Shown here: positions 1 to 64,000 of the stretch, one piece after another
Layout of the letters: each line of letters starts with the position of its first letter
Position numbering within the stretch: the first letter of the stretch is position 1
Assembly: GCF_019083995.1 (NCBI RefSeq)
Contig: NZ_JAHRCU010000002.1
Coordinates: forward strand, 310,001 to 374,000
Reading direction: 5' to 3'
Origin: Roseococcus sp. SDR
GTDB taxonomy: Bacteria > Pseudomonadota > Alphaproteobacteria > Acetobacterales > Acetobacteraceae
DNA: 64,000 nucleotides
Notes under the pieces: model-generated
Told to the model about the DNA's origin: nothing
The model's database searches: none
What the model saw: only the letters and a program-made list of their open reading frames with translations
Program-made: the position numbers and the translations under genes

Positions 1-163
1 CGACGGCCATGGTCAGCACGTAGCTGTCTTCGCCGGTCACCTCGATGTTGTAGGGCGGATAGGCGGGCGATTCCGCCTGGACGCGCGCGCCGTCCAACAG
101 GCGGGCGAAGCGGTCGAAACCGATGGCGGTGCGGAGAAGCGGGGAGAAATCAACGGCGTTCAT
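1..163 (-). CDS. Hsp20/alpha-crystallin small heat-shock protein (N-terminal part)
   Basis: The 54 visible codons read from ATG at 163 off the left edge. They begin MNAVDFSPLLRTAIGFDR and continue with YPPYNIE and GEDSY, the typical N-terminus of IbpA-type Hsp20 proteins of alphaproteobacteria. Such proteins are ATP-independent holdases that bind unfolding proteins and form large oligomers in the cytoplasm. A strong Shine-Dalgarno AGGAGG at 170-175 lies six bases before the start. The alpha-crystallin domain is outside the window. Family assignment is from recognisable N-terminal motifs and is fairly secure despite truncation. The leader looks like a thermosensor (separate entry). Confidence 0.85.
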   Translation of the reverse strand, partial: MNAVDFSPLLRTAIGFDRFARLLDGARVQAESPAYPPYNIEVTGEDSYVLTMAV

Positions 164-309
164 CAAGAACCTCCTGCGGTAGCAAGGTCCGGGTTGAGTG
201 TTCCGCCTTGCGCATCCCCAGAGCGGGCGATGCCTTGGCCGGATCCACGCCGAGGCCCTGACGGCGCCTCGACGACAACGATCTGGAATGCGGCGGCCAA
301 GCTTTCAAG
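164..309 (-). promoter_or_regulatory. Candidate RpoH-type promoter and ROSE-like RNA thermometer leader of hsp20
   Basis: On the minus strand CTTGAA (304-309) preceded by a C-rich run resembles an RpoH -35 element. CCAGAT at 281-286 is an imperfect -10 at 17-bp spacing. The transcript would have a leader of roughly 110 nt. Just before the gene, UUGCU (181-185) can pair with the Shine-Dalgarno AGGAGG (170-175) through A-U, G-C, a G-G mismatch, A-U and G-U. That arrangement is characteristic of ROSE thermometers upstream of alphaproteobacterial hsp20 genes, which melt at heat-shock temperature. The pairing is read from the sequence; heat regulation is inference. Confidence 0.5.
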
Positions 310-327
310 AGGGGGGAGGTCAACAAC

Positions 328-357
328 GAAAACCGCCCTGGCCGATGGCCAGGGCGG
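328..357 (-). terminator. Rho-independent terminator of rpmE
   Basis: A perfect 11-bp stem CCGCCCTGGCC / GGCCAGGGCGG (333-343 and 347-357) has a 3-nt loop. On the minus strand it is followed by GGTTTTCGTTG. It lies 28 bp beyond the rpmE stop codon. Confidence 0.8.
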
Positions 358-384
358 CTCCCGAAACCGCAAATGGCGCGGGCC

Positions 385-612
385 TCAGCCCTTGCGCATG
401 CCGATCCCGGCGAACTTCTTGTTGAACTTGGCGACCTGGCCGCCCGTATCCAGGATGCGCTGCACGCCCGTCCAGGCCGGATGGCTCTTCGGGTCGATGT
501 CGAGACGCAGCGTGTCGCCCGGCTTGCCGCCCGCGGTGCGGGTCTTGAAGGTGGTGCCGTCGGTCATGATGACGGTCATCTCGTGATAGGCGGGGTGCGT
601 GTCGGGCTTCAT
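385..612 (-). CDS. rpmE: 50S ribosomal protein L31
   Basis: This 75-residue protein has the L31 signature: [11 protein letters not shown] at the start, the TFKTRT segment, SHPAWTG and the C-terminal [11 protein letters not shown]31 sits at the central protuberance of the 50S subunit and bridges to the 30S head. There are no cysteines, so this is the zinc-independent C-minus form, as is common in alphaproteobacteria. The start ATG (610-612) was chosen because the family begins MK-H-P; the longer open frame upstream has no family match. It is monocistronic with a clear terminator just downstream. Confidence 0.95.
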
Positions 613-773
613 GTCGGGCTTTCCGGGATGCGGCAGGCGGCGATGGCTGCCCAGCCGTTGAAGGCCGGGGATTAGGGCATCCCGGCCGCGGACGCAAGCG
701 CGGCGCCCCCCTCCCCCATCGCGGCCAAAGCGCTTTAGCATCGCAAGGAGAAGCGGAAGGAGGGCGGGCTGCG

Positions 774-1358
774 ATGGAGTGGGTGATCCCGGCGGTGCTG
801 GTGGTCCTCCTGGGATGGGGCACACTGATCCGTGCGCGGCTGAAGCGCCTGCATACGGCGGCGGTCGAGGCATGGCCCCCCCTTGCCGCCGCGTTGCAGC
901 GCCGGCACGCGCTGGTCACGCCCCTCGTCAAGACGCTGGAACCGCTGCCGCGCAAGTCGCAGCGACCGCTGCAGAACCTGGTCAAGGCCCGCAAGGCTGC
1001 GCTGGTGGCGGACCTCTCGCCCCAGGCGGCCGGCGCCGCGGAACACGCGCTCGAGACTGCGATCATCGAAGCCCTGATCCATGGCGAGGCCTTTCCGGAC
1101 CAGGTGGACACCGCGCGCCTCGCACAGTTCGCCGATGCCTTCGAGCAGGCGGCCGAACGGATCAGCGCCGCCGCCGAGGCGTTCAACGAAGCCGCCTTCG
1201 CCTACAATTCGGCCTGTGTGGGCTCCCCGGTCACCCTCGTCGCCAAGCTATCGAACTACTGGCCGCTCGAGTATTTCGGCCTGGACCTGACCGAGCGCGG
1301 GCCAACGACGCAGAACGAGCGCGGGCAAGCGGCCGAGCCCGGCGCACCGATGGCTTAA
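774..1358 (+). CDS. LemA family protein
   Basis: The 194-residue protein has an N-terminal membrane anchor (about residues 3-19, [11 protein letters not shown]), then the LemA helical domain: [24 protein letters not shown] and the C-terminal [11 protein letters not shown], matching the usual F-P-A-EYF ending. LemA proteins are inner-membrane-anchored helical bundles facing the periplasm or cytoplasm with poorly understood roles, often near membrane or protease genes. Start ATG at 774 follows a strong Shine-Dalgarno AAGGAGGG (757-764). The next gene starts about 70 bp downstream on the same strand and is also membrane-associated, suggesting co-transcription. Confidence 0.85.
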
Positions 1359-1429
1359 CGAAGCCCTCATCCGGTTGTGCGAAGCCCCGTGCGGGACCAC
1401 TCATCCCGCCGGAGCACGCCTTGTCCAGC

Positions 1430-2437
1430 ATGCCGACCCGCCACTCGGTGCAGGAATTGCACCAATTGATCACCATGCTCGAACGCAGTGGGATCGCCGA
1501 GCAGCGACCCGAGGCCCGGGCCCTGCTGCTGCGCTCGCGCGTCCTGCTGCGCGAGCGCCAGAGGGGGCCGCGCCGCATCGCGGGCAAGCTCGCCACGCTG
1601 GCAACCCTCGCCATGGACGCCGCCATGCTGGGCTTGGCCACTATGGCGGTGCTCCTCGCCAGCTCCGGCGAGGCCTCTCTCGCGCTGGGCGGGCTTGCCC
1701 TGCCGCCCGCGGCCTGGCTCGCATTGCGCCTGCGGCACCAGGGAGAAGCGCTGGCCGAGGGGGCGCGCTGGGTCGCCTACCATCTGGCCTGGCTCTACGA
1801 CTGGTTCGCGGAGACCCTGAGCCTGACCGCGATGGAGCGCCTGGAGGCCCGGATCGTGGCGCGCGAGGTGATGTCCGGCTGGCGTCGGCACCGGCGTAGC
1901 CTGCCACACCGGCCAGGGCTCGAGGATGTTGCCGCCTTCCTGGCGACGGCTCATGGCGCCCGGGCCGCCCAAGCCTTCCGGCAGGAGGCCGAGTCGCTGG
2001 GCCGCGCACCTTTGGGGCTGGCCCCGGACGGTGCCGCGCGGCGGCGGGCCGCCCGCCGTCTGGCCGAGCTGCGCTGGTCCGCCCTGATCGCGATCTTCGC
2101 CCGGCTCGCGCGCGACGGTGCCCTATGGCCCGACACCATGCCGGCGGAGCTGGCGCGCTTGGGCAAGGACTGGCCCGGCAGCGCGGGCCAGACGGCGGCG
2201 CCCCCCGCCAGCATCCCCACCCCCGCCCCGCCGGGTGAACCCGCCGATACGGCGGAGCGCGCGGCGCGGCGAGACGACCTGCGCGCCCTGATCCGCCGCA
2301 AGCGGCAGGACATCACCACGGCCTTCGGGTGGCACCTGAAGACCGAGGCGGAGATCAGTCAGCGCGATAATTTCCTCGCCCAGACGCGGGCCGAGATCGC
2401 CGAGCTGGAGCGCGAGCTGGCCCAACTGGGCGGTTGA
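1430..2437 (+). CDS. Membrane protein with C-terminal coiled coil, unknown function
   Basis: No family was recognised. The 335-residue product has two adjacent hydrophobic segments (about residues 50-73 and 78-97), a long Ala/Arg-rich helical middle, a Pro-rich linker (about 256-278, with APPASIPTPAPPGEP) and a C-terminal charged helix that should form a coiled coil (DNFLAQTRAEIAELEREL). ATG at 1430 is preferred; an in-frame TTG lies 9 bases upstream. It follows lemA on the same strand, where LemA proteins often have a membrane partner, so a joint envelope role is a guess. It converges with the dehydrogenase gene, 5 bp apart. Confidence 0.6.
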   Translation: MPTRHSVQELHQLITMLERSGIAEQRPEARALLLRSRVLLRERQRGPRRIAGKLATLATLAMDAAMLGLATMAVLLASSGEASLALGGLALPPAAWLALRLRHQGEALAEGARWVAYHLAWLYDWFAETLSLTAMERLEARIVAREVMSGWRRHRRSLPHRPGLEDVAAFLATAHGARAAQAFRQEAESLGRAPLGLAPDGAARRRAARRLAELRWSALIAIFARLARDGALWPDTMPAELARLGKDWPGSAGQTAAPPASIPTPAPPGEPADTAERAARRDDLRALIRRKRQDITTAFGWHLKTEAEISQRDNFLAQTRAEIAELERELAQLGG

Positions 2438-2442
2438 GCGCC

Positions 2443-3129
2443 TCAGAAGGGAATGGGCCGGCCATGATGATCGAAGAAGCCGCCATTGTCGGCCGGCGTC
2501 AGCGCGGCCACCACGTCCAGGAGCCGTCCCGCGGCCAGCACGGCCGGCTGCACCTCCAGCCCAGCCTTGGCGAAAGGGGCTGAGAGCGACGTGTCCACCG
2601 TGCCGGGGTGCAGCGCGACGCAGATGGCCTGCGGGCGGGTGCGCGCCAGTTCGATCGCGCAAGTGCGCGTGATCTGGTTCAGCGCCGCCTTCGCCGCGCG
2701 ATAGCTGGTCCAGCCGCCCAGGCGGTTGTCCGCGATGCTGCCCACCCGCGCCGAGAGCGTGGCGAAGACGGCGCGACCATCACGCGCCAGCAGGGGCAGG
2801 AAATGTTTCATCAGCAGAGCGGGACCCGTGGCGTTGAGGGCGAAGCTCCGCGCCATGTGAGCCGGGTCGAGCTGGCGAAAGCTTTTTTCCGGCTGGAAGT
2901 GCCCGTCGTGCAGGAAGCCCGTCGCGTCCAGGACGAGGCGCAGGCCCGGCCCGGTCTCGGCCGCCGCGCGGGCGATGCTGGCCTCGTCCAGCAGGTCGAG
3001 GGCGGGCGTGGTCCGCCGCCCGAGGCGCCGCACCGGCTGGCCGCGCCGCTCCAGTTCGTCGGCCAGCGCTGCGCCGATGCCGCCACTGGCGCCGATGACG
3101 ATCGCGGAGGTGGAAGGTTCCTTTTGCAT
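2443..3129 (-). CDS. SDR family oxidoreductase (CsgA/C-factor-like)
   Basis: A 228-residue short-chain dehydrogenase with a Rossmann fold. The nucleotide-binding loop is GASGGIG near residue 13. The catalytic triad is visible as Ser in TLSARVGSI, then Tyr and Lys in SYRAAKAALN (YxxxK), and the post-catalytic HPGTVDT motif is present. The sequence is closest in feel to the C-factor/CsgA-like subgroup, which ends with a FFDHHG-type C-terminus. The substrate cannot be read. Start ATG at 3127-3129 is the first Met ahead of the Rossmann strand. It is divergent from the MpaB-type gene with a 76-bp shared promoter region. Confidence 0.88.
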   Translation of the reverse strand: MQKEPSTSAIVIGASGGIGAALADELERRGQPVRRLGRRTTPALDLLDEASIARAAAETGPGLRLVLDATGFLHDGHFQPEKSFRQLDPAHMARSFALNATGPALLMKHFLPLLARDGRAVFATLSARVGSIADNRLGGWTSYRAAKAALNQITRTCAIELARTRPQAICVALHPGTVDTSLSAPFAKAGLEVQPAVLAAGRLLDVVAALTPADNGGFFDHHGRPIPF

Positions 3130-3205
3130 GTCGCTGGAATGGGGGCGCCGCCGCCAGCCCGCAAGCGGCCCTCCCCATCGCGGAGCGGTGCCCCATATCG
3201 CAGCC

Positions 3206-4054
3206 ATGGCCCGTGCGACGCCCCATCCCGCCCAACCGATCAAGGACGCCATCGCCGCCCGGGTGGTGGCGCTGTTCAATGATCGCGCGCGGGGGGAGGC
3301 GCCGGTGCCGCGCCGGCCCGATGGTCTGTTCGGCCCGCGCTCGGTCGCATGGCGTGTGCACGGCGACGTCACCTCGATGATGGTGGGCGGGATCTCCTCC
3401 CTGCTGCTGCAGATGCTGCATCCGGCGGTGCTGGCCGGCGTCTGGGACCATTCCAGCTTCCGCACCGATCTCCATGGCCGGCTACGCCGCACCGCGCGCT
3501 TCATCGCACTGACCACCTATGGCGGGCAGGAGGAGGCGCTCTCCGCGATCAGGCGCGTGCGGGCCATCCATGAACGGGTGGGCGGCACGCTGCCCGATGG
3601 CACGCCCTACCGCGCGAATGACCCCATGCTGCTGGCCTGGGTGCATGTGACGGAGGCGACGAGCTTCCTCGCGGCCTGGCGGCGCTATGGCGAGCCAGGC
3701 ATGGGCCGTGCGGACCGGGACCGCTACTTCGCCGAGATGGCGGAAATCGGCGAACGTCTTGGCGCCGATCCGGTTCCGCGCGACGCCGCCGCGGCGGCAC
3801 GGCTGATCACCGAGGGTCGTGGCGCCCTGCGCAGTGACGCCCGCACGCGGGAGGTGCGTCGCTTCCTGCTGCAGCCGGCCAGCCGCGCGCCGCTGACCGC
3901 GCCCCTGCAGGCCTTGGGCAACCAGGCGGCAATCGACCTGTTGCCCGACTGGGCCAGGCACATGCATGGGCTGGCCAATCCAGCGCTCGGCCGCCCGCTC
4001 CTGCGCGCCGGCACGCGCGGCCTGGCCGAGACCCTGCGCTGGGCCTTTCGCTAG
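3206..4054 (+). CDS. Oxygenase MpaB family protein (DUF2236)
   Basis: The 282-residue product matches the DUF2236/MpaB family. It has the early GPRSVAWRVHGD segment, the LLQMLHPAV-AGVWDHSSF block with the conserved His, TYGGQEEA, and the late LPDWARHMHG segment. MpaB-type proteins are haem- or metal-dependent oxygenase-like enzymes, one of which does oxidative cleavage in mycophenolic acid synthesis; bacterial members mostly lack assigned substrates. Length fits the family. ATG at 3206 gives the family N-terminus. A hairpin (4063-4088) follows the gene. Confidence 0.82.
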   Translation: MARATPHPAQPIKDAIAARVVALFNDRARGEAPVPRRPDGLFGPRSVAWRVHGDVTSMMVGGISSLLLQMLHPAVLAGVWDHSSFRTDLHGRLRRTARFIALTTYGGQEEALSAIRRVRAIHERVGGTLPDGTPYRANDPMLLAWVHVTEATSFLAAWRRYGEPGMGRADRDRYFAEMAEIGERLGADPVPRDAAAAARLITEGRGALRSDARTREVRRFLLQPASRAPLTAPLQALGNQAAIDLLPDWARHMHGLANPALGRPLLRAGTRGLAETLRWAFR

Positions 4055-4062
4055 AGTCTGAT

Positions 4063-4088
4063 CGCCTTTGGTGGCATCGCCAAAGGCG
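4063..4088 (+). terminator. Hairpin downstream of the MpaB-type gene
   Basis: A 9-bp perfect stem CGCCTTTGG / CCAAAGGCG (4063-4071 and 4080-4088) with an 8-nt loop starts 8 bp after the stop codon. There is no U-tract, so termination is only likely. The rest of 4089-4284 holds no convincing gene. Confidence 0.5.
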
Positions 4089-4284
4089 TGAACCAGCCTC
4101 TCAGCGAGGTCTGAAGCGTGATCAAATCCTGGCGGAGAGGATGGGTCAGCGCTTCGCCCTTCCCGCCCTGACGCAACATGCTGCGGGCTCCGCCCGGCTC
4201 ATCCGCAGGTGGGTGGGGCGCGCTTTTCCGGTCAGCGTCTCGCGCGGGCCAGTCGGCCTCACATCGCCACATGAGGAGAAGGTC

Positions 4285-4336
4285 GGATGGTGGGCGCGAC
4301 AGGGATTGAACCTGTGGCCCCTGCCGTGTGAAGGCA
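4285..4336. repeat. attL: left 52-bp direct repeat
   Basis: This is identical over 52 bp to 9727-9778. Identity stops at 4284 (C versus T) and at 4337 (A versus G). The repeat spans from the CCA end through the anticodon loop of tRNA-Val, so strand exchange probably occurs in the anticodon-loop region. Confidence 0.92.
4288..4336 (-). pseudogene. tRNA-Val(CAC) 3' fragment left by integration
   Basis: These 49 bases correspond to the anticodon arm, variable loop, T arm and CCA end of the intact tRNA-Val at 9730-9804. The 5' acceptor strand and D arm are missing, so this cannot be a functional tRNA. It marks the original downstream junction of the tRNA gene before insertion. Confidence 0.88.
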
Positions 4337-4461
4337 AGGCCCCTGCTTTGCGCGGCTTCGATACGACTATTCGTCTTCGGAAATTATGATCCGAATCAAT
4401 CGCCTTTGCCATGACGCGATTATCTGTCTATCGCTTTCTGTTGCGTCGGCATGCCGATAGC

Positions 4462-4495
4462 TGTTACCCCGCTGTTACCCCGGCGGTGTTACCCC
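4462..4495 (+). repeat. Three arm-type direct repeats TGTTACCCC (left end)
   Basis: Three exact copies of TGTTACCCC lie at 4462-4470, 4473-4481 and 4487-4495, between attL and the integrase start. Two more are found near the right end (9663-9671 and 9674-9682) in the same orientation. Short repeats flanking the crossover site are typical arm sites bound by the integrase N-terminal domain. The repeats are directly visible; integrase binding is inference. Confidence 0.7.
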
Positions 4496-4523
4496 GCACG
4501 GGGGAGCATCTGCGGGGGCGATC

Positions 4524-5840
4524 ATGGCGGCAGCGGTGGGGAAGATTGGACTGCGGGAGGTGCGGGCGCTGGCGCCTCACTCGGAATTGTTCGACGGGCC
4601 GGGCGGACTGCCGGGGTTTGGTGTCCGGCGGCGCTCGGGGCCGGGCGTGAGCTACTTCGTCATGTTCAGAACGGCCGAAGCCCGGCAGCGGCGTTTCACC
4701 ATCGGAACCCACGGCGCCCCCTGGACGCCTGAGACGGCCCGGGCGAAGGCGCGGACGATCTTGGCCGAGGCTGCCGGCGGTGCTGACCCTGCCGCCGCCA
4801 AGCGCGAGGCGCGCGAGGCCCCGACCATCAAGGAACTGTGCGAGTCCTACATGCGTGCCGCAAAGGCAGGGCGGCTGCCCACGCGGCGAGGCGGCACCAA
4901 GAAGGCCAGCACGCTTGCGACAGACCAGAGCCGGATTGATGCCCACATCCTGCCCCTGCTGGGTCACAGGAAGGCGCGGAGCGTCACCACGTCCGATCTT
5001 GAATCGTTCATGTATGCGGTGGCGGACGGCAAGACGCATCGGCGCGAAAAGTTGGAGAAGGCGCACGCCTTCCGGAATGTGCGCGGCGGCATGGGCACAG
5101 CGAGCCGCACCATCGGCCTGTTGGGCGCCGTTTTCGCCTATGGCGTGAAGGTGGGCATCTGCCCCGACAATCCCGCCCGTGGCGTGCTGCGCCCGGCCGA
5201 TGGCAAGCGGAAGCGGCGCCTTTCAGATGATGAGTATCGCCGGCTGCATGATGGGCTGGTGGCTGCTTCGGAGGCGGGCATGTGGCCGCATGCCGTCGCT
5301 GCCGCGCGCTTCCTGGCCCTGACCGGCTGGCGCAGCGGCGAGGCAATCAACCTACGCTGGCGCGACCTCCACCTTGAGTGGCGCACTGCGCTCCTCCCTG
5401 ACACCAAGACGGGGTTCAGCATGCGCCCGCTCTCGCGGCGGGCATGTGAGGTGCTTGCTGCCCAGAAGGCTGCCACAGGCGGCGAGCCGGAGGCGCTGGT
5501 GTTCCCGCCGTCGCGCGGTGAAACGACGATGACCGGCTTCAAGAAATTCATGGCACGCATTGTCAAGCTTGGAGGGCTACCGCCCGACGTGACGGCGCAT
5601 GTGCTGCGTCACAGCTTCGCCAGTGTGGCGGGGAGCGACCTCAAGATGGGCGAACTGACAGTGGGCGCCATGATCGGTCACCAGACCCGAGGCGGCGGCG
5701 TGACGCCGGACTACATCCATCACGCGGACGATGTGCTGCTGGCGGCTGCGGATAAGGTCGCGGACGAAACCGCGCGCCGAATGGACCCGGCCGCGAATTC
5801 GGGGGCCGAGATCATCCAGCTTCACGCGGCGGGCGCCTGA
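4524..5840 (+). CDS. Tyrosine-type site-specific recombinase/integrase
   Basis: The 438-residue protein has a DUF4102-like N-terminal arm-binding region (SYFVMFRTAEARQRRFTIG, about residues 40-60), a SAM-like core-binding domain (about 95-215) and a catalytic domain. Catalytic residues are all present: Arg270 in TGWRSGEA, Lys295 in DTKTG, His359 and Arg362 in HVLRHSF, His386 in GHQT, and nucleophile Tyr397 in TPDYIHH. It should integrate and, with an accessory factor, excise the element at tRNA-Val. ATG at 4524 follows a GGGGGCG stretch. It lies next to attL with three arm-type repeats in its leader, so its expression may be affected by its own binding. Confidence 0.93.
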   Translation: MAAAVGKIGLREVRALAPHSELFDGPGGLPGFGVRRRSGPGVSYFVMFRTAEARQRRFTIGTHGAPWTPETARAKARTILAEAAGGADPAAAKREAREAPTIKELCESYMRAAKAGRLPTRRGGTKKASTLATDQSRIDAHILPLLGHRKARSVTTSDLESFMYAVADGKTHRREKLEKAHAFRNVRGGMGTASRTIGLLGAVFAYGVKVGICPDNPARGVLRPADGKRKRRLSDDEYRRLHDGLVAASEAGMWPHAVAAARFLALTGWRSGEAINLRWRDLHLEWRTALLPDTKTGFSMRPLSRRACEVLAAQKAATGGEPEALVFPPSRGETTMTGFKKFMARIVKLGGLPPDVTAHVLRHSFASVAGSDLKMGELTVGAMIGHQTRGGGVTPDYIHHADDVLLAAADKVADETARRMDPAANSGAEIIQLHAAGA

Positions 5841-6012
5841 GGGCGCATCGCAAGAATACGTGGGCAATATCGCAATGGATTGCGATTCTTTGTTCGGACT
5901 AATCGGGCAAAATCGCAATCGAACGGTGCAAGGCAAAGTAATCAGAAAAAATCGGTAGATTGGCCGCGCAAATATCGCCACACCGGAGGGGCAATAGCGC
6001 GGAGATCGCACC
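5841..6012 (+). promoter_or_regulatory. AT-richer control region with ATCGCAAT repeats and palindrome
   Basis: This gap is conspicuously less GC-rich than its surroundings. It contains a perfect palindrome ATCGCAAT-GG-ATTGCGAT (5869-5886), another direct ATCGCAAT at 5912-5919 and a 7-base version ATCGCAA at 5847-5853. It sits immediately before the HTH gene and after the integrase. It is probably an operator and/or excisionase-binding region. An iteron-like origin is possible but less likely with so few copies. Confidence 0.55.
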
Positions 6013-6255
6013 ATGACCTTGCACCCCGACACCCTGTTGATCCGGAAGGCGGCGGCGGAGGCCCTGACTGCCGCCGGCTTCCTGATCAAGCCCGCGACGC
6101 TGGCGACGAAGGCCACGCGCGGGGGTGGCCCGCCGTTCCGCACCTTCAATGGGCGGGCGCTTTATCGCTGGTCCGATCTGCTGGAATGGGCCGAGCGGAC
6201 CGCATCGGCGCGCTGCGCCAGCACGGCCGAGCGCGACGCGCGCCGGGCCGCGTAA
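6013..6255 (+). CDS. AlpA/excisionase-like helix-turn-helix protein
   Basis: This 80-residue protein resembles the small winged-helix DNA-binding proteins found beside integrases in alphaproteobacterial elements. It has an N-terminal helix (LLIRKAAAEALTAAGFLI), then PATLATKATRGGGPPF, an R-FNGRALYRW wing and the DLLEWAE helix. In such elements it acts as excisionase (recombination directionality factor) and/or transcriptional switch. An operator-like palindrome lies upstream, consistent with autoregulation. Its stop overlaps the next start (TAATG), implying translational coupling. Family is fairly clear; the exact role is inferred from context. Confidence 0.75.
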   Translation: MTLHPDTLLIRKAAAEALTAAGFLIKPATLATKATRGGGPPFRTFNGRALYRWSDLLEWAERTASARCASTAERDARRAA

Positions 6256-6470
6256 TGGCGATCCTGTCCGGTTACGGCGTCGCGGCCGAGATCGGTGAGG
6301 CGGACACGCGCGAGGCGATCCGCCGCGCGCGTGAGACTGGCGAGCCGGCGCATATCGTCGCCCTGCTGCTGGAAGCGCGGACGAAGGGCGCCGATTACGA
6401 AGATGGCGTGCATCGCGCCCTCGCCATCGCGGCGATGGGCCTGCCGGCCGAGAGTGATGCTCCGGCCTGA
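6255..6470 (+). CDS. Small element protein of unknown function
   Basis: A 71-residue product whose ATG overlaps the stop of the HTH gene (TAATG at 6253-6257), so translation is coupled. It is Ala/Glu-rich and predicted helical (EADTREAIRRARETGEPAHIVALLLEARTKG), with no signal peptide or recognisable domain. Codon bias fits a real gene. A strong hairpin (6492-6520) follows 21 bp downstream, ending this short transcription unit or separating it from the HUH gene. No function is assignable. Confidence 0.6.
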   Translation: MAILSGYGVAAEIGEADTREAIRRARETGEPAHIVALLLEARTKGADYEDGVHRALAIAAMGLPAESDAPA

Positions 6471-6491
6471 CTTCAAGCGTGCCAGTGGGGG

Positions 6492-6520
6492 CCGGCTCGG
6501 GGGAGGGAACCCCGAGCCGG
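6492..6520 (+). terminator. Strong hairpin between the small gene and the HUH gene
   Basis: Perfect 11-bp stem CCGGCTCGGGG / CCCCGAGCCGG (6492-6502 and 6510-6520) with a 7-nt loop and no T-tract. It may be a terminator or attenuator. Because it precedes an HUH endonuclease gene, a nicking origin is an alternative. A further palindrome GTCTAGAC lies at 6573-6580. Confidence 0.5.
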
Positions 6521-6596
6521 TGAAGTCACATGCCCATTTCCGGAGAAGGTTGCAGTCTATCGCGCCCGATTCGTCTAGACAAGCAGTATCGCGGGG

Positions 6597-7407
6597 ATGC
6601 CCCGTGATGGCGGCCCGCCTGCGGGTGACTACCCTGGCGGAGCAAACTTCGGTGAAGGAACCGGCGCGCGGTCCGTCAGTTACCGCGAAGTTTCGACGCG
6701 CAGCGCATCGCGCGGAAAGCCCCGGAAATCTGCGGGAAATGGCGCCCTCCGGGATGCTTCTGCGAGTGTCGCCTATAAGGTGGGTCATCTCATCGCCGCT
6801 GGTGAGCGTGTCATCGCGGAAGCGATGGCACGCGGTGAGGGCGTCGTTCGGCTGGGCATCTCGCCGCGCGCTGCGGGCGGGAGCATCGGGCGTGACCATC
6901 CGGGGGACTGGTCCGGGCGGCGGATTGAGGCTGAGGCGCGGGCGGTTGGTGCGCTTCGGCGTCGGCTTCTTCGAGCGGTGGCGGACTGGCAGCGGCGGCG
7001 CGGGCGTAGCCTGCGCGGGTGGTGCTGCGCTGAATATGAGCCGCGCCGGGGCGTGCATCTGCATCTGGCGCTGGTCGTGCCGCGCTCGGAGGGCTGGGAC
7101 CTCTGGCGCTTCGTCCGAGCCTTTCTCGCCAAGGAGTATCGGGGCGATGCGGCGGCGAAGCTGCCGGGCGGCTTGCTCTGGATGGCTGATAGACCGGAGC
7201 CGGGGCGCTGGCGCGAGATCGTGTCAACGAACGTGGTGCAGTTGCGCGGATGGCTCGCCTACTGCGCGAAAACATCAGTCCCGGCCGGCCGCGTCGCGGC
7301 TGGCGTCGAAGGGCGAGGCCGTCACCTGGTGGTGGATGGCGACGGGCGACGCCGGCCGCTTTCCGTTGGTCGGCTGCGGATTTTCTCAGGCAATGGAGGC
7401 GATATAG
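6597..7407 (+). CDS. HUH endonuclease (Rep/relaxase-like), 3' end in doubt
   Basis: The open frame from ATG 6597 encodes an Arg-rich protein with the metal-binding HUH motif at residues 154-156 (GVHLHLALVVP) preceded by CCAEYEPR. A YxxK motif follows at Tyr222 (RGWLAYCAKTS), the usual order of HUH motif 2 and catalytic-tyrosine motif 3 in rolling-circle Rep proteins and relaxases. Such enzymes nick one DNA strand and stay covalently attached to it. The frame has no stop at the expected place: it stays open to 8402 through two other genes. The +1 frame, with better third-position GC, stops at 7405-7407, directly abutting the next ATG. A frameshift near 7265-7300 (mutation, base error or programmed) is suspected. 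The catalytic core lies before it. Confidence 0.6.
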
Positions 7408-7758
7408 ATGGCGACTCAGGCTCAGAAATTGGCGGACTATCGGGAGGCATCGCGGCTGTTCAAGGAGGCGCAGCGCCTCCTGCACGCAACCGGCGCGGCG
7501 GCCGGGATGCTGCCGGGCAAGCGCCCGGGGGCGCCGGAGGCGCAGCCCGAGGACGTGAAGAAGGGGGGCGGCGATCATCCGTTGGTCGAGATCGCCAAGG
7601 CGCGAGCGGCGGCGGCGAAGCATCGCCTCCGGCCGGTGATTACCGAAGTGTCGCTGGTGGATCAGCCGGCCTCGCCCGGGTGCCACGTCGTGCTGATGAA
7701 GGGCGCGGGGCATCCGCTGGTGAAGCTGGCGATGGCGCGGCGGGAGGCTGCCCGATGA
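7408..7758 (+). CDS. Small protein with phage XkdF/prohead-protease-like EVSLVDQPA motif
   Basis: A 116-residue product with strong coding-type third-position GC. It has an N-terminal helix (KLADYREASRLFKEAQRLL), a repeated HPLVEIAKARAAAAK / HPLVKLAMARREAA element near the middle and end, and between them ITEVSLVDQPASPGCHVVLMK. The EVSLVD-PA-P string is characteristic of the C-terminal part of phage XkdF-type and prohead serine proteases, but no catalytic domain is present. It could be a capsid-related remnant or a protein that mimics or interferes with a phage protease. It starts right after a TAG in the preceding frame and overlaps the next gene by ATGA. Confidence 0.6.
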   Translation: MATQAQKLADYREASRLFKEAQRLLHATGAAAGMLPGKRPGAPEAQPEDVKKGGGDHPLVEIAKARAAAAKHRLRPVITEVSLVDQPASPGCHVVLMKGAGHPLVKLAMARREAAR

Positions 7759-8402
7759 TGCGCGAAGCGATGGAGTTGGAGGCGGCCCCCCTGCCTGAAC
7801 TGCCGGTCGAGTGCTCGGGGTTCATGAAGCTCATGGTCGAGCATAACCAGGCGCAGCGGATCGAATCTGAGTGCTCATCCGCCCTGCCTGCGCTGCGCGT
7901 GGAGGCGGCCCGGGCCACCGAAGCGGCTGAGGCTGGCGAGGGTGACGCGCTGCTGGCCCGCATCCCGCAGGAGCAGGCGGACAAGCTTGCCCGTGATGCT
8001 CAGGCGGCCCGTGAGGCGGTGCGCCAGGCCGAGCGACGCGGCGAAGCCGCGCGGCGCGAGCGCGTGCGCCTTGAGGCCGCGATCATCGCGGCGCGGGAGG
8101 CTGCCGGCGAAGCCCTCCGGCGATGGGGAAGCGCGGCGGCTTCGCCGCACGCGGAAGGCTACGCGGCGGCGCTGGCGGCGCTCTATGGGCACCTTGGGGC
8201 GCTGCGTGCGATCCAGGCGGCGACGAACGCCAGCGTGCTTGCCGACACGCGACACTTCCGCCTGCCGCGTCGTCCAACCGCGAGCGATGAACCGTTCGCG
8301 GAGGTGGTGTTGATCGCGGTCCCGGGCGTTGACCAGGCTGTTGAGATGCGGATTGCGCTGGAAGCGGCCGAGCGAATGGCCTGGCGACCCAATGCCGCCT
8401 GA
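7755..8402 (+). CDS. Coiled-coil element protein, unknown function
   Basis: 215 residues. It is almost entirely charged and helical: the segment RIPQEQADKLARDAQAAREAVRQAERRG and following Arg/Glu/Ala-rich heptads (about residues 75-120) should form a coiled coil. A short C-terminal beta-containing segment ends with EPFAEVVLIAVPGVDQ. The start ATG at 7755 overlaps the preceding stop (ATGA), and a second ATG follows immediately. The last 11 bases overlap the DUF5681 gene, so the block 7408-9109 looks like one tightly coupled operon. No recognised family. Confidence 0.6.
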   Translation: MMREAMELEAAPLPELPVECSGFMKLMVEHNQAQRIESECSSALPALRVEAARATEAAEAGEGDALLARIPQEQADKLARDAQAAREAVRQAERRGEAARRERVRLEAAIIAAREAAGEALRRWGSAAASPHAEGYAAALAALYGHLGALRAIQAATNASVLADTRHFRLPRRPTASDEPFAEVVLIAVPGVDQAVEMRIALEAAERMAWRPNAA

Positions 8403-8871
8403 GGGGGCGGAGCCTGAGAATGCAGGCGGCCCGCGTCGCCAGCGCGGGCGCTTCGCTCCCGGCGTGAGTGGGTGTCCGGGCGGCAGCAAGCGCGGGAGCC
8501 GCCCGGCGGCGCTGTTGAAGTTGGACAAGCTGGCGGAGCGCGACGCGGGCGAGGTGCTGCGCCAGGTGCTTGATCGGGCGCTTGCTGGCGATGCGCGCGC
8601 GGCTGAACTGGTCCTAGCGCGGACGTGGCCAGCCCCCCGCACACGGCGCGTCACCGTTCCCCTGCCCGATCTGCGAGCACCTGGCGCCCATGGCGAGGCG
8701 CTGGCGCGGCTGGCGGAGGAAGTGGCCCGTGGTCACCTGGCGCCCGACGAAGCGGGCGCGATTGCCGGCCTTGTGGAGCGCCATGCCGGCGCGGTGCAGT
8801 TGGCAGACTTGGCCGAGCGGATCGCGGCGCTTGAGGCGGAGCGGCAGGGGGTGGGCAGTGCGGCGCTCTGA
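8392..8871 (+). CDS. DUF5681 domain-containing protein
   Basis: A 159-residue protein with the DUF5681 hallmark basic N-terminus RGRFAPGVSGCPGGSKRGS (normally GRF-PGQSGNP-GRPKGS), followed by helices (LDRALAGDARAAELVLARTWP), the PPR-like Pro/Arg linker, and a C-terminal helical segment (LAPDEAGAIAGLVERHAGAVQLADLAERIAALEA). The family is common in prophages and integrated elements of alphaproteobacteria, frequently near terminase or portal genes. Its N-terminal motif resembles that seen in small-terminase-like proteins. Molecular function is not established. The gene overlaps its neighbours on both sides. Confidence 0.78.
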   Translation: MPPEGAEPENAGGPRRQRGRFAPGVSGCPGGSKRGSRPAALLKLDKLAERDAGEVLRQVLDRALAGDARAAELVLARTWPAPRTRRVTVPLPDLRAPGAHGEALARLAEEVARGHLAPDEAGAIAGLVERHAGAVQLADLAERIAALEAERQGVGSAAL

Positions 8872-9109
8872 GCTGGCGGGGCGCGTCGCGCGCTTGGAAC
8901 GTGCTGCCGGTCGAGGGCAGGCCGGGGCCGTGCGATGGCTGCACATGGAGGGCTACCGGCTCTCGGATGCCGAGATCGCCGCGCGGGTCGCGGCCTGGCG
9001 GGCTGCAACGGGATGGACGGGCCGGGTCGCGGTCACGGTCGCTCCGGAGCAGGCGGCGGACCTCAACGACTGGCGGCTGCGCTACGGGCCGGCTGCCGGC
9101 GAGGGCTGA
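8858..9109 (+). CDS. Small element protein, GTG start, unknown function
   Basis: The 83-residue product would start at GTG 8858 inside the DUF5681 C-terminus (14-bp overlap, preceded by GGCAGGGGG). It begins MRRSELAGRVARLERAAG, has LHMEGYRLSDAEIAARVAAWRAATG in the middle, and ends NDWRLRYGPAAGEG. It is predicted helical; no family recognised. Overlap and same strand place it last in the HUH-DUF5681 operon. An alternative upstream start would create a much longer overlap and is less likely. Confidence 0.55.
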   Translation: MRRSELAGRVARLERAAGRGQAGAVRWLHMEGYRLSDAEIAARVAAWRAATGWTGRVAVTVAPEQAADLNDWRLRYGPAAGEG

Positions 9110-9112
9110 CCC

Positions 9113-9616
9113 TCAGGCCGGCGGCGGGGATTCCCCAAGCAGATGAGCGGCCGTTAGGCCGATGAAGTGGATGAGGACCGCGCTGCCCGTCTCGGCATCC
9201 TTGCTCCCCTTGCCCGTATCGGTCCTGACCTGGCGCGAGACGTGAAGCAGCTTCGCCAGCGCTGTCTTGACCGCATCCTCTGGCGGCCCGTCCGGCAGGT
9301 TCAGAACCCGCCTCAGGTGCGCGTCTATGGCGCCGGGAGCGTTCCAGGCCGGCAGATGCCCCACGTCCGGGTCCAGACCAAGCAGAGCGCGCGTGAGCGC
9401 GTCCATAGCCCCTTCGATCATCGCCCACGCCTGGTCCTTCGAGACGGTGCCGGCCTCCAAGGCGTCAAGCGCCGCATCGTCCGCGTCTATGAGGGCAAGG
9501 AGCCGTGCCCGAAGGGCCGAAAGGTTGCCGACGTGCGGTTGGTGCGGGTCGCCAGGGTGGATGGCCCGGACGGCGCGTAGGCTCTTGGGGAGGGGCTTCT
9601 TCCGAGGCGTGGGCAT
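9113..9616 (-). CDS. Opposite-strand cargo gene of the element, unknown function
   Basis: A 167-residue soluble protein, the only gene in the element on the minus strand. It has a basic N-terminus (MPTPRKKPLPKSLRAVRAI), a helical middle (LSALRARLLALIDADDAALDALEAG, then WAMIEGAMDALTRALLGLDPD) and a C-terminal segment LIHFIGLTAAHLLGESPPPA. No family recognised and no membrane segments. It converges with the operon 3 bp away and lies close to attR, a position where satellites and islands often carry accessory or regulatory cargo. A candidate for anything from a phage-interference factor to a regulator; nothing in the sequence decides. Confidence 0.6.
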   Translation of the reverse strand: MPTPRKKPLPKSLRAVRAIHPGDPHQPHVGNLSALRARLLALIDADDAALDALEAGTVSKDQAWAMIEGAMDALTRALLGLDPDVGHLPAWNAPGAIDAHLRRVLNLPDGPPEDAVKTALAKLLHVSRQVRTDTGKGSKDAETGSAVLIHFIGLTAAHLLGESPPPA

Positions 9617-9662
9617 GTCGCCAGGGTAGCACGGTGGCGGGGTCCGCGCTTGCCGTGACGGC

Positions 9663-9682
9663 TGTTACCCCGGTGTTACCCC
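9663..9682 (+). repeat. Two arm-type direct repeats TGTTACCCC (right end)
   Basis: Exact copies of TGTTACCCC at 9663-9671 and 9674-9682 match the three copies near the left end in sequence and orientation. They are the probable integrase arm sites of the right attachment region, about 45 bp from the repeated core. Confidence 0.7.
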
Positions 9683-9726
9683 GGCTTGTGCCGAGCGATC
9701 TGAGGTAGGGGCTAAGTAATTGATTT

Positions 9727-9778
9727 GGATGGTGGGCGCGACAGGGATTGAACCTGTGGCCCCTGCCGTGTGAAGGCA
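9727..9778. repeat. attR: right 52-bp direct repeat
   Basis: Identical to 4285-4336. This copy is continuous with the 5' half of tRNA-Val, so the element restores a complete tRNA gene on insertion. Confidence 0.92.
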
Positions 9779-9804
9779 GTGCTCTACCGCTGAGCTACGC
9801 GCCC
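9730..9804 (-). tRNA. tRNA-Val (anticodon CAC)
   Basis: The minus strand gives a full cloverleaf: acceptor GGGCGCG pairs with CGCGCCC, the D arm contains AGCTCAGCGGTAGAGC, the anticodon stem-loop is CTGCC-TTCACAC-GGCAG with anticodon CAC, the T arm contains GGTTCAATCC, and CCA is encoded. It reads GUG codons. The 3' 49 bases belong to the element's att repeat. A TTGACA-like -35 (9842-9847, minus strand) lies upstream with a weak -10. Confidence 0.95.
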
Positions 9805-9887
9805 ATCCGATGGCGCTCCCTTTGCGGCGGGACGCCGTTCCTGTCAAGCCGGTTGCGCCGCAAGGCGCACGGCCTACATGTTAACAC

Positions 9888-10655
9888 ATGCTTGCGCGCA
9901 TCGCCCTTGCCCTGCTGCTTCTCGCGGCCCCGGCCTCCGCCGAGCGATGGCGCGCGACCTACACCATCACCGCGGCGGGAATCACTGTGGCCGATGCGGA
10001 GGTGCGCTTCACCCTCGGGCCCGCCGGCACGCCCTACAGCATCGAGACACGCTCCCGCACGCGGGGCGTCGCCGCCTGGCTCATCCGATCCGAGACCCAG
10101 GCGCGCAGCGATGGGCTGCTCCACCCTGGCGCCACCCAGCCCCGCCGCTACCAGACGGAGGGCAGTTGGCGCGGCGCGGCACGCCGCACGGTCCTGGACT
10201 ACGCACCGGATGGCACGGCGCGCGTCGCAACGCTCGAACCCGCGCAGGACATGGAGCGCACCCCTGTGCCCGATGACGCGCGGCGCGGCCATATCGACCC
10301 GCTCTCGGCCATCGTCCTGCTGACGGCCCATGTGCGGGAGACGGCGCGGTGCGACGTCCGCGCCCGCACTTTCGACGGCCGGCGCGTGACCGAGTTCGAG
10401 GTCAGGACACATCCCGTCGTGCTGGCCTCGGATCGCGGCCTGCTGCGCTGTGACGTCGAGAGCCGTCCCATCGCCGGCATCCCGCTCGACCGCCCCATCG
10501 AGGAGACGAGCCGGCCGACGCGCAGCACGCTGGTCTTCGGCGTGACGCAGCCGGGCGCGCCCGCGATCCCCGTTCAGGTCGAGATCGCCAGCCGCTGGTG
10601 GGGCACCATCCAGGCAAGCCTGGTGGAACTATCCGAGGAGCGCGGGCAGCGCTGA
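9888..10655 (+). CDS. DUF3108 domain-containing exported protein
   Basis: The 255-residue protein starts with a signal peptide (LARIALALLLLAAPASA, cleavage after residue 18). It continues with the DUF3108 pattern: YTITAAGITVADAEVRF, then TRSRTRGVAAWLI, SWRGAARRTVLDYAPDG, IDPLSAIVLL, FDGRRVTEFEV, a single Cys in LRCDVESRPIAG, and a final domain ending WWGTIQASLVEL. DUF3108 proteins are periplasmic beta-rich proteins of unknown function. ATG at 9888 begins the signal peptide. Its 3' end overlaps the convergent gph by 27 bp. Confidence 0.82.
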   Translation: MLARIALALLLLAAPASAERWRATYTITAAGITVADAEVRFTLGPAGTPYSIETRSRTRGVAAWLIRSETQARSDGLLHPGATQPRRYQTEGSWRGAARRTVLDYAPDGTARVATLEPAQDMERTPVPDDARRGHIDPLSAIVLLTAHVRETARCDVRARTFDGRRVTEFEVRTHPVVLASDRGLLRCDVESRPIAGIPLDRPIEETSRPTRSTLVFGVTQPGAPAIPVQVEIASRWWGTIQASLVELSEERGQR

Positions 10656-11255
10656 CGGCGTGGCAGCGATGAGATCCGCGCCCGCGCCATCGCCATAGCC
10701 CCAGGCGGCGAAGACACTGCGCACGCCGGCGCCACGCGCGGCCCGGATATCATTCTGATGGTCGCCGATCATCACCGCGTCTGCGGCGGCGACGCCCAGA
10801 CCCTCCAGCACGCCACGGACATGGCCAGGATCGGGTTTCTTCATGGGCAGGCTGTCGCCGCCCAGGACGAGCGCGAAATGCGGCGCAAGGCCGAGTTCGG
10901 CCAGCAGGGCGCGCGTGGCCGCAATGGGCTTGTTGGTGCAGACGGCAAGCCGCCAGCCGCGCGCGGCCAAGGCCTCCAGCGCCGCCACCATGCCCGGATA
11001 GGGGCGCGTCAGAACCGCGGAATTGGCCTCGAGATCCTCCAGGAAGCCGGGAAGCAGCGCCTCGTCGAAGCTCCGGCCCCGGGCGTTGAAGGCCTTGACC
11101 AGTAGCGCGCGGGCGCCGTCACCGATCATCGCCGCCACATCGGGCAGGGCGAAGGGAGCCTCGGCCTGCGCCGCCATCAGGCGGTTCAGCGCGGCGCGGA
11201 GGTCAGGCGCGCTGTCCACCAGCGTTCCGTCGAGATCAAAGATGGCGAGCGGCAT
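10629..11255 (-). CDS. gph: Phosphoglycolate phosphatase (HAD family)
   Basis: A 208-residue HAD-superfamily phosphatase. Motif I is FDLDGTLVDS with nucleophile Asp7 and Asp9, motif II is VCTNKP, the motif III Lys is in KKPDPGHV, and motif IV is MIGDHQNDI. The alpha-helical cap between motifs I and II fits Gph. It dephosphorylates 2-phosphoglycolate, a by-product of DNA repair and RuBisCO oxygenation. Substrate specificity is by family similarity; some relatives act on other phosphates. The C-terminus overlaps the DUF3108 gene on the other strand by 27 bp. Confidence 0.85.
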   Translation of the reverse strand: MPLAIFDLDGTLVDSAPDLRAALNRLMAAQAEAPFALPDVAAMIGDGARALLVKAFNARGRSFDEALLPGFLEDLEANSAVLTRPYPGMVAALEALAARGWRLAVCTNKPIAATRALLAELGLAPHFALVLGGDSLPMKKPDPGHVRGVLEGLGVAAADAVMIGDHQNDIRAARGAGVRSVFAAWGYGDGAGADLIAATPSALPALLG

Positions 11256-11373
11256 GGAAGCGTGGTAGCCGCCAGGCCGGCGCCGGGCAAGAAAGCCCCG
11301 GGCGTTACGCGCTGCAAGAAAGCGTCATCCGCCGCCGGGGTTGCGGCGCAGGGGCCGGGGCGGCTACGCCTGG

Positions 11374-12672
11374 ATGATGCGCGCAGCCATCATCCTCGCG
11401 GCGGGCCAGGGCACCCGCATGAAGTCCGCCATGCCCAAGGTGATGCATCGCATCGCCGGCAGGCCGATGATCAACCACCTGATCGCCGCCTGCGAGACGG
11501 TGTTCGAGCGGATCATCGTGGTGGCAGGGCCGGGCATGCCGGAGCTGCAGAAGGCCGTGCTGCCGCATGCGAGCGTGGTCCAGGCCGAACGGCTGGGCAC
11601 CGGCCACGCCGCCCGCATGGCGGCACCCCTGCTGGAGGGGTTCACCGGCGATGTCGCGGTGCTCTATGGCGACAACCCGCTGATCTCGCCCGCCACGCTG
11701 CAGCGCCTCGTGGCGGCGCGGACGGAGGCGGACCTCACGCTGCTCGCCATGCGCCCCACGGACCCTGCCAGATATGGCCGCGTGGTGCAGGACGCGGCGG
11801 GCGAAGTCGAGCGCATCGTCGAATGGGCGGATGCGAACGAAGCAGAGCGCGGCATCGGCCTGTGCAATGCGGGCGTGGTCTGCGCCGCCTGGCCCGATCT
11901 CGCGCGCTGGCTCGCGGGCCTCAAGAATGACAACCGGCAGGGCGAATTCTACCTGACCGACGTGGTGGGCGCCGCCCGCACCGAGGGCCGCCGCAACCGC
12001 GCCGTGGAGGCGCCGGAGGCCGAGCTGCGCGGCATCAACAGCCGCACCGAGCTCGCCGCCGCCGAGGCGGAGGTGCAGGCCAAGCTGCGCGAGGCCGCCA
12101 TGCTGGGCGGTGCGACGCTGACCCTGCCCGAGACCGTCTGCCTCGCCTGGGACACGCAGCTGGGGCGGGACGTGGTGGTGGAGCCGCATGTCGTCTTCGC
12201 GCCCGGCGTCACGGTCGAAGAGGGGGTGACGATCCGCGCCTTTTCGCATCTCGAGCAATGCGTGGTGCGCAGCGGGGCGATCATCGGGCCCTATGCGCGG
12301 CTGCGCCCTGGCACCGAGGTGGGCGAAGGGGCACATGTCGGCAATTTCGTGGAGCTGAAGGCGGCGAGCCTCGGCAAGGGTGCCAAGGCCAATCACCTGA
12401 CCTATCTGGGGGATGTGACGGTGGGCGCCGGCTCCAACATCGGCGCCGGCACCATCACCTGCAACTATGATGGCGTGAACAAGCACCGCACCGTGATCGG
12501 CGCCGGCGCCTTCATCGGCAGCGACACGGCGCTGGTGGCGCCCGTCCGCGTGGGCGACCGCGCGCTTGTGGCGGCCGGCAGCGTCGTGACGGAGGACGTG
12601 CCGGATGACGCGCTGGCCGTGGCGCGCGGGCGGCAGGTGAACAAGCCGGGCCGTGGCTTCAAGGGCAAATAG
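11374..12672 (+). CDS. glmU: Bifunctional UDP-GlcNAc pyrophosphorylase / GlcN-1-P acetyltransferase
   Basis: About 432 residues. The N-terminal nucleotidyltransferase begins AAIILAAGQGTRMKSAMPKVMH (signature L-A-G-GT-M-S--PK) and has the YGDNPLI metal site and NAGV. The C-terminal half is a left-handed beta helix of hexapeptide repeats with the acetyltransferase segment GPYARLRPGTEVGEGAHVGNFVELK and NHLTYLGD, then CNYDG. GlmU acetylates glucosamine-1-phosphate and makes UDP-GlcNAc for peptidoglycan and LPS. Start is one of two adjacent ATGs (11374 or 11377). It is 25 bp upstream of glmS, a logical two-gene operon. Confidence 0.95.
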   Translation: MMRAAIILAAGQGTRMKSAMPKVMHRIAGRPMINHLIAACETVFERIIVVAGPGMPELQKAVLPHASVVQAERLGTGHAARMAAPLLEGFTGDVAVLYGDNPLISPATLQRLVAARTEADLTLLAMRPTDPARYGRVVQDAAGEVERIVEWADANEAERGIGLCNAGVVCAAWPDLARWLAGLKNDNRQGEFYLTDVVGAARTEGRRNRAVEAPEAELRGINSRTELAAAEAEVQAKLREAAMLGGATLTLPETVCLAWDTQLGRDVVVEPHVVFAPGVTVEEGVTIRAFSHLEQCVVRSGAIIGPYARLRPGTEVGEGAHVGNFVELKAASLGKGAKANHLTYLGDVTVGAGSNIGAGTITCNYDGVNKHRTVIGAGAFIGSDTALVAPVRVGDRALVAAGSVVTEDVPDDALAVARGRQVNKPGRGFKGK

Positions 12673-12697
12673 GCTCCAACCGGGAGATTTCGATCGC

Positions 12698-14521
<1,824 letters not shown>

Positions 14522-14528
14522 GGCAGAC

Positions 14529-14555
14529 GCGTTTCCGGGCTTAACCCGGAAACGC
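14529..14555. terminator. Bidirectional terminator between glmS and the cupin gene
   Basis: Perfect 11-bp stem GCGTTTCCGGG / CCCGGAAACGC (14529-14539 and 14545-14555) with loop CTTAA. The right arm lies inside the last codons of the convergent cupin gene, so the hairpin serves both transcripts. Confidence 0.7.
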
Positions 14556-14855
14556 CTTCACTTCCGTCTCCACGAAGGAGAGCGGGCCCGGGCCGTTGTT
14601 GATGACGTTGTGCTCGACGCCGGCGACGCGGTGATAGGCCTCGCCCTTCTTCAGGATGGAGGTGCTGGTCGTGCCGTCCGGGTATTCGACCAGCAGCTCG
14701 CCATCCATCATCGGGACCACGACATAGAGCCAGCCATGCCGGTGCCAGCCGGTCTCGGCGCCGGGGCCGAAATCCCAGCGGATGACGCGCACCTTGTCGT
14801 CATCGATCTGCGGCACGGCGACCGCCGGCTCCCGGCAGCGCATCGGCTCCTTCAC
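14541..14855 (-). CDS. Cupin domain-containing protein
   Basis: A 104-residue single-domain cupin. Motif 1 is GWHRHGWLYVVVPMMDGELLVEY with two His ligands, and motif 2 is GEAYHRVAGVEHNVINNG with further His residues, enough for a metal site. It begins MKEPMRCREPAVAV. Small cupins are often sugar or organic-acid binding or isomerising proteins. It lies 5 bp downstream of a DHDPS/aldolase-family gene in the same operon, so a role in handling the product or substrate of that lyase is plausible. No specific reaction can be assigned. Confidence 0.82.
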   Translation of the reverse strand: MKEPMRCREPAVAVPQIDDDKVRVIRWDFGPGAETGWHRHGWLYVVVPMMDGELLVEYPDGTTSTSILKKGEAYHRVAGVEHNVINNGPGPLSFVETEVKAFPG

Positions 14856-14860
14856 CGCGC

Positions 14861-15802
14861 CTACTCCGCCGCCTGCTTCACCGCCGGCATGCCCGGCAGG
14901 GGCAGAGCACCCGTCGCCTGCCAGGTCGCCCAGGCCTTGTCGCCATCCTCCTTCGAGAGCGGCAGGTGCGGCGGGCGGATCACGCGCCAGCCATCATCGC
15001 CCGTGCTGCGCGCGATGATCTCGCGCAGGCCCGGGATGAGTGGCACGGCGGTGGCGGCGCGGCGCGTCGCGGTCAGCATCGCCTGGGCCGCATCGGCCTC
15101 GGGGCCGGTGCGCTTGGCATAGACGATGCCGCCCCAATGGCTGTTGCAGTTCGACGCCGCCGTGATGCAGCCCGCCCCGCCCTCGGCCAGGATTTTTTGG
15201 ACGAACTCGTCCGAGCCCGAATAGACCTCAAAGCCGCGCGCGGCGAAGGCGTCGATCATCGCCTTCATATTGGCGTAGTCGCCCGAGCTGTCCTTCACGC
15301 CCTTGAAGACGCCGGGATGCGCGTCGAGCAGGCGGCCGATCAGGCTCAGGCTGAAGGGCACCGCCGATTGCTGCGGGAAGTGATAGAGGTAGAGGGCGAT
15401 GCCGCCGCCCACGCGCTTCGCCACTTCGTCGAAATAGGCGAAGAGGCCGTCATCCGACGGGCCCTTGTAGTAGAAGGGCGGCAGCAGCAGCACGCCGCGG
15501 CAGCCCTGCTCGCGCGCATGGATGGTGAGTTCCACCGTATCGGCGAGCGAGGCGCAACCGGTGCCGGGCATCATTGTCTTGGCCGGCACGCCGCGGGCGA
15601 TCAGGCCTTCCAGGATCTGCTTGCGCTCATGCAGGCCGAAGCTGTTCGCCTCGCCCGTCGTCCCCATGATGCCGAGGCCGTTGCAGCCATTGGCCAGCAG
15701 CCACTTGGCATGCTTCGCCATGCGGTCGAGATCGGGCGTGAAGTCCGGCTTCATCGCGGTGAGCACGGCAGCGTTGATGCCGCCGAACAGGGCGTCCTTC
15801 AT
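14861..15802 (-). CDS. Dihydrodipicolinate synthase family protein (class I aldolase/lyase)
   Basis: The 313-residue TIM-barrel protein of the DapA/NanA superfamily shows GTTGEANS (pyruvate carboxylate site), LYLYHFP with the catalytic Tyr, and [10 protein letters not shown] with the Schiff-base Lys. Family members condense or cleave pyruvate adducts: dihydrodipicolinate, N-acetylneuraminate, or keto-deoxy sugar acids. The context (cupin downstream, a YcgN gene upstream) and divergence from canonical DapA suggest a catabolic aldolase or dehydratase rather than lysine synthesis. The ATG at 15802 overlaps the upstream gene's stop by 4 bp. Confidence 0.85.
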
Positions 15803-16299
15803 GGGGTCTTTCCTTCCAGTGAACCTATGGCGGGCCTGACGCCCGCGCGTTTCGGCCAGTTGCCGGGCCAGGTGGCGATGTGGTCTTCCGAGGCGCCGGC
15901 CTCACGCTCCGGCACGACGCGGCCGCGCACGGAGACGCCGGCGCGCACCACGCTCTCCGGGTCGCCCGAGCGCAGCGGGTGCCATTCGGGCAGGTCCCGC
16001 CGCTCATGGACCAGGCGATAGGCGCAGGTCGGTGGCAGCCAGTCGATCTTCTGCAGGCGGGCGGGGGTGAGGCGGATGCAGTCGGGCACGCGGCGCTTGC
16101 GGTTGGCGTAGTCGGTGCAGCGGGCGGTCGCGGTGTCGAGCAACCGGCAGGCGATCTCGGTGTGGTGCAGCCGGCCGGTGTCGTCCTCGCGCAGCTTGTG
16201 GAGGCAGCAGCGGCCGCAGCCGTCGCAGAGGCTTTCCCACTCGGCGCGCGTCATGGCGTCGAGCGTCTTGGTCTTCCAGAAGGGCGCGTTGGCGAGCAC
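15799..16299 (-). CDS. YcgN family cysteine-cluster protein (UPF0260)
   Basis: A 166-residue protein starting with [30 protein letters not shown]. The C-x2-C-x2-CC cluster with further Cys in [12 protein letters not shown] and VPDC is typical of the UPF0260/YcgN family, thought to bind a metal or Fe-S cluster. Function is unknown. The C-terminal [11 protein letters not shown] block is also family-typical. It is first in a minus-strand operon with the DHDPS-family and cupin genes (4-bp overlap), though YcgN genes occur in many contexts. Confidence 0.88.
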
Positions 16300-16355
16300 G
16301 CGAGAGGTTTAGACCAATCCCGCCGGGTGCGAAACGGCGGGGCGGGCAACCCTGC

Positions 16356-17159
16356 TCAGCGCGGAGGCGGGGGCGGCAGCGGCGTGCGCGCCACGCCACC
16401 CCGCGAGGCCGTGCCGCTGCGCGTGCTGGTGGCGGGGCTCGCCACCGGCTGCACGGCAGGCGCGGGAGCTGCGGCCGGCGTGGCCTGGCCGCCGAAGCGC
16501 ATCAGCGCGGCGCGCAGAGGGTCGGCACCCGGATTATGCGCCGACATGCTGATCACGATCTCCCGCGCGCCCACATCCCGCCCGTAATAGGCGGCGTTCC
16601 AGTCGGGCATGGGGTTCAGCACCGAACCCTCCAGCGCGAGGCCGGCGAAGAGCCCGCGCGAGCGGGAGAAGGAGAGGATGTCCGCGCCCAGCGCCGTGGT
16701 GGTCGCCCCCTCGACCGAGCCACCGAGATGCGCGATGGCGAGCGAGGCATCGGCGCCGAACTTGAACTGGCGGTCGATCACCGCGTTCAGCGCGCGGTCA
16801 TTCATCAGCAGAAGCAGCGTCTGGCTGTCCTGGATGCCGGCCTGGAAGCCGAGGCTGCCCGAGCCCACCGCGTAGAAGGCGGGCGAGGACCAGGAGCCGG
16901 CGGCGTCGCGCCCGACCAGCACGCAATTCCCGCCCGAGCCGCCGGCGAAGAAGGCGGCTCGGAAGCTTTGCGGGCAGACCACGGCGCCGCGCGCCCGGCG
17001 CAGCACGCTGGCCGCATCGAGCCGGTCATTCTCGCCGGAGAGGATGTCCTGGACGGTGAGCGCCGAACGATCCACCAGCGATTGCGGCGCGTTCCCCTGG
17101 GGGGAGCCGGCACAGGCCGCAAGCAGCGCCGCCGCGGCGGCCAGAATGACAAGGCGCAT
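16356..17159 (-). CDS. SYLF-domain (Ysc84-like) lipid-binding lipoprotein
   Basis: 267 residues. The signal peptide has a lipobox (LLAACAGS, Cys16), so this is a lipoprotein. The SYLF/Ysc84 domain follows: VLRRARGAVVCPQSFRAAFFAGGSGGNCVLVGR, then FYAVGSGSLGFQAGIQ, VIDRQFKFGADASLAIAHLG and SFSRSRGLFAGLALEGSVL. SYLF domains bind phosphoinositides in eukaryotes; bacterial versions are envelope proteins of unknown role. The C-terminal 50 residues are low-complexity Pro/Ala/Ser ending in PLPPPPPR. It appears monocistronic. Confidence 0.87.
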   Translation of the reverse strand: MRLVILAAAAALLAACAGSPQGNAPQSLVDRSALTVQDILSGENDRLDAASVLRRARGAVVCPQSFRAAFFAGGSGGNCVLVGRDAAGSWSSPAFYAVGSGSLGFQAGIQDSQTLLLLMNDRALNAVIDRQFKFGADASLAIAHLGGSVEGATTTALGADILSFSRSRGLFAGLALEGSVLNPMPDWNAAYYGRDVGAREIVISMSAHNPGADPLRAALMRFGGQATPAAAPAPAVQPVASPATSTRSGTASRGGVARTPLPPPPPR

Positions 17160-17250
17160 GAGCTTCCCCCGATAACCCTTCGCAGCGCCACGATTCTAAC
17201 GAGCCGGGGGCCGCGCCGGAAGGGCTTTCAACAGGGGTTCTGTGGCAAGG

Positions 17251-17892
17251 TCAGGGCGGCGTCGGGTTCTCGATCAGCCAGGGTTCCTCGTTGACCGAGA
17301 CCACCCGCCAATCAGGCCCATGCTTCTCAATGCGGGTGAGCGAGAGGTTCTTCACCGAGAAGGTCAGCGCCTGGTGCCCGTTGAGGTCCAGCGCGTGGGA
17401 GAGCGCGGCGCGGATGGTCCCGCCATGCGCCACCATGACCACATCCTGGCCGGGCAGGCTGGCCGCCAGCCCCTCCAGCACCGGGCCCACGCGGTCACGC
17501 ACGTCATCCACGCTTTCGCCGCCGGGCGGGCGCTCGGCCGCGGCATGGGGCCAGAAGGGGTGGGGCGGCTGGCGCAGCCGCTCGGTCAGCGCCTCATGGG
17601 TGATGCCCTGCCATTCGCCGAGCGACTGCTCGGCCATGTCGGGCTCCACCACCAGGGGCTGCTCGGGGTAGCCGGCGGCGAAGATGGCGGCCGCCGTGGC
17701 GCGGGTGCGGCTGAGCGGCGTGACCACCCAGCGGGCCGGGCGCGGCAGCCGCATCGCCAGCCAGCGATAGAGCGCCGCCTCCTCCCGCAGGGCCGCATCG
17801 CAGAGCGCCACATCCATGTTGCCGTAGAGCATGGCGCGGGCCGAAGGCTCGACGAGCGCGTGGCGGATCAGGAAGAAGCGGGTGATGTGCAT
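17251..17892 (-). CDS. Histidine phosphatase family protein (phosphoglycerate mutase-like)
   Basis: A 213-residue branch-1 histidine phosphatase. The catalytic His is in FFLIRHALVEP (the RHG variant is RHA), with TPLSRTRATA, SLGEWQG, RPPGGESVDDV and the second His in VVMVAHGGTIRAAL. Relatives dephosphorylate small molecules such as alpha-ribazole-5-phosphate or act as phosphoglycerate mutases; the substrate is not evident. Start ATG at 17892 gives a typical N-terminus. Divergent from the AmpG-type gene across a 46-bp gap. Confidence 0.85.
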   Translation of the reverse strand: MHITRFFLIRHALVEPSARAMLYGNMDVALCDAALREEAALYRWLAMRLPRPARWVVTPLSRTRATAAAIFAAGYPEQPLVVEPDMAEQSLGEWQGITHEALTERLRQPPHPFWPHAAAERPPGGESVDDVRDRVGPVLEGLAASLPGQDVVMVAHGGTIRAALSHALDLNGHQALTFSVKNLSLTRIEKHGPDWRVVSVNEEPWLIENPTPP

Positions 17893-17938
17893 GGCACGCG
17901 GTGTAGCGGCGCGCCCGGCGGACCGGTAGCCTCGCCGC

Positions 17939-19210
17939 ATGCTGATCCTGTTCCGCGACCGCCGCTTCCTGATCATGCTGGCGCTGGGCTTCGCCGCCGG
18001 CGTGCCGCTGCCGTTGACCGGCTTCGTGCTGCGGCAATGGTTTTCCGAATCCAACATCTCGCTCGCCGCCATCGGCTTCACGGCGCTGATCGGCACGGCC
18101 TATTCGCTGAAATTCCTGTGGTCGCCCGTCATGGACCATGCGGCGCCGCCCTTCTTCCGCGCGCTGGGGCGCCGGCGGGGCTGGCTCGCCTCCATCCAGC
18201 CGCCGCTGATGGTGGCCATCCTCGCCCTGGGCTTCACGGACCCGGCAAGTGCGGCCTGGCTGACAGCGGCCGTTGCCGTGCTGGTGGCCTTCCTCTCGGC
18301 CAGCCAGGACATCGTGATCGATGCCTACCGCATCGAGATCCTGGAGGAGGAGGAGCAGGGCTATGGCTTCGCCTGCTATGTCTGGGGCTATCGCTTCGCG
18401 CTGCTGGCGGCCAATGCCGGCGCGCTCGGCATGGTGGGGCTGATCGGCTGGTCGGGCGCCTTCGCCTATTGCGCGGGGCTGGTGGCGATCGGCTTCCTGG
18501 CCGTCCTCTTCGCCCCCGAACCGGCCGCACCGCCGCGCGAAGCGATGTCCTGGGCGCGGCGCATCAAGCTCGCGGTGGTGGACCCCTTCGTGGATTTCAC
18601 GCGGCGGCGGTACTGGCTGGCGATCCTGCTCTTCGTGGTGCTGTTCAAGCTGGGCGAGGCGCTGGCCGGCATCATGACGCCGCCCTTCTACCGCGCCATC
18701 GGCTTCTCCCGCGCCGATGTGGCGCAGGTGGCGGTGGTCTTCGGCCTGGTCATGTCGCTCGCCGGCGTGCTGGCGGGCGGCTTCTTCGTGGCGCGGGTGG
18801 GCGTGGGTCGGGCCCTGGTGATCACCGGCCTGCTGCAGATGCTCTCCAACCTCATGTATGTCGCGCTCTATTGGGCGGGGCGGGACATGGGGATGCTCTA
18901 CGCCCAGGTGGGGGTGGAGAACTTCACCGATGGCCTGGCCGATGCCGCCTTCGTCGCCTACCTCACGGGCCTGACGAACCGCGCCTTCAGCGCCACGCAA
19001 TATGCGCTGCTCTCCTCGCTCGCCGCCGTTCCGCTGCGCTTCCTGGGGGCGTGGTCGGGCCAATGGGCCGAGGCGCTGGGCTGGACGAACTTCTTCCTGA
19101 TGACGACGGCGGCGGCGCTGCCAGCGCTCTGCATCATGCTCTGGCTGCTGAAGCGCCTGCCGCCGGCGCCGAAGACGGCGCAACCCCTGGGAGCGATGCC
19201 CGATCCATGA
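17939..19210 (+). CDS. AmpG-family MFS transporter (muropeptide permease-like)
   Basis: The 423-residue membrane protein has about 12 transmembrane helices. AmpG-like motifs are FAAGVPLPLTGFVLRQWFSE near the start, GTAYSLKFLWSPVMDH, and ASQDIVIDAYRIEILEEEEQGYG (AmpG has SQDIV-DA-R--L). AmpG imports anhydro-muropeptides for cell-wall recycling; other members of this family may carry acetyl-CoA-type or other substrates. The next gene overlaps its stop codon (ATGA), a tight operon. Confidence 0.85.
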   Translation: MLILFRDRRFLIMLALGFAAGVPLPLTGFVLRQWFSESNISLAAIGFTALIGTAYSLKFLWSPVMDHAAPPFFRALGRRRGWLASIQPPLMVAILALGFTDPASAAWLTAAVAVLVAFLSASQDIVIDAYRIEILEEEEQGYGFACYVWGYRFALLAANAGALGMVGLIGWSGAFAYCAGLVAIGFLAVLFAPEPAAPPREAMSWARRIKLAVVDPFVDFTRRRYWLAILLFVVLFKLGEALAGIMTPPFYRAIGFSRADVAQVAVVFGLVMSLAGVLAGGFFVARVGVGRALVITGLLQMLSNLMYVALYWAGRDMGMLYAQVGVENFTDGLADAAFVAYLTGLTNRAFSATQYALLSSLAAVPLRFLGAWSGQWAEALGWTNFFLMTTAAALPALCIMLWLLKRLPPAPKTAQPLGAMPDP

Positions 19211-19557
19211 GCGCCTATTGGCTGACCCCCCTGCTGCTCATCGGCAGCAACATCCTGATGACCTTCGCCTGGTACGGGCACCTCAAGGCCCCCGCCTGGC
19301 CGCTTTACGTGGCGGTGCTGGTCTCATGGGGCATCGCGTTTTTCGAATACTGCCTGGCGGTCCCGGCCAATCGCATCGGCTATGCCTCGGGCGCCTTCAC
19401 CGGCCAGCAATTGAAGGTGATGCAGGAGGTGATCACGCTCGGCGTCTTCGCCGTCTTCAGCGTGACCTTCCTGGGCGAGCAGCTGCGCTGGACCTATTTC
19501 GCCGCCATGGCCTGTCTGGTCGCGGCCGTGATCTTCATCTTCCTGCCGGTGGATTGA
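19207..19557 (+). CDS. DMT family protein (DUF486), four-helix membrane protein
   Basis: A 116-residue integral membrane protein with four hydrophobic helices. It contains the DUF486 pattern: LLLIGSNILMTFAWYGHLK, SWGIAFFEYCLAVPANRIGY, FTGQQLKVMQEVITLGVF, and F-LGE-LRW-Y-A. DUF486 proteins belong to the drug/metabolite transporter superfamily; substrates are unknown. Its ATG overlaps the AmpG-type gene's stop by 4 bp, so both are translated from one message. The following 209 bp (19558-19766) hold no gene I can support. Confidence 0.88.
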   Translation: MSAYWLTPLLLIGSNILMTFAWYGHLKAPAWPLYVAVLVSWGIAFFEYCLAVPANRIGYASGAFTGQQLKVMQEVITLGVFAVFSVTFLGEQLRWTYFAAMACLVAAVIFIFLPVD

Positions 19558-19766
19558 GACGAGTTATTCACAGCTTCTTCTTCTCGGAAGGACTTGCGGC
19601 GCGGATTCAGGGTGCCATACCCTAGCGGTGGTGGTCAGTCGGGCGCGGCACCCCAATCCCTAGGCCAAGGGGGGCCTGCGGGGGGCGTCACGGTCCCGCC
19701 ACCCACGCGCCATGGCCCGCCCGGGGCCCGGCGGGTGCTCGCAACGGGGTGCCTGGGGAGTGCCAC

Positions 19767-20273
19767 ATGTCCGGAATGCTGGCCGAGGTTGGAGAAGAAC
19801 GCGCCACCAACCCGCTCGACGTGCTCGAACAGATCGTCATCGCCAATGACTGGACCTTCGACCGCCGGTCCGATGGGGAAATGGCGGCGGAAGCCCCGGG
19901 CAAATGGTGCAACTATACGCTGTTCTTCTCCTGGTCGCCCGAGATCAGCGCCATGCATTTCTCCTGCGCCTTCGACGTGAAGGTGCCCGACGCCAAGCGC
20001 GGCCCGCTCTTCGAATTGCTGGCCCTGGCCAATGAGCGCCTCTGGATCGGCCATTTCGGCCTGGAGAGCGAGGAGGGCGTGCCCGTCTTCCGCCACGCCG
20101 TCCTGCTCCGCGGCGCCCCTGGCGCCTCGGCGGAATCGCTGGAGGACATGGTGGACATCGCGCTCACCGAGTGCGAGCGCTTCTTCCCCGCCTTCCAGTT
20201 CGTCCTCTGGGGCGGCAAGCCCCCGGCCGAGGCGCTGGACGCCGCCATGCTGGATTGCGTGGGCGAGGCCTGA
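19767..20273 (+). CDS. YbjN domain-containing protein
   Basis: 168 residues. It begins MSGMLAEVGEE, followed by NPLDVLEQIVIANDWTFDRRSDGEMAAE and GKWCNYTLFFSWSPEISAMHFSCAFDVKV, the YbjN-type fold related to type III secretion chaperone-like proteins. It continues LLALANERLWIGHFGLESEEGVPVFRHAVLL and a helical C-terminus. Alphaproteobacterial members are widely conserved, cytoplasmic and of unknown function. ATG at 19767 is supported by GGGGAG at 19755-19760. A DinB-family gene follows 19 bp later. Confidence 0.85.
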   Translation: MSGMLAEVGEERATNPLDVLEQIVIANDWTFDRRSDGEMAAEAPGKWCNYTLFFSWSPEISAMHFSCAFDVKVPDAKRGPLFELLALANERLWIGHFGLESEEGVPVFRHAVLLRGAPGASAESLEDMVDIALTECERFFPAFQFVLWGGKPPAEALDAAMLDCVGEA

Positions 20274-20292
20274 GCGGGGGATCCCGGCCGCC

Positions 20293-20811
20293 ATGATCAC
20301 GCCCGCATGGGTCCGCGCCATGGCGGCCTACAACACCGAGATGAACCGCCGCCTCTATGGCGCGGCGGAGACCCTGGACGACGCCGCCCGCCATGCGGAG
20401 CGCGGCGCCTTCTTCGGCAGCATCCACGGCACGCTGTGCCACCTCGTCTGGGGCGACACGGTGTGGATGCACCGCTTCGACGCCTGGGAACGGCCGCCCA
20501 CCGGCATTCCGGGCAGCCCCGGCTGGATCAACGGCTGGGACGACCTGAAGGCCCGCCGCACCGCGGCCGATGCCGGCATCGAGGCCTGGGCCGCGCGCCT
20601 CACGCCGGCTGACCTCGAAGGCGAGCTGACCTGGTTCAGCGGCGCCACCAACCGGGAGATGCAGCGGCCGCGCTGGCTGCTCGTCACCCATATGTTCAAC
20701 CACCAGACGCATCATCGCGGCCAGGCGCATGCCATGCTCACGGCCGCCGGCGCCACGGTGGACGATACCGACCTGCCCTGGGTGATCGGGCCGGAGGCCT
20801 GGGCCGGATAG
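20293..20811 (+). CDS. DinB family metal-dependent protein
   Basis: The 172-residue DinB-like four-helix bundle has the three-His metal site: GTLCHLVWGD (first His) and HMFNHQTHHRGQAHAML (second and third). It begins MITPAWVRAMAAYNTEMNRRLY. DinB/YfiT-type proteins include thiol-dependent transferases and hydrolases, and many have no known substrate. It is the second gene after the YbjN gene on the same strand and is likely co-transcribed. Confidence 0.88.
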   Translation: MITPAWVRAMAAYNTEMNRRLYGAAETLDDAARHAERGAFFGSIHGTLCHLVWGDTVWMHRFDAWERPPTGIPGSPGWINGWDDLKARRTAADAGIEAWAARLTPADLEGELTWFSGATNREMQRPRWLLVTHMFNHQTHHRGQAHAMLTAAGATVDDTDLPWVIGPEAWAG

Positions 20812-20823
20812 CCCCGGCGCTGC

Positions 20824-21354
20824 TCAGCTCCGCCGGCCAGGGCTGATCGCATTCGCCGCCATGCCGGCCGCCGCCGAGACGATGGGCAGGCGCGGCATAT
20901 CTCCCAGGCGGCGCAGCACCTCGGCAGGCGGGGCGGTGAAATTGGGGCCGGTGAGCGCCGCCAGCGCCTGGGCCTGGCTGCCCTCGCGCAGCGCCACGCT
21001 GGCCCGGCGCAGCAGGATCTCGACATCCGCATTCCGGGCCCCCGGCGCGATGCCGAGGTACGAGCGCATCTCGGCCACGGCGGATTGGAGCGTCTGGCTC
21101 GTCGCGACGTTGTTCACATTGTAGATCGGGTTGTCGCGGAAGCTGCGGGCCAGGAATTCCAGCTGCGCCGCCGCCATGGCCGCCCCGGCGGGGTCGCCCT
21201 GCCAGCGGGAGGTATCGCCGAGGTTCCTGGGCGCGAAGAGGGCGGCGCCGCGCACCGGGTCTCCGAAGCCGCCCATGTAATCCGTCACGGGGTCGATGTC
21301 GCAGGCGGCGATGGTCAGGATCAGGGGCAGTGCCAGCAGGGGACGACGGTTCAT
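20824..21354 (-). CDS. Putative lipoprotein of unknown function
   Basis: 176 residues. The N-terminus MNRRPLLALPLILTIAACD has a clear lipobox (Cys18). The mature part contains VTDYMGGFGDPVRGAALFAPRNLGDTSRWQGDP, several helical segments, and a conserved-looking C-terminus LRRLGDMPRLPIVSAAAGMAANAI. No family recognised. ATG at 21354 is supported by the minus-strand Shine-Dalgarno AAGGAGAG. It is divergent from hisZ across about 78 bp and convergent with the DinB gene. Confidence 0.7.
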   Translation of the reverse strand: MNRRPLLALPLILTIAACDIDPVTDYMGGFGDPVRGAALFAPRNLGDTSRWQGDPAGAAMAAAQLEFLARSFRDNPIYNVNNVATSQTLQSAVAEMRSYLGIAPGARNADVEILLRRASVALREGSQAQALAALTGPNFTAPPAEVLRRLGDMPRLPIVSAAAGMAANAISPGRRS

Positions 21355-21432
21355 GGGCTCTCCTTCGAGGGTCACCCATGCCATGCCGGCATCTTGCCGG
21401 TCAGCATCCCCCCTGTCACAGATGGTAACCGC

Positions 21433-22590
21433 ATGAACGACGGAACCTCCCTGACCACCCCGCCCGGGCTGCTGCCGGCCGGGCTGATGGACCTGTTGCC
21501 GCCCCAGGCGGAGCGGGAGGCCGCGCTCATCGAGGCGCTGATGGAGGGCTTCGCCCGCTACGGCTATGAGCGCGTGAAGCCGCCGCTGCTGGAATTCGAG
21601 GAAGGGCTTCTGGGCGGCTCCGGCGCCGCCGTGGCCGAGCAGACCTTCCGCCTGATGGACCCGGTCAGCCAGCGCATGATGGGCCTCAGGGCCGACACCA
21701 CGCCGCAGGTGGCCCGCATCGCCGCCACGCGGCTCGGCCTCCAGGCCCGGCCGCTGCGGCTGTGCTATGCCGGCCAGGTGCTGCGGGTGCGCGGCAGTGA
21801 GCTCGCCCCCTCCCGCCAATTGGCCCAGGCGGGCGTGGAACTGATCGGCGGCGCGGCACCCGAGGCCGATGCCGAGGTGGCGCTCGTCGCCGCCGAGGCG
21901 CTGGCTCGCGTGGGTGTCACGGGCATCACGCTCGACGTGACGCTGCCCCGCATGGCCCAGGCCCTGCTGGATGCCGCGGGCATCGAGGATGCGCTGGCCC
22001 AGCGCCTGATCCGTGCGCTGGACCGCAAGGACGCCGCCGCCGTCACGGCGTTGGCCGAGGGTGCGGGGCCCGTGGCGCTGCTGCTGCCCCGCCTGCTCGC
22101 CGCCGCCGGCCCGGCCGGACCCGCGCTCGCCGTGCTGCGGGAGGCCGATCTGCCGGAAGCCGCCCGCGCCATCGCCGAGAACGCGGCCCGCATCATCGAG
22201 GCCATCGCGGCCCGCGCGCCGCAGCTGCGGATCACGCTCGACCCCGTGGAGTTCCGGGGCTTCCGCTATCATGTGGGCGTCGCCTTCACGATCTTCGGCC
22301 CCGGGCAATCGGGCGAGCTCGCCAAGGGCGGGCGCTATCTCTCGGCCAATGACGAGCCGGCGACGGGCATGACGCTCTACCCCGATGCGGTGCTGCGCGC
22401 GGCCCCCGCCACGCCGCCCCGCCCGCGCTGCTTCCTGCCGCTCGGCACGTCGGCCGCGGTGGGTGCGGCCCTGCGGGATCAGGGCTATGCGACCGTCGCG
22501 GCGCTGGCCGCCGAGGATGGGGCGGTCGCCCTCCGTTGCACCCATGTCTGGGATGGCGCAAACCCCGTCCCGCTGGTTCAGAAAGGTTAA
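21433..22590 (+). CDS. hisZ: ATP phosphoribosyltransferase regulatory subunit
   Basis: The 385-residue HisRS-like protein lacks the tRNA-anticodon-binding domain, as HisZ does. Class II synthetase-type motifs are present: [49 protein letters not shown] and AKGGRYLS. HisZ activates short-form HisG in histidine biosynthesis, so a short HisG is expected elsewhere. Adjacent hisZ-purA order is common in alphaproteobacteria and both genes serve purine-linked metabolism. Start ATG at 21433; purA begins 5 bp after the stop. Confidence 0.9.
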
Positions 22591-22595
22591 GCGTT

Positions 22596-23881
<1,286 letters not shown>

Positions 23882-23885
<4 letters not shown>

Positions 23886-24859
23886 CAGCCGCCTCCTCGA
23901 AATGGGAGGCGCCTATTGAGTTGCTGAAGAGGGCAGCGCCGAAAGCACCGTGTCAGCTTTACACCGCCATTCAAGCTGAACATGACCGCGCAACGTTAGT
24001 CAGGAGCCACTTGGAACGGCTCTGGACGATTTACCGCCCGTACGCGACGAAGCATTTCTACGACCAGTTCCCGCTGCACACGCAAGATCGTTTTTGGGAA
24101 ATGTATCTTGCGGCCGCCCTGCTCCAGCGCGATTTCAAATTATCGCGCTTGACGGACAACGCCCCTGACGTGGGACTGACTCTTGATTGCGGACAGAAGG
24201 TCTGGTTCGAGGCCGTCGCACCAGGCCCAGGGGTTCCAGGCGCTCCCGATAGCGTACCGCCCTTGGAACCCATGACCGGTCGGGTCTCCATTGCGCGGCA
24301 GTTTCCTGAAGAGCAGATTTTGCTCCGTTTGACGCAGGCACTACGCGAGAAGCGAAGGCAGCGCGCACGTCAAATGCGAGGCCGACTCGTTGGGCTCCGC
24401 GATGCCTACGTTATCGCCATCAATGTCGGCGGCATCCCCGAGGCGTGGTGGGGAGCTCAAATACCCACCATCCTGAAGGCCCTGTTTCCTATTGGACACA
24501 TGACGGTTTCCTTCGATCTGGAGAGTCGTGTCTCAAGCAGAATTGGTTGGTCAAGTCGCCCTCAAATTGAGAAGAGCGGTGGCGGAGCGGTCGCGACAAC
24601 ACTCTTCGCCAATCCACGCGGTCGTGGAGTAAGCGCCGTCTTATACTCGACGACCCATCTCGGACGCCTCGCTCACGATGCTCCTGTGGAGCCTGGCAGC
24701 GATTTTGTCCTCGTGCACAATCCCTTTGCTACGGTTCCATTGCGACGAGGTTTCGTAGGAGGCGTCGAGGAATGGGAGGCCGAAGAAAGCGGTGATGGGT
24801 TCATGGTGGTTCGGCCACACGCCTCACGCGACAACAAGCCAAGCCAAAAGGGTGCATAG
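23882..24859 (+). CDS. Foreign-composition conserved hypothetical, possible PD-(D/E)XK nuclease fold
   Basis: The 325-residue product differs sharply in base and codon use from all neighbours, with many A/T-ending codons, suggesting horizontal transfer. No named family was recognised. A PD-(D/E)XK-like arrangement is visible: an early acidic helix in [13 protein letters not shown] (about residue 70), then [24 protein letters not shown] with Asp and Glu on successive strands, then a basic helix [11 protein letters not shown]. The remainder includes [21 protein letters not shown]. Nuclease activity is inference. The nominal ATG overlaps purA (ATGA), but a terminator-like hairpin lies within the first codons, so the true start may be downstream. 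Confidence 0.6.
23890..23911 (+). terminator. Probable purA 3' hairpin, inside the annotated start of the next gene
   Basis: 7-bp stem CGCCTCC / GGAGGCG (23890-23896 and 23905-23911) with an 8-nt loop begins 5 bp after the purA stop codon. No U-tract follows. Confidence 0.4.
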
Positions 24860-24976
24860 CGATAGCCCATTCAATGTTTGGAGGTCGTGCGAGGTCTAAG
24901 CAACCGTGTCACCGATTGCAGGGGGCGCGCCCCACCGCCTAACCTCCCCGCACAAGAACAGGGCGGGGAGGCCCCC

Positions 24977-26658
<1,682 letters not shown>

Positions 26659-26659
<1 letters not shown>

Positions 26660-27948
26660 TGCTGACCGATTCCTACGGCCTTCCGCTTTCCACCAGCTCC
26701 GCTGCCGCGCGGGATGCGCATGCGCTGGGGCTGGACCGGATCCTCACGCAATATGACGGTATCGTCGAGGCCTTCGAGGACGCCATCGCCGCCGATCAGG
26801 GCTTCGCGCTCGCGCATGTCGGCCGCGCGCAGGGCCTGCTGCTGCGCGGCGAGACGGCGGCGGCGGCCGAGGCGCTGACCACGGCGGAATCGCTGACCGG
26901 CGGCATCACGCCGCGCGAGGCGAGCCAGATCGCCTTCTATCGCACGCTGATGACGCGCCCGATCGAGGCCGCGATCGCCGCGCTGGAGCAGCATATCGAT
27001 TCCTGGCCGCGCGATGCGATGGTGCTCAACACCAACGCCAATCCGAACGGGCTGCTGGGTTCCTCCGGACAGGTCGGACAAAAGGCGCGGCTGGCGGCGA
27101 TGATGGACCGGCTCGCGCCGCACTACGCGGGCGATTGGTGGTTCGCCTCCGCGCACGCCATGGCGCTGAACGAAACCGGCCAGCACGCGGCGGCACGCGA
27201 TCGCGTCGAGGCCTCCTTCGCGCAGCGGCCGGACAGCGCCTGGGTCGCGCATTCGCGCGCGCATCTCTGCTACGAGCAGGCCGAGACCGACGCCGCGCGC
27301 GCCTTCCTGCGGGAGTGGCTGAAAGCCTATCCGCGCGGCGGCGTGCTGCACGGGCATCTGCACTGGCATCTCGCGCTGGGTGAGCTGGAGGCGGGCGAGA
27401 CGGATGCGGCGCTGGCCCTCTACCGCGCCGCCTTCTCGCTGGAGGGCGGCAGCGGCACGGCGCGGCAGAAGCTGCAGGATGCAACCTCCTTCCTCTGGCG
27501 CTGGGAATTGGCCGGGCATGCGCGCGATGAAGCGGCCTGGACCGCGATGCGCGACTTCGCCCGCGCGCATTTCCCCAAGCCCGGCATCGCCTTCGCCGAC
27601 ATGCATGTGATGCTGGCCGAGGCGGTGGCCGGTGACGCCGAAGCCCTGGAAGCCCGCATCGCGCAGATCGCGGCCCTGGCCGAGGCCGGGCGCTACCCTT
27701 CGGGGCCGGTCATCCCCACCATCTCCCGCGCCTTCCTGGCCTACCGGCAAGGCGACCACGCGCGGGTCATCCAGATGCTGGAGCCGCTGCTGGCGGAGAG
27801 CGAACGCATCGGCGGCAGCCGGGCGCAGACGGATCTTGTGGAGTTCACCCTGCTGCGGGCCTGCGCGGAGGCCGGGCGGCGCGATGATCTGCAACGCATC
27901 CTGGCGCGGCGGCGGATCGGCCCCGCGCGCGTGCCCGTCGCGCACTGA
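26659..27948 (+). CDS. Tetratricopeptide repeat protein (TTC38-like)
   Basis: 429 residues made of helical hairpins. It contains FEDAIAADQGFALAHVGRAQGLLLRGETAAAAEAL near the start, GDWWFASAHAMALNETGQHAAARDRVEASF with AWVAHSRAHLCYEQAETDAARAFL, and GVLHGHLHWHLALGELEAGETDAALALY in the middle. The HSRAH and HLHWHLA blocks match the TTC38/TPR-38 family of unknown function. No signal peptide, so cytoplasmic. Its start overlaps the stop of the acyl-CoA synthetase gene (TGATG), implying coupled translation and perhaps shared physiology. Confidence 0.85.
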
Positions 27949-28045
27949 TAGGCGCGCGCTTCGATCAGGATCGTCACCGCCGATTGGCGCGGTCGTCCGC
28001 CCTGCGGCAATCTCCGGCGAGCGATCACCTGAAGACGAGCCTTCC

Positions 28046-28462
28046 ATGTTCAAGCTTCCCGCCCTGACCCTCCTCGCCGGCCTCTCCCTCGCCCTGCCGG
28101 CCCAGGCGCAATTCGCCATCCCCGCCTCGGCCGTCACGCTGAACTACAGCATGAACAATGGCTGCTCGCTCTCGCCCGGGCAGATCTACTCGATCGGCAC
28201 GGACCAGCTGGTGGTCGGCCTGACGAACACCGGTACGAACTGGATCTCCTTCAGCGTCCAGGTGGCGCTGAGCGGCACGGGCTTCAGCCGCACCATCCAG
28301 AGCGCGGCCACGGGCGCGCTGGGCCCGGGCTCGCTCGTGGTCCCGATCCGCGGGCTGACCCCAGCGCTGCCGGCCAGCATCACCAATGGCAGCGCCACCG
28401 TGACCATCCAGACTTGCTCCACCGCGCCCACCCCAGGCGGCCCGCCCCGCAACTGGCGCTGA
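28046..28462 (+). CDS. Small secreted protein, first of a paralogous pair
   Basis: 138 residues with signal peptide FKLPALTLLAGLSLALPAQA (cleavage about residue 21-22). The mature part starts QFAIPASAVTLNYSMNNGCSL, then TDQLVVGLTNTGTNWISFSVQVAL, and LVVPIRGLTPALPASITNGSATVTIQTC. Alternating hydrophobic strands suggest a beta-sandwich, and two cysteines (in NNGCS and QTC) could form a disulfide. It is clearly homologous to the next gene. No known family recognised; its role in the periplasm or outside the cell is unknown. Confidence 0.7.
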   Translation: MFKLPALTLLAGLSLALPAQAQFAIPASAVTLNYSMNNGCSLSPGQIYSIGTDQLVVGLTNTGTNWISFSVQVALSGTGFSRTIQSAATGALGPGSLVVPIRGLTPALPASITNGSATVTIQTCSTAPTPGGPPRNWR

Positions 28463-28489
28463 AGCGCGCCCCACCCCAGAGAGACGCTG

Positions 28490-28897
28490 ATGCCAATCCG
28501 CCGCCTTCTGCCTGGATTCCTGGTCGCCGGGTTTGCCCTGGGCCAGGCCGCGCCCGTCCAGGCGCAGTTCGTCATCCCCGCCTCGGCGGTTACGCTGAAT
28601 ATGGTCGGGAGTGAGGGCTGCTCGTTCATCCCCGCGGAGATTGCTTCGCCCAGTTCCGATTCCCTGGACGTCGGCCTGATCAACACATCGAACGGCTTCG
28701 TGTCCTTCTGGATGGTGATCACCATCCAGGGCACGAACTTCCGGACCGATGTCCACGCCGGCCCGGGGGGCTGGCAAAGGCCGGGCCGCCTGATCATCCC
28801 GATCCGGACCGGCTTGCCGCCCCTGCCGGCCAGCCTCGCCAATGGCCGCGCAACCGTGCGGATTGAGCAGTGCAACGTCGAGCGCAGCCCCAGGTGA
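28490..28897 (+). CDS. Small secreted protein, second of a paralogous pair
   Basis: 135 residues with signal peptide RRLLPGFLVAGFALGQAAPVQA. Mature sequence QFVIPASAVTLNMVGSEGCSF, then LDVGLINTSNGFVSFWMVITIQGTNF, and LIIPIRTGLPPLPASLANGRATVRIEQC. It shares the start (QF-IPASAVTLN), the two Cys positions, the VGL-NT-N-F-SF strand and the I-PIR-P-LPAS--NG-ATV end with its upstream neighbour, so the pair arose by tandem duplication followed by divergence. Unknown function; likely co-transcribed with the first copy (27-bp gap). Confidence 0.7.
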   Translation: MPIRRLLPGFLVAGFALGQAAPVQAQFVIPASAVTLNMVGSEGCSFIPAEIASPSSDSLDVGLINTSNGFVSFWMVITIQGTNFRTDVHAGPGGWQRPGRLIIPIRTGLPPLPASLANGRATVRIEQCNVERSPR

Positions 28898-28928
28898 CGC
28901 GCCTTCCGAGCGGGGGCATTCTCCCCGC

Positions 28929-30323
28929 ATGACCCAGACCGACCCCGCCCTGATGGAAGCCGAAGAGCTTCTGGCCCTCTATGCGCGCCGCGCGCTTTCG
29001 CCCGTGGAGGCGCTGAAGGCGGTGACCGAGCGAATCGCGCGGATGAACCCCTGGGTGAATGCCTTTGCCGCCCTCAACCCGCGCGCCCTGCAGCAGGCGG
29101 GCGAGAGCGAGGCGCGCTGGGCGGCCGGGCGCCCCCTGGGCCCGCTGGATGGCGTGCCGGTGACGGTGAAGGACCTGCTGCATGTGGCGGGCTTCCCGAC
29201 GCGGCGCGGCAGCCGCACGACCGAGGCCACGCCCATGGCGGAAGACTCGCCCTCGGTGCTCGGCCTGAAGCTCGCTGGCGCCGTCATCATCGGCAAGACG
29301 ACGACCACGGAATTCGGCTGGAAATCGCCGGGCGACTGCCCGCTGCATGGCATCACCCGCAACCCCTGGAATCGCGAGCGCACGCCGGGCGGTTCCTCCT
29401 CCGGCGCCGGGGCGGCCGCCGCGGCCTGCTTCGGGCCGCTGCATATCGGCACGGATGCCGGCGGCTCCATCCGCATCCCGGCCGCCTTCTGCGGCGTGGT
29501 GGGCGTGAAGCCGAGCTTCGGGCGCATCCCGCAATGGCCGCTCGGCGCATTCGCCAATGTCGCGGTGGCCGGCCCCATGGCGCGCAGCGTGCGCGACGCG
29601 GCGCTGATGATGAACGCGATGGCCCGGAACGACGTGCGCGACCCCTTCTGCCTGCCGGATGAGAAGCGCGACTGGCGGGACGGCATCGAGGAGGGTGTCG
29701 CCGGGATGCGCGTGGCCCTCGTCCGCCGCCTGGGCTTCGACGCGCCGCTGGATGCGGAGGGCGAGGAAGCGCTGATGCAGGCCGCCCGCGCGCTGGAAGC
29801 GGCCGGCGCCATCGTCGAGGAAGCGGACCCCCACCTGCCCGACACGCGCGCCATTTTCGGCCGCGTCTGGGGCGTGGCCCTCTCCCGCCTCGTCGCCTCC
29901 GTGCCGGAGGAGAAGCGCGCGCTGCTCGATACCGGCATCCTGGAGGTGGCCGAGGCCGAGGGGCGGATGAGCGCGGTGGATTTCCTCGGCGCCGACGCGA
30001 TGCGGATCGAGGCGGCGCATGCCATGGCGCGCTTCCACCAGCGTTATGACCTGATGCTCACCCCCTGCACGCCCACCGCCGCCTTCGCCGCCGACCAGCC
30101 GACGATCGACCCGCGCATGGCGCTCTGGCGCGACTGGGCGCCCTGGACCTTCAGCCACAACCTGACGCGCCAGCCCGCCATCTCGGTCCCGGTCGGCCTG
30201 GATGCCGAAGGCATGCCGCGCGCCGTCCAGGTGGCCGCCGCCCTCTACCGGGACGACCTGTGTTTCCGGGCGGCCAGGGCCCTGGAAACCGCGCTCCAGT
30301 CCCCCGCCGCACCCATCTTGTAA
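28929..30323 (+). CDS. Amidase (amidase-signature family)
   Basis: 464 residues. The Ser-cisSer-Lys triad is visible: Lys in VPVTVKDLL, Gly-Ser-rich loop RTPGGSSSGAGAAAAACFG and nucleophile region HIGTDAGGSIRIPAAFCGVVGVKPSFGRI. The family hydrolyses amides and also includes GatA; the absence of gatB/gatC and the sequence VEALKAVTERIARMNPWVNAF fit a catabolic amidase. Start ATG at 28929 begins MTQTDPALMEAEELL. Neighbours (acyl-CoA synthetase, FAH hydrolase, TctC-type binding protein) suggest use of organic-acid derivatives, but no direct link is shown. Confidence 0.88.
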   Translation: MTQTDPALMEAEELLALYARRALSPVEALKAVTERIARMNPWVNAFAALNPRALQQAGESEARWAAGRPLGPLDGVPVTVKDLLHVAGFPTRRGSRTTEATPMAEDSPSVLGLKLAGAVIIGKTTTTEFGWKSPGDCPLHGITRNPWNRERTPGGSSSGAGAAAAACFGPLHIGTDAGGSIRIPAAFCGVVGVKPSFGRIPQWPLGAFANVAVAGPMARSVRDAALMMNAMARNDVRDPFCLPDEKRDWRDGIEEGVAGMRVALVRRLGFDAPLDAEGEEALMQAARALEAAGAIVEEADPHLPDTRAIFGRVWGVALSRLVASVPEEKRALLDTGILEVAEAEGRMSAVDFLGADAMRIEAAHAMARFHQRYDLMLTPCTPTAAFAADQPTIDPRMALWRDWAPWTFSHNLTRQPAISVPVGLDAEGMPRAVQVAAALYRDDLCFRAARALETALQSPAAPIL

Positions 30324-30377
30324 CGTCCACGAAAAGATGCTTCACCCCCGCCACTCATTGTGACGGGGGCATGACAC

Positions 30378-31235
30378 GTGCGGCTTGTGACGTTCACCGA
30401 TGGCATGGGTGCCCGCGTCGGCGCCCTGGACTCCTCGGGCGCCGTGCGTGACATCACCGCCATCGATTCCACCCTCCCGCGCGACATGCTGGGGCTGATC
30501 GCCTCGGGCCGCGTTCCTGCCATCGGCGATGCGCCTGTGGTGCCCGAGGCGCGCCTTCTGGCACCGATTCCGCGCACGCCGAAGAACGTGTTCTGCGTCG
30601 GCAAGAACTATCACGAACACGCCAAGGAATTCGCCGGCTCCGGGTTCGACGGCGGCGCCAAGGATGTGGTTCCCCCCTTCCCCGTCGTGTTCAGCAAGCC
30701 GCACACCAGCATCATCGCGACCGGCGAGCCGATCCTCGGCCATCTCGATCCCACCGGCGGCCTCGACTACGAGGGCGAGCTCGGCGTCGTCATCGGCAAG
30801 GGCGGGCGCGGCATCGCCAAGGCGGATTCGCTGAAGCACGTCTTCGGCTACACCATCATCAACGACGTCACCGCGCGGCATCTCCAGAAGCGCCACAGCC
30901 AATGGGTGCTGGGCAAGGGGCTGGACAGCTTCTGCCCCATGGGCCCCGCGATCCTCACCGCCGACGAAGTGCCAGACCCCGCCAAGCTCACGCTCACCAC
31001 CTGGGTGAATGGCGAGCAGCGGCAGCACGCCTCGGTCAGCGACCTCATCTTCGACATTCCAACGCTGATCGAAGCGATCAGCGCCGGCATCACGCTGGAG
31101 CCGGGCGACGTCATCGCCACCGGCACGCCGGTCGGTGTCGGCATCGGCTTCTCGCCGCCGCGCTTCCTCGCCTCCGGCGATGTGGTGCGGATCGAGGTTC
31201 CCGGAATTGGAATGCTTGAGAATCGAGTCGCCTGA
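30378..31235 (+). CDS. Fumarylacetoacetate hydrolase family protein
   Basis: 285 residues with a GTG start at 30378. The FAH fold is recognised by KNVFCVGKNYHEHAKEF, LDYEGELGVVIGKGGRGI (metal-binding Glu residues), NDVTARHLQ (metal Asp), LGKGLDSFCPMGP and ATGTPVGVGIGF near the end. Members cleave C-C bonds of diketo acids or decarboxylate/hydrate related acids in aromatic and sugar-acid breakdown. Exact substrate not evident. An imperfect GC hairpin (about 30345-30369) precedes the start and may terminate the amidase transcript or mask the ribosome site. Confidence 0.88.
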   Translation: MRLVTFTDGMGARVGALDSSGAVRDITAIDSTLPRDMLGLIASGRVPAIGDAPVVPEARLLAPIPRTPKNVFCVGKNYHEHAKEFAGSGFDGGAKDVVPPFPVVFSKPHTSIIATGEPILGHLDPTGGLDYEGELGVVIGKGGRGIAKADSLKHVFGYTIINDVTARHLQKRHSQWVLGKGLDSFCPMGPAILTADEVPDPAKLTLTTWVNGEQRQHASVSDLIFDIPTLIEAISAGITLEPGDVIATGTPVGVGIGFSPPRFLASGDVVRIEVPGIGMLENRVA

Positions 31236-31457
31236 AGCGCGTTTTTTGACTAAGGCGTGACAACCTTCGGTGGGAGGAACAACTTTGCGCGGACCCAGCA
31301 CCTTGCCCATGCTGCGGCGTCGTCCTCTGACGGCAACGCAAATCTGTACGCTGCCCGAGCAGGCGCAGCGCGCTGCCGCCTTCTATGAGCCGCCGCGGGA
31401 CGAAGCCCCTCAGCAGCCCGCCCGCCTCCTCGACGATCGCGACACCGCCGCCGCCGC

Positions 31458-32438
31458 ATGAGGCTGGACCGCCGCGGCCTCCTGGCCCTGCTGCCCGGCG
31501 CCGCCCCAAGCGGTGTCGCGATGGCACAAGGCGTTGATTTCCCGACCCGCCCCGTCACCATGGTGGTCGGCTTCCCGCCGGGTGGCCAGGCCGATCTCGC
31601 CGCGCGGCCCGTTGCCGCCGCCATGGAGCGAAACCTCCGCCAGCCCGTGGTGGTGCAGAATCGCCCGGGCGGCGCGGGGGCGATCGGCTCGGGCTTCGTC
31701 TCGCGTGCCGCTCCGGACGGGCAGACATTGCTCATGGCCCTCTCCTCGCTGGCCGTGATCCCCGAAGCCGAGCGCCTTTTCGGCCGCGCGCCGCCCTACA
31801 CGGTGGATCAGTTCGCGCCGATCGGCCTGGTCAATGCGGACCCGACGGTGCTGGCCGTGCCGGCCTCGGCCCCCTGGGCCAATCTCGCGGAATTCGTCGC
31901 CGCCGCGCGCGCACGGCCCGGCGACATCCCCTATGGCTCCTCCGGCGCCTACGGCACGCTGCATGTGGCGATGGAGATGTTCGCCGCCGCCGCGCAGATC
32001 CGCCTGCTGCACGTGCCTTTCCAGGGCGCGGGCCCGGCCATCACGGCGCTGCTCTCGGGCAATATCCAGGCGCTGGCGACGGCGCCGGGCACGGTGACGC
32101 AGCACGTGCAATCCGGCCGGCTGCGCGTCCTGGCCTGCTGGGGCCGTGAGCGTGCCCCCGCCTTCCCCGATGTGCCGACCTTCATGGAATCCGGCTTCCC
32201 GGAGGTGGAGTTCTACATCTGGGCCGGCCTTTTCGCGCCCGTGGCCACGCCCGCCGCGATCCAGCTCCGTCTGCGCGAGAGCCTGCGTGTCGCCATGCAG
32301 GACCCCGAGCTGCAGCGCGCCTTCGAGACCGCGGGCTCGCCGCCGCGCTACCTGGACGCCCCGGATTTCGCGCGCTTCTTCGCGGAGGATTCGGCACGCC
32401 TCGTGCGCGCCGTGCAGCGCATCGGGCGCGTCGAATAG
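31458..32438 (+). CDS. Tripartite tricarboxylate transporter (TctC/Bug) substrate-binding protein
   Basis: 326 residues. The N-terminus MRLDRRGLLALLPGA carries a twin-arginine-like pair followed by a hydrophobic stretch to AMAQ. Bug-family blocks follow: FPTRPVTMVVGFPPGGQADLAARPVAAAMERNL, VVVQNRPGGAGAIGSGFVSRA, PYGSSGAYGTLHVAMEMF, and LRVLACWGRERAPAFPDVPTFMESGF. These periplasmic receptors capture carboxylates; many are orphans without tctAB nearby, as here. A 222-bp leader (31236-31457) contains only a doubtful 63-codon frame that ends overlapping this ATG. Confidence 0.88.
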   Translation: MRLDRRGLLALLPGAAPSGVAMAQGVDFPTRPVTMVVGFPPGGQADLAARPVAAAMERNLRQPVVVQNRPGGAGAIGSGFVSRAAPDGQTLLMALSSLAVIPEAERLFGRAPPYTVDQFAPIGLVNADPTVLAVPASAPWANLAEFVAAARARPGDIPYGSSGAYGTLHVAMEMFAAAAQIRLLHVPFQGAGPAITALLSGNIQALATAPGTVTQHVQSGRLRVLACWGRERAPAFPDVPTFMESGFPEVEFYIWAGLFAPVATPAAIQLRLRESLRVAMQDPELQRAFETAGSPPRYLDAPDFARFFAEDSARLVRAVQRIGRVE

Positions 32439-32461
32439 AAGGCGCGCTTAACCGCGCCTTC
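32438..32461 (+). terminator. Hairpin at the end of the TctC-type gene
   Basis: 9-bp perfect stem GAAGGCGCG / CGCGCCTTC (32438-32446 and 32453-32461) with loop CTTAAC, beginning on the last base of the stop codon. A second stem (32488-32495 with 32502-32509) lies in the leader of the next gene. Confidence 0.6.
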
Positions 32462-32533
32462 ATCCGGCTGGCCTAGTCGCGGCGGGCAGCCTGCCGATCG
32501 GGGCAGGCTCTCCTTGCCAAAAGGCGGCCAACC

Positions 32534-33991
32534 ATGATGAAGCGGCTCATTCATCTGTTCTCCGCGCGTCCCGCGACGCAGCTCGCCGCCATCATGGCGC
32601 GGCACATGGCGCTGACCCTCTCGCCAGACGGGCGCATCCTCGACGCCAATGCGGGCTTCCTCGCCCTGACCGGCCTGGCCCCCGAGGCGTTGCGCGGCCG
32701 GCCCCATCGCGAAATCCTGCAGCCCACCGATCCCGCCACCCCCGCGCCGGAGATGGCGGGGGAAGCGACGTTCCGATGCAGCGGCCCGGATGGCCAGGAC
32801 GTTCTGCTGGACGGCGTCTATTGCCCGGTGCCCGGGGCCGCGGGGCAGGTCATCCTGCTCGCCACCGATGCCACTGCGCGCAGCCTCCGCGCGCGGGAGG
32901 ACACGCTCCTCATGGCGGCGATCCAGCGCAGCCAGGCGGTGATCAGCTTCACGCTGGATGGGCACATCCTCGACGCCAACGCGAATTTCCTGGCCGCGAC
33001 CGGCTACGCGATCGAAGAGGTGCGGGGCCGGCACCACCGGATCTTCATGGACCCGGCCGAGGCGGCCCTGCCCGCCTATGCCGAGCTCTGGGCCGGCATC
33101 GCGCAGGGCGAAGCGCGCCAGGGCCAGTTCCGCCGCCTGGCCAAGGGCGGACGGGAGATCTGGATCGAGGCCACCTACACCCCCATCCTCGACATGGCCG
33201 GAAAGCCCTTGAAGGCGGTGAAATTCGCCACCGACATCACCGCCCAGATGCAGGAGCGGCAGCGCCGCAACGCCCGGGGCCGGGAGGTGGATGCCGCGTT
33301 GCAGGGCGTCGGCGGCAGTATCTCCCTCGCGCGGGGCCAGGCCGAGGCCGCCGCCGGCCGCTCGCGCGAGACGGCGGCGAGCGTGCGGGCCGTGGCCAGC
33401 GGGGCCGAGCATCTGGCGGCCTCCATCGCGGAGATCAGCGGCCGTATCGGCGAGGCCTCGCGTTCCGCCGCCGCCGCGACCGGCGAGGCCGAGCGCGCGA
33501 CGCAGATGGTGCAGGACCTCGTCACCGCCGCCGGGCGCATCAGCCAGGTGGTGGAGCTGATCACGGAGATCGCGGGCCAGACCAACCTGCTGGCCCTGAA
33601 TGCCACGATCGAGGCGGCGCGCGCAGGCGATGCCGGCAAGGGCTTCGCGGTGGTCGCCTCCGAGGTGAAGGGCCTCGCCGCCCAGACCGCCCGCGCAACC
33701 GGGGAGATCGCCGCCCAGGTGGGCCAGGTGCAAGGCGCGGTGGATGGCGCGGTCGGCGCCATCGCCTCGATCACGCAGGCCATCGCGCGGATCGACGCCA
33801 TCACCGCCGGCATCGTCGCGGCGGTGGAGGAGAAGAGCGGGGTGACGCGCGACATGTCGGCGAACATGCAGGCGGCGGCCGGGGCCGTGGCGTCGGTCAA
33901 CCAGAGCCTGGAGGAGATCGCCTCGGCCGCGGCCGGCGTCGCGGACAAGACCGCCCGGGTGCAGGAGAGCGCGCGCGAGCTGGCCGTCTGA
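32534..33991 (+). CDS. Cytoplasmic methyl-accepting chemotaxis protein with two PAS domains
   Basis: 485 residues without transmembrane segments. PAS 1 lies about residues 25-115 ([20 protein letters not shown]) and PAS 2 about 135-240 ([36 protein letters not shown]), ending with the usual FATDITAQ linker. The C-terminal MCP signalling domain has the conserved hairpin tip [20 protein letters not shown] followed by [16 protein letters not shown], which binds CheA/CheW. PAS pairs of this kind bind haem, flavin or small ligands for aerotaxis or energy taxis. Two adjacent ATGs (32534, 32537) are possible starts. Confidence 0.92.
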
Positions 33992-33998
33992 GGCGCGC

Positions 33999-35324
33999 TC
34001 AGGCGGGGAAGAAGCGGTTGGCCGGGCGTGGCAGGCCCAGATGCTCGCGCAGCGTGGTGCCCGAATATTCCTTGCGGAACAGGCCCCGCCGCTGCAGTTC
34101 CGGCACCACCTGTTCGGTGAAATCCATGAGGCCGCCGGGCACGAAGGGGAACATGACGTTGAAGCCGTCGCAGGCTTGCGTCTCCAGCCATTCCTGCATC
34201 TCATCCGCGATGCTTTGCGGCGTGCCGACGATGGCCGCACCTCCATAGCCGCCGAGCCGCTGCGCCAATTGGCGCACGGTGAGGTTGTCGCGCCGGGCCA
34301 TGGCGATGGCGCGCTCGCGGCCCGACTTGCCGCCCTCCGTCTCCGGGATCTCGGGCAGCGGCCCGTCGGGATCAAATCCGCGCGCATCCACGCCGAGCGC
34401 GATGGACAGCGCACCCAGCGCACTCTCGTAATGCACCAGGCTGTCGAGCCGCGCGCGCTTCTCCCGCGCTTCCTCCAGCGTCGCACCCACAACGACCAGC
34501 GCGCCGGGCAGGATCTTCAGGTGATCGGGATTGCGGCCGAGGGCCACGGCGCGGCGCTTCACATCGGCGTAGAAGGCGCGCGCCTCGGCGATGGGGCCGC
34601 CGGCGGCGAAGACCATCTCCGCCGTCTCGGCCGCGATCTGCCGCCCGGCCTCGGAGGCGCCGGCCTGGACGATGACCGGCCAGCCCTGCACGGGCCGCGC
34701 CACGTTGAGCGGCCCGCGGACGGCAAGCTCCGGCCCCTTGTGGTTCAGCACATGCATCCGCGCCGGGTCCCAGAAGATCCCGCTCTCGGCATCGCGGATG
34801 AAGGCATCGTCCGCGAAGCTGTCCCAGAGGCCGGTCACGACGTCGTAGAATTCGCGCGCGCGCTTGTAGCGCTCGCCATGCGCCATGTGCTCGTCATGGC
34901 CGAAATTCTGCGCCGCATCGGGGTTGGCGGTGGTGACGAGGTTCCAGCCCGCGCGCCCGTTCGAGATGTGATCGAGCGAGGCGAATTTCCGCGCGACATG
35001 ATAGGGGTCGTTGTAGGTGGTGCTGGCGGTGGCGATGAGGCCGATGCGCTCGGTGACGGCGGCCAGCGCCGGCAGCAGGGTCAGCGGATCGAAGCTCGTC
35101 ACCGTGTGGCTGCGGCGCAGCGCCTCGATGGGCATGTTCAGCAGGGCCAGGTGGTCGGCCATGAAGAAGGCGTCGAACTTCGCGGCCTCCAGCTTCTGGA
35201 TGAGCGCCTTCAGCTTGGGGAAGCTGAAATTCGCGTCGGGCCAGGCGCCGGGATAGCGCCAGCCGCCGGTATGGATGACGACGGGCCGCATGAAGGCCCC
35301 GAGGTGCAATTGCTTCCGCGCCAT
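33999..35324 (-). CDS. NtaA/SnaA/DszA-type flavin-dependent monooxygenase (LLM class)
   Basis: A 441-residue FMNH2-dependent monooxygenase of the bacterial luciferase superfamily. It begins MARKQLHLGAFMRPVVIHTGGWRYPGAW, then FDAFFMADHLA, LIATASTTYNDPYHVARKFASLDHISNGRAGWNLVTT, NFGHDEHMAHGERYKRAREF and PVIVQAGASEAGR, the hallmark order of NtaA/DszA enzymes. These oxidise chelators, sulfur heterocycles or similar and need a separate flavin reductase, not seen here. Start ATG at 35324. Convergent with the chemoreceptor gene. Confidence 0.9.
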   Translation of the reverse strand: MARKQLHLGAFMRPVVIHTGGWRYPGAWPDANFSFPKLKALIQKLEAAKFDAFFMADHLALLNMPIEALRRSHTVTSFDPLTLLPALAAVTERIGLIATASTTYNDPYHVARKFASLDHISNGRAGWNLVTTANPDAAQNFGHDEHMAHGERYKRAREFYDVVTGLWDSFADDAFIRDAESGIFWDPARMHVLNHKGPELAVRGPLNVARPVQGWPVIVQAGASEAGRQIAAETAEMVFAAGGPIAEARAFYADVKRRAVALGRNPDHLKILPGALVVVGATLEEAREKRARLDSLVHYESALGALSIALGVDARGFDPDGPLPEIPETEGGKSGRERAIAMARRDNLTVRQLAQRLGGYGGAAIVGTPQSIADEMQEWLETQACDGFNVMFPFVPGGLMDFTEQVVPELQRRGLFRKEYSGTTLREHLGLPRPANRFFPA

Positions 35325-35407
35325 GCGCCAAACCCTCCGTACACGTCAGTGACTTGGCGCGGCACCTTGCCAGGTTGCAGGGCGGCAGGCGCAGCCCTGC
35401 CATGCGG

Positions 35408-36835
35408 TCATACCGGCAGCCGCATCCGCGCGCGCAAGCCGCCCATGGGGCTCTCCTCCAGCAGGATCTCCCCGCCATGCGCGCGCACGATGTCCCGCGC
35501 AATGGCCAGCCCCAGGCCCGTTCCGGTGGCGGAGCCGGAACTGAAGGGGCGAAAGGCCTCGGCGCGGTCGGCCGCGGGAATGCCGGGGCCGTCGTCATCC
35601 ACGGTCAGCTCTGCCCAGTGGCGGCCGGCCTCCTGGACCTCGGCCACGCCGATCGCGATGCGCCGCGCGTGGCGCCGGGCGTTGTCGAGCAGGTTGCCCA
35701 GCGCGCGCTTCAGCGCATCGGCGCGCAGCGGCAGCACCAGCACCTCCGGCAGCGTCGTGCTGACATCGGCGCCGCTGCGGCGGGACTTCGTCGCCATCTC
35801 CTCGACCAGTTCGACAAGATCGGAAGGACGCGGCGCCTCGATGCTCTCGCCGCGGGCGAAGGCGAGATAGGTCTCGACCATGCGCTCCATTTCCTCGAGG
35901 TCCTGGTTCAGTGCCTCCAGATCCTCCGCCGTCTCGGGCGAGCGGGGCAGCATGACGATGGCGAGCCGCATGCGCGTCAGCGGCGTGCGCAGGTCATGGC
36001 TGATGCCGGCCAGCATCTCCGTCCGCTGGCTCACGAAACGCAGGATTCGGCCCTGCATGGCGTTGAAGGCGAGTGCCGCCTGCCGCACCTCGCGGGCGCC
36101 CTCCGGCTTGATGGGCGCGGTGTCGCGGCCCAGGCCGAAGGATTCCGCCGCCTCCGCCAGGCGGCGGATGGCGCGCACCTGGTTCTTCATGAAGAGGATG
36201 GCGATGCCCGCCAGCAGCAGGGCGGAGCCCACGAGCCACAGCACGAAGACGTAGAGCGTGGTACTGAACAGGCGCTTCCGCGGCGCCTCCACCGAGAGCA
36301 GACCGGTGCCGGTCTGCACGCGGATGACGATGGCCTGGGGGTCGCTGTGCCAGTCGGCGTCGAAGGCGAAGCTCATGCGTTCGCGCAGCGCGTGGTCCAG
36401 ATCCTCCTCCAGCGGCAGGAAAGGCATCCAGGCGGCGCGCGCGGGCGGCGTGCCGAGCTGCTGGCCCGGCTCGAAGCCGAGCGATAGCCCAAGGCGCCAA
36501 TTGGCCTCGCGCAGGATCTGGCCGCGCATCGCCTCGGGCGCCTGGTCCACCAGGTTCGCCACGAAGGCGACATCGCCGGCCAGGCCGGCGGAGAGCCGGC
36601 GCGAGATGACGTCGAGATGCCCGCCATAGAAGAGCTGGAGCGCCACGCCCTGCAGCACGACCAACGGCAGCAGCATGATCAGCAGGGTGCGCGCCAGCAG
36701 GCCACGCGGCAGCAGCCCGCCGAGGCCGCGCAGCAGCGACTTGTGGGGCCGCTTGGCCGCCGGCCTGTGGTTCAAGGCCCCTTGGTTCAAGGCCCCTTGG
36801 TTCGAGGCCCCCTCATTGACGGCCCCTTCATTCAC
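35408..36835 (-). CDS. EnvZ-like sensor histidine kinase
   Basis: 475 residues from GTG at 36835 (overlapping the response-regulator stop as GTGA). Two transmembrane helices (about residues 50-70 and 190-210) flank a periplasmic domain. A HAMP linker, the H box MLAGISHDLRTPLTRMRLAI, N box NLLDNARRHA, G1 DDDGPGIP and G2 GTGLGLAIARDIV follow. It autophosphorylates on His and passes phosphate to the adjacent regulator. The first 25 residues are five 5-residue repeats (NEGAV/NQGAL type) encoded by 15-bp DNA repeats and are unlikely to be part of the fold; a downstream start is possible. Confidence 0.92.
   Translation of the reverse strand: MNEGAVNEGASNQGALNQGALNHRPAAKRPHKSLLRGLGGLLPRGLLARTLLIMLLPLVVLQGVALQLFYGGHLDVISRRLSAGLAGDVAFVANLVDQAPEAMRGQILREANWRLGLSLGFEPGQQLGTPPARAAWMPFLPLEEDLDHALRERMSFAFDADWHSDPQAIVIRVQTGTGLLSVEAPRKRLFSTTLYVFVLWLVGSALLLAGIAILFMKNQVRAIRRLAEAAESFGLGRDTAPIKPEGAREVRQAALAFNAMQGRILRFVSQRTEMLAGISHDLRTPLTRMRLAIVMLPRSPETAEDLEALNQDLEEMERMVETYLAFARGESIEAPRPSDLVELVEEMATKSRRSGADVSTTLPEVLVLPLRADALKRALGNLLDNARRHARRIAIGVAEVQEAGRHWAELTVDDDGPGIPAADRAEAFRPFSSGSATGTGLGLAIARDIVRAHGGEILLEESPMGGLRARMRLPV
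36761..36835 (-). repeat. Five 15-bp repeats at the 5' end of the histidine kinase gene
   Basis: Five in-frame 15-bp units, read on the minus strand, share the core AA-(C/G)A(A/G)GGGGCC or a degenerate form of it and encode NEGA/NQGA-type pentapeptides. The first contains the GTG start codon. Copy number may vary between strains by slippage. Confidence 0.75.
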
Positions 36836-37536
36836 GGCCCGGGTCTCAGCACATAACCCTTGTGCCGGATGGTGTGCAGGAAGCGCGGCTCGCGCGGGTC
36901 CACCTCGATCTTGCGGCGCAGGCGCGTGACCTGCACGTCCACGCTGCGCTCGCCGGCATCGGGCGTGCCGAGCGCCACTGCGATCTCCTCACGCGAAAGC
37001 ACCTCGCCCGCGCGGCGAGCGAGCGCCGTCAGCAGCGCGGCCTCGCCGCCCGTCAGGCGCTGGGTGCCCTCGGGGCCGCGCAGCTCGCAACGCTCGGCGT
37101 CGAACCAGCGTTGGCCGAGCTGCATGGGCCCGTCCGGCAGGGCCGTGGGTGCGGCGCGGGGTGCCACGCGGCGCAGGATGGTGCGGATGCGCAGCGCCAG
37201 CTCGCGCGGGTCGAAGGGCTTGGCCAGGTAGTCGTCGGCGCCGTGCTCGAAGCCCGCCACGCGGTCATCCGGCGCGCCGCGCGCGGTCAGCATGAGGATG
37301 GGCGTCTCATGCCCCTCGCGGCGCAGATGCTCGGCCAGCTGCAGCCCGGTCTCGCCGGGCATCATCACATCCAGCACCAGCAGGTCGAAGGCCATGGCCT
37401 CGATGGCGGCGCGCGCCTCCGTCGCATCGCCCGCCACGGCGACGCGGTGGCCCTGCTCGGTCAGGAAGCGCTGCAGCAGCGCGCGCAGCCGGGCATCGTC
37501 GTCCACCACCAGGATGTCGGCGCTCGTCTCGGCCAT
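36832..37536 (-). CDS. petR: OmpR/PetR-type response regulator
   Basis: 234 residues. The receiver domain has acidic pocket VVDDDAR, phospho-acceptor Asp56 in LLVLDVMMPGE, and LAKPFDP Lys. The winged-helix DNA-binding domain (about 135-234) ends VDVQVTRLRRKIE and FLHTIRHKGYVLRPG. Sequence and gene order (MarR-type gene 3 bp upstream, divergent ilvE) match PetR, required with PetP for cytochrome c-linked growth in Rhodobacter capsulatus. The petR name is inferred from this similarity; the OmpR family call is certain. Confidence 0.85.
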   Translation of the reverse strand: MAETSADILVVDDDARLRALLQRFLTEQGHRVAVAGDATEARAAIEAMAFDLLVLDVMMPGETGLQLAEHLRREGHETPILMLTARGAPDDRVAGFEHGADDYLAKPFDPRELALRIRTILRRVAPRAAPTALPDGPMQLGQRWFDAERCELRGPEGTQRLTGGEAALLTALARRAGEVLSREEIAVALGTPDAGERSVDVQVTRLRRKIEVDPREPRFLHTIRHKGYVLRPGP

Positions 37537-37539
37537 GGC

Positions 37540-38166
37540 TCAGCCTCCTCGGGACTCGGGGCGGGGGATCGGGTTGGGGGAGAAGGTGGGCGTGGTGCGG
37601 CCCGGGGCGGCGCTGCGCTCCAGCGCCTCGAACTGGGCGCGCGCCTCGGGGCCCATCAGGCCGCGCATCACCTGGCGGAAGCCCTCGACAGCCTGCGGTC
37701 CCGCCTCGCGATAGGCGCGCAGAACCCATTCGCGCTGCGCGTCGAAGAGGCGCCGCTCCAGTTCGGCGCCCTGCTCGGTCAAGCTGAGCAGGCGCTGGCG
37801 CTTGTCGGTGAGGCCGGGCGCCTGGCGCACATAGCCGTCCTCGATCATCGGCTGCAGCACGCGGCCGAGCGACTGCTTGGTGATGTCCAGGATGGCGAGC
37901 AGCTCTCCCACCTTGATGCCTGGCGCGCGGCCGACGAAGTGCAGCACGCGGTGATGCGCGCGGCCCATGCCGAGCGTGGCGAGGATGCGGTCCGCCCCCG
38001 CGGTGAAGTCGCGGTAGCCGAAATAGAGCAGGTCCTGCGCGAGGCGCAGTTCCTCCTCGCGGAGGAAGAGCAGGCTGCGCGTGCCACCGGGCGGGCGCGA
38101 TGGCTCCGCTCGGAGGGCGTCAGGGCGGGTAAGTTCGGACTTCAGTGATTCCGGCATGGCAGCCAT
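37540..38166 (-). CDS. petP: MarR/PetP-type transcriptional regulator
   Basis: About 208 residues from ATG 38166. The winged-helix MarR core is LATLGMGRAHHRVLHFVGRAPGIKVGELLAILDITKQSLGRVLQPMIEDGYV followed by the wing APGLTDKRQRLLSLTEQG. The N-terminus FLREEELRLAQDLLYFGYRDFTAG and the FRQVMRGLMGPEA end resemble PetP. Upstream in-frame starts at 38190 and 38211 exist; the latter would overlap a candidate -10 (TAGAAT, 38208-38213), so a shorter protein is favoured. First gene of a marR-regulator-kinase operon with 3-bp and 4-bp junctions. Confidence 0.8.
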   Translation of the reverse strand: MAAMPESLKSELTRPDALRAEPSRPPGGTRSLLFLREEELRLAQDLLYFGYRDFTAGADRILATLGMGRAHHRVLHFVGRAPGIKVGELLAILDITKQSLGRVLQPMIEDGYVRQAPGLTDKRQRLLSLTEQGAELERRLFDAQREWVLRAYREAGPQAVEGFRQVMRGLMGPEARAQFEALERSAAPGRTTPTFSPNPIPRPESRGG

Positions 38167-38189
38167 GATTCCATTTTCGGTCAGCTTCA

Positions 38190-38219
38190 TTGACACATTT
38201 TTTGCGGTCATTCTACATA
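38190..38219 (+). promoter_or_regulatory. Candidate sigma-70 promoter of ilvE in the petP-ilvE divergent region
   Basis: TTGACA (38190-38195) is followed after 18 bp by TACATA (38214-38219), giving a transcript start about 80 bp before ilvE. On the opposite strand TAGAAT (38208-38213) could serve petP, so the two promoters overlap and PetP binding could affect both. Inferred from sequence only. Confidence 0.45.
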
Positions 38220-38302
38220 GGAACGGTAAAACGACAGGATGATGCGCCTATCCGCCCCCCGGCATTCCGTTCGGGTCTCTCACGGCGCCAAGGAGGACAT
38301 AC

Positions 38303-39181
38303 ATGGCCCTGGTTCCCTTCGATGATCGCGACGGCGTGATCTGGTGGAATGGCGAATTCCGCCCCTGGCGCGATTCGAAGCTGCACGTCCTGTCCCATGG
38401 CCTCCATTATGCCTCGGCCGTCTTCGAGGGCGAGCGGTGCTATGCCGGCGAGATCTTCAAGCTGCGCGAGCACACCGAGCGCCTGCTCCAGTCGGGCCGG
38501 ATCCTCGGCTTCGAGATCCCCTATACCGCGCAGCAGATCGATGATGCCTGCAACGAGACGATTCGTCGCAACGGCCTGACCAATGCCTATGTCCGCCCCA
38601 TCGCCTGGCGCGGTGCGGAGGAGATGGGCGTGGCCGCGAAGGCGACGACCGTGCAGGTGGCGATCGCCGTCTGGGAATGGGGCGCCTATTTCGGCGTGGA
38701 GCAGCGCATGAAGGGCGTGAACCTCGCCATGGCCAAGTGGCGCCGCCCGCACCCCGAGACCGCGCCCACGGCCAGCAAGGCGGCCGGCCTCTACATGATC
38801 GGCACCATGAGCAAGGAGGCCGCCATGGATGAGGGCGCCGACGACGCCATGATGCTCGACTGGAAGGGCGACCTCGCCGAGGCCACAGGCGCCAACGCCT
38901 TCTTCGTGATGGATGGCGAGGTGCATACGCCGAAGCCCACCTGCTTCCTGGACGGCATCACCCGTCGCACCGTCATGGACCTGGCCCGCAAGCGCCAGAT
39001 GAAGGTGGTGGAGCGCGTGATCCATCCGGATGAACTGCCGAAGGCGAGCGAGGTGTTCCTGGCCGGCACCGCGGCCGAGGTGACGCCGGTGCGGCGCATC
39101 GGCGCGCATGACTTCACGCCGGGCGCCATCACCGAGACGCTGATGAAGGACTATGACGCGCTGGTGAACCGTCGCGGCTGA
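38303..39181 (+). CDS. ilvE: Branched-chain amino acid aminotransferase
   Basis: A 292-residue fold-type IV PLP enzyme. It starts MALVPFDDRDGVIWWNGEF, then LHVLSHGLHYASAVFEGERCY, WRRPHPETAPTASKAAGLYM with the PLP Lys, ALDW-like MMLDWKGDLAEATGANAFFV, LDGITRRTVMDLA and TAAEVTPVRRIG. It catalyses the last step of leucine, isoleucine and valine synthesis. Strong Shine-Dalgarno AAGGAGG at 38290-38296. The stop codon lies in the first unit of a 24-bp tandem repeat. Confidence 0.95.
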   Translation: MALVPFDDRDGVIWWNGEFRPWRDSKLHVLSHGLHYASAVFEGERCYAGEIFKLREHTERLLQSGRILGFEIPYTAQQIDDACNETIRRNGLTNAYVRPIAWRGAEEMGVAAKATTVQVAIAVWEWGAYFGVEQRMKGVNLAMAKWRRPHPETAPTASKAAGLYMIGTMSKEAAMDEGADDAMMLDWKGDLAEATGANAFFVMDGEVHTPKPTCFLDGITRRTVMDLARKRQMKVVERVIHPDELPKASEVFLAGTAAEVTPVRRIGAHDFTPGAITETLMKDYDALVNRRG

Positions 39182-39261
39182 GCCGCGCCAAGACGAGACG
39201 GCTGAGCCGCGCCAAGACGAGACGGCTGAGCCGCACCAGGACAGGACCGCTAAGCCGCGCC
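39175..39261 (+). repeat. 24-bp tandem repeat across the ilvE stop codon
   Basis: Three full 24-bp units (39175-39198, 39199-39222, 39223-39246) and a partial fourth (39247-39261). Units 1 and 2 are identical (CGGCTGAGCCGCGCCAAGAC plus GAGA). Each of the first three repeats the TGA stop context of ilvE; the fourth has TAA. Probably slippage-generated. Confidence 0.85.
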
Positions 39262-39308
39262 GGCAGTGGCCGGCGCAAGCGCTTGACGCGGCGCACCGCT
39301 CCGGGGGA

Positions 39309-42254
39309 TTGAGGGTCATCCCCCGGAGCATCGGCTTGAACCCATTCGCCTTTCTCTCCCGCCTTCTGGCCGCGCGCGCCGCCGAGCGGGAGCGGACGAA
39401 GCGGCGCATGGCCGCGCTGGCGGCGCGGCGCGCGGGCGATGCCGCGCGGGACCGGCGGGATTGGGCCGAAGCCGCCAGCCAGTACGACCGCTACCTCGCC
39501 CTTCAACCGGATGACGCGGCGCTCTGGGTACAGCTCGGCCATGCCCGCAAGGAATCAGGCGACCTGCCGGCCGCCGAGCTGGCCTACCGCGCCGCGCAGG
39601 AGCGCCAACCGCGCGACCATGACATCGCGCTCCAACTCGGCCACGCCCTGAAACTCCAGGGTCGGCTGGAAGAGGCGGCAGCCGCCTATGCCCTTTCCGA
39701 TCAGCTCGCGCCCATCAACCATGCGGCGGAGGAGCTGGCGGCGTTGGCCGGCGTCGAGATCCGGCCGCGCCCGGCGGGCGTCACCGCCCGCCAGATCTCC
39801 GAGCGCGAGCGCCTGGCCCTGGAACGCCTGCGCGAGGCCGAGCTGGACGTCGCGCGCGCACCGGACAACCCCGCGGCGCACCGCGCCCTGGCCGAGGCGC
39901 TGCTGCAGTCCGGCCGGCGCAATGCCGCCATCGCCGCCGCACGCGAGGCCTGGCGACTCATGCCCGAGCGGCGGAACTGGCAGACCATCCGCCGCGTCGG
40001 TGGCACCCCGCCCGAGGAAGGCACGCCCGGCGGGCCACAGCTGCACGACGTGACGGACCTGCTGACCATGGTGCGCGACACCGGGCGCGCCACCGGCATC
40101 CAGCGCGTGCAGCTCGGTCTCGCCGAGGGCATCCTGGCCGACCCGGCGGCGGCCGAGGAGGCGCGCTTCGTCTTCCTGGCCGAGCGCTTCGGCCCACTCT
40201 GGACGCTGGCGCGAGAGGACATCGCCGCCATCATCGCCTATTGCCTGCACGAGCCGCATGATCCGCTGCGCGCCGAGGCGCTGGTGAACGGCGCGATGGA
40301 CCGCGCTCGGCCGACGCATCTGCCCTCAGCCCGCGTCTTCTTCATCATGGGCGCCTTCTGGTTCTGGGCGGGCGTTCCCTCGGCGCTGGCGCGGCTGCGC
40401 GCGGCAGGGCTTCGCATCGGTCTCCTCGTCTATGACCTGATCCCCCTCACCCATCCCGAGCACACGAGCGAGGGCACGGTCGCCGCCTTCCGCCAGGGGC
40501 TGGAGGAGGGCGCCGCGCTCTGGGACTTCGCGCTCACCATCTCGGAATTCACCGCGCGCGAACTTGGCCGCCAGCTGAGGGCGATCGAGGCGCCGCCCAT
40601 CCCGATCCGCCCGGTCCCGCTCGCGCATCGCATCAGCCCGCCGGACAAGCCGGATGCGGCAGCCTTCCCCGAGGCGGTGCGGGACCTGCGGGGCCAGGAC
40701 TACGTGCTCTGCGTGGGCACCATCGAATCGCGGAAGAACCACCTGGCCCTGTTCCAGGCCTGGCAGATCCTGCTGCGCGAGGGGATGGACCCGCCGCCGC
40801 TCGTGCTGGTGGGCCGCCCGGGCTGGCGCGTGACGGACCTGATGGAGCAGCTGGAGGCGACAGGCTTCCTGGGTGGCCGGGTGCGCCTCGTCCATGGCGT
40901 CTCAGATCCTGAGCTGGAGGGGCTCTACCGCGGCTGCCTCTTCACCATCTTCCCTTCCTTCACCGAGGGCTGGGGCCTGCCGGTCGGTGAATCCCTGGCG
41001 TTGGGCAAGCTCTGTCTCGCCGCGCTGGAAGGCGCGACACCCGAGGCCGCCGGCGGCTTCGCCGAACCGATCGACGCCTACAGCCCGCGCGACATCGCGG
41101 CGCGCGTGCGCCATTTCGTGACCGACCGCGCGGCCCTGGCAGCCGCCGAGGCGCGCCTGCGCGAGGGCTTCACGCCGCGCGGCTGGCCCGAGGTCACCCG
41201 CCACTTCCTGACGGAGCTTACCGCCTGCCTGGCCGTGCCGCCCCCGCAGCGAGCAACACCGGAGGCACCCCGCCTCGCGCCCGGCCAGCGGCTGCTTTTC
41301 ACGCCGGGAGCCGCGCTGGGCGACCTGCTGGTGCTGGGCGCCGGGTTCGAACCACCGGAGCCGCCGGGCGCCTGGCTCATCGGCAGCTCCGGGACGCTGA
41401 CGGTGGAGTGTGCTGCGCCCATGCGGCTCTGGCTCCGCCTGCGTGCTGCGCCTTGGGCGACGGATAACCGCGCCGGCATCGCGCTGGGCGACGGGCCACT
41501 GCAATGGGCCGAGATCGAGCCGGGCCAGGAAGCGATGCTGGCGCTCGATGTGCCGGCCGGCCACGCGACGCTGCGCCTCGTCGTGGATGGGCCGACCCAT
41601 CCGCCGCCAGAGGGCGAGCGCCGCCCGATCCGCGTGGCGCTCAGCGAGATCACCGCCGTCGCGCATGAGACACCCCGCCTTGCGCCGGGGCGGGCCGTGA
41701 TCTTCGGCCCGGCGGCCGCGGCGCAGGATTGGCTCGCCCTGCTGGCCGAGGGCTGGAGCCAGACGGCCAATGGCCAGGGCGTGGGCGTGCTGGCGCCCAT
41801 GGCGGTGTTGCGGCTGGCCGTGCCGGCCGAGGCGGTGGGCGAGATTCGCGTGCTGCTGCACCTGCATGTCCGCGCCGGCGCGCATGCCCGGCTGCGCCAC
41901 CCGGGCGGCCTGACCGCACTGCCCGAGGGCGGCGGCGCGCTGCTCCTGCCGCTGGCCGTCACCACCGACGCCGAGGGCCAGGCGCGCATCGCGCTGGAGA
42001 TGGAGGATCGCAGCGTGCCGCCGATCCGCCTCGCCGCGCTGCAGTGGGCCGCCGAGGCGGACATGGCCGCGCGGCTGGCGATGATCGAATCCGTGATGCT
42101 GCCCGAAGGCGGTGCCGCGCATGCCCTTTCCGCCACGCGCCTGACGGCGCTCGAGGCGCGGCTGCGCGCCGAGACGGCCGAACCCGCCACGCCACTGCCG
42201 GGCGGCGAGGCCGGCCGGGCGGCGCTGCGCCTCGCCGCCTCGCGCAAGGGCTGA
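39309..42254 (+). CDS. Large glycosyltransferase (family 4) with N-terminal TPR
   Basis: About 981 residues. A TPR-like region (about 30-135: WAEAASQYDRYLALQPDDAALWVQLGHARKESGDLPAAELAYRAAQE) precedes a GT-B glycosyltransferase with DVTDLLTMVRDTGRATGIQRVQ, YDLIPLTHPEHTSEG, YVLCVGTIESRKNH and the donor-site FPSFTEGWGLPVGES containing Glu553. The C-terminal third (about 650-980) is Ala/Leu-rich with beta-type segments, possibly carbohydrate-binding. Likely builds a surface polysaccharide or glycan. The start is a TTG at 39309; TTG at 39336 (MNPFAFL) has a better-spaced GGAG. Followed 7 bp later by another glycosyltransferase. Confidence 0.82.
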   Translation: MRVIPRSIGLNPFAFLSRLLAARAAERERTKRRMAALAARRAGDAARDRRDWAEAASQYDRYLALQPDDAALWVQLGHARKESGDLPAAELAYRAAQERQPRDHDIALQLGHALKLQGRLEEAAAAYALSDQLAPINHAAEELAALAGVEIRPRPAGVTARQISERERLALERLREAELDVARAPDNPAAHRALAEALLQSGRRNAAIAAAREAWRLMPERRNWQTIRRVGGTPPEEGTPGGPQLHDVTDLLTMVRDTGRATGIQRVQLGLAEGILADPAAAEEARFVFLAERFGPLWTLAREDIAAIIAYCLHEPHDPLRAEALVNGAMDRARPTHLPSARVFFIMGAFWFWAGVPSALARLRAAGLRIGLLVYDLIPLTHPEHTSEGTVAAFRQGLEEGAALWDFALTISEFTARELGRQLRAIEAPPIPIRPVPLAHRISPPDKPDAAAFPEAVRDLRGQDYVLCVGTIESRKNHLALFQAWQILLREGMDPPPLVLVGRPGWRVTDLMEQLEATGFLGGRVRLVHGVSDPELEGLYRGCLFTIFPSFTEGWGLPVGESLALGKLCLAALEGATPEAAGGFAEPIDAYSPRDIAARVRHFVTDRAALAAAEARLREGFTPRGWPEVTRHFLTELTACLAVPPPQRATPEAPRLAPGQRLLFTPGAALGDLLVLGAGFEPPEPPGAWLIGSSGTLTVECAAPMRLWLRLRAAPWATDNRAGIALGDGPLQWAEIEPGQEAMLALDVPAGHATLRLVVDGPTHPPPEGERRPIRVALSEITAVAHETPRLAPGRAVIFGPAAAAQDWLALLAEGWSQTANGQGVGVLAPMAVLRLAVPAEAVGEIRVLLHLHVRAGAHARLRHPGGLTALPEGGGALLLPLAVTTDAEGQARIALEMEDRSVPPIRLAALQWAAEADMAARLAMIESVMLPEGGAAHALSATRLTALEARLRAETAEPATPLPGGEAGRAALRLAASRKG

Positions 42255-42261
42255 GGCCCCC

Positions 42262-45111
42262 ATGCGCCTGATGCTCGACCTCCAGGGCGTGCAGGGCGCG
42301 GCGCGCCATGCCGGGCTCGGCCGGTTCAGCCTGGAGCTGGCGCGCGCGCTGGTGCGCGGGCGCGGCGCGCATGAGGTGCAGATCCTGCTCAACATGCGGC
42401 TCGCCGAATCCGCGGCGCGGCTGGCTGCGGAGTTCACCCCGCTGCTGGGCCCCACCGGCATTGTGCGCTGGACGGCACCCGAAGGCTCAGCCGCTGGCCA
42501 GCACCCGCAGGCGCCGCTGCGCCGGCTTGCCGAGAATCTGCGCGCCGAGGTGATCGGCGCGGCCGCACCCGACCTGCTGCATCTCGGCTCCGTCTTCGAA
42601 GGCTTCCGGCATGATGTCGTCACCACCTGGCCGGCCGAACGGGAGCGCCCACGCATCGCGGCCACGGTGCATGACCTGATCCCGCTGACGCTGCGCGAGA
42701 CCTATCTCGACGGGCATTGGCGAGAGGCGGGGCTCGTCCCCTGGTATGCCCGCTGCCTGGATGAGCTGGCGGCCTGCGCGCCGCTGCTCGCCAATTCCGA
42801 GGCGACGCGCGCCGAAGTGCTGCGGCATCTGGCCCTGCCGCCCGATCGCGTCGTGGTGATCGGCGGCGGCGCCTCGCCCGGCTTCGCGCCCCCGCCACCC
42901 GACCCTGCGGCGCGCACGGCGCTGCTGCAGCGCCATGGCCTGACCGAGGGCTACCTGCTCTATCTCGGCGCCGGCGATTTCCGGAAGAACGAGGGGCTGC
43001 TGCTGCGCGCCTACGCGGCGCTGCCCGAGGGCCTGCGCGCGCGCCACCGCCTGGCCATCGGCCATGTGAACCCGCCCCATCTGCGCGAGATGGCGCGTGG
43101 CGCGGGCGTCGCCGAACATGAGCTGATCTGCCTGCCCTTCATCCCCGACGCCGACCTGCCGGGGCTCTATGCCGCGGCGTCGCTCTTCGTCATGCCCTCG
43201 CTGGCGGAGGGCTTCGGCCTGCCGCTGCTGGAGGCCATGGCCTGTGGCGCGGCCTGCATCGCCAGCAACCGCTCCGCCCTGCCCGAGGTGCTCTCGCGCA
43301 GCGATGCGCTGTTCGACCCGGAGGATGCGGGGGCGCTCACGCGGCTCATGCAGCGCCTGCTGGAGGCGCCCGAACTGCGCGCCGACCTCGCCGCCTATGG
43401 CCCGCGCCGCGCCCGCGACTTCAGCTGGGAGCGCGCCGCGGCGGAGGCCTGGGCCGCCTTCGAGCGCGCGCAGCCCAAGGCCGCGAAGGGCCGGCTGGCG
43501 CGGCGGAAGAGCCTCGCCATCGTCTCCCCCCTGCCGCCGACGCCCAGCGGCATCGCCGACTACACGGCGGAGCTGGCCCCGGCTCTGGCGGCGCATTACG
43601 CCGTGACCCTGGTCAGTGCCGCGCCGCCTGAGGGGCCGCTGGCGGGGCGTCTGCCCTGGATCAGCGAGGAGGATTTCGCCGAGCAGGGCGGGCGTTTCGA
43701 CCGTGTCCTCTACCACATCGGCAACAACCCGATGCACACGCGCATCCTGCAGGAGTTGCTGCCGCGCATCCCCGGCGTGGTCACGCTGCATGAGGCCGCG
43801 ATCACGGATCTGCGCAACTGGCTCGACCGCCGGGCCGACGCGCCGGAGCCTCGGACCACGCGCGTGGCGCGCGAGGAGGGCTACCCGGCCCTCTTCGCCC
43901 CGATCGAACTGGCCGGCAGCGCGGGCCCGATGGCCGAGGCGTTGGGCCTGGTGCTGCATTCCGGCCATGCGCGCTGGCTGCTGGAGACGCAGTACGGCAA
44001 CGCCGCGCTGACCCACGCGCATGTCCTGCCGCTGATGCGCCAGCCGGTAGCGCTGCCGGCACGCGAGGCGGCACGCGCCGCGCTCGGCCTCGCGCCGGAG
44101 GATCTGCTGGTCGCCTCCTTCGGCATCGTGACGCCGCAGAAGCTGCCCGAGCGCGTGCTGGCCGGCTTCGCGGGCCTGGCCCGGGCGGTGCCCGCCGCAC
44201 GCCTCGTCTTCGTCGGCGAAGCGCAGGATGGCAGCGCCGCGGTGCTGGCCGCGGCCGAGCGCCAGGGCCTGACCGGACGCGTCAGCGTGACGGGCCGCGT
44301 GCCGCCCGGCACCTACCAGGCCTGGCTCGCCGCCTGTGACCTCGCGGTGCAGCTTCGGCGCGGCAGCCGGGGTGAGACCTCGGCCGCCGCCAAGGACGTG
44401 CTGATGGCGGGCCGTCCGCTCGTCTCCAACCGACATGGCGCGATGGCGGAGATGGAGGCCTCAGGCTGCCGGCTGGTCGCCGAAGCGGCTGAGACCGCCG
44501 AGCTTGCCGCCGCGCTGCTGGAGATCGGCCGTGATGCGTCGCTGCGCGCCGAGATGGGCGCGGCCGCGCGGCGCTGGGCGCTGTGGGAGCTGAACCCGGA
44601 TCGCATCGCCGCCGCCTATGCCGCCGTGCTGGAGCACTCCTACACGCATGGGCCCCAGGCAGGGCTGGCGCAGATGCTTGCGGCGAGCCGGGACCTGCCG
44701 CTCTCAGCGCGGGACGCGGCGGCGGCGGGGCTGGCCCTGGCCCGGACCTTCCCCGGAGCGCGACAGAGCCGCCTCTGGCTCGATGTCGGCCTCGGCGGGC
44801 TGGAGCCCGGCATCCTCACGCTGCTGCGCGAGGGGCTCGGCGCGCTGCGGCCCGAACCCTGCCTCCAGGCGGGCGACGGCTGGGTGACCGCGCATGGCTG
44901 GGCCTGGGAGAAGCTTGAGCTGCCAGGCCAGCCTCCGCCGGAAGGGCCGGCCGTGATGGCCGCAGGCGACGTGCTGGTGGCGCCGCCTGGCCTGGCACGG
45001 GACCTCGCGGCCGCGCAGGGGGTGCGGGTGCTGGACGGGCTGCATCCCGGCTTCCAGCGCGGCGAGGGCCCGGCGCAGCGCATGCTGGTGGACCGGCTGA
45101 TGCACGCCTGA
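42262..45111 (+). CDS. Dual-domain glycosyltransferase (two GT4 modules)
   Basis: 949 residues. Module 1 (about 1-410) begins MRLMLDLQGVQGAARHAGLGRFSLELARAL, with VHDLIPLTLRETYLDG, YLLYLGAGDFRKNEGL and FVMPSLAEGFGLPLLEAMACG. Module 2 (about 415-800) begins KSLAIVSPLPPTPSGIADYTAEL, with VTLHEAAI, ASFGIVTPQKLPERVL and GETSAAAKDVLMAGRPLVSNR. A C-terminal extension of about 150 residues is unassigned. Such fused transferases add successive sugars to a surface glycan. It is 7 bp downstream of another glycosyltransferase, forming a two-gene operon ended by a hairpin at 45107-45126. Confidence 0.85.
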   Translation: MRLMLDLQGVQGAARHAGLGRFSLELARALVRGRGAHEVQILLNMRLAESAARLAAEFTPLLGPTGIVRWTAPEGSAAGQHPQAPLRRLAENLRAEVIGAAAPDLLHLGSVFEGFRHDVVTTWPAERERPRIAATVHDLIPLTLRETYLDGHWREAGLVPWYARCLDELAACAPLLANSEATRAEVLRHLALPPDRVVVIGGGASPGFAPPPPDPAARTALLQRHGLTEGYLLYLGAGDFRKNEGLLLRAYAALPEGLRARHRLAIGHVNPPHLREMARGAGVAEHELICLPFIPDADLPGLYAAASLFVMPSLAEGFGLPLLEAMACGAACIASNRSALPEVLSRSDALFDPEDAGALTRLMQRLLEAPELRADLAAYGPRRARDFSWERAAAEAWAAFERAQPKAAKGRLARRKSLAIVSPLPPTPSGIADYTAELAPALAAHYAVTLVSAAPPEGPLAGRLPWISEEDFAEQGGRFDRVLYHIGNNPMHTRILQELLPRIPGVVTLHEAAITDLRNWLDRRADAPEPRTTRVAREEGYPALFAPIELAGSAGPMAEALGLVLHSGHARWLLETQYGNAALTHAHVLPLMRQPVALPAREAARAALGLAPEDLLVASFGIVTPQKLPERVLAGFAGLARAVPAARLVFVGEAQDGSAAVLAAAERQGLTGRVSVTGRVPPGTYQAWLAACDLAVQLRRGSRGETSAAAKDVLMAGRPLVSNRHGAMAEMEASGCRLVAEAAETAELAAALLEIGRDASLRAEMGAAARRWALWELNPDRIAAAYAAVLEHSYTHGPQAGLAQMLAASRDLPLSARDAAAAGLALARTFPGARQSRLWLDVGLGGLEPGILTLLREGLGALRPEPCLQAGDGWVTAHGWAWEKLELPGQPPPEGPAVMAAGDVLVAPPGLARDLAAAQGVRVLDGLHPGFQRGEGPAQRMLVDRLMHA

Positions 45112-45126
45112 GCCGGGCGGCTCAGG
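45107..45126. terminator. Compact bidirectional terminator over two convergent stop codons
   Basis: Perfect 8-bp stem CCTGAGCC / GGCTCAGG (45107-45114 and 45119-45126) with loop GGGC. It contains the TGA of the glycosyltransferase on one arm and the TGA of the macroglobulin gene on the other. Confidence 0.6.
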
Positions 45127-48100
45127 GCAGGATCGTGATCCGCCCCGCCGCCTGCCGCGCGAAGAAGGCCGGGCGGTACATGTCCGACACCTCGGCCCCC
45201 GGCAGCTCGAAGCGCCCCGGCGTCACCGCCCGCAGCCGCACCGCGAGGCGGAATTCGCGCAGATCGGCGGTGAAGGCGAAGGCCGCCGCCACACGGTCGT
45301 CCAGCGCCGGTTGCGCATCCGCCTCGGGCAATTCGCCGAGGCCGGGCAGGCCCGGCACCGCGCCCGGGCCGAGCCGCGCCTCGACCTCCCATCCCGCCGG
45401 CAGGCCCTGGCTGATCATGGCCAGGTGGTTCTGGCTGGATTCCGCCCGCCCCTCGATCACCATGATGAAGGAGGTGCCGGAGCGCAGCTGGTCCAGGTTG
45501 AGCGCCATGCCCTCCAGGTTCAGGAAGCGGCGGCGGATCTGCATGGCGTTGCGCCCGGCGGGCAGCGCCTCGGTGGGAATGCCGGTGACGGTCAGGCTGA
45601 CCGGCAGGGGCGCATCGCCGAGGTTGCGCAGCGTGCCACCCGTGGTCGCGTTGACCACGCGGCCGGTCACCGCGGCACCTTCCAGGCTGGCGCGCACCGG
45701 GCGGCCGTCACGGCCGAGCGTCGCCGCCGCCAGCACCGCCCAGGCCTGCTCCTGCGTCGAGGCCAGCGCGGGCGTCAGCTCCGGCCCGGGCAGGCGACCC
45801 TGCGCCGTGGTGAGCATGGCGGCCGGCATGCGGCTCTCCTGCGCGAGGACAAGGATCGCCATCGCATCCCGCGCGCCGCTGCCATAATCATAGATCCAGT
45901 CGCGCCGGGCGGGCGCGGCGAGTGCCGCGGTGAAGGCGCGCGTCGCGCGCTCCGCATCGCCCGCGCGGGCGAAGGCGGCGCCGAGCTGCGCGCGGGCCAG
46001 CGGCGTGGGCAGGCGGTCCAGGCTTTCCATCAGCCGGCGCGCGGCGCCCAGCCGGTGCCGGCCGGCCATGGAGAGCGCGCTCAGCCGCGCCGCCTGCGCC
46101 GCGTATTCGGCGGGCTCGGTCGGGCTGGTTTCCTCCAGCCGTTCCGAGAGGTTGACCAGCGCCGCCTCCAGCGCGGCATCCGGCACGGCGGCGCCGGCCG
46201 CCTTGGCGCGCAGCAGCGCCTCCACCGCATAGCCCGAGGTCCAGAATTCGGGTTCGCCCTGGGCGGACCAGAGGCCGAAGCTGCCATCGAAGCGCTGCCG
46301 CGCCAGCACGCCATCCACCACGCGCTGCAACCGCGCCGCCTGGGCCGGGCTGCTGGCCTCGGTGGTGGCGGCGGCAAGGCCGATCGCCTGGGAGGAGAGC
46401 TGCTCCAGGCAGGCGAGCGGGAAGGCGTCCAGTGCGCGCAGCATGCCCTCGGCGTCGTAGCGCACGGGCGTGCCGAGACGCGCGGTGGCGCGCCAGCCCG
46501 GCAGGAAGCGCGCGGCATCCGGCGCGAGGCGGACCTCCTGGCCGGGTGCCACCTCGATCACGCTCGCCACCGAGAGCGGCGCGCGGGAGGAGCGCACCTC
46601 GATCCGCGCCTCGCGCGTCGCCGTGAAGCCGTCCGGCCCGGCGACGGCGAGGCGCAGCACGCCCTCACCCGGGCCGGTCGCGCGCAGCGTGGCCGTGGGC
46701 TGGGCGCGGGCGCCCGTCGCGAGCCGCGCGGCAAGGCGGTTGGGGCCAGCCAGCGCGATGGCACCCTCGGTGCTGAGCGTGGCGCTCACCTCGCCCGCGG
46801 GGAGTTCGAGATTGTGCAGCAGCACGGCGATGCTCGCCTCGTCGCCGGGGGCGAGGAAGCGCGGCAGGATCGCCTCGGCCAGCACGGCATCCCGGACAAG
46901 CAGCGTGCGGGCGGCGGAACCGACCCGCGCGCCATCCCAGGCGACGGCCATCAGGCGCAGTTCGCCGGCGAAATCCGGGATTTCGAGCGGGATCTCCGCG
47001 CGGCCCTGGGCATCGGTCGTCACCACGCCGCTGAACAGCACGACATTGCGCTGCGGGATGCGCATGGCGCTGAGATCGCCGAGCTCGTCGCCGCCCTGGC
47101 GCAGCACGGCGAGCGTGCCGTCGCTGGCGCGGATCAGCCGGCCGTAATCGTCGCGGATATCGGTGCCGAGCGTGCGGCGGCCCGCGTAATGCGCCAGCGG
47201 ATCCGGGGTGGCGAAGCGCGTCAGGCGCAGGATGCCCTCATCCACGGCGGCGAGCGTGAGGTGCACCGCACCCTGCCCGCCCGTGACGCTGACCGGGATG
47301 GTCACGCGGCGCTGCGGGCGCACGCGCTCCTCGCCGCCGATCGCGACCTCCAGCCGCCGCGCGGCGGGGTCGATCTGCAGCCAGGTGAGGCCGAGGGCGC
47401 GGCCCGGCGCTTCGGTCGCCTGGCCTTGGCGGAAGACGGTGATGGCGGCGTAGGCGCCAGCGCCCCAGGCGGGGTCGGCCTCCAGCGTCACCTCGGCGCC
47501 GGCGGCCGGCACCTCGATCTCGCGCAGCGCCACCAGCCGGTCGGTCAGGATGGCGAGGCTGGCGCGGCCGGCGAAGGGCGCGGTGATGCGCAGCGTCACG
47601 TTCTGGCCGGGGGCATAGCTTCGGCGATCCGCCGCCACATCCACCTTGTCCGGCACCTCGGCGGATTCCGAGCCGGCCCAGCCGGAGCGGAAGCGCACGG
47701 AGGCCAGCGCCATGCCGCCCGCCTCCTGCGCCTCCAGCCGATAACGGCCGAAGGGGAGGCTGCGGGCGAAGCGCGCGGGTGCTGCGGCGGTGACGGCGAG
47801 GCTCGCCGTATCCACCGGCTCGTCGGTCCAGACCGTCTCGTAGCGCGCCTGGCCGGAGCGCATGACGATGCGCCAATCGGGCCGCTCGCGGACGAGGCGC
47901 AGGCTGAGCTGGCCGGCCTGGGGCTGGCCCGCCGGGTTCACGATGACGAAGTCGAAGCCGGCCTCGGCATTCGCATCCACCGATTGCGGTCCGCGGATGC
48001 CGATGAGGCGCGGCGCGCCCGCCACGGCCAGCGGCAGGTCCACGCGGCTTGCGCGCCCGCCCGGTTCCTCCACTTGCAGCGTGAGTTCCGCGCGCAGCGG

Positions 48101-50182
48101 GCGCGTCGTGTCCGGCGCGCGCTCCAGGTTGAGCGTCAGCGTGGCGCGGCCCTGGGCATCGGTCTCGGGCAGTTCGGCCGAGAGCATGTCGGGCGCGAAG
48201 ACCTCATCCTCCAGCCCGAAGAGGAATCCCTGGAAGGCGGGGAAGGGGCTGCGCTCGGTGATCAGGCGGTATTGCGCATTGCCGGTGAGGCCCGAGCCCG
48301 GCGCGCCGTAGAGGAAGCGCGCGGTGACGGGGATTTCCAGTGGGCGGCCGGGGGTGAGCGGGCCGGGCGCGGGGCCGACCTCGACGGCGAGGCGCTCCGG
48401 CACGAAGGCCTCCACGCGCAGCGTCACCTCGCCCACCGGGGGCGCATTGGGGTCGGTCAGCGCCTCGATCTTCCAGGCACCGGCCGGGGCCGCGCTGGGC
48501 AGCGTCACGGGCCAATGGCCGCCATCGCGCAGCACCGTCTCGGCCGCCACCTGCCCATTCGGGCGGCGCAGCCGCAGGCGCACCGGCAGGCTCGCGGGCT
48601 GCCCGGCCACGTCGCGCAGCAGCACCATGGCCTGGACCGTCTCGCCCGGGCGGTAGATGCCGCGGTCGAGCCAGAGGAAGGCGTCCAGCGGGCCGGGATG
48701 CGGGCGGCCGGCGACGCCGCGATCCGAGAGATCGAAGGCGGCCGCCTCGAGGTCGAGCGCGACCAGGTCATCCGCCGTGCTCGCATGCAGGGCGACCGGC
48801 GCCATGGGCCCCTCGCCGCGCAGCAGGGCGGCGGCGAAGCGGGCCAGGCCATCCGTGCCGGTCTCGGCCTCGGCCAGGATCTCGTTGTTGCGGGCCATCA
48901 GCGCCACGCGCGCGCCGGCCGCCGGCCGCGCATCGCCCAGGTGCCGGGCCTGGACGGCGAGCCCACCCGCGCCGCGCCAGGCGGTGAGGCCGAGATCGGT
49001 CACGATGAGCGGCTGCGCGGTGGCGAGGCTTTGGGCGTTGCGCGTGCCGTCATTCGGCTGCGCCACCATCACGTAGAGGCCGGGCCCCGCGGTCCGCACC
49101 GCATCGGGCACCGGGATGGCGATGCGCTGCAGGCTGTTCGTCGGGTGGCGCGGCACCTCCACCGCTCCCTCCCAGACGACGCGGCCCCAGCTCTCCTGCA
49201 GGTCCTGCGCGGTCCAGGAATCCATCTGGTCGCCCAGGCGCCAGTCGCGCGTCAGCGGCACGAGGTTGCGCTCGGCCACGCGGATGATGCGCAGCTGCAC
49301 GCCGGAGATGTTCATGAGCGCCAGCGGCACCCGCGCCTGCTGGCCGCGCGCCAGCAGGAAGGCCCGGCTGTCGAAGGCCATGCGGGGCGCGCGGTCGGGC
49401 ATGGCGATGTTGAGCGCCGTATCGCGATTCAGGCGCAGCCCGTCCTCGCCGGGCAGGCCCGCGCGCAGGATGAGGCGGGTGGTGCGGCCATGCGGCAGGC
49501 CGACGGCGCAGAGCGAATCGCCGTCGCGCGTGATGGCGAGGCCAGGGATGGCGGGCTCGGCGCGGATCCAGTCCTGCGGCTGCCAGTCCTGCCGCCGGGC
49601 GGGCGGCAGGGTGAAGCTGAGGCAGGCGCGCGGCGGCTCGGCCTCGCTCTCAGTGTTCACGCGGGTGATGAGAAGGCCGGCCGCGCGGCGCGCCTGGGCC
49701 AGCGCCTCGACATGGCGCGCATCATTGGGCGCGCGCTGCAGCACGGCCTCAAGGGCTGCGATCTGCTGGGCCGGGCGGTCCATCCGGCCCAGCGCCTCGG
49801 CGATCAGCAGCAGCGAGGGGATCTCGGGCGGGCCGGCGGGCACCATCATGAAGTTCTGCCAGGCGGCCTGGATGGCGCGGACGGGCTCGGGCGGGTTGCG
49901 GCGCAGCTGGGCGCGGGCCAGGGCCATCCACTGGGTGGGCGTCATCTCGCCCATGCCGGCGCGTTCCTCCCAGGCCTGTGCGGCATTGGCCCAATTGTTG
50001 GCACGTTCCGCCGTGGTGGCGCGCTGCTCGGCGGCCTGGCGCTGCTGCGGTGTGCCGCCGGCGGGGAAGCGGCGCTCCAACTGCTCGCGATACTGGCCGG
50101 AATCGCGGGAGAGGCCCGGAAGGTCGAAGGCCTGCGCCGGAAGTGTGAAGAACAGGGCAAGCACAACCAGCCAGCGAAACAT
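45122..50182 (-). CDS. Bacterial alpha-2-macroglobulin family protein
   Basis: 1,686 residues from ATG 50182, with signal peptide FRWLVVLALFFTLPAQA and no lipobox. MG domains include LDRGIYRPGETVQAMVLLRD (MG2 signature) and YAPGQNVTLRITAPF. The A2M domain has VLAEAILPRFLAPGDEASIAVLLHNLE, and the thioester Cys-Leu-Glu-Gln at Cys1258 (FPLACLEQLSSQ) precedes an alpha/alpha toroid (QRFDGSFGLWS). These periplasmic proteins trap proteases covalently, protecting the cell after outer-membrane damage. The usual partner gene for penicillin-binding protein 1C is not adjacent. The longer open frame upstream to 50674 is rejected because it precedes the signal peptide. Confidence 0.92.
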   Translation of the reverse strand: MFRWLVVLALFFTLPAQAFDLPGLSRDSGQYREQLERRFPAGGTPQQRQAAEQRATTAERANNWANAAQAWEERAGMGEMTPTQWMALARAQLRRNPPEPVRAIQAAWQNFMMVPAGPPEIPSLLLIAEALGRMDRPAQQIAALEAVLQRAPNDARHVEALAQARRAAGLLITRVNTESEAEPPRACLSFTLPPARRQDWQPQDWIRAEPAIPGLAITRDGDSLCAVGLPHGRTTRLILRAGLPGEDGLRLNRDTALNIAMPDRAPRMAFDSRAFLLARGQQARVPLALMNISGVQLRIIRVAERNLVPLTRDWRLGDQMDSWTAQDLQESWGRVVWEGAVEVPRHPTNSLQRIAIPVPDAVRTAGPGLYVMVAQPNDGTRNAQSLATAQPLIVTDLGLTAWRGAGGLAVQARHLGDARPAAGARVALMARNNEILAEAETGTDGLARFAAALLRGEGPMAPVALHASTADDLVALDLEAAAFDLSDRGVAGRPHPGPLDAFLWLDRGIYRPGETVQAMVLLRDVAGQPASLPVRLRLRRPNGQVAAETVLRDGGHWPVTLPSAAPAGAWKIEALTDPNAPPVGEVTLRVEAFVPERLAVEVGPAPGPLTPGRPLEIPVTARFLYGAPGSGLTGNAQYRLITERSPFPAFQGFLFGLEDEVFAPDMLSAELPETDAQGRATLTLNLERAPDTTRPLRAELTLQVEEPGGRASRVDLPLAVAGAPRLIGIRGPQSVDANAEAGFDFVIVNPAGQPQAGQLSLRLVRERPDWRIVMRSGQARYETVWTDEPVDTASLAVTAAAPARFARSLPFGRYRLEAQEAGGMALASVRFRSGWAGSESAEVPDKVDVAADRRSYAPGQNVTLRITAPFAGRASLAILTDRLVALREIEVPAAGAEVTLEADPAWGAGAYAAITVFRQGQATEAPGRALGLTWLQIDPAARRLEVAIGGEERVRPQRRVTIPVSVTGGQGAVHLTLAAVDEGILRLTRFATPDPLAHYAGRRTLGTDIRDDYGRLIRASDGTLAVLRQGGDELGDLSAMRIPQRNVVLFSGVVTTDAQGRAEIPLEIPDFAGELRLMAVAWDGARVGSAARTLLVRDAVLAEAILPRFLAPGDEASIAVLLHNLELPAGEVSATLSTEGAIALAGPNRLAARLATGARAQPTATLRATGPGEGVLRLAVAGPDGFTATREARIEVRSSRAPLSVASVIEVAPGQEVRLAPDAARFLPGWRATARLGTPVRYDAEGMLRALDAFPLACLEQLSSQAIGLAAATTEASSPAQAARLQRVVDGVLARQRFDGSFGLWSAQGEPEFWTSGYAVEALLRAKAAGAAVPDAALEAALVNLSERLEETSPTEPAEYAAQAARLSALSMAGRHRLGAARRLMESLDRLPTPLARAQLGAAFARAGDAERATRAFTAALAAPARRDWIYDYGSGARDAMAILVLAQESRMPAAMLTTAQGRLPGPELTPALASTQEQAWAVLAAATLGRDGRPVRASLEGAAVTGRVVNATTGGTLRNLGDAPLPVSLTVTGIPTEALPAGRNAMQIRRRFLNLEGMALNLDQLRSGTSFIMVIEGRAESSQNHLAMISQGLPAGWEVEARLGPGAVPGLPGLGELPEADAQPALDDRVAAAFAFTADLREFRLAVRLRAVTPGRFELPGAEVSDMYRPAFFARQAAGRITILP

Positions 50183-50372
50183 GCGACGCGGTCCTTTCCT
50201 CAACCCCGACATCATGCACGTTTTGCCCTGCAGTCCCAGAAGAACCCGGGGTGACGAAGGGTAACCTTGCTGCGTTGTCACGCGGCATTCGCGACGGATG
50301 CGCTTCAATCGCAGGAGGTTCGCGGCCCGCCGCGTGGCCTGCTGTGTCTCGCCTGCCCGGAGCCGGTCAAAA

Positions 50373-51485
50373 ATGCTCGCGCGCGTCATTCCCCTCGCCC
50401 TCGCCCTGCTGCTTCCCTTGGCCGCCGCGGCCCAGCCCGGCATCCCGGTCACGACCGAGCCGGCGCGTGTGGGCGCCATGCCCATCGAGATCCTGGCCAA
50501 TGGCACGGTGGTCTCGGAGAGCGTCGTGACCATCCGCACGCGGGTGGATGGGCAGATCACCCAGGTGCACGTCACCGAGGGGCAGCTGGTGCGGCGCGGG
50601 CAGGTGCTGTTCACGCTGGATTCGCGGCTGAACCAGGCGCTGCTGGCGCAGCAGGAAGCGCAGCTCGCCGCCAACCGCGCTCAGATCGTCCGCTTCCAGG
50701 CGGATGCGGTGCGCTACCAGGCGCTGCGCGGCGAGGGTTTCGCGGCGCAGCAGCGCTTCGAGCAGGCGACGGCCGAAGCCGCCGCCGCCGTTGCCAATGC
50801 GCGCGCCACCGAGGCGCTGATCCAGCAGACGCGGCTCAACATCGAATTCGCCACCATCACGGCCGAGGCGGACGGCAAGCTCGGCGTGCTGCCGCTGCGC
50901 GTCGGCAATTTCGTCCGCCAGGCGGAGAATGTGGCGATGGGGACCATCACGCAGATGAACCCCATCCTCGTGCAGTTCAACGTGCCCGAGCGCTGGCTGC
51001 CGCAGATCCGCGCCGCGCTGAACGCGGGCGAGGTGCCGGTGCAGGCGCTGGGCGATGGCGAGACGGGCCCGCCCGCCCAAGGCACGCTCGTCTTCGTGGA
51101 CAGCGCGGTGGATGTGGCGACCGGCACCATCCAGCTCCGCGCCCGCTTCGACAATCCGGATGGCGCGCTCTGGCCGGGGCAATATGTGCGCGTGACGGTG
51201 GTGCCGACCATCGAGCAGGACGCCATCTCCATTCCCTCCGCCGCGGTGCAGACGGGCCAGCAGGGGCGCTACATCTTCGTCCTCGCCCCCGACGGCACGG
51301 CCCGCCGGCGGCCGGTGCAACTCGTCCGCACGCTGCGCGACCGCGCCGTGGTGCGCGGCGAGATCGCGGCGGGGGACAAGATCATCGTGGACGGCGCCCA
51401 GCGCGTGACCGAAGGCGCGCGCGCCGTCGAGCGCAACGCGCCGCCCGCCGCGCCCGCGCCGCAGCGCCTCTCCGCGGCGAATTGA
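50373..51485 (+). CDS. RND efflux periplasmic adaptor (MdtA-like membrane fusion protein)
   Basis: 370 residues starting at ATG 50373 with signal peptide LARVIPLALALLLPLAAAA. Lipoyl/barrel-sandwich segments TRVDGQITQVHVTEGQLVRRGQVLFTLD and a helical hairpin (LLAQQEAQLAANRAQIVRFQ...) precede the second half-motif TITAEADGKLGVLPLRVGNFV. The beta-barrel part FVDSAVDVATGTIQLRARFDNPDGALWPGQYVRV is highly characteristic of MdtA/AcrA adaptors. It bridges the inner-membrane pump encoded 12 bp downstream to an outer-membrane channel not present in the window. Confidence 0.92.
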   Translation: MLARVIPLALALLLPLAAAAQPGIPVTTEPARVGAMPIEILANGTVVSESVVTIRTRVDGQITQVHVTEGQLVRRGQVLFTLDSRLNQALLAQQEAQLAANRAQIVRFQADAVRYQALRGEGFAAQQRFEQATAEAAAAVANARATEALIQQTRLNIEFATITAEADGKLGVLPLRVGNFVRQAENVAMGTITQMNPILVQFNVPERWLPQIRAALNAGEVPVQALGDGETGPPAQGTLVFVDSAVDVATGTIQLRARFDNPDGALWPGQYVRVTVVPTIEQDAISIPSAAVQTGQQGRYIFVLAPDGTARRRPVQLVRTLRDRAVVRGEIAAGDKIIVDGAQRVTEGARAVERNAPPAAPAPQRLSAAN

Positions 51486-51497
51486 GGGGCGGCCGCC

Positions 51498-54400
51498 ATG
51501 CATATCTCGGAGCTCTGCATCCGCCGCCCGGTGATGACGCTGCTGCTGACCATCGCGGCCGTGGTGGCCGGCGCCATCGCCTATACGCGCCTGCCGGTGG
51601 CCGCCGTGCCGCGCGTGGACTTCCCCGTGATCTCGGTCTTCGCCAATTTCCCGGGCGCCAGCCCCGAGACGATGGCCACATCCGTCGCGCTGCCGCTGGA
51701 GCGTGAGTTCAGCACCATCGCGGGCCTCGAGAGCATGAGCTCCACCTCGGGGCAGGACACGCTGAATCTGACGCTGCAATTCCAGCTCGGCCGCAACATC
51801 GACAGCGCGGCGCAGGATGTGCAGGCGGCACTCACCCGCGCGCAGCGGCGCCTGCCGATCGAGATGACGGTGCCGCCCAGCTACCGCAAGGTGAACCCGG
51901 CCGATGCGCCGGTGCTGCTGCTGACGCTCTCGGGCGGCGACGTGCCACTCTACCGGCTGAACGACGTCGCCAGCACCATCATCGCGCCCGCGCTCTCCCG
52001 CGTGCAGGGCGTGGCCCAGGTCGTGACCTATGGCGAGCAGCTCTTCTCCGTGCGCGTGCGCCTGGACCCCGACCGCATCGCCGCCATGGGGCTCGCCTTC
52101 GACACGGTGCAGCAATCCATCCAGCAGGCCAATTCCAACGCGCCGGTCGGCCTGCTCAGCGGCCAGCGGCAGCAATTGACGCTGCGCGCGACCGAGCAGC
52201 CGCAGAATGCCGAGGAGTTCAGCAACCTCGTCGTCGCCGGCCGCGCCAATGCGCCGATCCGCCTCTCCGAGATCGCGGAAGTGGCGGATGGCGTGCAGAA
52301 TGAGCGCGTGGCGAGCTGGCGGGATGGGCAGCGCGCCCTCGTTCTCGCCGTGCAGCGCCAGCCGGATGCGAATACGGTGGAGGTGGTGGATGGCGTGCTG
52401 CGCAGCGTCGAGGCGCTGCAATCCGCCCTGCCCCCCGGCGCGCGCCTCGGCGTCATGCTGGACCGCAGCCGTTCGATCCGCGATGCGGTGCATGACGTGC
52501 AGGAATCGCTGCTGATCGCGATCGGCCTCGTCGTGCTCGTCTGCTTCCTGTTTCTGCGGCGGCTGACGGCGACGCTGATCCCCAGCATCGCCGTGCCGAT
52601 CAGCCTCTGCATCACCTTCGGCTTCATGTATGCGCTGGGCTACGGCATCGACAACGTGACGCTGCTGGGCCTCACCATCGCGGTCGGCCTCGTCGTGGAT
52701 GACGCGATCGTGGTGCTGGAGGCCATCGTCCGCCACATCGAGGAGGGGATGCATCCCGTCGCCGCCGCGATCCGCGGCTCGAAGGAGGTGGGCTTCACCG
52801 TGCTCTCCATCACGCTCTCGCTCATCGCCGTCTTCCTGCCGATCCTGCTGATGGGCGGCGTGGTGGGGCGCGTCTTCAACGCCTTCGCGGCGACGGTGAG
52901 TCTCGCCGTCATCGCCTCGCTCATCGTCTCGCTCACGCTGACGCCGCTGATGGCGAGCCGGATCAAGGGCCATCACGGCGCGCCAGGCCTGCTGGACCGC
53001 ACGCTGGAGCGCGGCTTCGTCCTGATCGAGAAGAGCTACGCCTTCCTGCTCGACCTCGCCTTGCGCTTCCGCCTGATCATCTGGGTGCTCTTCCTCGCCT
53101 CGGTCGTCGGCGCGGGCTGGATGGCGGTGAAGCTGCCCAAGGGCTTCTTCCCCATCGAGGATACCGGCCTCGTCATCGTCAACACCGAGGGGCCGCGCGG
53201 CGCCTCCATCGAGGCGATGGCGGAAAAGCAGCAGCGCATCGCGCAGATCTTCGCCGCCTCGCCCCATGTGAACAGCGTGGTTGCGACGGTGGGCGCGGTG
53301 GGCGGCTCGGCCTCGATCAACCAGGGCCGGCTCTTCGTCGAACTCAAGCCGCGCGGCCAGCGGCCCGACATCACGACCATCCTGCAGGAGCTGCGGCGCC
53401 AGGCCTCGGGCGTGCCGGGCATGCGCGTCTTCCTCCAGCCGATCCAGAACATCAATTTCGGCGCGCGGCAGACCCGCACCCTCTACATCTACACCATGCA
53501 GGGGCTCAGGCTGGACGAGCTTTATGACTGGGCGCCGCGGCTGGAAGCCCGCCTCGCGCAATTGCCGCAACTGCAGGACGTGAACACCGACCTGCAGCTC
53601 GACAGCCCCGTGGTGATGGTCAATGTGGATCGGGACCGCGCGACGGCGCTCGGCGTCTCCGTCGAGCAGGTGCGGCAGGCGCTGTATTCCGCCTTCGGCT
53701 CGCGCCAGATCAGCACGATCTATGGCCAGGCCAATGCCTATCCGGTGATCCTCGAGGCGCTGCCCGAGGACCAGCGGGATGAGACGGGCCTCGCCAAGCT
53801 GTATCTGCGCTCGGCCACCGGGCGGCTCGTGCCGCTCTCGGCGGTGGCGACGATCGAGCGCCGCTCGGGGCCGCTGACGGTGGGCCACCAGGGGCAGCTG
53901 CCGGCGGTCACCATCGGCTTCAACACGCCGCCAGGCGTGGCGCTGGGCGATGCGGTGAACGCAATCCGCGCCGTCGAGCGTGAGATGGGGTTGCCGCCCA
54001 CCATCGTCTCGGGCTTCTCCGGCTCAGCCCAGGTGTTCCAGCAGGCGCTGGCGGGCCAGGGGGCCTTGGTGCTGGCTGCCGTGCTGATCATGTATGTGGT
54101 GCTGGGCGTGCTCTATGAGAGCTTCATCCATCCGCTGACCATCCTCTCGGGCCTGCCGGCCGCCGCACTCGGCGCCTTCGCCACGCTCTGGCTCTTCGGC
54201 CTCGATCTCTCGGTGATCGCGGTGATCGGCGTGCTGCTGCTGATCGGCCTCGTGAAGAAGAACGCCATCATGGTGGTGGATGTGGCCCTGCAACGACAGC
54301 GCGCGGGCGAGGCGCCGGCCGAGGCGGTGCGCCAGGCCTGCATCCTGCGCTTCCGGCCCATCCTGATGACGACGCTGGCTGCCGCCGCCGGCGCGGTGCC

Positions 54401-54596
54401 CATCGCGGCCGGCTGGGGCGCGGCGGCGGAGCTGCGCCAGCCGCTGGGCCTGGCCGTGATCGGCGGGCTCGCGGTCAGCCAGGCGCTGACGCTCTTCGTC
54501 ACGCCCGTGCTCTATCTGGGCTTCGACGGTCTCGCGCGGCGCTTCAGCCGCGGGCGCGGCAAGGTCGAAGGACCAAGCCCGGCACCGGCCGAGTGA
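51498..54596 (+). CDS. RND efflux transporter permease subunit (HAE1/MdtB-C type)
   Basis: 1,032 residues with the duplicated RND topology of 12 helices. It starts MHISELCIRRPVMTLLLTIAAVV, contains the TM4 proton-relay Asp pair in TIAVGLVVDDAIVVLEAI, GLLSGQRQQ- and VNVDRDRATALGVS-type porter motifs, and LLIGLVKKNAIMVVD in the second half. It exports drugs, bile-salt-like or other amphiphiles using proton motive force with the adjacent adaptor. Only one permease is present, unlike mdtBC, so it probably forms a homotrimer. Confidence 0.93.
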   Translation: MHISELCIRRPVMTLLLTIAAVVAGAIAYTRLPVAAVPRVDFPVISVFANFPGASPETMATSVALPLEREFSTIAGLESMSSTSGQDTLNLTLQFQLGRNIDSAAQDVQAALTRAQRRLPIEMTVPPSYRKVNPADAPVLLLTLSGGDVPLYRLNDVASTIIAPALSRVQGVAQVVTYGEQLFSVRVRLDPDRIAAMGLAFDTVQQSIQQANSNAPVGLLSGQRQQLTLRATEQPQNAEEFSNLVVAGRANAPIRLSEIAEVADGVQNERVASWRDGQRALVLAVQRQPDANTVEVVDGVLRSVEALQSALPPGARLGVMLDRSRSIRDAVHDVQESLLIAIGLVVLVCFLFLRRLTATLIPSIAVPISLCITFGFMYALGYGIDNVTLLGLTIAVGLVVDDAIVVLEAIVRHIEEGMHPVAAAIRGSKEVGFTVLSITLSLIAVFLPILLMGGVVGRVFNAFAATVSLAVIASLIVSLTLTPLMASRIKGHHGAPGLLDRTLERGFVLIEKSYAFLLDLALRFRLIIWVLFLASVVGAGWMAVKLPKGFFPIEDTGLVIVNTEGPRGASIEAMAEKQQRIAQIFAASPHVNSVVATVGAVGGSASINQGRLFVELKPRGQRPDITTILQELRRQASGVPGMRVFLQPIQNINFGARQTRTLYIYTMQGLRLDELYDWAPRLEARLAQLPQLQDVNTDLQLDSPVVMVNVDRDRATALGVSVEQVRQALYSAFGSRQISTIYGQANAYPVILEALPEDQRDETGLAKLYLRSATGRLVPLSAVATIERRSGPLTVGHQGQLPAVTIGFNTPPGVALGDAVNAIRAVEREMGLPPTIVSGFSGSAQVFQQALAGQGALVLAAVLIMYVVLGVLYESFIHPLTILSGLPAAALGAFATLWLFGLDLSVIAVIGVLLLIGLVKKNAIMVVDVALQRQRAGEAPAEAVRQACILRFRPILMTTLAAAAGAVPIAAGWGAAAELRQPLGLAVIGGLAVSQALTLFVTPVLYLGFDGLARRFSRGRGKVEGPSPAPAE

Positions 54597-54670
54597 GACC
54601 CCTGGCGAGACCCCTGTGATTGTCATGGGATGTTGCTAGGCTCAGGGCAGCATCTTCGTCGGAGACCCGC

Positions 54671-55024
54671 ATGATCACCGTCACGCGCCCGCGGGCGTCG
54701 CACCTTCTGCTCCTCGGGATCACGCTGCTGGCCGGCGCCGCCCAGGCGCAGCAGAACCAGGGGCAGGCGGTGGACCAGATCTATCGGGAGCTGATGGGCC
54801 AGAGCCCGAACGCGCCCGGCACGCTGCCGCCGCCCTCGCTCAACGCCACGCCGGGTCAGGATGCACGGCGCGAGGCGGAGCTCTTCCGCGAGGAGACCGG
54901 CCGCAGCCAGAGCGCGCCCAGCCGTGCGACGCCCCCGCCCGCCTCGGGCACCGTCTCCCAGGATGCGCGGCGCGAGGAGCAGATCCTGCGCGAATTGACC
55001 AACCCCGCGCTGGTGCCGCGCTGA
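54671..55024 (+). CDS. Small exported protein with repeated DARRE motif
   Basis: 117 residues with signal peptide SHLLLLGITLLAGAAQA (cleavage about residue 27). The mature part is Gln/Pro/Ala-rich and disordered-looking, with two related segments GQDARREAELFREETG and SQDARREEQILRELTN. No family recognised. ATG at 54671 follows GGAGACCCGC. It lies 74 bp after the RND permease and could be its last co-transcribed gene; a functional link is not evident. Convergent with the MFS exporter. Confidence 0.6.
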   Translation: MITVTRPRASHLLLLGITLLAGAAQAQQNQGQAVDQIYRELMGQSPNAPGTLPPPSLNATPGQDARREAELFREETGRSQSAPSRATPPPASGTVSQDARREEQILRELTNPALVPR

Positions 55025-55030
55025 CCAGGA

Positions 55031-56413
55031 TCAGCGCTTCCCGCTGACCTCCGCCCCCGCATCGCGCGGCAGCATGGCGAAGAGCGGGCTGGCCGAGGCC
55101 ACCACCAGCCCCGCGATGAGGAAGGCGGCGGTGAAGTCGCTGGGCAGCAGCGCCTCATGGCCCGCCATGTGGCGGCTGACTTCCAGCGAGGTGGTGGCCA
55201 GCACCACACCCAGCGCCGGGGGCAATTGCTGGGCGGTGCCGTAGAAGCTGGTGCCCGCGCTGAGCTTCTCGCGCGGGAGATCGGCGAAGGCCAGCGTGTT
55301 CAGCGCGGTGAATTGCAGCGAGCGGAAGAGGCCGCCGAAGGCCAACACCACGAACATCGCGGCGATCGGCCAGGCGGGGGTGAAGGCGGCGCCGATGGCC
55401 ACACCGGCGGCGGCCAGCAGGCCATTGCCCACCAGCACGGTGCGAAAGCCGAAGCGGCGCAGGATGGGGCGCGTCAGTGGCTTCATGGCGAAGGCGCCGA
55501 TGGCGGTGGCGAAGGCGACGAAGCCAGCTTCCGTGGCACCCCAGCCGAAGCCCACCTGCAGCAGCATGGGCACGAGGAAGGGCACGCCCCCCGCCCCCAT
55601 CCGGAAGAGGCTGCCGGAGAGGGTCGCGTGGCGGAAGCTCGCATGCTGCAGCAGCGTGAGGTCGAGCGCGGGCTTCTCCACGCGCCGGCAATGCCGCAGC
55701 GCGAGCCAGCCCAGCACGCCGCCCAGCGCCAGCAACGCGCTGGGCCAATAATCCGGCAAGACGCCGCGCCCCACCGTCTCGATGCCGGCCATGGCGGCGG
55801 CCAGCGCGCCGCCCACCAGCGCGAGGCCGCGCAGATCGGGCGGGCCGGGGTTGGCCGGCGGCAGCGGCGTGATCTTCCAGGCCACCATGACCAGGCCGAA
55901 GGCCGCCACCGGCAGGTTGATCCAGAAGACGCTACGCCAGCCGAAGAGGTCCGTCAGGATGCCGCCCAGCGGCGGGCCCATGATCGGCCCCAGCATGGCC
56001 GGCATGGTGAGCCAGGTCATCGCCGTCAGCATCTCGTCCTTGCGGATTCCGCTCAGCAGCAGGAGCCGGCCGACGGGCACCATCATGGCGCCGGCCATGC
56101 CCTGCATCACCCGCGCCGCCACCAGCTCGACCAGGCTGTTGGACAGGCCGCAGGCGGCGGAGGAGAGGCCGAACAGCGCGATCGCGATGAGAAAGACGCG
56201 CTTCGCCCCGAAGCGATCCGCCACATAGCCCGAGACGGGGATGAAGACCGTCAGCGCCACGAGGTAGGAGGTGATGGCGACACCCAGCCGCGCCGGGTCC
56301 TCATTCAGCTCCCGCGCCATGGAAGGGAGGGCGGTCACCACCGCCGCGCTGTCCAGGTTCTGCATGAACAGCGCGGAGGCGACGATCACGGCGGTCACGC
56401 GCGCATCGGCCAT
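55031..56413 (-). CDS. MFS transporter, DHA2 (EmrB/QacA-like) family
   Basis: A 460-residue membrane protein with multiple hydrophobic helices. It begins ASALFMQNLDSAAVVTALPSMARELNEDP, the D-x-TIV-ALP-like motif of DHA2 exporters, with VSGYVADRFGAKRVFLIAIALFGLSSAACGLS (MFS motif A), RVMQGMAGAMMVPVGRLLLL and GPIMGPPLGGILTDLFGWRSVFWINLPV (motif C). It exports drugs or small organics by proton antiport. Start ATG at 56413. Divergent from the phnW-like gene with about 100 bp between them. Confidence 0.9.
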   Translation of the reverse strand: MADARVTAVIVASALFMQNLDSAAVVTALPSMARELNEDPARLGVAITSYLVALTVFIPVSGYVADRFGAKRVFLIAIALFGLSSAACGLSNSLVELVAARVMQGMAGAMMVPVGRLLLLSGIRKDEMLTAMTWLTMPAMLGPIMGPPLGGILTDLFGWRSVFWINLPVAAFGLVMVAWKITPLPPANPGPPDLRGLALVGGALAAAMAGIETVGRGVLPDYWPSALLALGGVLGWLALRHCRRVEKPALDLTLLQHASFRHATLSGSLFRMGAGGVPFLVPMLLQVGFGWGATEAGFVAFATAIGAFAMKPLTRPILRRFGFRTVLVGNGLLAAAGVAIGAAFTPAWPIAAMFVVLAFGGLFRSLQFTALNTLAFADLPREKLSAGTSFYGTAQQLPPALGVVLATTSLEVSRHMAGHEALLPSDFTAAFLIAGLVVASASPLFAMLPRDAGAEVSGKR

Positions 56414-56515
56414 TCCCGCAGGGTAGAGGTTTATGCGCCCAAGTCATCCGCTTCGGGGTTCCCCCGGGCGTGAATTCGCGGCAAGAGCCGCACCTCAGAC
56501 CCTGGAAGACCCGCG

Positions 56516-57619
56516 ATGCTGCTCCTCACCCCCGGCCCCGTGCAGACCCACCCCTCGGTGCGCGCCGCCATGGCCGAGGACATCGCCCCCTGGGACGCCG
56601 CCTTCCGCCCCTTCTACACGCGCCTGCGCGAGCGCATCCGCGTCATCGCGGGCGGCGTGGAGGGCGAGCATGTCACGCTGCCACTGCAGGGCGCCGGCCA
56701 CATGATCCTGGAAGCCGCGATCCGAACCTATGTGGCGCCGGGCGGCGCCATCCTGATCCCGATGAACGGCGAATACGCCGTGCGCATGGCGCGGCTGGCC
56801 CGCGAGGCGGGGCGCGAGGTGGTGGAGCTGCACGCGCCCGACACGCGCGGCATCACGCCGGCCGAGGTGGAAGCGGCGCTGGCCGCGCATCCGGAATGCG
56901 GCCATCTCGGCATGGTGCAGAGCGAGACGGGCAGCGGGATCGTGAATGACCCGGCCGCCATCGGCGCCGTGGTGCGCGCGGCGGGGCGACGGATGATCCT
57001 GGACGCGGTCTCGGCCTTCGGGGCGCTGCCGCTCGACCTCTCGGCCCAGCCCGAGATGGATGCGGTGGTCTTCACCTCCAACAAATGCCTGGAGGGGCTG
57101 CCGGGCTTCGGCTTCGCGGTGGCGCGCGTGGACCGCACGGAGCAATGCGCGGGGAATGCGCGGTCCTGGAGCCTCGACCTTTCCGATGTGCTGGCGAACA
57201 GCCGGCAGAACGGCATGGGCAGCCTGCGCTTCACCGGCCCCGTGCAGACGCTGCGTGCGCTGGATGTGGCGCTCGATCGCTTCGACGCCGAGGGCGGGCG
57301 CGCCGTGCGCCATGCGCGCTACCACGCCAATGCGCTGGCGCTGCATCGCGGCCTGAAGGCGCTGGGCCTCAAGCCCTATCTGGAGGAGGCGCATCAGGGG
57401 CCGATCGTCGTGACCGTGCATCAGCCGGCCGGGCTGATGCTGTCGGATTTCGTGGCGGCGCTGAAGCGCCACGGCGTGACCATCAGCAGCTATTTCACCA
57501 CCGAGGCGCCGAGCTTCCGCATCGGCGCCATCGGCGATATCGGCCTGCCGGATGTGGAGCTGGCGCTGCGTGCGGTCGCGGCCGCGCTGGATGAGCTGGG
57601 CCTGCGACAGGCCGCCTGA
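56516..57619 (+). CDS. phnW: PhnW-like 2-aminoethylphosphonate--pyruvate transaminase
   Basis: 367 residues, fold-type I PLP class V aminotransferase. It begins MLLLTPGPVQTHPSVRAAMAEDIAPWDAAF, with LPLQGAGHMILEAAIRTYV, SETGSGIVND, LDAVSAFGALPLDLS and the PLP Lys190 in FTSNKCLEGLPGF. These match PhnW, which transfers the amino group of aminoethylphosphonate to pyruvate to give phosphonoacetaldehyde. No phnX/phnA or phosphonate transporter lies nearby, so a related activity (alanine-glyoxylate or similar) is possible. Monocistronic as far as seen. Confidence 0.8.
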   Translation: MLLLTPGPVQTHPSVRAAMAEDIAPWDAAFRPFYTRLRERIRVIAGGVEGEHVTLPLQGAGHMILEAAIRTYVAPGGAILIPMNGEYAVRMARLAREAGREVVELHAPDTRGITPAEVEAALAAHPECGHLGMVQSETGSGIVNDPAAIGAVVRAAGRRMILDAVSAFGALPLDLSAQPEMDAVVFTSNKCLEGLPGFGFAVARVDRTEQCAGNARSWSLDLSDVLANSRQNGMGSLRFTGPVQTLRALDVALDRFDAEGGRAVRHARYHANALALHRGLKALGLKPYLEEAHQGPIVVTVHQPAGLMLSDFVAALKRHGVTISSYFTTEAPSFRIGAIGDIGLPDVELALRAVAAALDELGLRQAA

Positions 57620-57666
57620 TTCCCCGATTCCACCGCCCCGGCGGATGCTCTAAACACGGGCGCGTC

Positions 57667-58371
57667 ATGAAACGCTTCTGGAACCAGGCCACCTGCGTCG
57701 CCGAGGGCGACGGCTTCGCCATCCACCTCGACGGCCGCCCGGTGAAGCTGCCGACGGGCGCCTCGCTGCGGGTCGCCACGCGTGAGCTGGGCGAGGCGAT
57801 CGCCGCCGAATGGCAGGCGGCGGGCGGCGAGCGCGGCGGCGAGATGTCCTGGGAGGATGTCCCCCTCACCCGCCTCACCGGCACGGCGGCGGAGCGCATC
57901 GCGCCCGATCCTGCGGCGACCATCGCCGCCATCGCGAAATATGCGGAGACGGACCTGCTCTGCTACCGCGCCGAGGATGAGGACCTGGCCGCCCGGCAGA
58001 ACGCGGCGTGGCAGCCCTGGCTCGACTGGGCGCGGGCGAACCTCGGCGCGGAGCTGCGCGTGACGCGCGGGATCATGCCGGTGGCGCAGACACCGGCGGC
58101 GCTGGCCGCGCTGCATGGGGCGGTGGCCGCACTCTCGCCCGTGGCCCTTTCCGCGCTGGGCGTGCTGGTGCCCGCCTTGGGCAGTTGCGTGTTGGGCCTC
58201 GCCGTCGTGCAGGGCGCGCTGGAGCCGGCCGCCGCGCATCGCCTCGCCGTGCTGGACGAACTCTTCCAGGAGGAACGCTGGGGCCTCGATTGGGAGGCCG
58301 AGGAGCGCCGCGAGAAGGTGGCGGCCGACCTCGCGCTCGCCGCGCGGCTCGCAGCGCTGAGCCAGGGATGA
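57667..58371 (+). CDS. ATP12 family F1-ATPase assembly chaperone
   Basis: 234 residues. The N-terminal domain has KRFWNQATCVAEGDGFAIHLDGRPVKLPTGASLRVATRELGEAIAAEWQAAG, and AATIAAIAKYAETDLLCYRAEDEDLAARQNAAWQPWLDWA follows; both are diagnostic of ATP12. The helical C-terminus LDELFQEERWGLDWEAEERRE completes it. It binds F1 alpha subunits during ATP synthase assembly and is confined to alphaproteobacteria and mitochondria, a useful taxonomic marker. The acylphosphatase gene overlaps the stop by 4 bp. Confidence 0.93.
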   Translation: MKRFWNQATCVAEGDGFAIHLDGRPVKLPTGASLRVATRELGEAIAAEWQAAGGERGGEMSWEDVPLTRLTGTAAERIAPDPAATIAAIAKYAETDLLCYRAEDEDLAARQNAAWQPWLDWARANLGAELRVTRGIMPVAQTPAALAALHGAVAALSPVALSALGVLVPALGSCVLGLAVVQGALEPAAAHRLAVLDELFQEERWGLDWEAEERREKVAADLALAARLAALSQG

Positions 58372-58643
58372 AGGCCCGCCTGCTGCGCATCGCCGGGCGC
58401 GTGCAGGGAGTGGGCTACCGCGACTGGCTGCTGCGCGAGGCGCGGCGCCATGGCATCTCGGGTTGGGTGCGCAACCGCGCGGATGGCACGGTGGAGGCGC
58501 TGCTGGCCGGTGAGGAGGATGGGCTGAACGCCGTGCTCACCGCCTGCCGCCGCGGCCCGCCGCTGGCGCAGGTGACGGCGATCGAAGAGAGCTTCGCCGA
58601 GCCGCCGGAAGAGCCGGGCTTCCATCGGCGGCCGAGCCTCTAG
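58368..58643 (+). CDS. acyP: Acylphosphatase
   Basis: A 91-residue protein with the acylphosphatase signature: GRVQGVGYRDWLLREARRHGISGWVRNRADGTVEALLAG contains the catalytic Arg (GYRDW) and Asn (VRNRADGTVE). It hydrolyses acyl phosphates such as acetyl phosphate and carbamoyl phosphate. The ATG overlaps the ATP12 stop (ATGA), giving a coupled operon. A hairpin (58653-58671) follows the stop by 9 bp. Confidence 0.95.
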   Translation: MKARLLRIAGRVQGVGYRDWLLREARRHGISGWVRNRADGTVEALLAGEEDGLNAVLTACRRGPPLAQVTAIEESFAEPPEEPGFHRRPSL

Positions 58644-58652
58644 GGCTCCGGT

Positions 58653-58671
58653 CTGCCCGCCTTGCGGGCAG
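58653..58671 (+). terminator. Hairpin after acyP
   Basis: Perfect 8-bp stem CTGCCCGC / GCGGGCAG (58653-58660 and 58664-58671) with loop CTT. No T-run follows. Confidence 0.5.
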
Positions 58672-58786
58672 GAGGCGGCGCGAGATGAGGCGGCTGCGGC
58701 CTGGGCCGCCAAGAGGTGGCTGGCGCCACCCTGGACATCCGCGCCGAAAGCTTGCGACGCTTGCTTCCAACGAAGGAGAGCAAAGC

Positions 58787-59830
58787 ATGCAACGACGTGA
58801 TCTCATGGGTGCCGGCCTCGCGCTGGGAGCCCTCGCCGCCCCTCTCGTGGCCCGCGCCCAGCAGGTCTTCACGCTGCGGCTGCACAGCTTCTCCTCGCCG
58901 ACGGCGCTCGATCACACCATCCACCTCGACCGCTGGGCCGAGCGGGTGAACCAGCAGTCGCAGGGCCGCATCGTCATCCAGTCCTTCCCGGCCATGCAGC
59001 TGGGCGGCCAGCCGCGCGATTTGCCGCAGCAGCTGGAAGACGGCGTGGTGGACATCATCTGGACGGTGCCGGGCTTCACCCCGGGCCGCTTCATGGGGAC
59101 GGAAGGGCTGGAGATGCCCTTCATGAACACCGGCCGCAGCGCCACCATGTCCCAGGCGGCTTACGAGTATGTCTCGCAGAACCTGGCGGACACCGAATAT
59201 CGCGGCATCAAGATCATCTCGATCCACTCGACCGACCGGGCGCTGATCCACACCTCGCGCCGGCCCGTCCGCACGCTGGAGGATTTCCGCGGGCTGCGCC
59301 TGCGCGTGGCCGGCCGCTTCATCGGCGAGGCGGTGACGGCGATGGGCGCGACCCCGGTCGGCATTCCGCTGGGGGGCGTGTACGAGGCGGCGTCGCGCAA
59401 CCAGGTGGATGGCTTCCTGATCAACTGGGCCATCACCCAGCCCTTCCGCCTCTTCGAGGTGTCGAAATACCACAGCGAGCCGCCGGGGGTGGGCCTGTTC
59501 CAGGGCATGCTGCTGACGCTGATGAACCAGCGCAGCTACATGCGCCTGCCGCCCGAGCTGCGCGCGGTGATCGACGCCAATTCGGGCGCCGCGCTGTCGA
59601 AGCAGCTGGGCGAGGCCTGGGACACGCAGACCCAGCCCGCCATCGATGCCGCGCGCAATGCGGGCAATGAGATCATCGAGATCAGCCCGGCCGAGATGGC
59701 GCGCTGGCGCACCGCCGTGGCCCCCGCCTATGAGGCCTGGATGGGCGAGATGACGCGGCGCAACCGCAATGGCCGCCAGCTCTTCGAGACGATCCAGACC
59801 ATCACCGCGCGCTACGGCCGCCCCACTTGA
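58787..59830 (+). CDS. TRAP transporter substrate-binding protein (DctP family)
   Basis: 347 residues. The N-terminus MQRRDLMGAGLALGALAAPLVARA has a twin-arginine pair and could be Tat-exported. DctP features are FTLRLHSFSS at the start of the mature protein, WAERVNQQSQGRIVIQSFPAMQLGG, DIIWTVPGFTPGRF, and the substrate-specificity block LRVAGRFIGEAVTAMGATPVGIPLGGVYEAASRNQVDGFLINW with the carboxylate-binding Arg. It delivers carboxylates to the membrane subunits encoded by the next two genes. ATG at 58787 follows AAGGAGAG (58773-58780). Confidence 0.92.
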   Translation: MQRRDLMGAGLALGALAAPLVARAQQVFTLRLHSFSSPTALDHTIHLDRWAERVNQQSQGRIVIQSFPAMQLGGQPRDLPQQLEDGVVDIIWTVPGFTPGRFMGTEGLEMPFMNTGRSATMSQAAYEYVSQNLADTEYRGIKIISIHSTDRALIHTSRRPVRTLEDFRGLRLRVAGRFIGEAVTAMGATPVGIPLGGVYEAASRNQVDGFLINWAITQPFRLFEVSKYHSEPPGVGLFQGMLLTLMNQRSYMRLPPELRAVIDANSGAALSKQLGEAWDTQTQPAIDAARNAGNEIIEISPAEMARWRTAVAPAYEAWMGEMTRRNRNGRQLFETIQTITARYGRPT

Positions 59831-60375
59831 GCACACCGGAGGTCACGGAACACGGCGTCCTCGCGGCGCCGGACTTCATCCCGTTCCCGAAGCTGCGCAC
59901 GGCTCTGGAAGGCATCGCCACCTGGGCAGCGCTCTTCGCCGGCCTGCTGCTCATCGCCGCCGTCGCGGTCACCACCGGCTCGGTGCTGCAGGGGGCGGTG
60001 ATCAACAAGCCCATCCTGGGCGATTCCGAGATCGTCGAGATGCTGCTGGGCGTGGCCGTCGCCTTCTGCCTGCCGCTGGCGGAGATGCGCGGCGCGCATG
60101 TGATGGTGGATTTCTTCACGCAGAAGCTGCCGGCGCGCGGCCTGGCGGGACTGGATGCGCTGATGCGCGCCGTCGCGGCCGCTGTCGTCTTCGTGCTCGC
60201 CTGGCGGCTCGCCATCGGTGGCTACAACAATTGGGACCGTGAGCGCGAGACCATGTTCCTCGAGATCCCCTTCTGGTGGGGCTATGCGGGGGCGGCCATC
60301 GGCATGGCGCTCTGGATGGTCTGCTCCGCCTTCGTGGCCCTGGAAAGCGCGGCCCGCGTGCGGAAGACGGCATGA
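59827..60375 (+). CDS. TRAP transporter small permease (DctQ family)
   Basis: 182 residues, four transmembrane helices. It starts at TTG 59827, overlapping the dctP stop as TTGA. Segments WAALFAGLLLIAAVAVTTGSVL, GDSEIVEMLLGVAVAFCLPLAEMRGAHVMVDF (classic DctQ E-RG-H--V) and YAGAAIGMALWMVC support the family. It pairs with the large permease to form the sodium- or proton-driven TRAP importer. The unusual TTG start and overlap imply coupled translation. Confidence 0.92.
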   Translation: MSTPEVTEHGVLAAPDFIPFPKLRTALEGIATWAALFAGLLLIAAVAVTTGSVLQGAVINKPILGDSEIVEMLLGVAVAFCLPLAEMRGAHVMVDFFTQKLPARGLAGLDALMRAVAAAVVFVLAWRLAIGGYNNWDRERETMFLEIPFWWGYAGAAIGMALWMVCSAFVALESAARVRKTA

Positions 60376-61688
60376 GCGATTTCGATATCGGGCTGGCGAT
60401 GTTCGCCGCCGCCCTGGTGCTCATCGCGCTGCGCATGCCGGTGGGGGTGGCGATGCTGCTGGTGGGCGGCGTCGGCTTCGCCACGATCGGCGGCTGGGAC
60501 CGGCTGTTTGCCACGCTGAACTCGATGACCTTCAGCCGGTTTTCCTCCTATACGCTTTCCGTCATTCCGCTGTTCCTGCTGATGGGGGATTTCGCCACCA
60601 AGGGCGGCATGAACCGCGCGCTGTTCCGCTGCGCGCGCGCCTGGATGGGGCATTGGCGCGGCGGCCTCGCGGTGGCCACCATCGGCGGCTGCGCGGCTTT
60701 CGGCGCCATCTGCGGCTCCTCGCTCGCCACCGCCGCCACCATGAGCCAGGTGGCGGGGCCGGAGATGCGGCGGAACGGCTATTCGCCGGCGCTCGCCACC
60801 GGGACGCTGGCCGCCGGCGGCACGCTTGGCATCCTGATCCCGCCCAGCGTCATCCTCGTGATCTATGCGATCTATACGGAGATGAGCATCGGCACGCTCT
60901 TCGTCGCCGCCGTCATCCCCGGGCTGATCGCGACCGCCGGCTACATGCTGGTGGTGAACATCTATGCCCGCCTGAACCCCAACGCCGCGCCCCCCGCCGA
61001 GCGGTTGGACCTGCGCGAGAAGCTGCGCGCGACCGCCGAGGTCTGGCCCGTGGCGATGGTCTTCATCCTCGTCGTCACCGGCATCTATGGCGGCTGGTTT
61101 TCCGCGACCGAGGGGGCGGCCATAGGCGCCGCCGCCACCTTCCTGCTGGCCGTCACGCTGGGCGGCATGCGCTGGGAGGGGCTGCGTGAAAGCCTGCTCT
61201 CCACCACCGTCACCACCGGCCTGATCTTCGTCGTGCTGCTGGGCGCCGAATTGTTCAGCGCGGCCCTCGCCCTCTCCCGCCTGCCGGCGGAGCTATCCGC
61301 CGTGGTGGCCACCTTCGACGTGGCGCCCATCGTCATCCTGCTGATGATCCTGCTGATCTATTTCATCCTGGGCTGCTTCATGGAGAGCCTGGCGATGGTG
61401 CTGCTGACGCTGCCCATCTTCATCCCGCTGATGCTCAGCCTCGATTTCGGCCTGGGCAGGGAACAGGTGCTGGTGTGGTTCGGCATCCTGGTGCTGATGT
61501 CGGTGGAAGTGGGGATGATCTCGCCGCCCTTCGGGCTCAACCTCTTCGTCATCAACGCCATGGCGAAGGATGTGCCGATGGGCGAGACCTATCGCGGCGT
61601 CATGGGCTTCGTGGCCTCGGACTTCGTGCGGATCATCCTGCTGGCGTTGCTGCCGGCGATCACACTCTGGCTGCCTGGACTTTGGTGA
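60372..61688 (+). CDS. TRAP transporter large permease (DctM family)
   Basis: 438 residues with about 12 hydrophobic helices. Conserved parts are LRMPVGVAMLLVGGVGF, LSVIPLFLLMGDFATKGGMNRALF, GAICGSSLATAATMSQVAGPEMRRNGYSPALATGTLAAGGTLGILIPPSVILVIYAI, and FILGCFMESLAMVLLTLPIFIPL. It is the transporting subunit of the TRAP complex. The ATG overlaps the dctQ stop by 4 bp. A stem-loop (61691-61713) right after the stop ends the operon. Confidence 0.94.
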   Translation: MSDFDIGLAMFAAALVLIALRMPVGVAMLLVGGVGFATIGGWDRLFATLNSMTFSRFSSYTLSVIPLFLLMGDFATKGGMNRALFRCARAWMGHWRGGLAVATIGGCAAFGAICGSSLATAATMSQVAGPEMRRNGYSPALATGTLAAGGTLGILIPPSVILVIYAIYTEMSIGTLFVAAVIPGLIATAGYMLVVNIYARLNPNAAPPAERLDLREKLRATAEVWPVAMVFILVVTGIYGGWFSATEGAAIGAAATFLLAVTLGGMRWEGLRESLLSTTVTTGLIFVVLLGAELFSAALALSRLPAELSAVVATFDVAPIVILLMILLIYFILGCFMESLAMVLLTLPIFIPLMLSLDFGLGREQVLVWFGILVLMSVEVGMISPPFGLNLFVINAMAKDVPMGETYRGVMGFVASDFVRIILLALLPAITLWLPGLW

Positions 61689-61690
61689 GG

Positions 61691-61713
61691 CCGCGCATGC
61701 CCGACATGCGCGG
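61691..61713 (+). terminator. Terminator-like hairpin after the TRAP operon
   Basis: Perfect 9-bp stem CCGCGCATG / CATGCGCGG (61691-61699 and 61705-61713) with loop CCCGA, starting 2 bp after the stop, followed by a moderately T-rich stretch. The rest of 61714-61951 holds no gene; another stem lies at 61766-61783 in the helicase leader. Confidence 0.6.
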
Positions 61714-61951
61714 TGCGGATTTGCCTTGCGCTTTGTTTTGCGATGCACCATATCCAGGACATCACGCGGGCAAGCATGCCCGCCAGGGCCCGGCCGCGTG
61801 AGCGGCGCCGCGCTTCAGCACCCCTGAGGCGCCATACGGCAGCCGAACTGCCGGGCCCTTCGATGCTTCTCCCGGATCAGCCCAGCCACGCGGGGTGTCC
61901 AACCCTGAACTTCCGCGGCCGCGATGCGCGCGCCGCGCAGCTGGATTTGTC

Positions 61952-63361
61952 ATGACCACCTTTCAAGACCTCGGCCTCAACCCGCTCCTCCTGAGCGCGC
62001 TGGAACAGGCCGGCTACACCAACCCCACGCCCATCCAGGCGCAGGCCATTCCGGCCGCGCTGCAGGGGCGGGACATCCTCGGCATCGCGCAGACCGGCAC
62101 GGGCAAGACCGCCGCCTTCGCGCTGCCCATCCTGCACCAGCTGGCCCAGATGGGCGGCCACCCGCCGCGCGGCGGCTGCCGCGTCCTGGTGCTGAGCCCG
62201 ACGCGCGAACTGGCCAGCCAGATCGCCGAGAGCTTCAAGACCTATGGCCGCCACATGGGCTATTCCGTCGCCACCGTCTTCGGCGGCGTCGGCCATGTGC
62301 CGCAGCAGCGGGCGCTGGCCCGCGGCGTGGACGTGCTGGTCGCGACCCCTGGCCGCCTGATGGACCATATGGGCACGCGCCATGCGCGCCTCGATCACAC
62401 GCAGATCCTCGTCCTCGACGAGGCCGACCAGATGCTCGACCAGGGCTTCTTCCCGGCCATCCGCAAGATCGTGGCGCAGGTGCCGACCCAGCGCCGCACG
62501 CTGTTCTTCAGCGCGACCATGCCGCCCGACATCGCGCGCCTCGCCGCCGACATGCTGACCGACCCGGTCCGCGTGGAGGTCACCCCCGTCTCGACCACGG
62601 CCGAGCGCGTGAACCAGAAGGTCATCTTCCTGGATGGCGCGGGCAAGCGCGCCGCACTCACCGGCATCCTGCGCGGCGAGGGCGTGGGCCGCGTGCTGAT
62701 CTTCTCCCGCACCAAGCATGGCGCGGACAAGATCGTGAAGTCGCTGGAGCAGGACGGCATCGCCGCCAATGCGATCCATGGCAACAAGGGCCAGTCCCAG
62801 CGCGAGCGGGCGCTGGCCGAGTTCAAGTCCGGCCGCGCGCCGGTGCTGGTGGCGACCGACATCGCCGCCCGCGGCATTGACGTGCCGGAGGTGACGCACG
62901 TCATCCAGCATGAGCTGCCGGAAGTGCCCGAGACCTACGTCCATCGCATCGGCCGCACCGCGCGCGCCGGCGCCTCGGGCGTCGCCATCGCGCTGGTGGC
63001 GCCGGATGAGGTCGGCCTGCTGCGCGCCATCGAGAAGGTGACGCGCCAGAAGATCGAGAGCGAGGATCGCCGGGCCAACCCGACCGTGCCGCTGAACGAC
63101 CGGGCGACGCCCGTGCGCCCGCAGCGCGGCCGCGGCGGCGCGCCGCAGCAGAATGCGCGCGCGCCGAAGCGGGAGCATGGCGGTGGCCGTGACCATGACC
63201 GGCGCGACCATGACCGCCGCGATCATCACCGCGACGAGCCGCGCGCGCCGAACCGGCCGATGGAGCCGGCGCGGGCCTATGTGAAGCCGCTGGGCGATGC
63301 GGGGCGGAAGCGGCCCTCGGGCCAGCCGCAGCAGCGCGGATTTCTGGCGCGCGGGCGGTAA
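61952..63361 (+). CDS. DEAD-box ATP-dependent RNA helicase (RhlE-like)
   Basis: 469 residues. Q motif FQDLGLNPLLLSALEQAGYTNPTPIQ, motif I AQTGTGKT, Ia PTRELASQ, Ib TPGR, II DEAD in VLDEADQMLD, III SAT, IV-V LIFSRTKHGADK and ATDIAARGIDV, VI HRIGRTARAG. The C-terminal tail (about 375-469) is Arg/Gly/His-rich with repeated RDHDRRDHDRRDHHRDE, typical of RNA-binding extensions. It unwinds RNA in ribosome assembly or cold adaptation. No good Shine-Dalgarno precedes ATG 61952; the long structured leader may mediate cold-dependent control. Confidence 0.93.
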   Translation: MTTFQDLGLNPLLLSALEQAGYTNPTPIQAQAIPAALQGRDILGIAQTGTGKTAAFALPILHQLAQMGGHPPRGGCRVLVLSPTRELASQIAESFKTYGRHMGYSVATVFGGVGHVPQQRALARGVDVLVATPGRLMDHMGTRHARLDHTQILVLDEADQMLDQGFFPAIRKIVAQVPTQRRTLFFSATMPPDIARLAADMLTDPVRVEVTPVSTTAERVNQKVIFLDGAGKRAALTGILRGEGVGRVLIFSRTKHGADKIVKSLEQDGIAANAIHGNKGQSQRERALAEFKSGRAPVLVATDIAARGIDVPEVTHVIQHELPEVPETYVHRIGRTARAGASGVAIALVAPDEVGLLRAIEKVTRQKIESEDRRANPTVPLNDRATPVRPQRGRGGAPQQNARAPKREHGGGRDHDRRDHDRRDHHRDEPRAPNRPMEPARAYVKPLGDAGRKRPSGQPQQRGFLARGR

Positions 63362-63369
63362 GGCGGTAT

Positions 63370-63418
63370 CCGGGGGCGCTGCCCCCGGGCCCCCGCCGGG
63401 GTGACAGTGTCACCCCGG
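63370..63418. terminator. Paired GC hairpins between convergent genes
   Basis: Two adjacent perfect stems: CCGGGGGC / GCCCCCGG (63370-63377 and 63381-63388) and CCGGGGTGACA / TGTCACCCCGG (63396-63406 and 63408-63418). They lie between the helicase and the PucC-family gene, so they probably terminate both. Their palindromic block form also resembles repeated intergenic elements. Confidence 0.6.
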
Positions 63419-63427
63419 ACCCCGCCT

Positions 63428-64000
63428 TCAGACCACCTGCGCCGTTGCGCCCCTGCGCCGCAGTAAAGGCATCATCACCAGCAGCGCCGCCAGCAGCAGC
63501 GCGATCTCGATCACATAGACGCTGGCATAGCCCAGCAGCGCGCCCGTGCCCTTGGGGCCGGCCCAGCCGGTCACCACATCGCGGATCACGCCGCCGAGTG
63601 CCATCGCGACACCCGCCGCCGTCGCCTGCACGGCGCCCCAGGCGCCCAGCGCGAGGCCCACCTGATCACGGGGCGCCAGGTTCATCGTCGCCGTCAGCGT
63701 GCCATGGCTGAACAAGCCGCCGCCGAAGCCGATCAGCAGCACGCCCAGGCCGAAGAGCAGCGGCATGTGCAGGGGGGCCGCCAGGATGACCAGCGCAAAG
63801 CCCGGCACGCCGAAACCCACGCCGAAGCTCGCCATGCGGAAGGGGTCCACGCCCCGGCTCAGCACGCGGGAGGCATAGCTGAAGCCGATCAACCCGCCCA
63901 AGGCGAGGCTCGCCGTCAGCGTGGTGGTGGCGGAGACGGTGAGGCCCAGGATCTGCCCGCCATAGGGCTCCAGCAGCACATCCTGCATGGAGAAGGCCGC
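63428..64000 (-). CDS. PucC/BCH-transporter family MFS protein (3' part)
   Basis: The visible 190 codons run in from the right edge (AAFSMQDVLLEPYGGQILGL...) and stop at 63428. The FSMQDVLLEPYGG-LGL motif is characteristic of the PucC/LhaA/Bch2 family of major-facilitator proteins needed for light-harvesting complex assembly. At least five hydrophobic helices follow (ALGGLIGFSYASRVLSRG, FGLGVLLIGFGGGLFSHG, and a C-terminal LLLAALLVMMPLL). Its presence suggests a phototrophic organism. The ATG at 63988 is internal, not the start. Confidence 0.85.
   Translation of the reverse strand, partial: AAFSMQDVLLEPYGGQILGLTVSATTTLTASLALGGLIGFSYASRVLSRGVDPFRMASFGVGFGVPGFALVILAAPLHMPLLFGLGVLLIGFGGGLFSHGTLTATMNLAPRDQVGLALGAWGAVQATAAGVAMALGGVIRDVVTGWAGPKGTGALLGYASVYVIEIALLLAALLVMMPLLRRRGATAQVV

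Follow-up and report, generated by a model that had tools for sequence, protein, structure and literature searches.

Phage satellites in the broad sense are elements with mechanisms or signals that favour their packaging in phage particles, and they often carry defence systems (PMC11389934). The PICIs among them are described as occupying a specific site, with the gene order int, alpA (in Gram-negative hosts), replication and terS-like gene and without structural or lytic genes; they have Pri-Rep and a recognised TerS, and their typical size of about 15 kb is stated for the Gram-positive PICIs (PMC6092414). The phage-inducible chromosomal minimalist islands (PICMIs) of the Vibrionaceae are elements of about 6 kb at fis, with direct repeats, int, alpA, a primase as the one replication gene and no capsid genes; their authors found no terS homologue, regard the formation of concatemers as consistent with rolling-circle replication of a plasmid-like kind, and call the 6.1-kb PICMI115 the smallest satellite with characterised activity (PMC10803314). 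The Charybdis elements, small (about 4.6 kb) virus-like mobile elements, are reported from marine settings with an archaeal putative host and no hallmark genes (PMC12324425).

Our study concerns a 5,442-bp element of Roseococcus sp. SDR, found within a window of 64,000 nucleotides, the whole stretch of DNA that was analysed. The element resembles the Charybdis elements in being small, but differs in host and setting. Its specific site and its gene order, with an AlpA-like gene and a candidate terS, follow the plan of PICIs (PMC6092414), and it shares with PICMIs its approximate size, int, a single replication gene, direct repeats and the lack of recognised capsid genes, besides having a gene of AlpA-like type (PMC10803314). 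It differs from both in having an HUH protein where PICIs have Pri-Rep and PICMIs a primase, and from PICMIs in its host and its tRNA-Val site; it has a DUF5681 protein in the place of the PICI TerS and in contrast to PICMIs, and is far below the typical PICI size. From the sequence, we consider this integrative element complete and very small; its most likely way of life (probability about 0.6) is that of a phage satellite which replicates by rolling circle, and the best reading is a minimal satellite close in plan to PICIs and PICMIs but a member of neither. The initial annotation had raised the prospect of an undescribed class; this goes too far, since the plan itself is that of PICIs and PICMIs, although the HUH protein, DUF5681 and the size do set the element apart.

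The limits of the element are exact. A perfect 52-bp direct repeat recurs at a spacing equal to the element's length, while the longest exact repeats in 30 first-order Markov sequences of the 7-kb region, made as a control, were of 12-18 nt. ARAGORN finds a single tRNA in the window, tRNA-Val(CAC); the right repeat lies inside the 3' part of this intact gene, and positions 4288-4336 at the left end are a fragment of it. The insertion point is the 3' part of the tRNA gene, which is restored by the element's own copy of the site. In a genome set of one genome per species, the sister genome G015 has the empty tRNA-Val site (L053), with 54 bp identical and the identity running past these into the right flank at 87%; in the left flank a gene ends about 180 bp from the site, and the stretch from there to the left repeat did not align. 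The definition of the element by its repeats, with an intact tRNA at one end and a tRNA fragment at the other, is borne out both by the coordinates and by a relative with an empty site. Five copies of TGTTACCCC occur in the window, all just inside the two ends of the element, and are probably arm-type sites of the integrase. None of 12 related elements examined contained GTTACCCC.

Table 1. Features of the Roseococcus element, with positions in the window.
Feature	Position	Strand	Remarks
Attachment repeat with tRNA-Val 3' fragment, left end	4285..4336	.	Perfect 52-bp repeat; same DNA within intact tRNA site of G015
Three TGTTACCCC direct repeats, left	4462..4495	+	Probable integrase arm-type sites
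Tyrosine integrase, 438 aa	4524..5840	+	PF00589 E 1.2e-13; PF13356 E 1.3e-9; phrog_1 E 1.7e-48
Palindrome ATATCGCAATGGATTGCGAT between int and alpA	5867..5886	.	Possible operator
AlpA-like HTH protein, 80 aa	6013..6255	+	HTH_17 E 0.037, below Pfam cut-off
Small ORF, 71 aa	6255..6470	+	ATG shares one base with alpA stop
Hairpin before HUH gene	6492..6521	+	11-bp perfect stem, 7-nt loop; candidate origin or nick site, alternatively a terminator
HUH protein with one conserved Tyr	6597..7451	+	Probable initiator of rolling-circle replication; uncertain C-terminus, frame open until 8402
116-aa protein with VSLVDQPAS motif	7408..7758	+	Probable relative in plasmid unnamed4 (L057)
215-aa Ala/Glu/Arg-rich protein	7755..8402	+	Coiled-coil-like by eye; 4-nt overlap with preceding gene
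DUF5681 protein, 159 aa	8392..8871	+	PF18932 E 1.5e-7; probable small-terminase-like packaging protein
83-aa protein	8858..9109	+	14-nt overlap with DUF5681
167-aa protein	9113..9616	-	Possible accessory gene
Two TGTTACCCC direct repeats, right	9663..9682	+	Probable integrase arm-type sites
Attachment repeat at intact tRNA, right end	9727..9778	.	Perfect 52-bp repeat
Intact tRNA-Val(CAC)	9730..9804	-	ARAGORN

As in PICIs, the integrase lies at one end of the element, at a specific attachment site. Both of its domains are recognised, and its catalytic completeness, claimed at the outset, is judged by eye from the Arg, His-x-x-Arg, His and Tyr visible in the translation, which we take to be the motifs of this family. 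The palindrome that follows would be expected to give 0.02 matches in the window at up to two mismatches, and a nearly identical copy lies in the related element L132, again between int and an HTH gene, which makes it a possible operator. Three IMG/VR contigs carrying the palindrome (L143-L145) were set aside as chance matches, with none of the element's genes save one 18-aa stretch (E 0.04). Although weak in Pfam, the AlpA-like protein is similar to HTH-type genes elsewhere (41% to a gene in L045, E 1e-7; 39% to positions 3726-3956 of the plasmid L057), in keeping with the switch originally proposed.

The complement of integrase, AlpA-like, HUH, VSLVD and DUF5681 proteins and small ORFs does not match a standard ICE, prophage or plasmid, as had been noted. 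Searches of Pfam and PHROG with the proteins of the element found no family for phage structure, lysis, conjugation or the large terminase, and no primase family, the HUH protein standing instead. The element's own genome gave no match to Terminase_6C, TerL_ATPase, the PF04860 portal or Zot, and because these four helper marker families are absent from it a helper would be an infecting phage. The phage flavour of DUF5681 and of the VSLVD motif could also be that left by the decay of a larger prophage, an origin that we regard as extremely improbable in view of the exact 52-bp ends, the probable arm sites at both of them and the overlapping open genes. Elements of similar plan, moreover, lie at tRNA-Lys, Arg, Thr and Met genes without recognised structural genes; a tRNA and a repeat of at least 46 bp bound the Roseococcus element and L049, L052, L065, L066 and L132. 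The 47 proteins of five tRNA-bounded elements, a set that omits seven small ORFs called in L052, L065 and L066, contain no family of large terminases, portals, capsids, tails or lysis proteins (Pfam, E 0.001), and give no sign of the larger known prophage whose decay would have refuted the initial annotation. Genes of the relatives were called with a codon-score script in place of a standard gene finder, which shortened some DUF5681 genes, and only 3 of the 47 proteins matched PF18932; the PHROG matches listed for the five elements cover 25 of 48 families.

The HUH protein is a probable rolling-circle initiator. Its match to the replication family REP_ORF2-G2P (PF23343; E 1.8e-4) scores 22.2 bits against a gathering cut-off of 27.8, and three relatives match the same family, each also below the cut-off; in an alignment of the four proteins both His of the HxH motif and one Tyr are invariant, which upholds the HUH protein of the initial annotation. 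The C-terminus is uncertain because the reading frame stays open as far as 8402 and two other ORFs overlap it. Upstream, the hairpin is the longest perfect one found in the element, and the segment 6470-6620 folds better than its shuffles (z -2.7; 3 of 200 shuffles as good); it is a candidate nick site or origin, or alternatively a terminator. The AICEs of actinomycetes, such as pSAM2, combine an integrase at a tRNA gene and a rolling-circle initiator with an FtsK/TraB-like transfer ATPase; the Roseococcus element is like them in the first two, but no FtsK/TraB-like translocase family was found in its proteins or in those of the five elements.

An HxH motif also occurs in several relaxase families (PMC11389934), and together with the small size and tRNA location of the element it would suit an integrative mobilisable element whose HUH relaxase uses another element's conjugation system. 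We think this improbable: the family matched by all four HUH proteins, below cut-off, is one of replication, the same 47 proteins contain no relaxase, coupling or secretion family (Pfam, E 0.001), and the related plasmid L057 is typed as non-mobilizable. That family, again below cut-off, would also suit a satellite that depends on a filamentous (single-stranded) phage and uses the rolling-circle product for packaging, and pDolos, a plasmid, is a known satellite of phages with single-stranded DNA (PMC11389934); DUF5681 points instead to a tailed-phage terminase and the host genome has no Zot gene, which leaves this possibility very improbable. Searches with the HUH protein found no match in plasmids (E 0.01) or phages (E 0.1), nor by peptide patterns in genome contigs or IMG/VR, and neither it nor DUF5681 matched any of 50,697 phage records. 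In the genome searches at most 8-16 candidates were scored per genome, so that counts are lower bounds; the one match outside the element's own genome, in G044, is surrounded by ordinary genes and was discarded as doubtful, and one in G343, an ordinary gene, looks spurious.

The element's candidate gene for packaging in helper particles is DUF5681, as a possible TerS. The protein exceeds the Pfam gathering cut-off for PF18932 (32.3 against 27.5 bits), confirming the family named at first. In 13 of 20 loci fetched from other Alphaproteobacteria a TerL gene adjoins DUF5681, downstream and on the same strand, and all ten TerL proteins scanned out of these 13 match Terminase_6C over the cut-off. 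The TerL-adjacent type of DUF5681 aligns with the element type at 97.8% probability (E 7.6e-13), and in two relatives (L048 and L051) the C-terminal part of DUF5681 is fused to the Pfam small-terminase domain Terminase_2 (E 2.3e-32 and 2.5e-33). From this gene position and domain fusion, DUF5681 is probably a small-terminase-like packaging protein, although it may have another role, because in six of the 20 loci no TerL of the Terminase_6C type lies nearby. Elsewhere the gene keeps company with integrases. Eight of the ten non-window DUF5681 loci of our first set have an integrase in the stretch first fetched, the remaining two being L066 and L132, where an integrase is likewise present, and none of the ten has a TerL of the Terminase_6C type. 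At least 17 loci came from a scan of genome contigs (three shared with the first set), with an integrase in eight and a TerL in none of those 17, as judged by models built from loci of this analysis, that for TerL covering the Terminase_6C type only. One peptide pattern gave two weak DUF5681 loci in IMG/VR, and our model finds the gene in one of them.

A circular plasmid of 7,115 bp, Pararoseomonas sp. SCSIO 73927 plasmid unnamed4 (L057, NZ_CP146235.1), has part of the same gene set. Its AlpA and DUF5681 relatives are the only matches by phmmer at E 10, and probable HUH and VSLVD relatives are indicated by motifs, by BLAST matches that are weak and by a Pfam hit below threshold; it differs from the Roseococcus element in having a serine recombinase, with no tyrosine integrase found. 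This plasmid, and the existence of int-HUH elements without DUF5681 (L140, L141 and L142), would fit an integrative plasmid that combines integrase and HUH rolling-circle replication, spreads by DNA uptake, vesicles or generalised transduction, and uses DUF5681 in DNA maintenance. We consider this unlikely, if the most serious of the alternatives, as it is opposed by the frequent TerL adjacency and the Terminase_2 fusions, and by L132, whose set of integrase, HTH, HUH, Mza defence genes (PADLOC) and DUF5681 includes defence as in many satellites (PMC11389934). The TerL adjacency and the plasmid together point to the plasmid-like or phage-satellite nature suggested by the initial annotation.

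For the phage satellite that we favour, the gene content suggests a model of its activity. An incoming phage would switch on the AlpA-like protein, leading to integrase-driven excision; the HUH protein would nick the excised circle, with the hairpin upstream of its gene as a possible site, and rolling-circle replication would yield concatemers. DUF5681, acting like a small terminase, would label this DNA for a helper tailed phage, whose large terminase would then load it into helper particles. Disturbance of the assembly of helper heads may fall to the VSLVD protein and its neighbour, which is a guess and the weakest step. The VSLVD motif is like the start of some phage prohead-protease-like proteins. 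The protein has no phage match at E 5, and its similarity to positions 753-1247 of plasmid unnamed4 (49% over 35 aa, E 2.9e-4 in a small-set BLAST) was not found by phmmer; among the loci scanned, the motif occurs only in these two. Matches were seen in 3 of 147 genomes (its own, G007 and G131), and that in G007 was rejected as antisense to an ordinary gene by the codon-score calls.

More tentatively, and at somewhat less than even odds, the related loci may represent a new family of alphaproteobacterial minimal satellites with HUH replication and DUF5681 as an unrecognised class of small terminase, which use various tRNA genes, exist also as free plasmids and may carry defence genes. If true, a 5.4-kb member would be smaller than PICMI115, and the satellites that may still encode a packaging protein of their own would extend to a lower size. 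DUF5681, to which Pfam assigns no function, would gain a testable role as a small terminase; satellites would be placed in the Acetobacteraceae, where literature searches showed none, with a replication gene unlike the primase types of PICIs and PICMIs; and small plasmids and satellites would be linked through shared genes.

The other small proteins are less distinctive. Profile scans gave no credible family for the 71-aa ORF or the 83-aa protein, and the 167-aa protein had no match in Pfam, PHROG, NCBIfam or PADLOC. The 215-aa protein belongs to no Pfam family and matches PADLOC LmuB weakly (E 4e-4), and the 83-aa protein has a match in L059 (E 0.0024), where it also lies downstream of DUF5681.

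We regard the 5.4-kb element, with moderate confidence, as a variant of the phage satellites that has not been described before. Its integration at tRNA-Val is shown by its anatomy. A perfect 52-bp repeat bounds 5,442 bp; in 30 random sequences that kept its first-order composition, the longest repeats measured 12-18 nt. The right repeat is the 3' part of the only tRNA gene in the 64-kb window, so the integrase adjoins a tRNA fragment and the functional tRNA takes its 3' part from the element. An empty site (L053) is seen in the sister genome G015 (flanking protein 89% identical to that of the window), where the left flank gene is succeeded by a single intact tRNA-Val and then by the right flank. 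This locus is identical to the left repeat region over 54 bp and its right flank continues at 87%, while about 230 bp of the window, from the left flank gene to the repeat, do not align to it. tRNA-Val(CAC) lies beside the flank gene in 15 of 15 same-genus loci (L007-L021), and models built in this analysis found neither integrase nor DUF5681 genes in L053, L054 and L055.

Features of the element and of related loci (window positions unless a locus is named)
Feature	Position	Size	tRNA gene	End repeat	Remark
Window element		5.4 kb	tRNA-Val	52 bp	
Left repeat	4285-4336				
Right repeat	9727-9778				
tRNA-Val(CAC)	9730-9804				minus strand
TGTTACCCC copies	4462, 4473, 4487, 9663, 9674				one strand
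Integrase		438 aa			
AlpA-like HTH protein		80 aa			
ORF		71 aa			
Hairpin	6492-6521				11-bp stem, 7-nt loop
HUH protein					frame open to 8402
VSLVDQPAS protein		116 aa			
Protein		215 aa			coiled-coil-like by eye
DUF5681 protein	8392-8871	159 aa			
Protein after DUF5681		83 aa			
Protein		167 aa			opposite strand
L049		7.0 kb	tRNA-Lys	46 bp	
L052		8.3 kb	tRNA-Lys	51 bp	DUF5681 match weak
L065		9.5 kb	tRNA-Arg	60 bp, 98%	
L066		7.3 kb	tRNA-Thr	47 bp, 91%	
L132		16.4 kb	tRNA-Met	59 bp, 98%	
MzaB-E, cytosine methylase	L132 (G110:C16) 5033-12315 and 3352-4404				
Terminase_2-DUF5681 fusion	L048 2014-2724				PF03592, E 2.3e-32
Terminase_2-DUF5681 fusion	L051 1987-2706				PF03592, E 2.5e-33
HUH relative and S49 peptidase	L133 4358-6276				S49 E 1.7e-22
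Matched HUH frame	L136 (G653:C1:664908-665387)				two stops

All five copies of TGTTACCCC in the 64 kb lie just inside the element ends; from these positions and the Arm-DNA-bind_3 domain of the integrase, they are most simply read as arm-type integrase sites. GTTACCCC was found in none of the 12 related elements examined, an absence that is compatible with integrase-specific sites and is not independent support for them. The palindrome ATATCGCAAYGGAYTGCGAT, between the integrase and HTH genes, is present in both the window and the tRNA-Met element L132. Operon-like overlaps of 4, 11 and 14 nt link the plus-strand genes from the VSLVD gene onward. The HUH frame itself overlaps the VSLVD gene and meets no stop until 8402; by codon scores, the VSLVD frame is preferred beyond about 7500 and the frame encoding the 215-aa protein beyond about 7740, which places the probable end of the HUH protein near 7400-7500, where there is no stop codon. 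Of the perfect hairpins found in the element, the longest lies directly 5' of the HUH gene and is a candidate origin or a candidate terminator.

The HUH protein matches PF23343 (REP_ORF2-G2P) at E 1.8e-4, as do its relatives in the Pararoseomonas plasmid L057 (E 3.1e-4), L132 (E 0.006) and L141 (E 0.017), all below the Pfam cut-off; both histidines of the HxH motif and one tyrosine are invariant in an alignment of the window, L057, L132 and L133 at 26-30% identity. Such matches are rare, occurring in at least four of 299 Acetobacteraceae genomes and at least four of 385 genomes of the class (own genome included in each), lower bounds because few candidates were scored per genome, and which include G666, counted from its match alone, and G343, whose match looks spurious. 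In L133 the HUH relative adjoins a gene for an S49 peptidase; phage head-maturation proteases are among the members of this family. The matched frame in L136 has integrase and type I restriction genes nearby (L140).

DUF5681 is probably a small-terminase-like packaging protein, a reading in which gene position and domain fusion agree. Of 241 genomes of the class, 41 carry PF18932, 36 of them with a match above cut-off. We sampled 20 matches, mostly high-scoring and one of element type (L127), fetching 6-10 kb around each: a TerL gene lies directly downstream on the same strand in 13, and six have no TerL of Terminase_6C type nearby, the one remaining being L127. Terminase_6C was above cut-off in 10 of 10 TerL proteins scanned in Pfam, which were chosen by a visible gene of 467-515 aa; the other three were called by our own model from those ten. 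Profiles of TerL-adjacent and element-type DUF5681 aligned with 97.8% probability across 56 columns. In L048 and L051 the C-terminal part of DUF5681 is fused to Terminase_2, and these proteins match residues 70-151 and 77-152 of the window protein at 43% (E 1.4e-12 and 3.4e-10). An integrase gene adjoins each fusion, and by eye both loci are possibly even smaller elements. Among the DUF5681-TerL loci (L108-L111, L113-L115, L119-L122, L125, L126), most have a preceding gene that by eye resembles a ParB-like DNA methylase; the cassette also occurs in genomes of 0.9-1.2 Mb. Among the papers available to our search, one mentions DUF5681, naming it among the structural-proteome proteins of a Salmonella phage (PMC8954984).

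The gene families and the known satellites suggest a life cycle in which the AlpA-like protein would promote excision, the HUH protein would drive rolling-circle replication and the TerS-like DUF5681 would direct packaging. In PICMI and PICI, according to the accessible portions of the reports, AlpA switches on the cycle and concatemers form (PMC10803314, PMC6092414). The window element differs from PICI in its replication gene and size, and from PICMI in having no primase and in its integration site. Since the own genome has no match to Terminase_6C, TerL_ATPase, the PF04860 portal or Zot, and thus no visible resident helper with these markers, the helper would have to be an infecting phage, as for PICMI. 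No description of such elements appeared among the papers listed by searches on satellites in Acetobacteraceae, Roseomonas or Alphaproteobacteria, which lay mostly outside subscription sources.

In Pararoseomonas, a circular plasmid of 7,115 bp (NZ_CP146235.1, L057) carries relatives of AlpA (39%, E 5e-11) and DUF5681 (41%, E 3e-30). It also encodes an HUH candidate (27%, E 0.005) and a VSLVDDPAN-containing protein (49% over 35 aa to the VSLVD protein, E 3e-4). These E-values refer to a 12-protein set and are not composition-corrected; the AlpA and DUF5681 relatives were the only ones returned by phmmer at E 10. The 215-aa protein matches two plasmid proteins (E 3e-6 and 0.001), which may reflect composition alone. 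The plasmid has a serine recombinase, and a search of it found no tyrosine integrase. Part of the element's module is thus independent of integration.

Close relatives of the window DUF5681 were present in nine of 147 genomes searched, own included. Of the 10 non-window loci from these genomes, eight had an integrase in the stretch first fetched, and for the remaining two it lay in L066 and L132; none had a TerL by our model for the Terminase_6C type. At least 17 loci from named genomes, several of them short contigs and three common to the 10, held an integrase in eight cases and TerL in none. Six elements, the window's included, are bounded by a tRNA gene and a repeat no shorter than 46 bp (see table); shorter, weaker repeats suggest two more, both at tRNA-Ser: L046 (G015:C1:2762500-2781500; integrase and DUF5681, 17 nt, E 3e-4) and L073 (15 nt, E 0.003). 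G015, the genome with the empty tRNA-Val site, carries this integrase/DUF5681 locus L046 of its own at tRNA-Ser.

Among the 47 proteins of the window element, L049, L052, L065 and L066, Pfam (E 0.001) found integrases (five), DUF5681 (three), AAA_25, DUF7146, Toprim_3 and HTH_17 (two each) and single families including HicA toxin and PF23343, and none for TerL, portal, capsid, tail, lysis, relaxase or secretion. D5_N-type proteins occur in L043 and L046, DUF7146/Toprim in L043 as well, and AAA_25 in L044, where the window and L132 carry the HUH gene. Between HUH and DUF5681, L132 holds matches to MzaB, MzaC, MzaD and MzaE (PADLOC) and a cytosine methylase. DUF5681 was not found in the integrase-HUH elements L140, L141 and L142. 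The first lies beside type I restriction genes; the other two, related to each other, come from one genome, each at its own tRNA-Ser gene with 14-15-nt repeats, and encode a small PC4-like protein that scores slightly under the cut-off.
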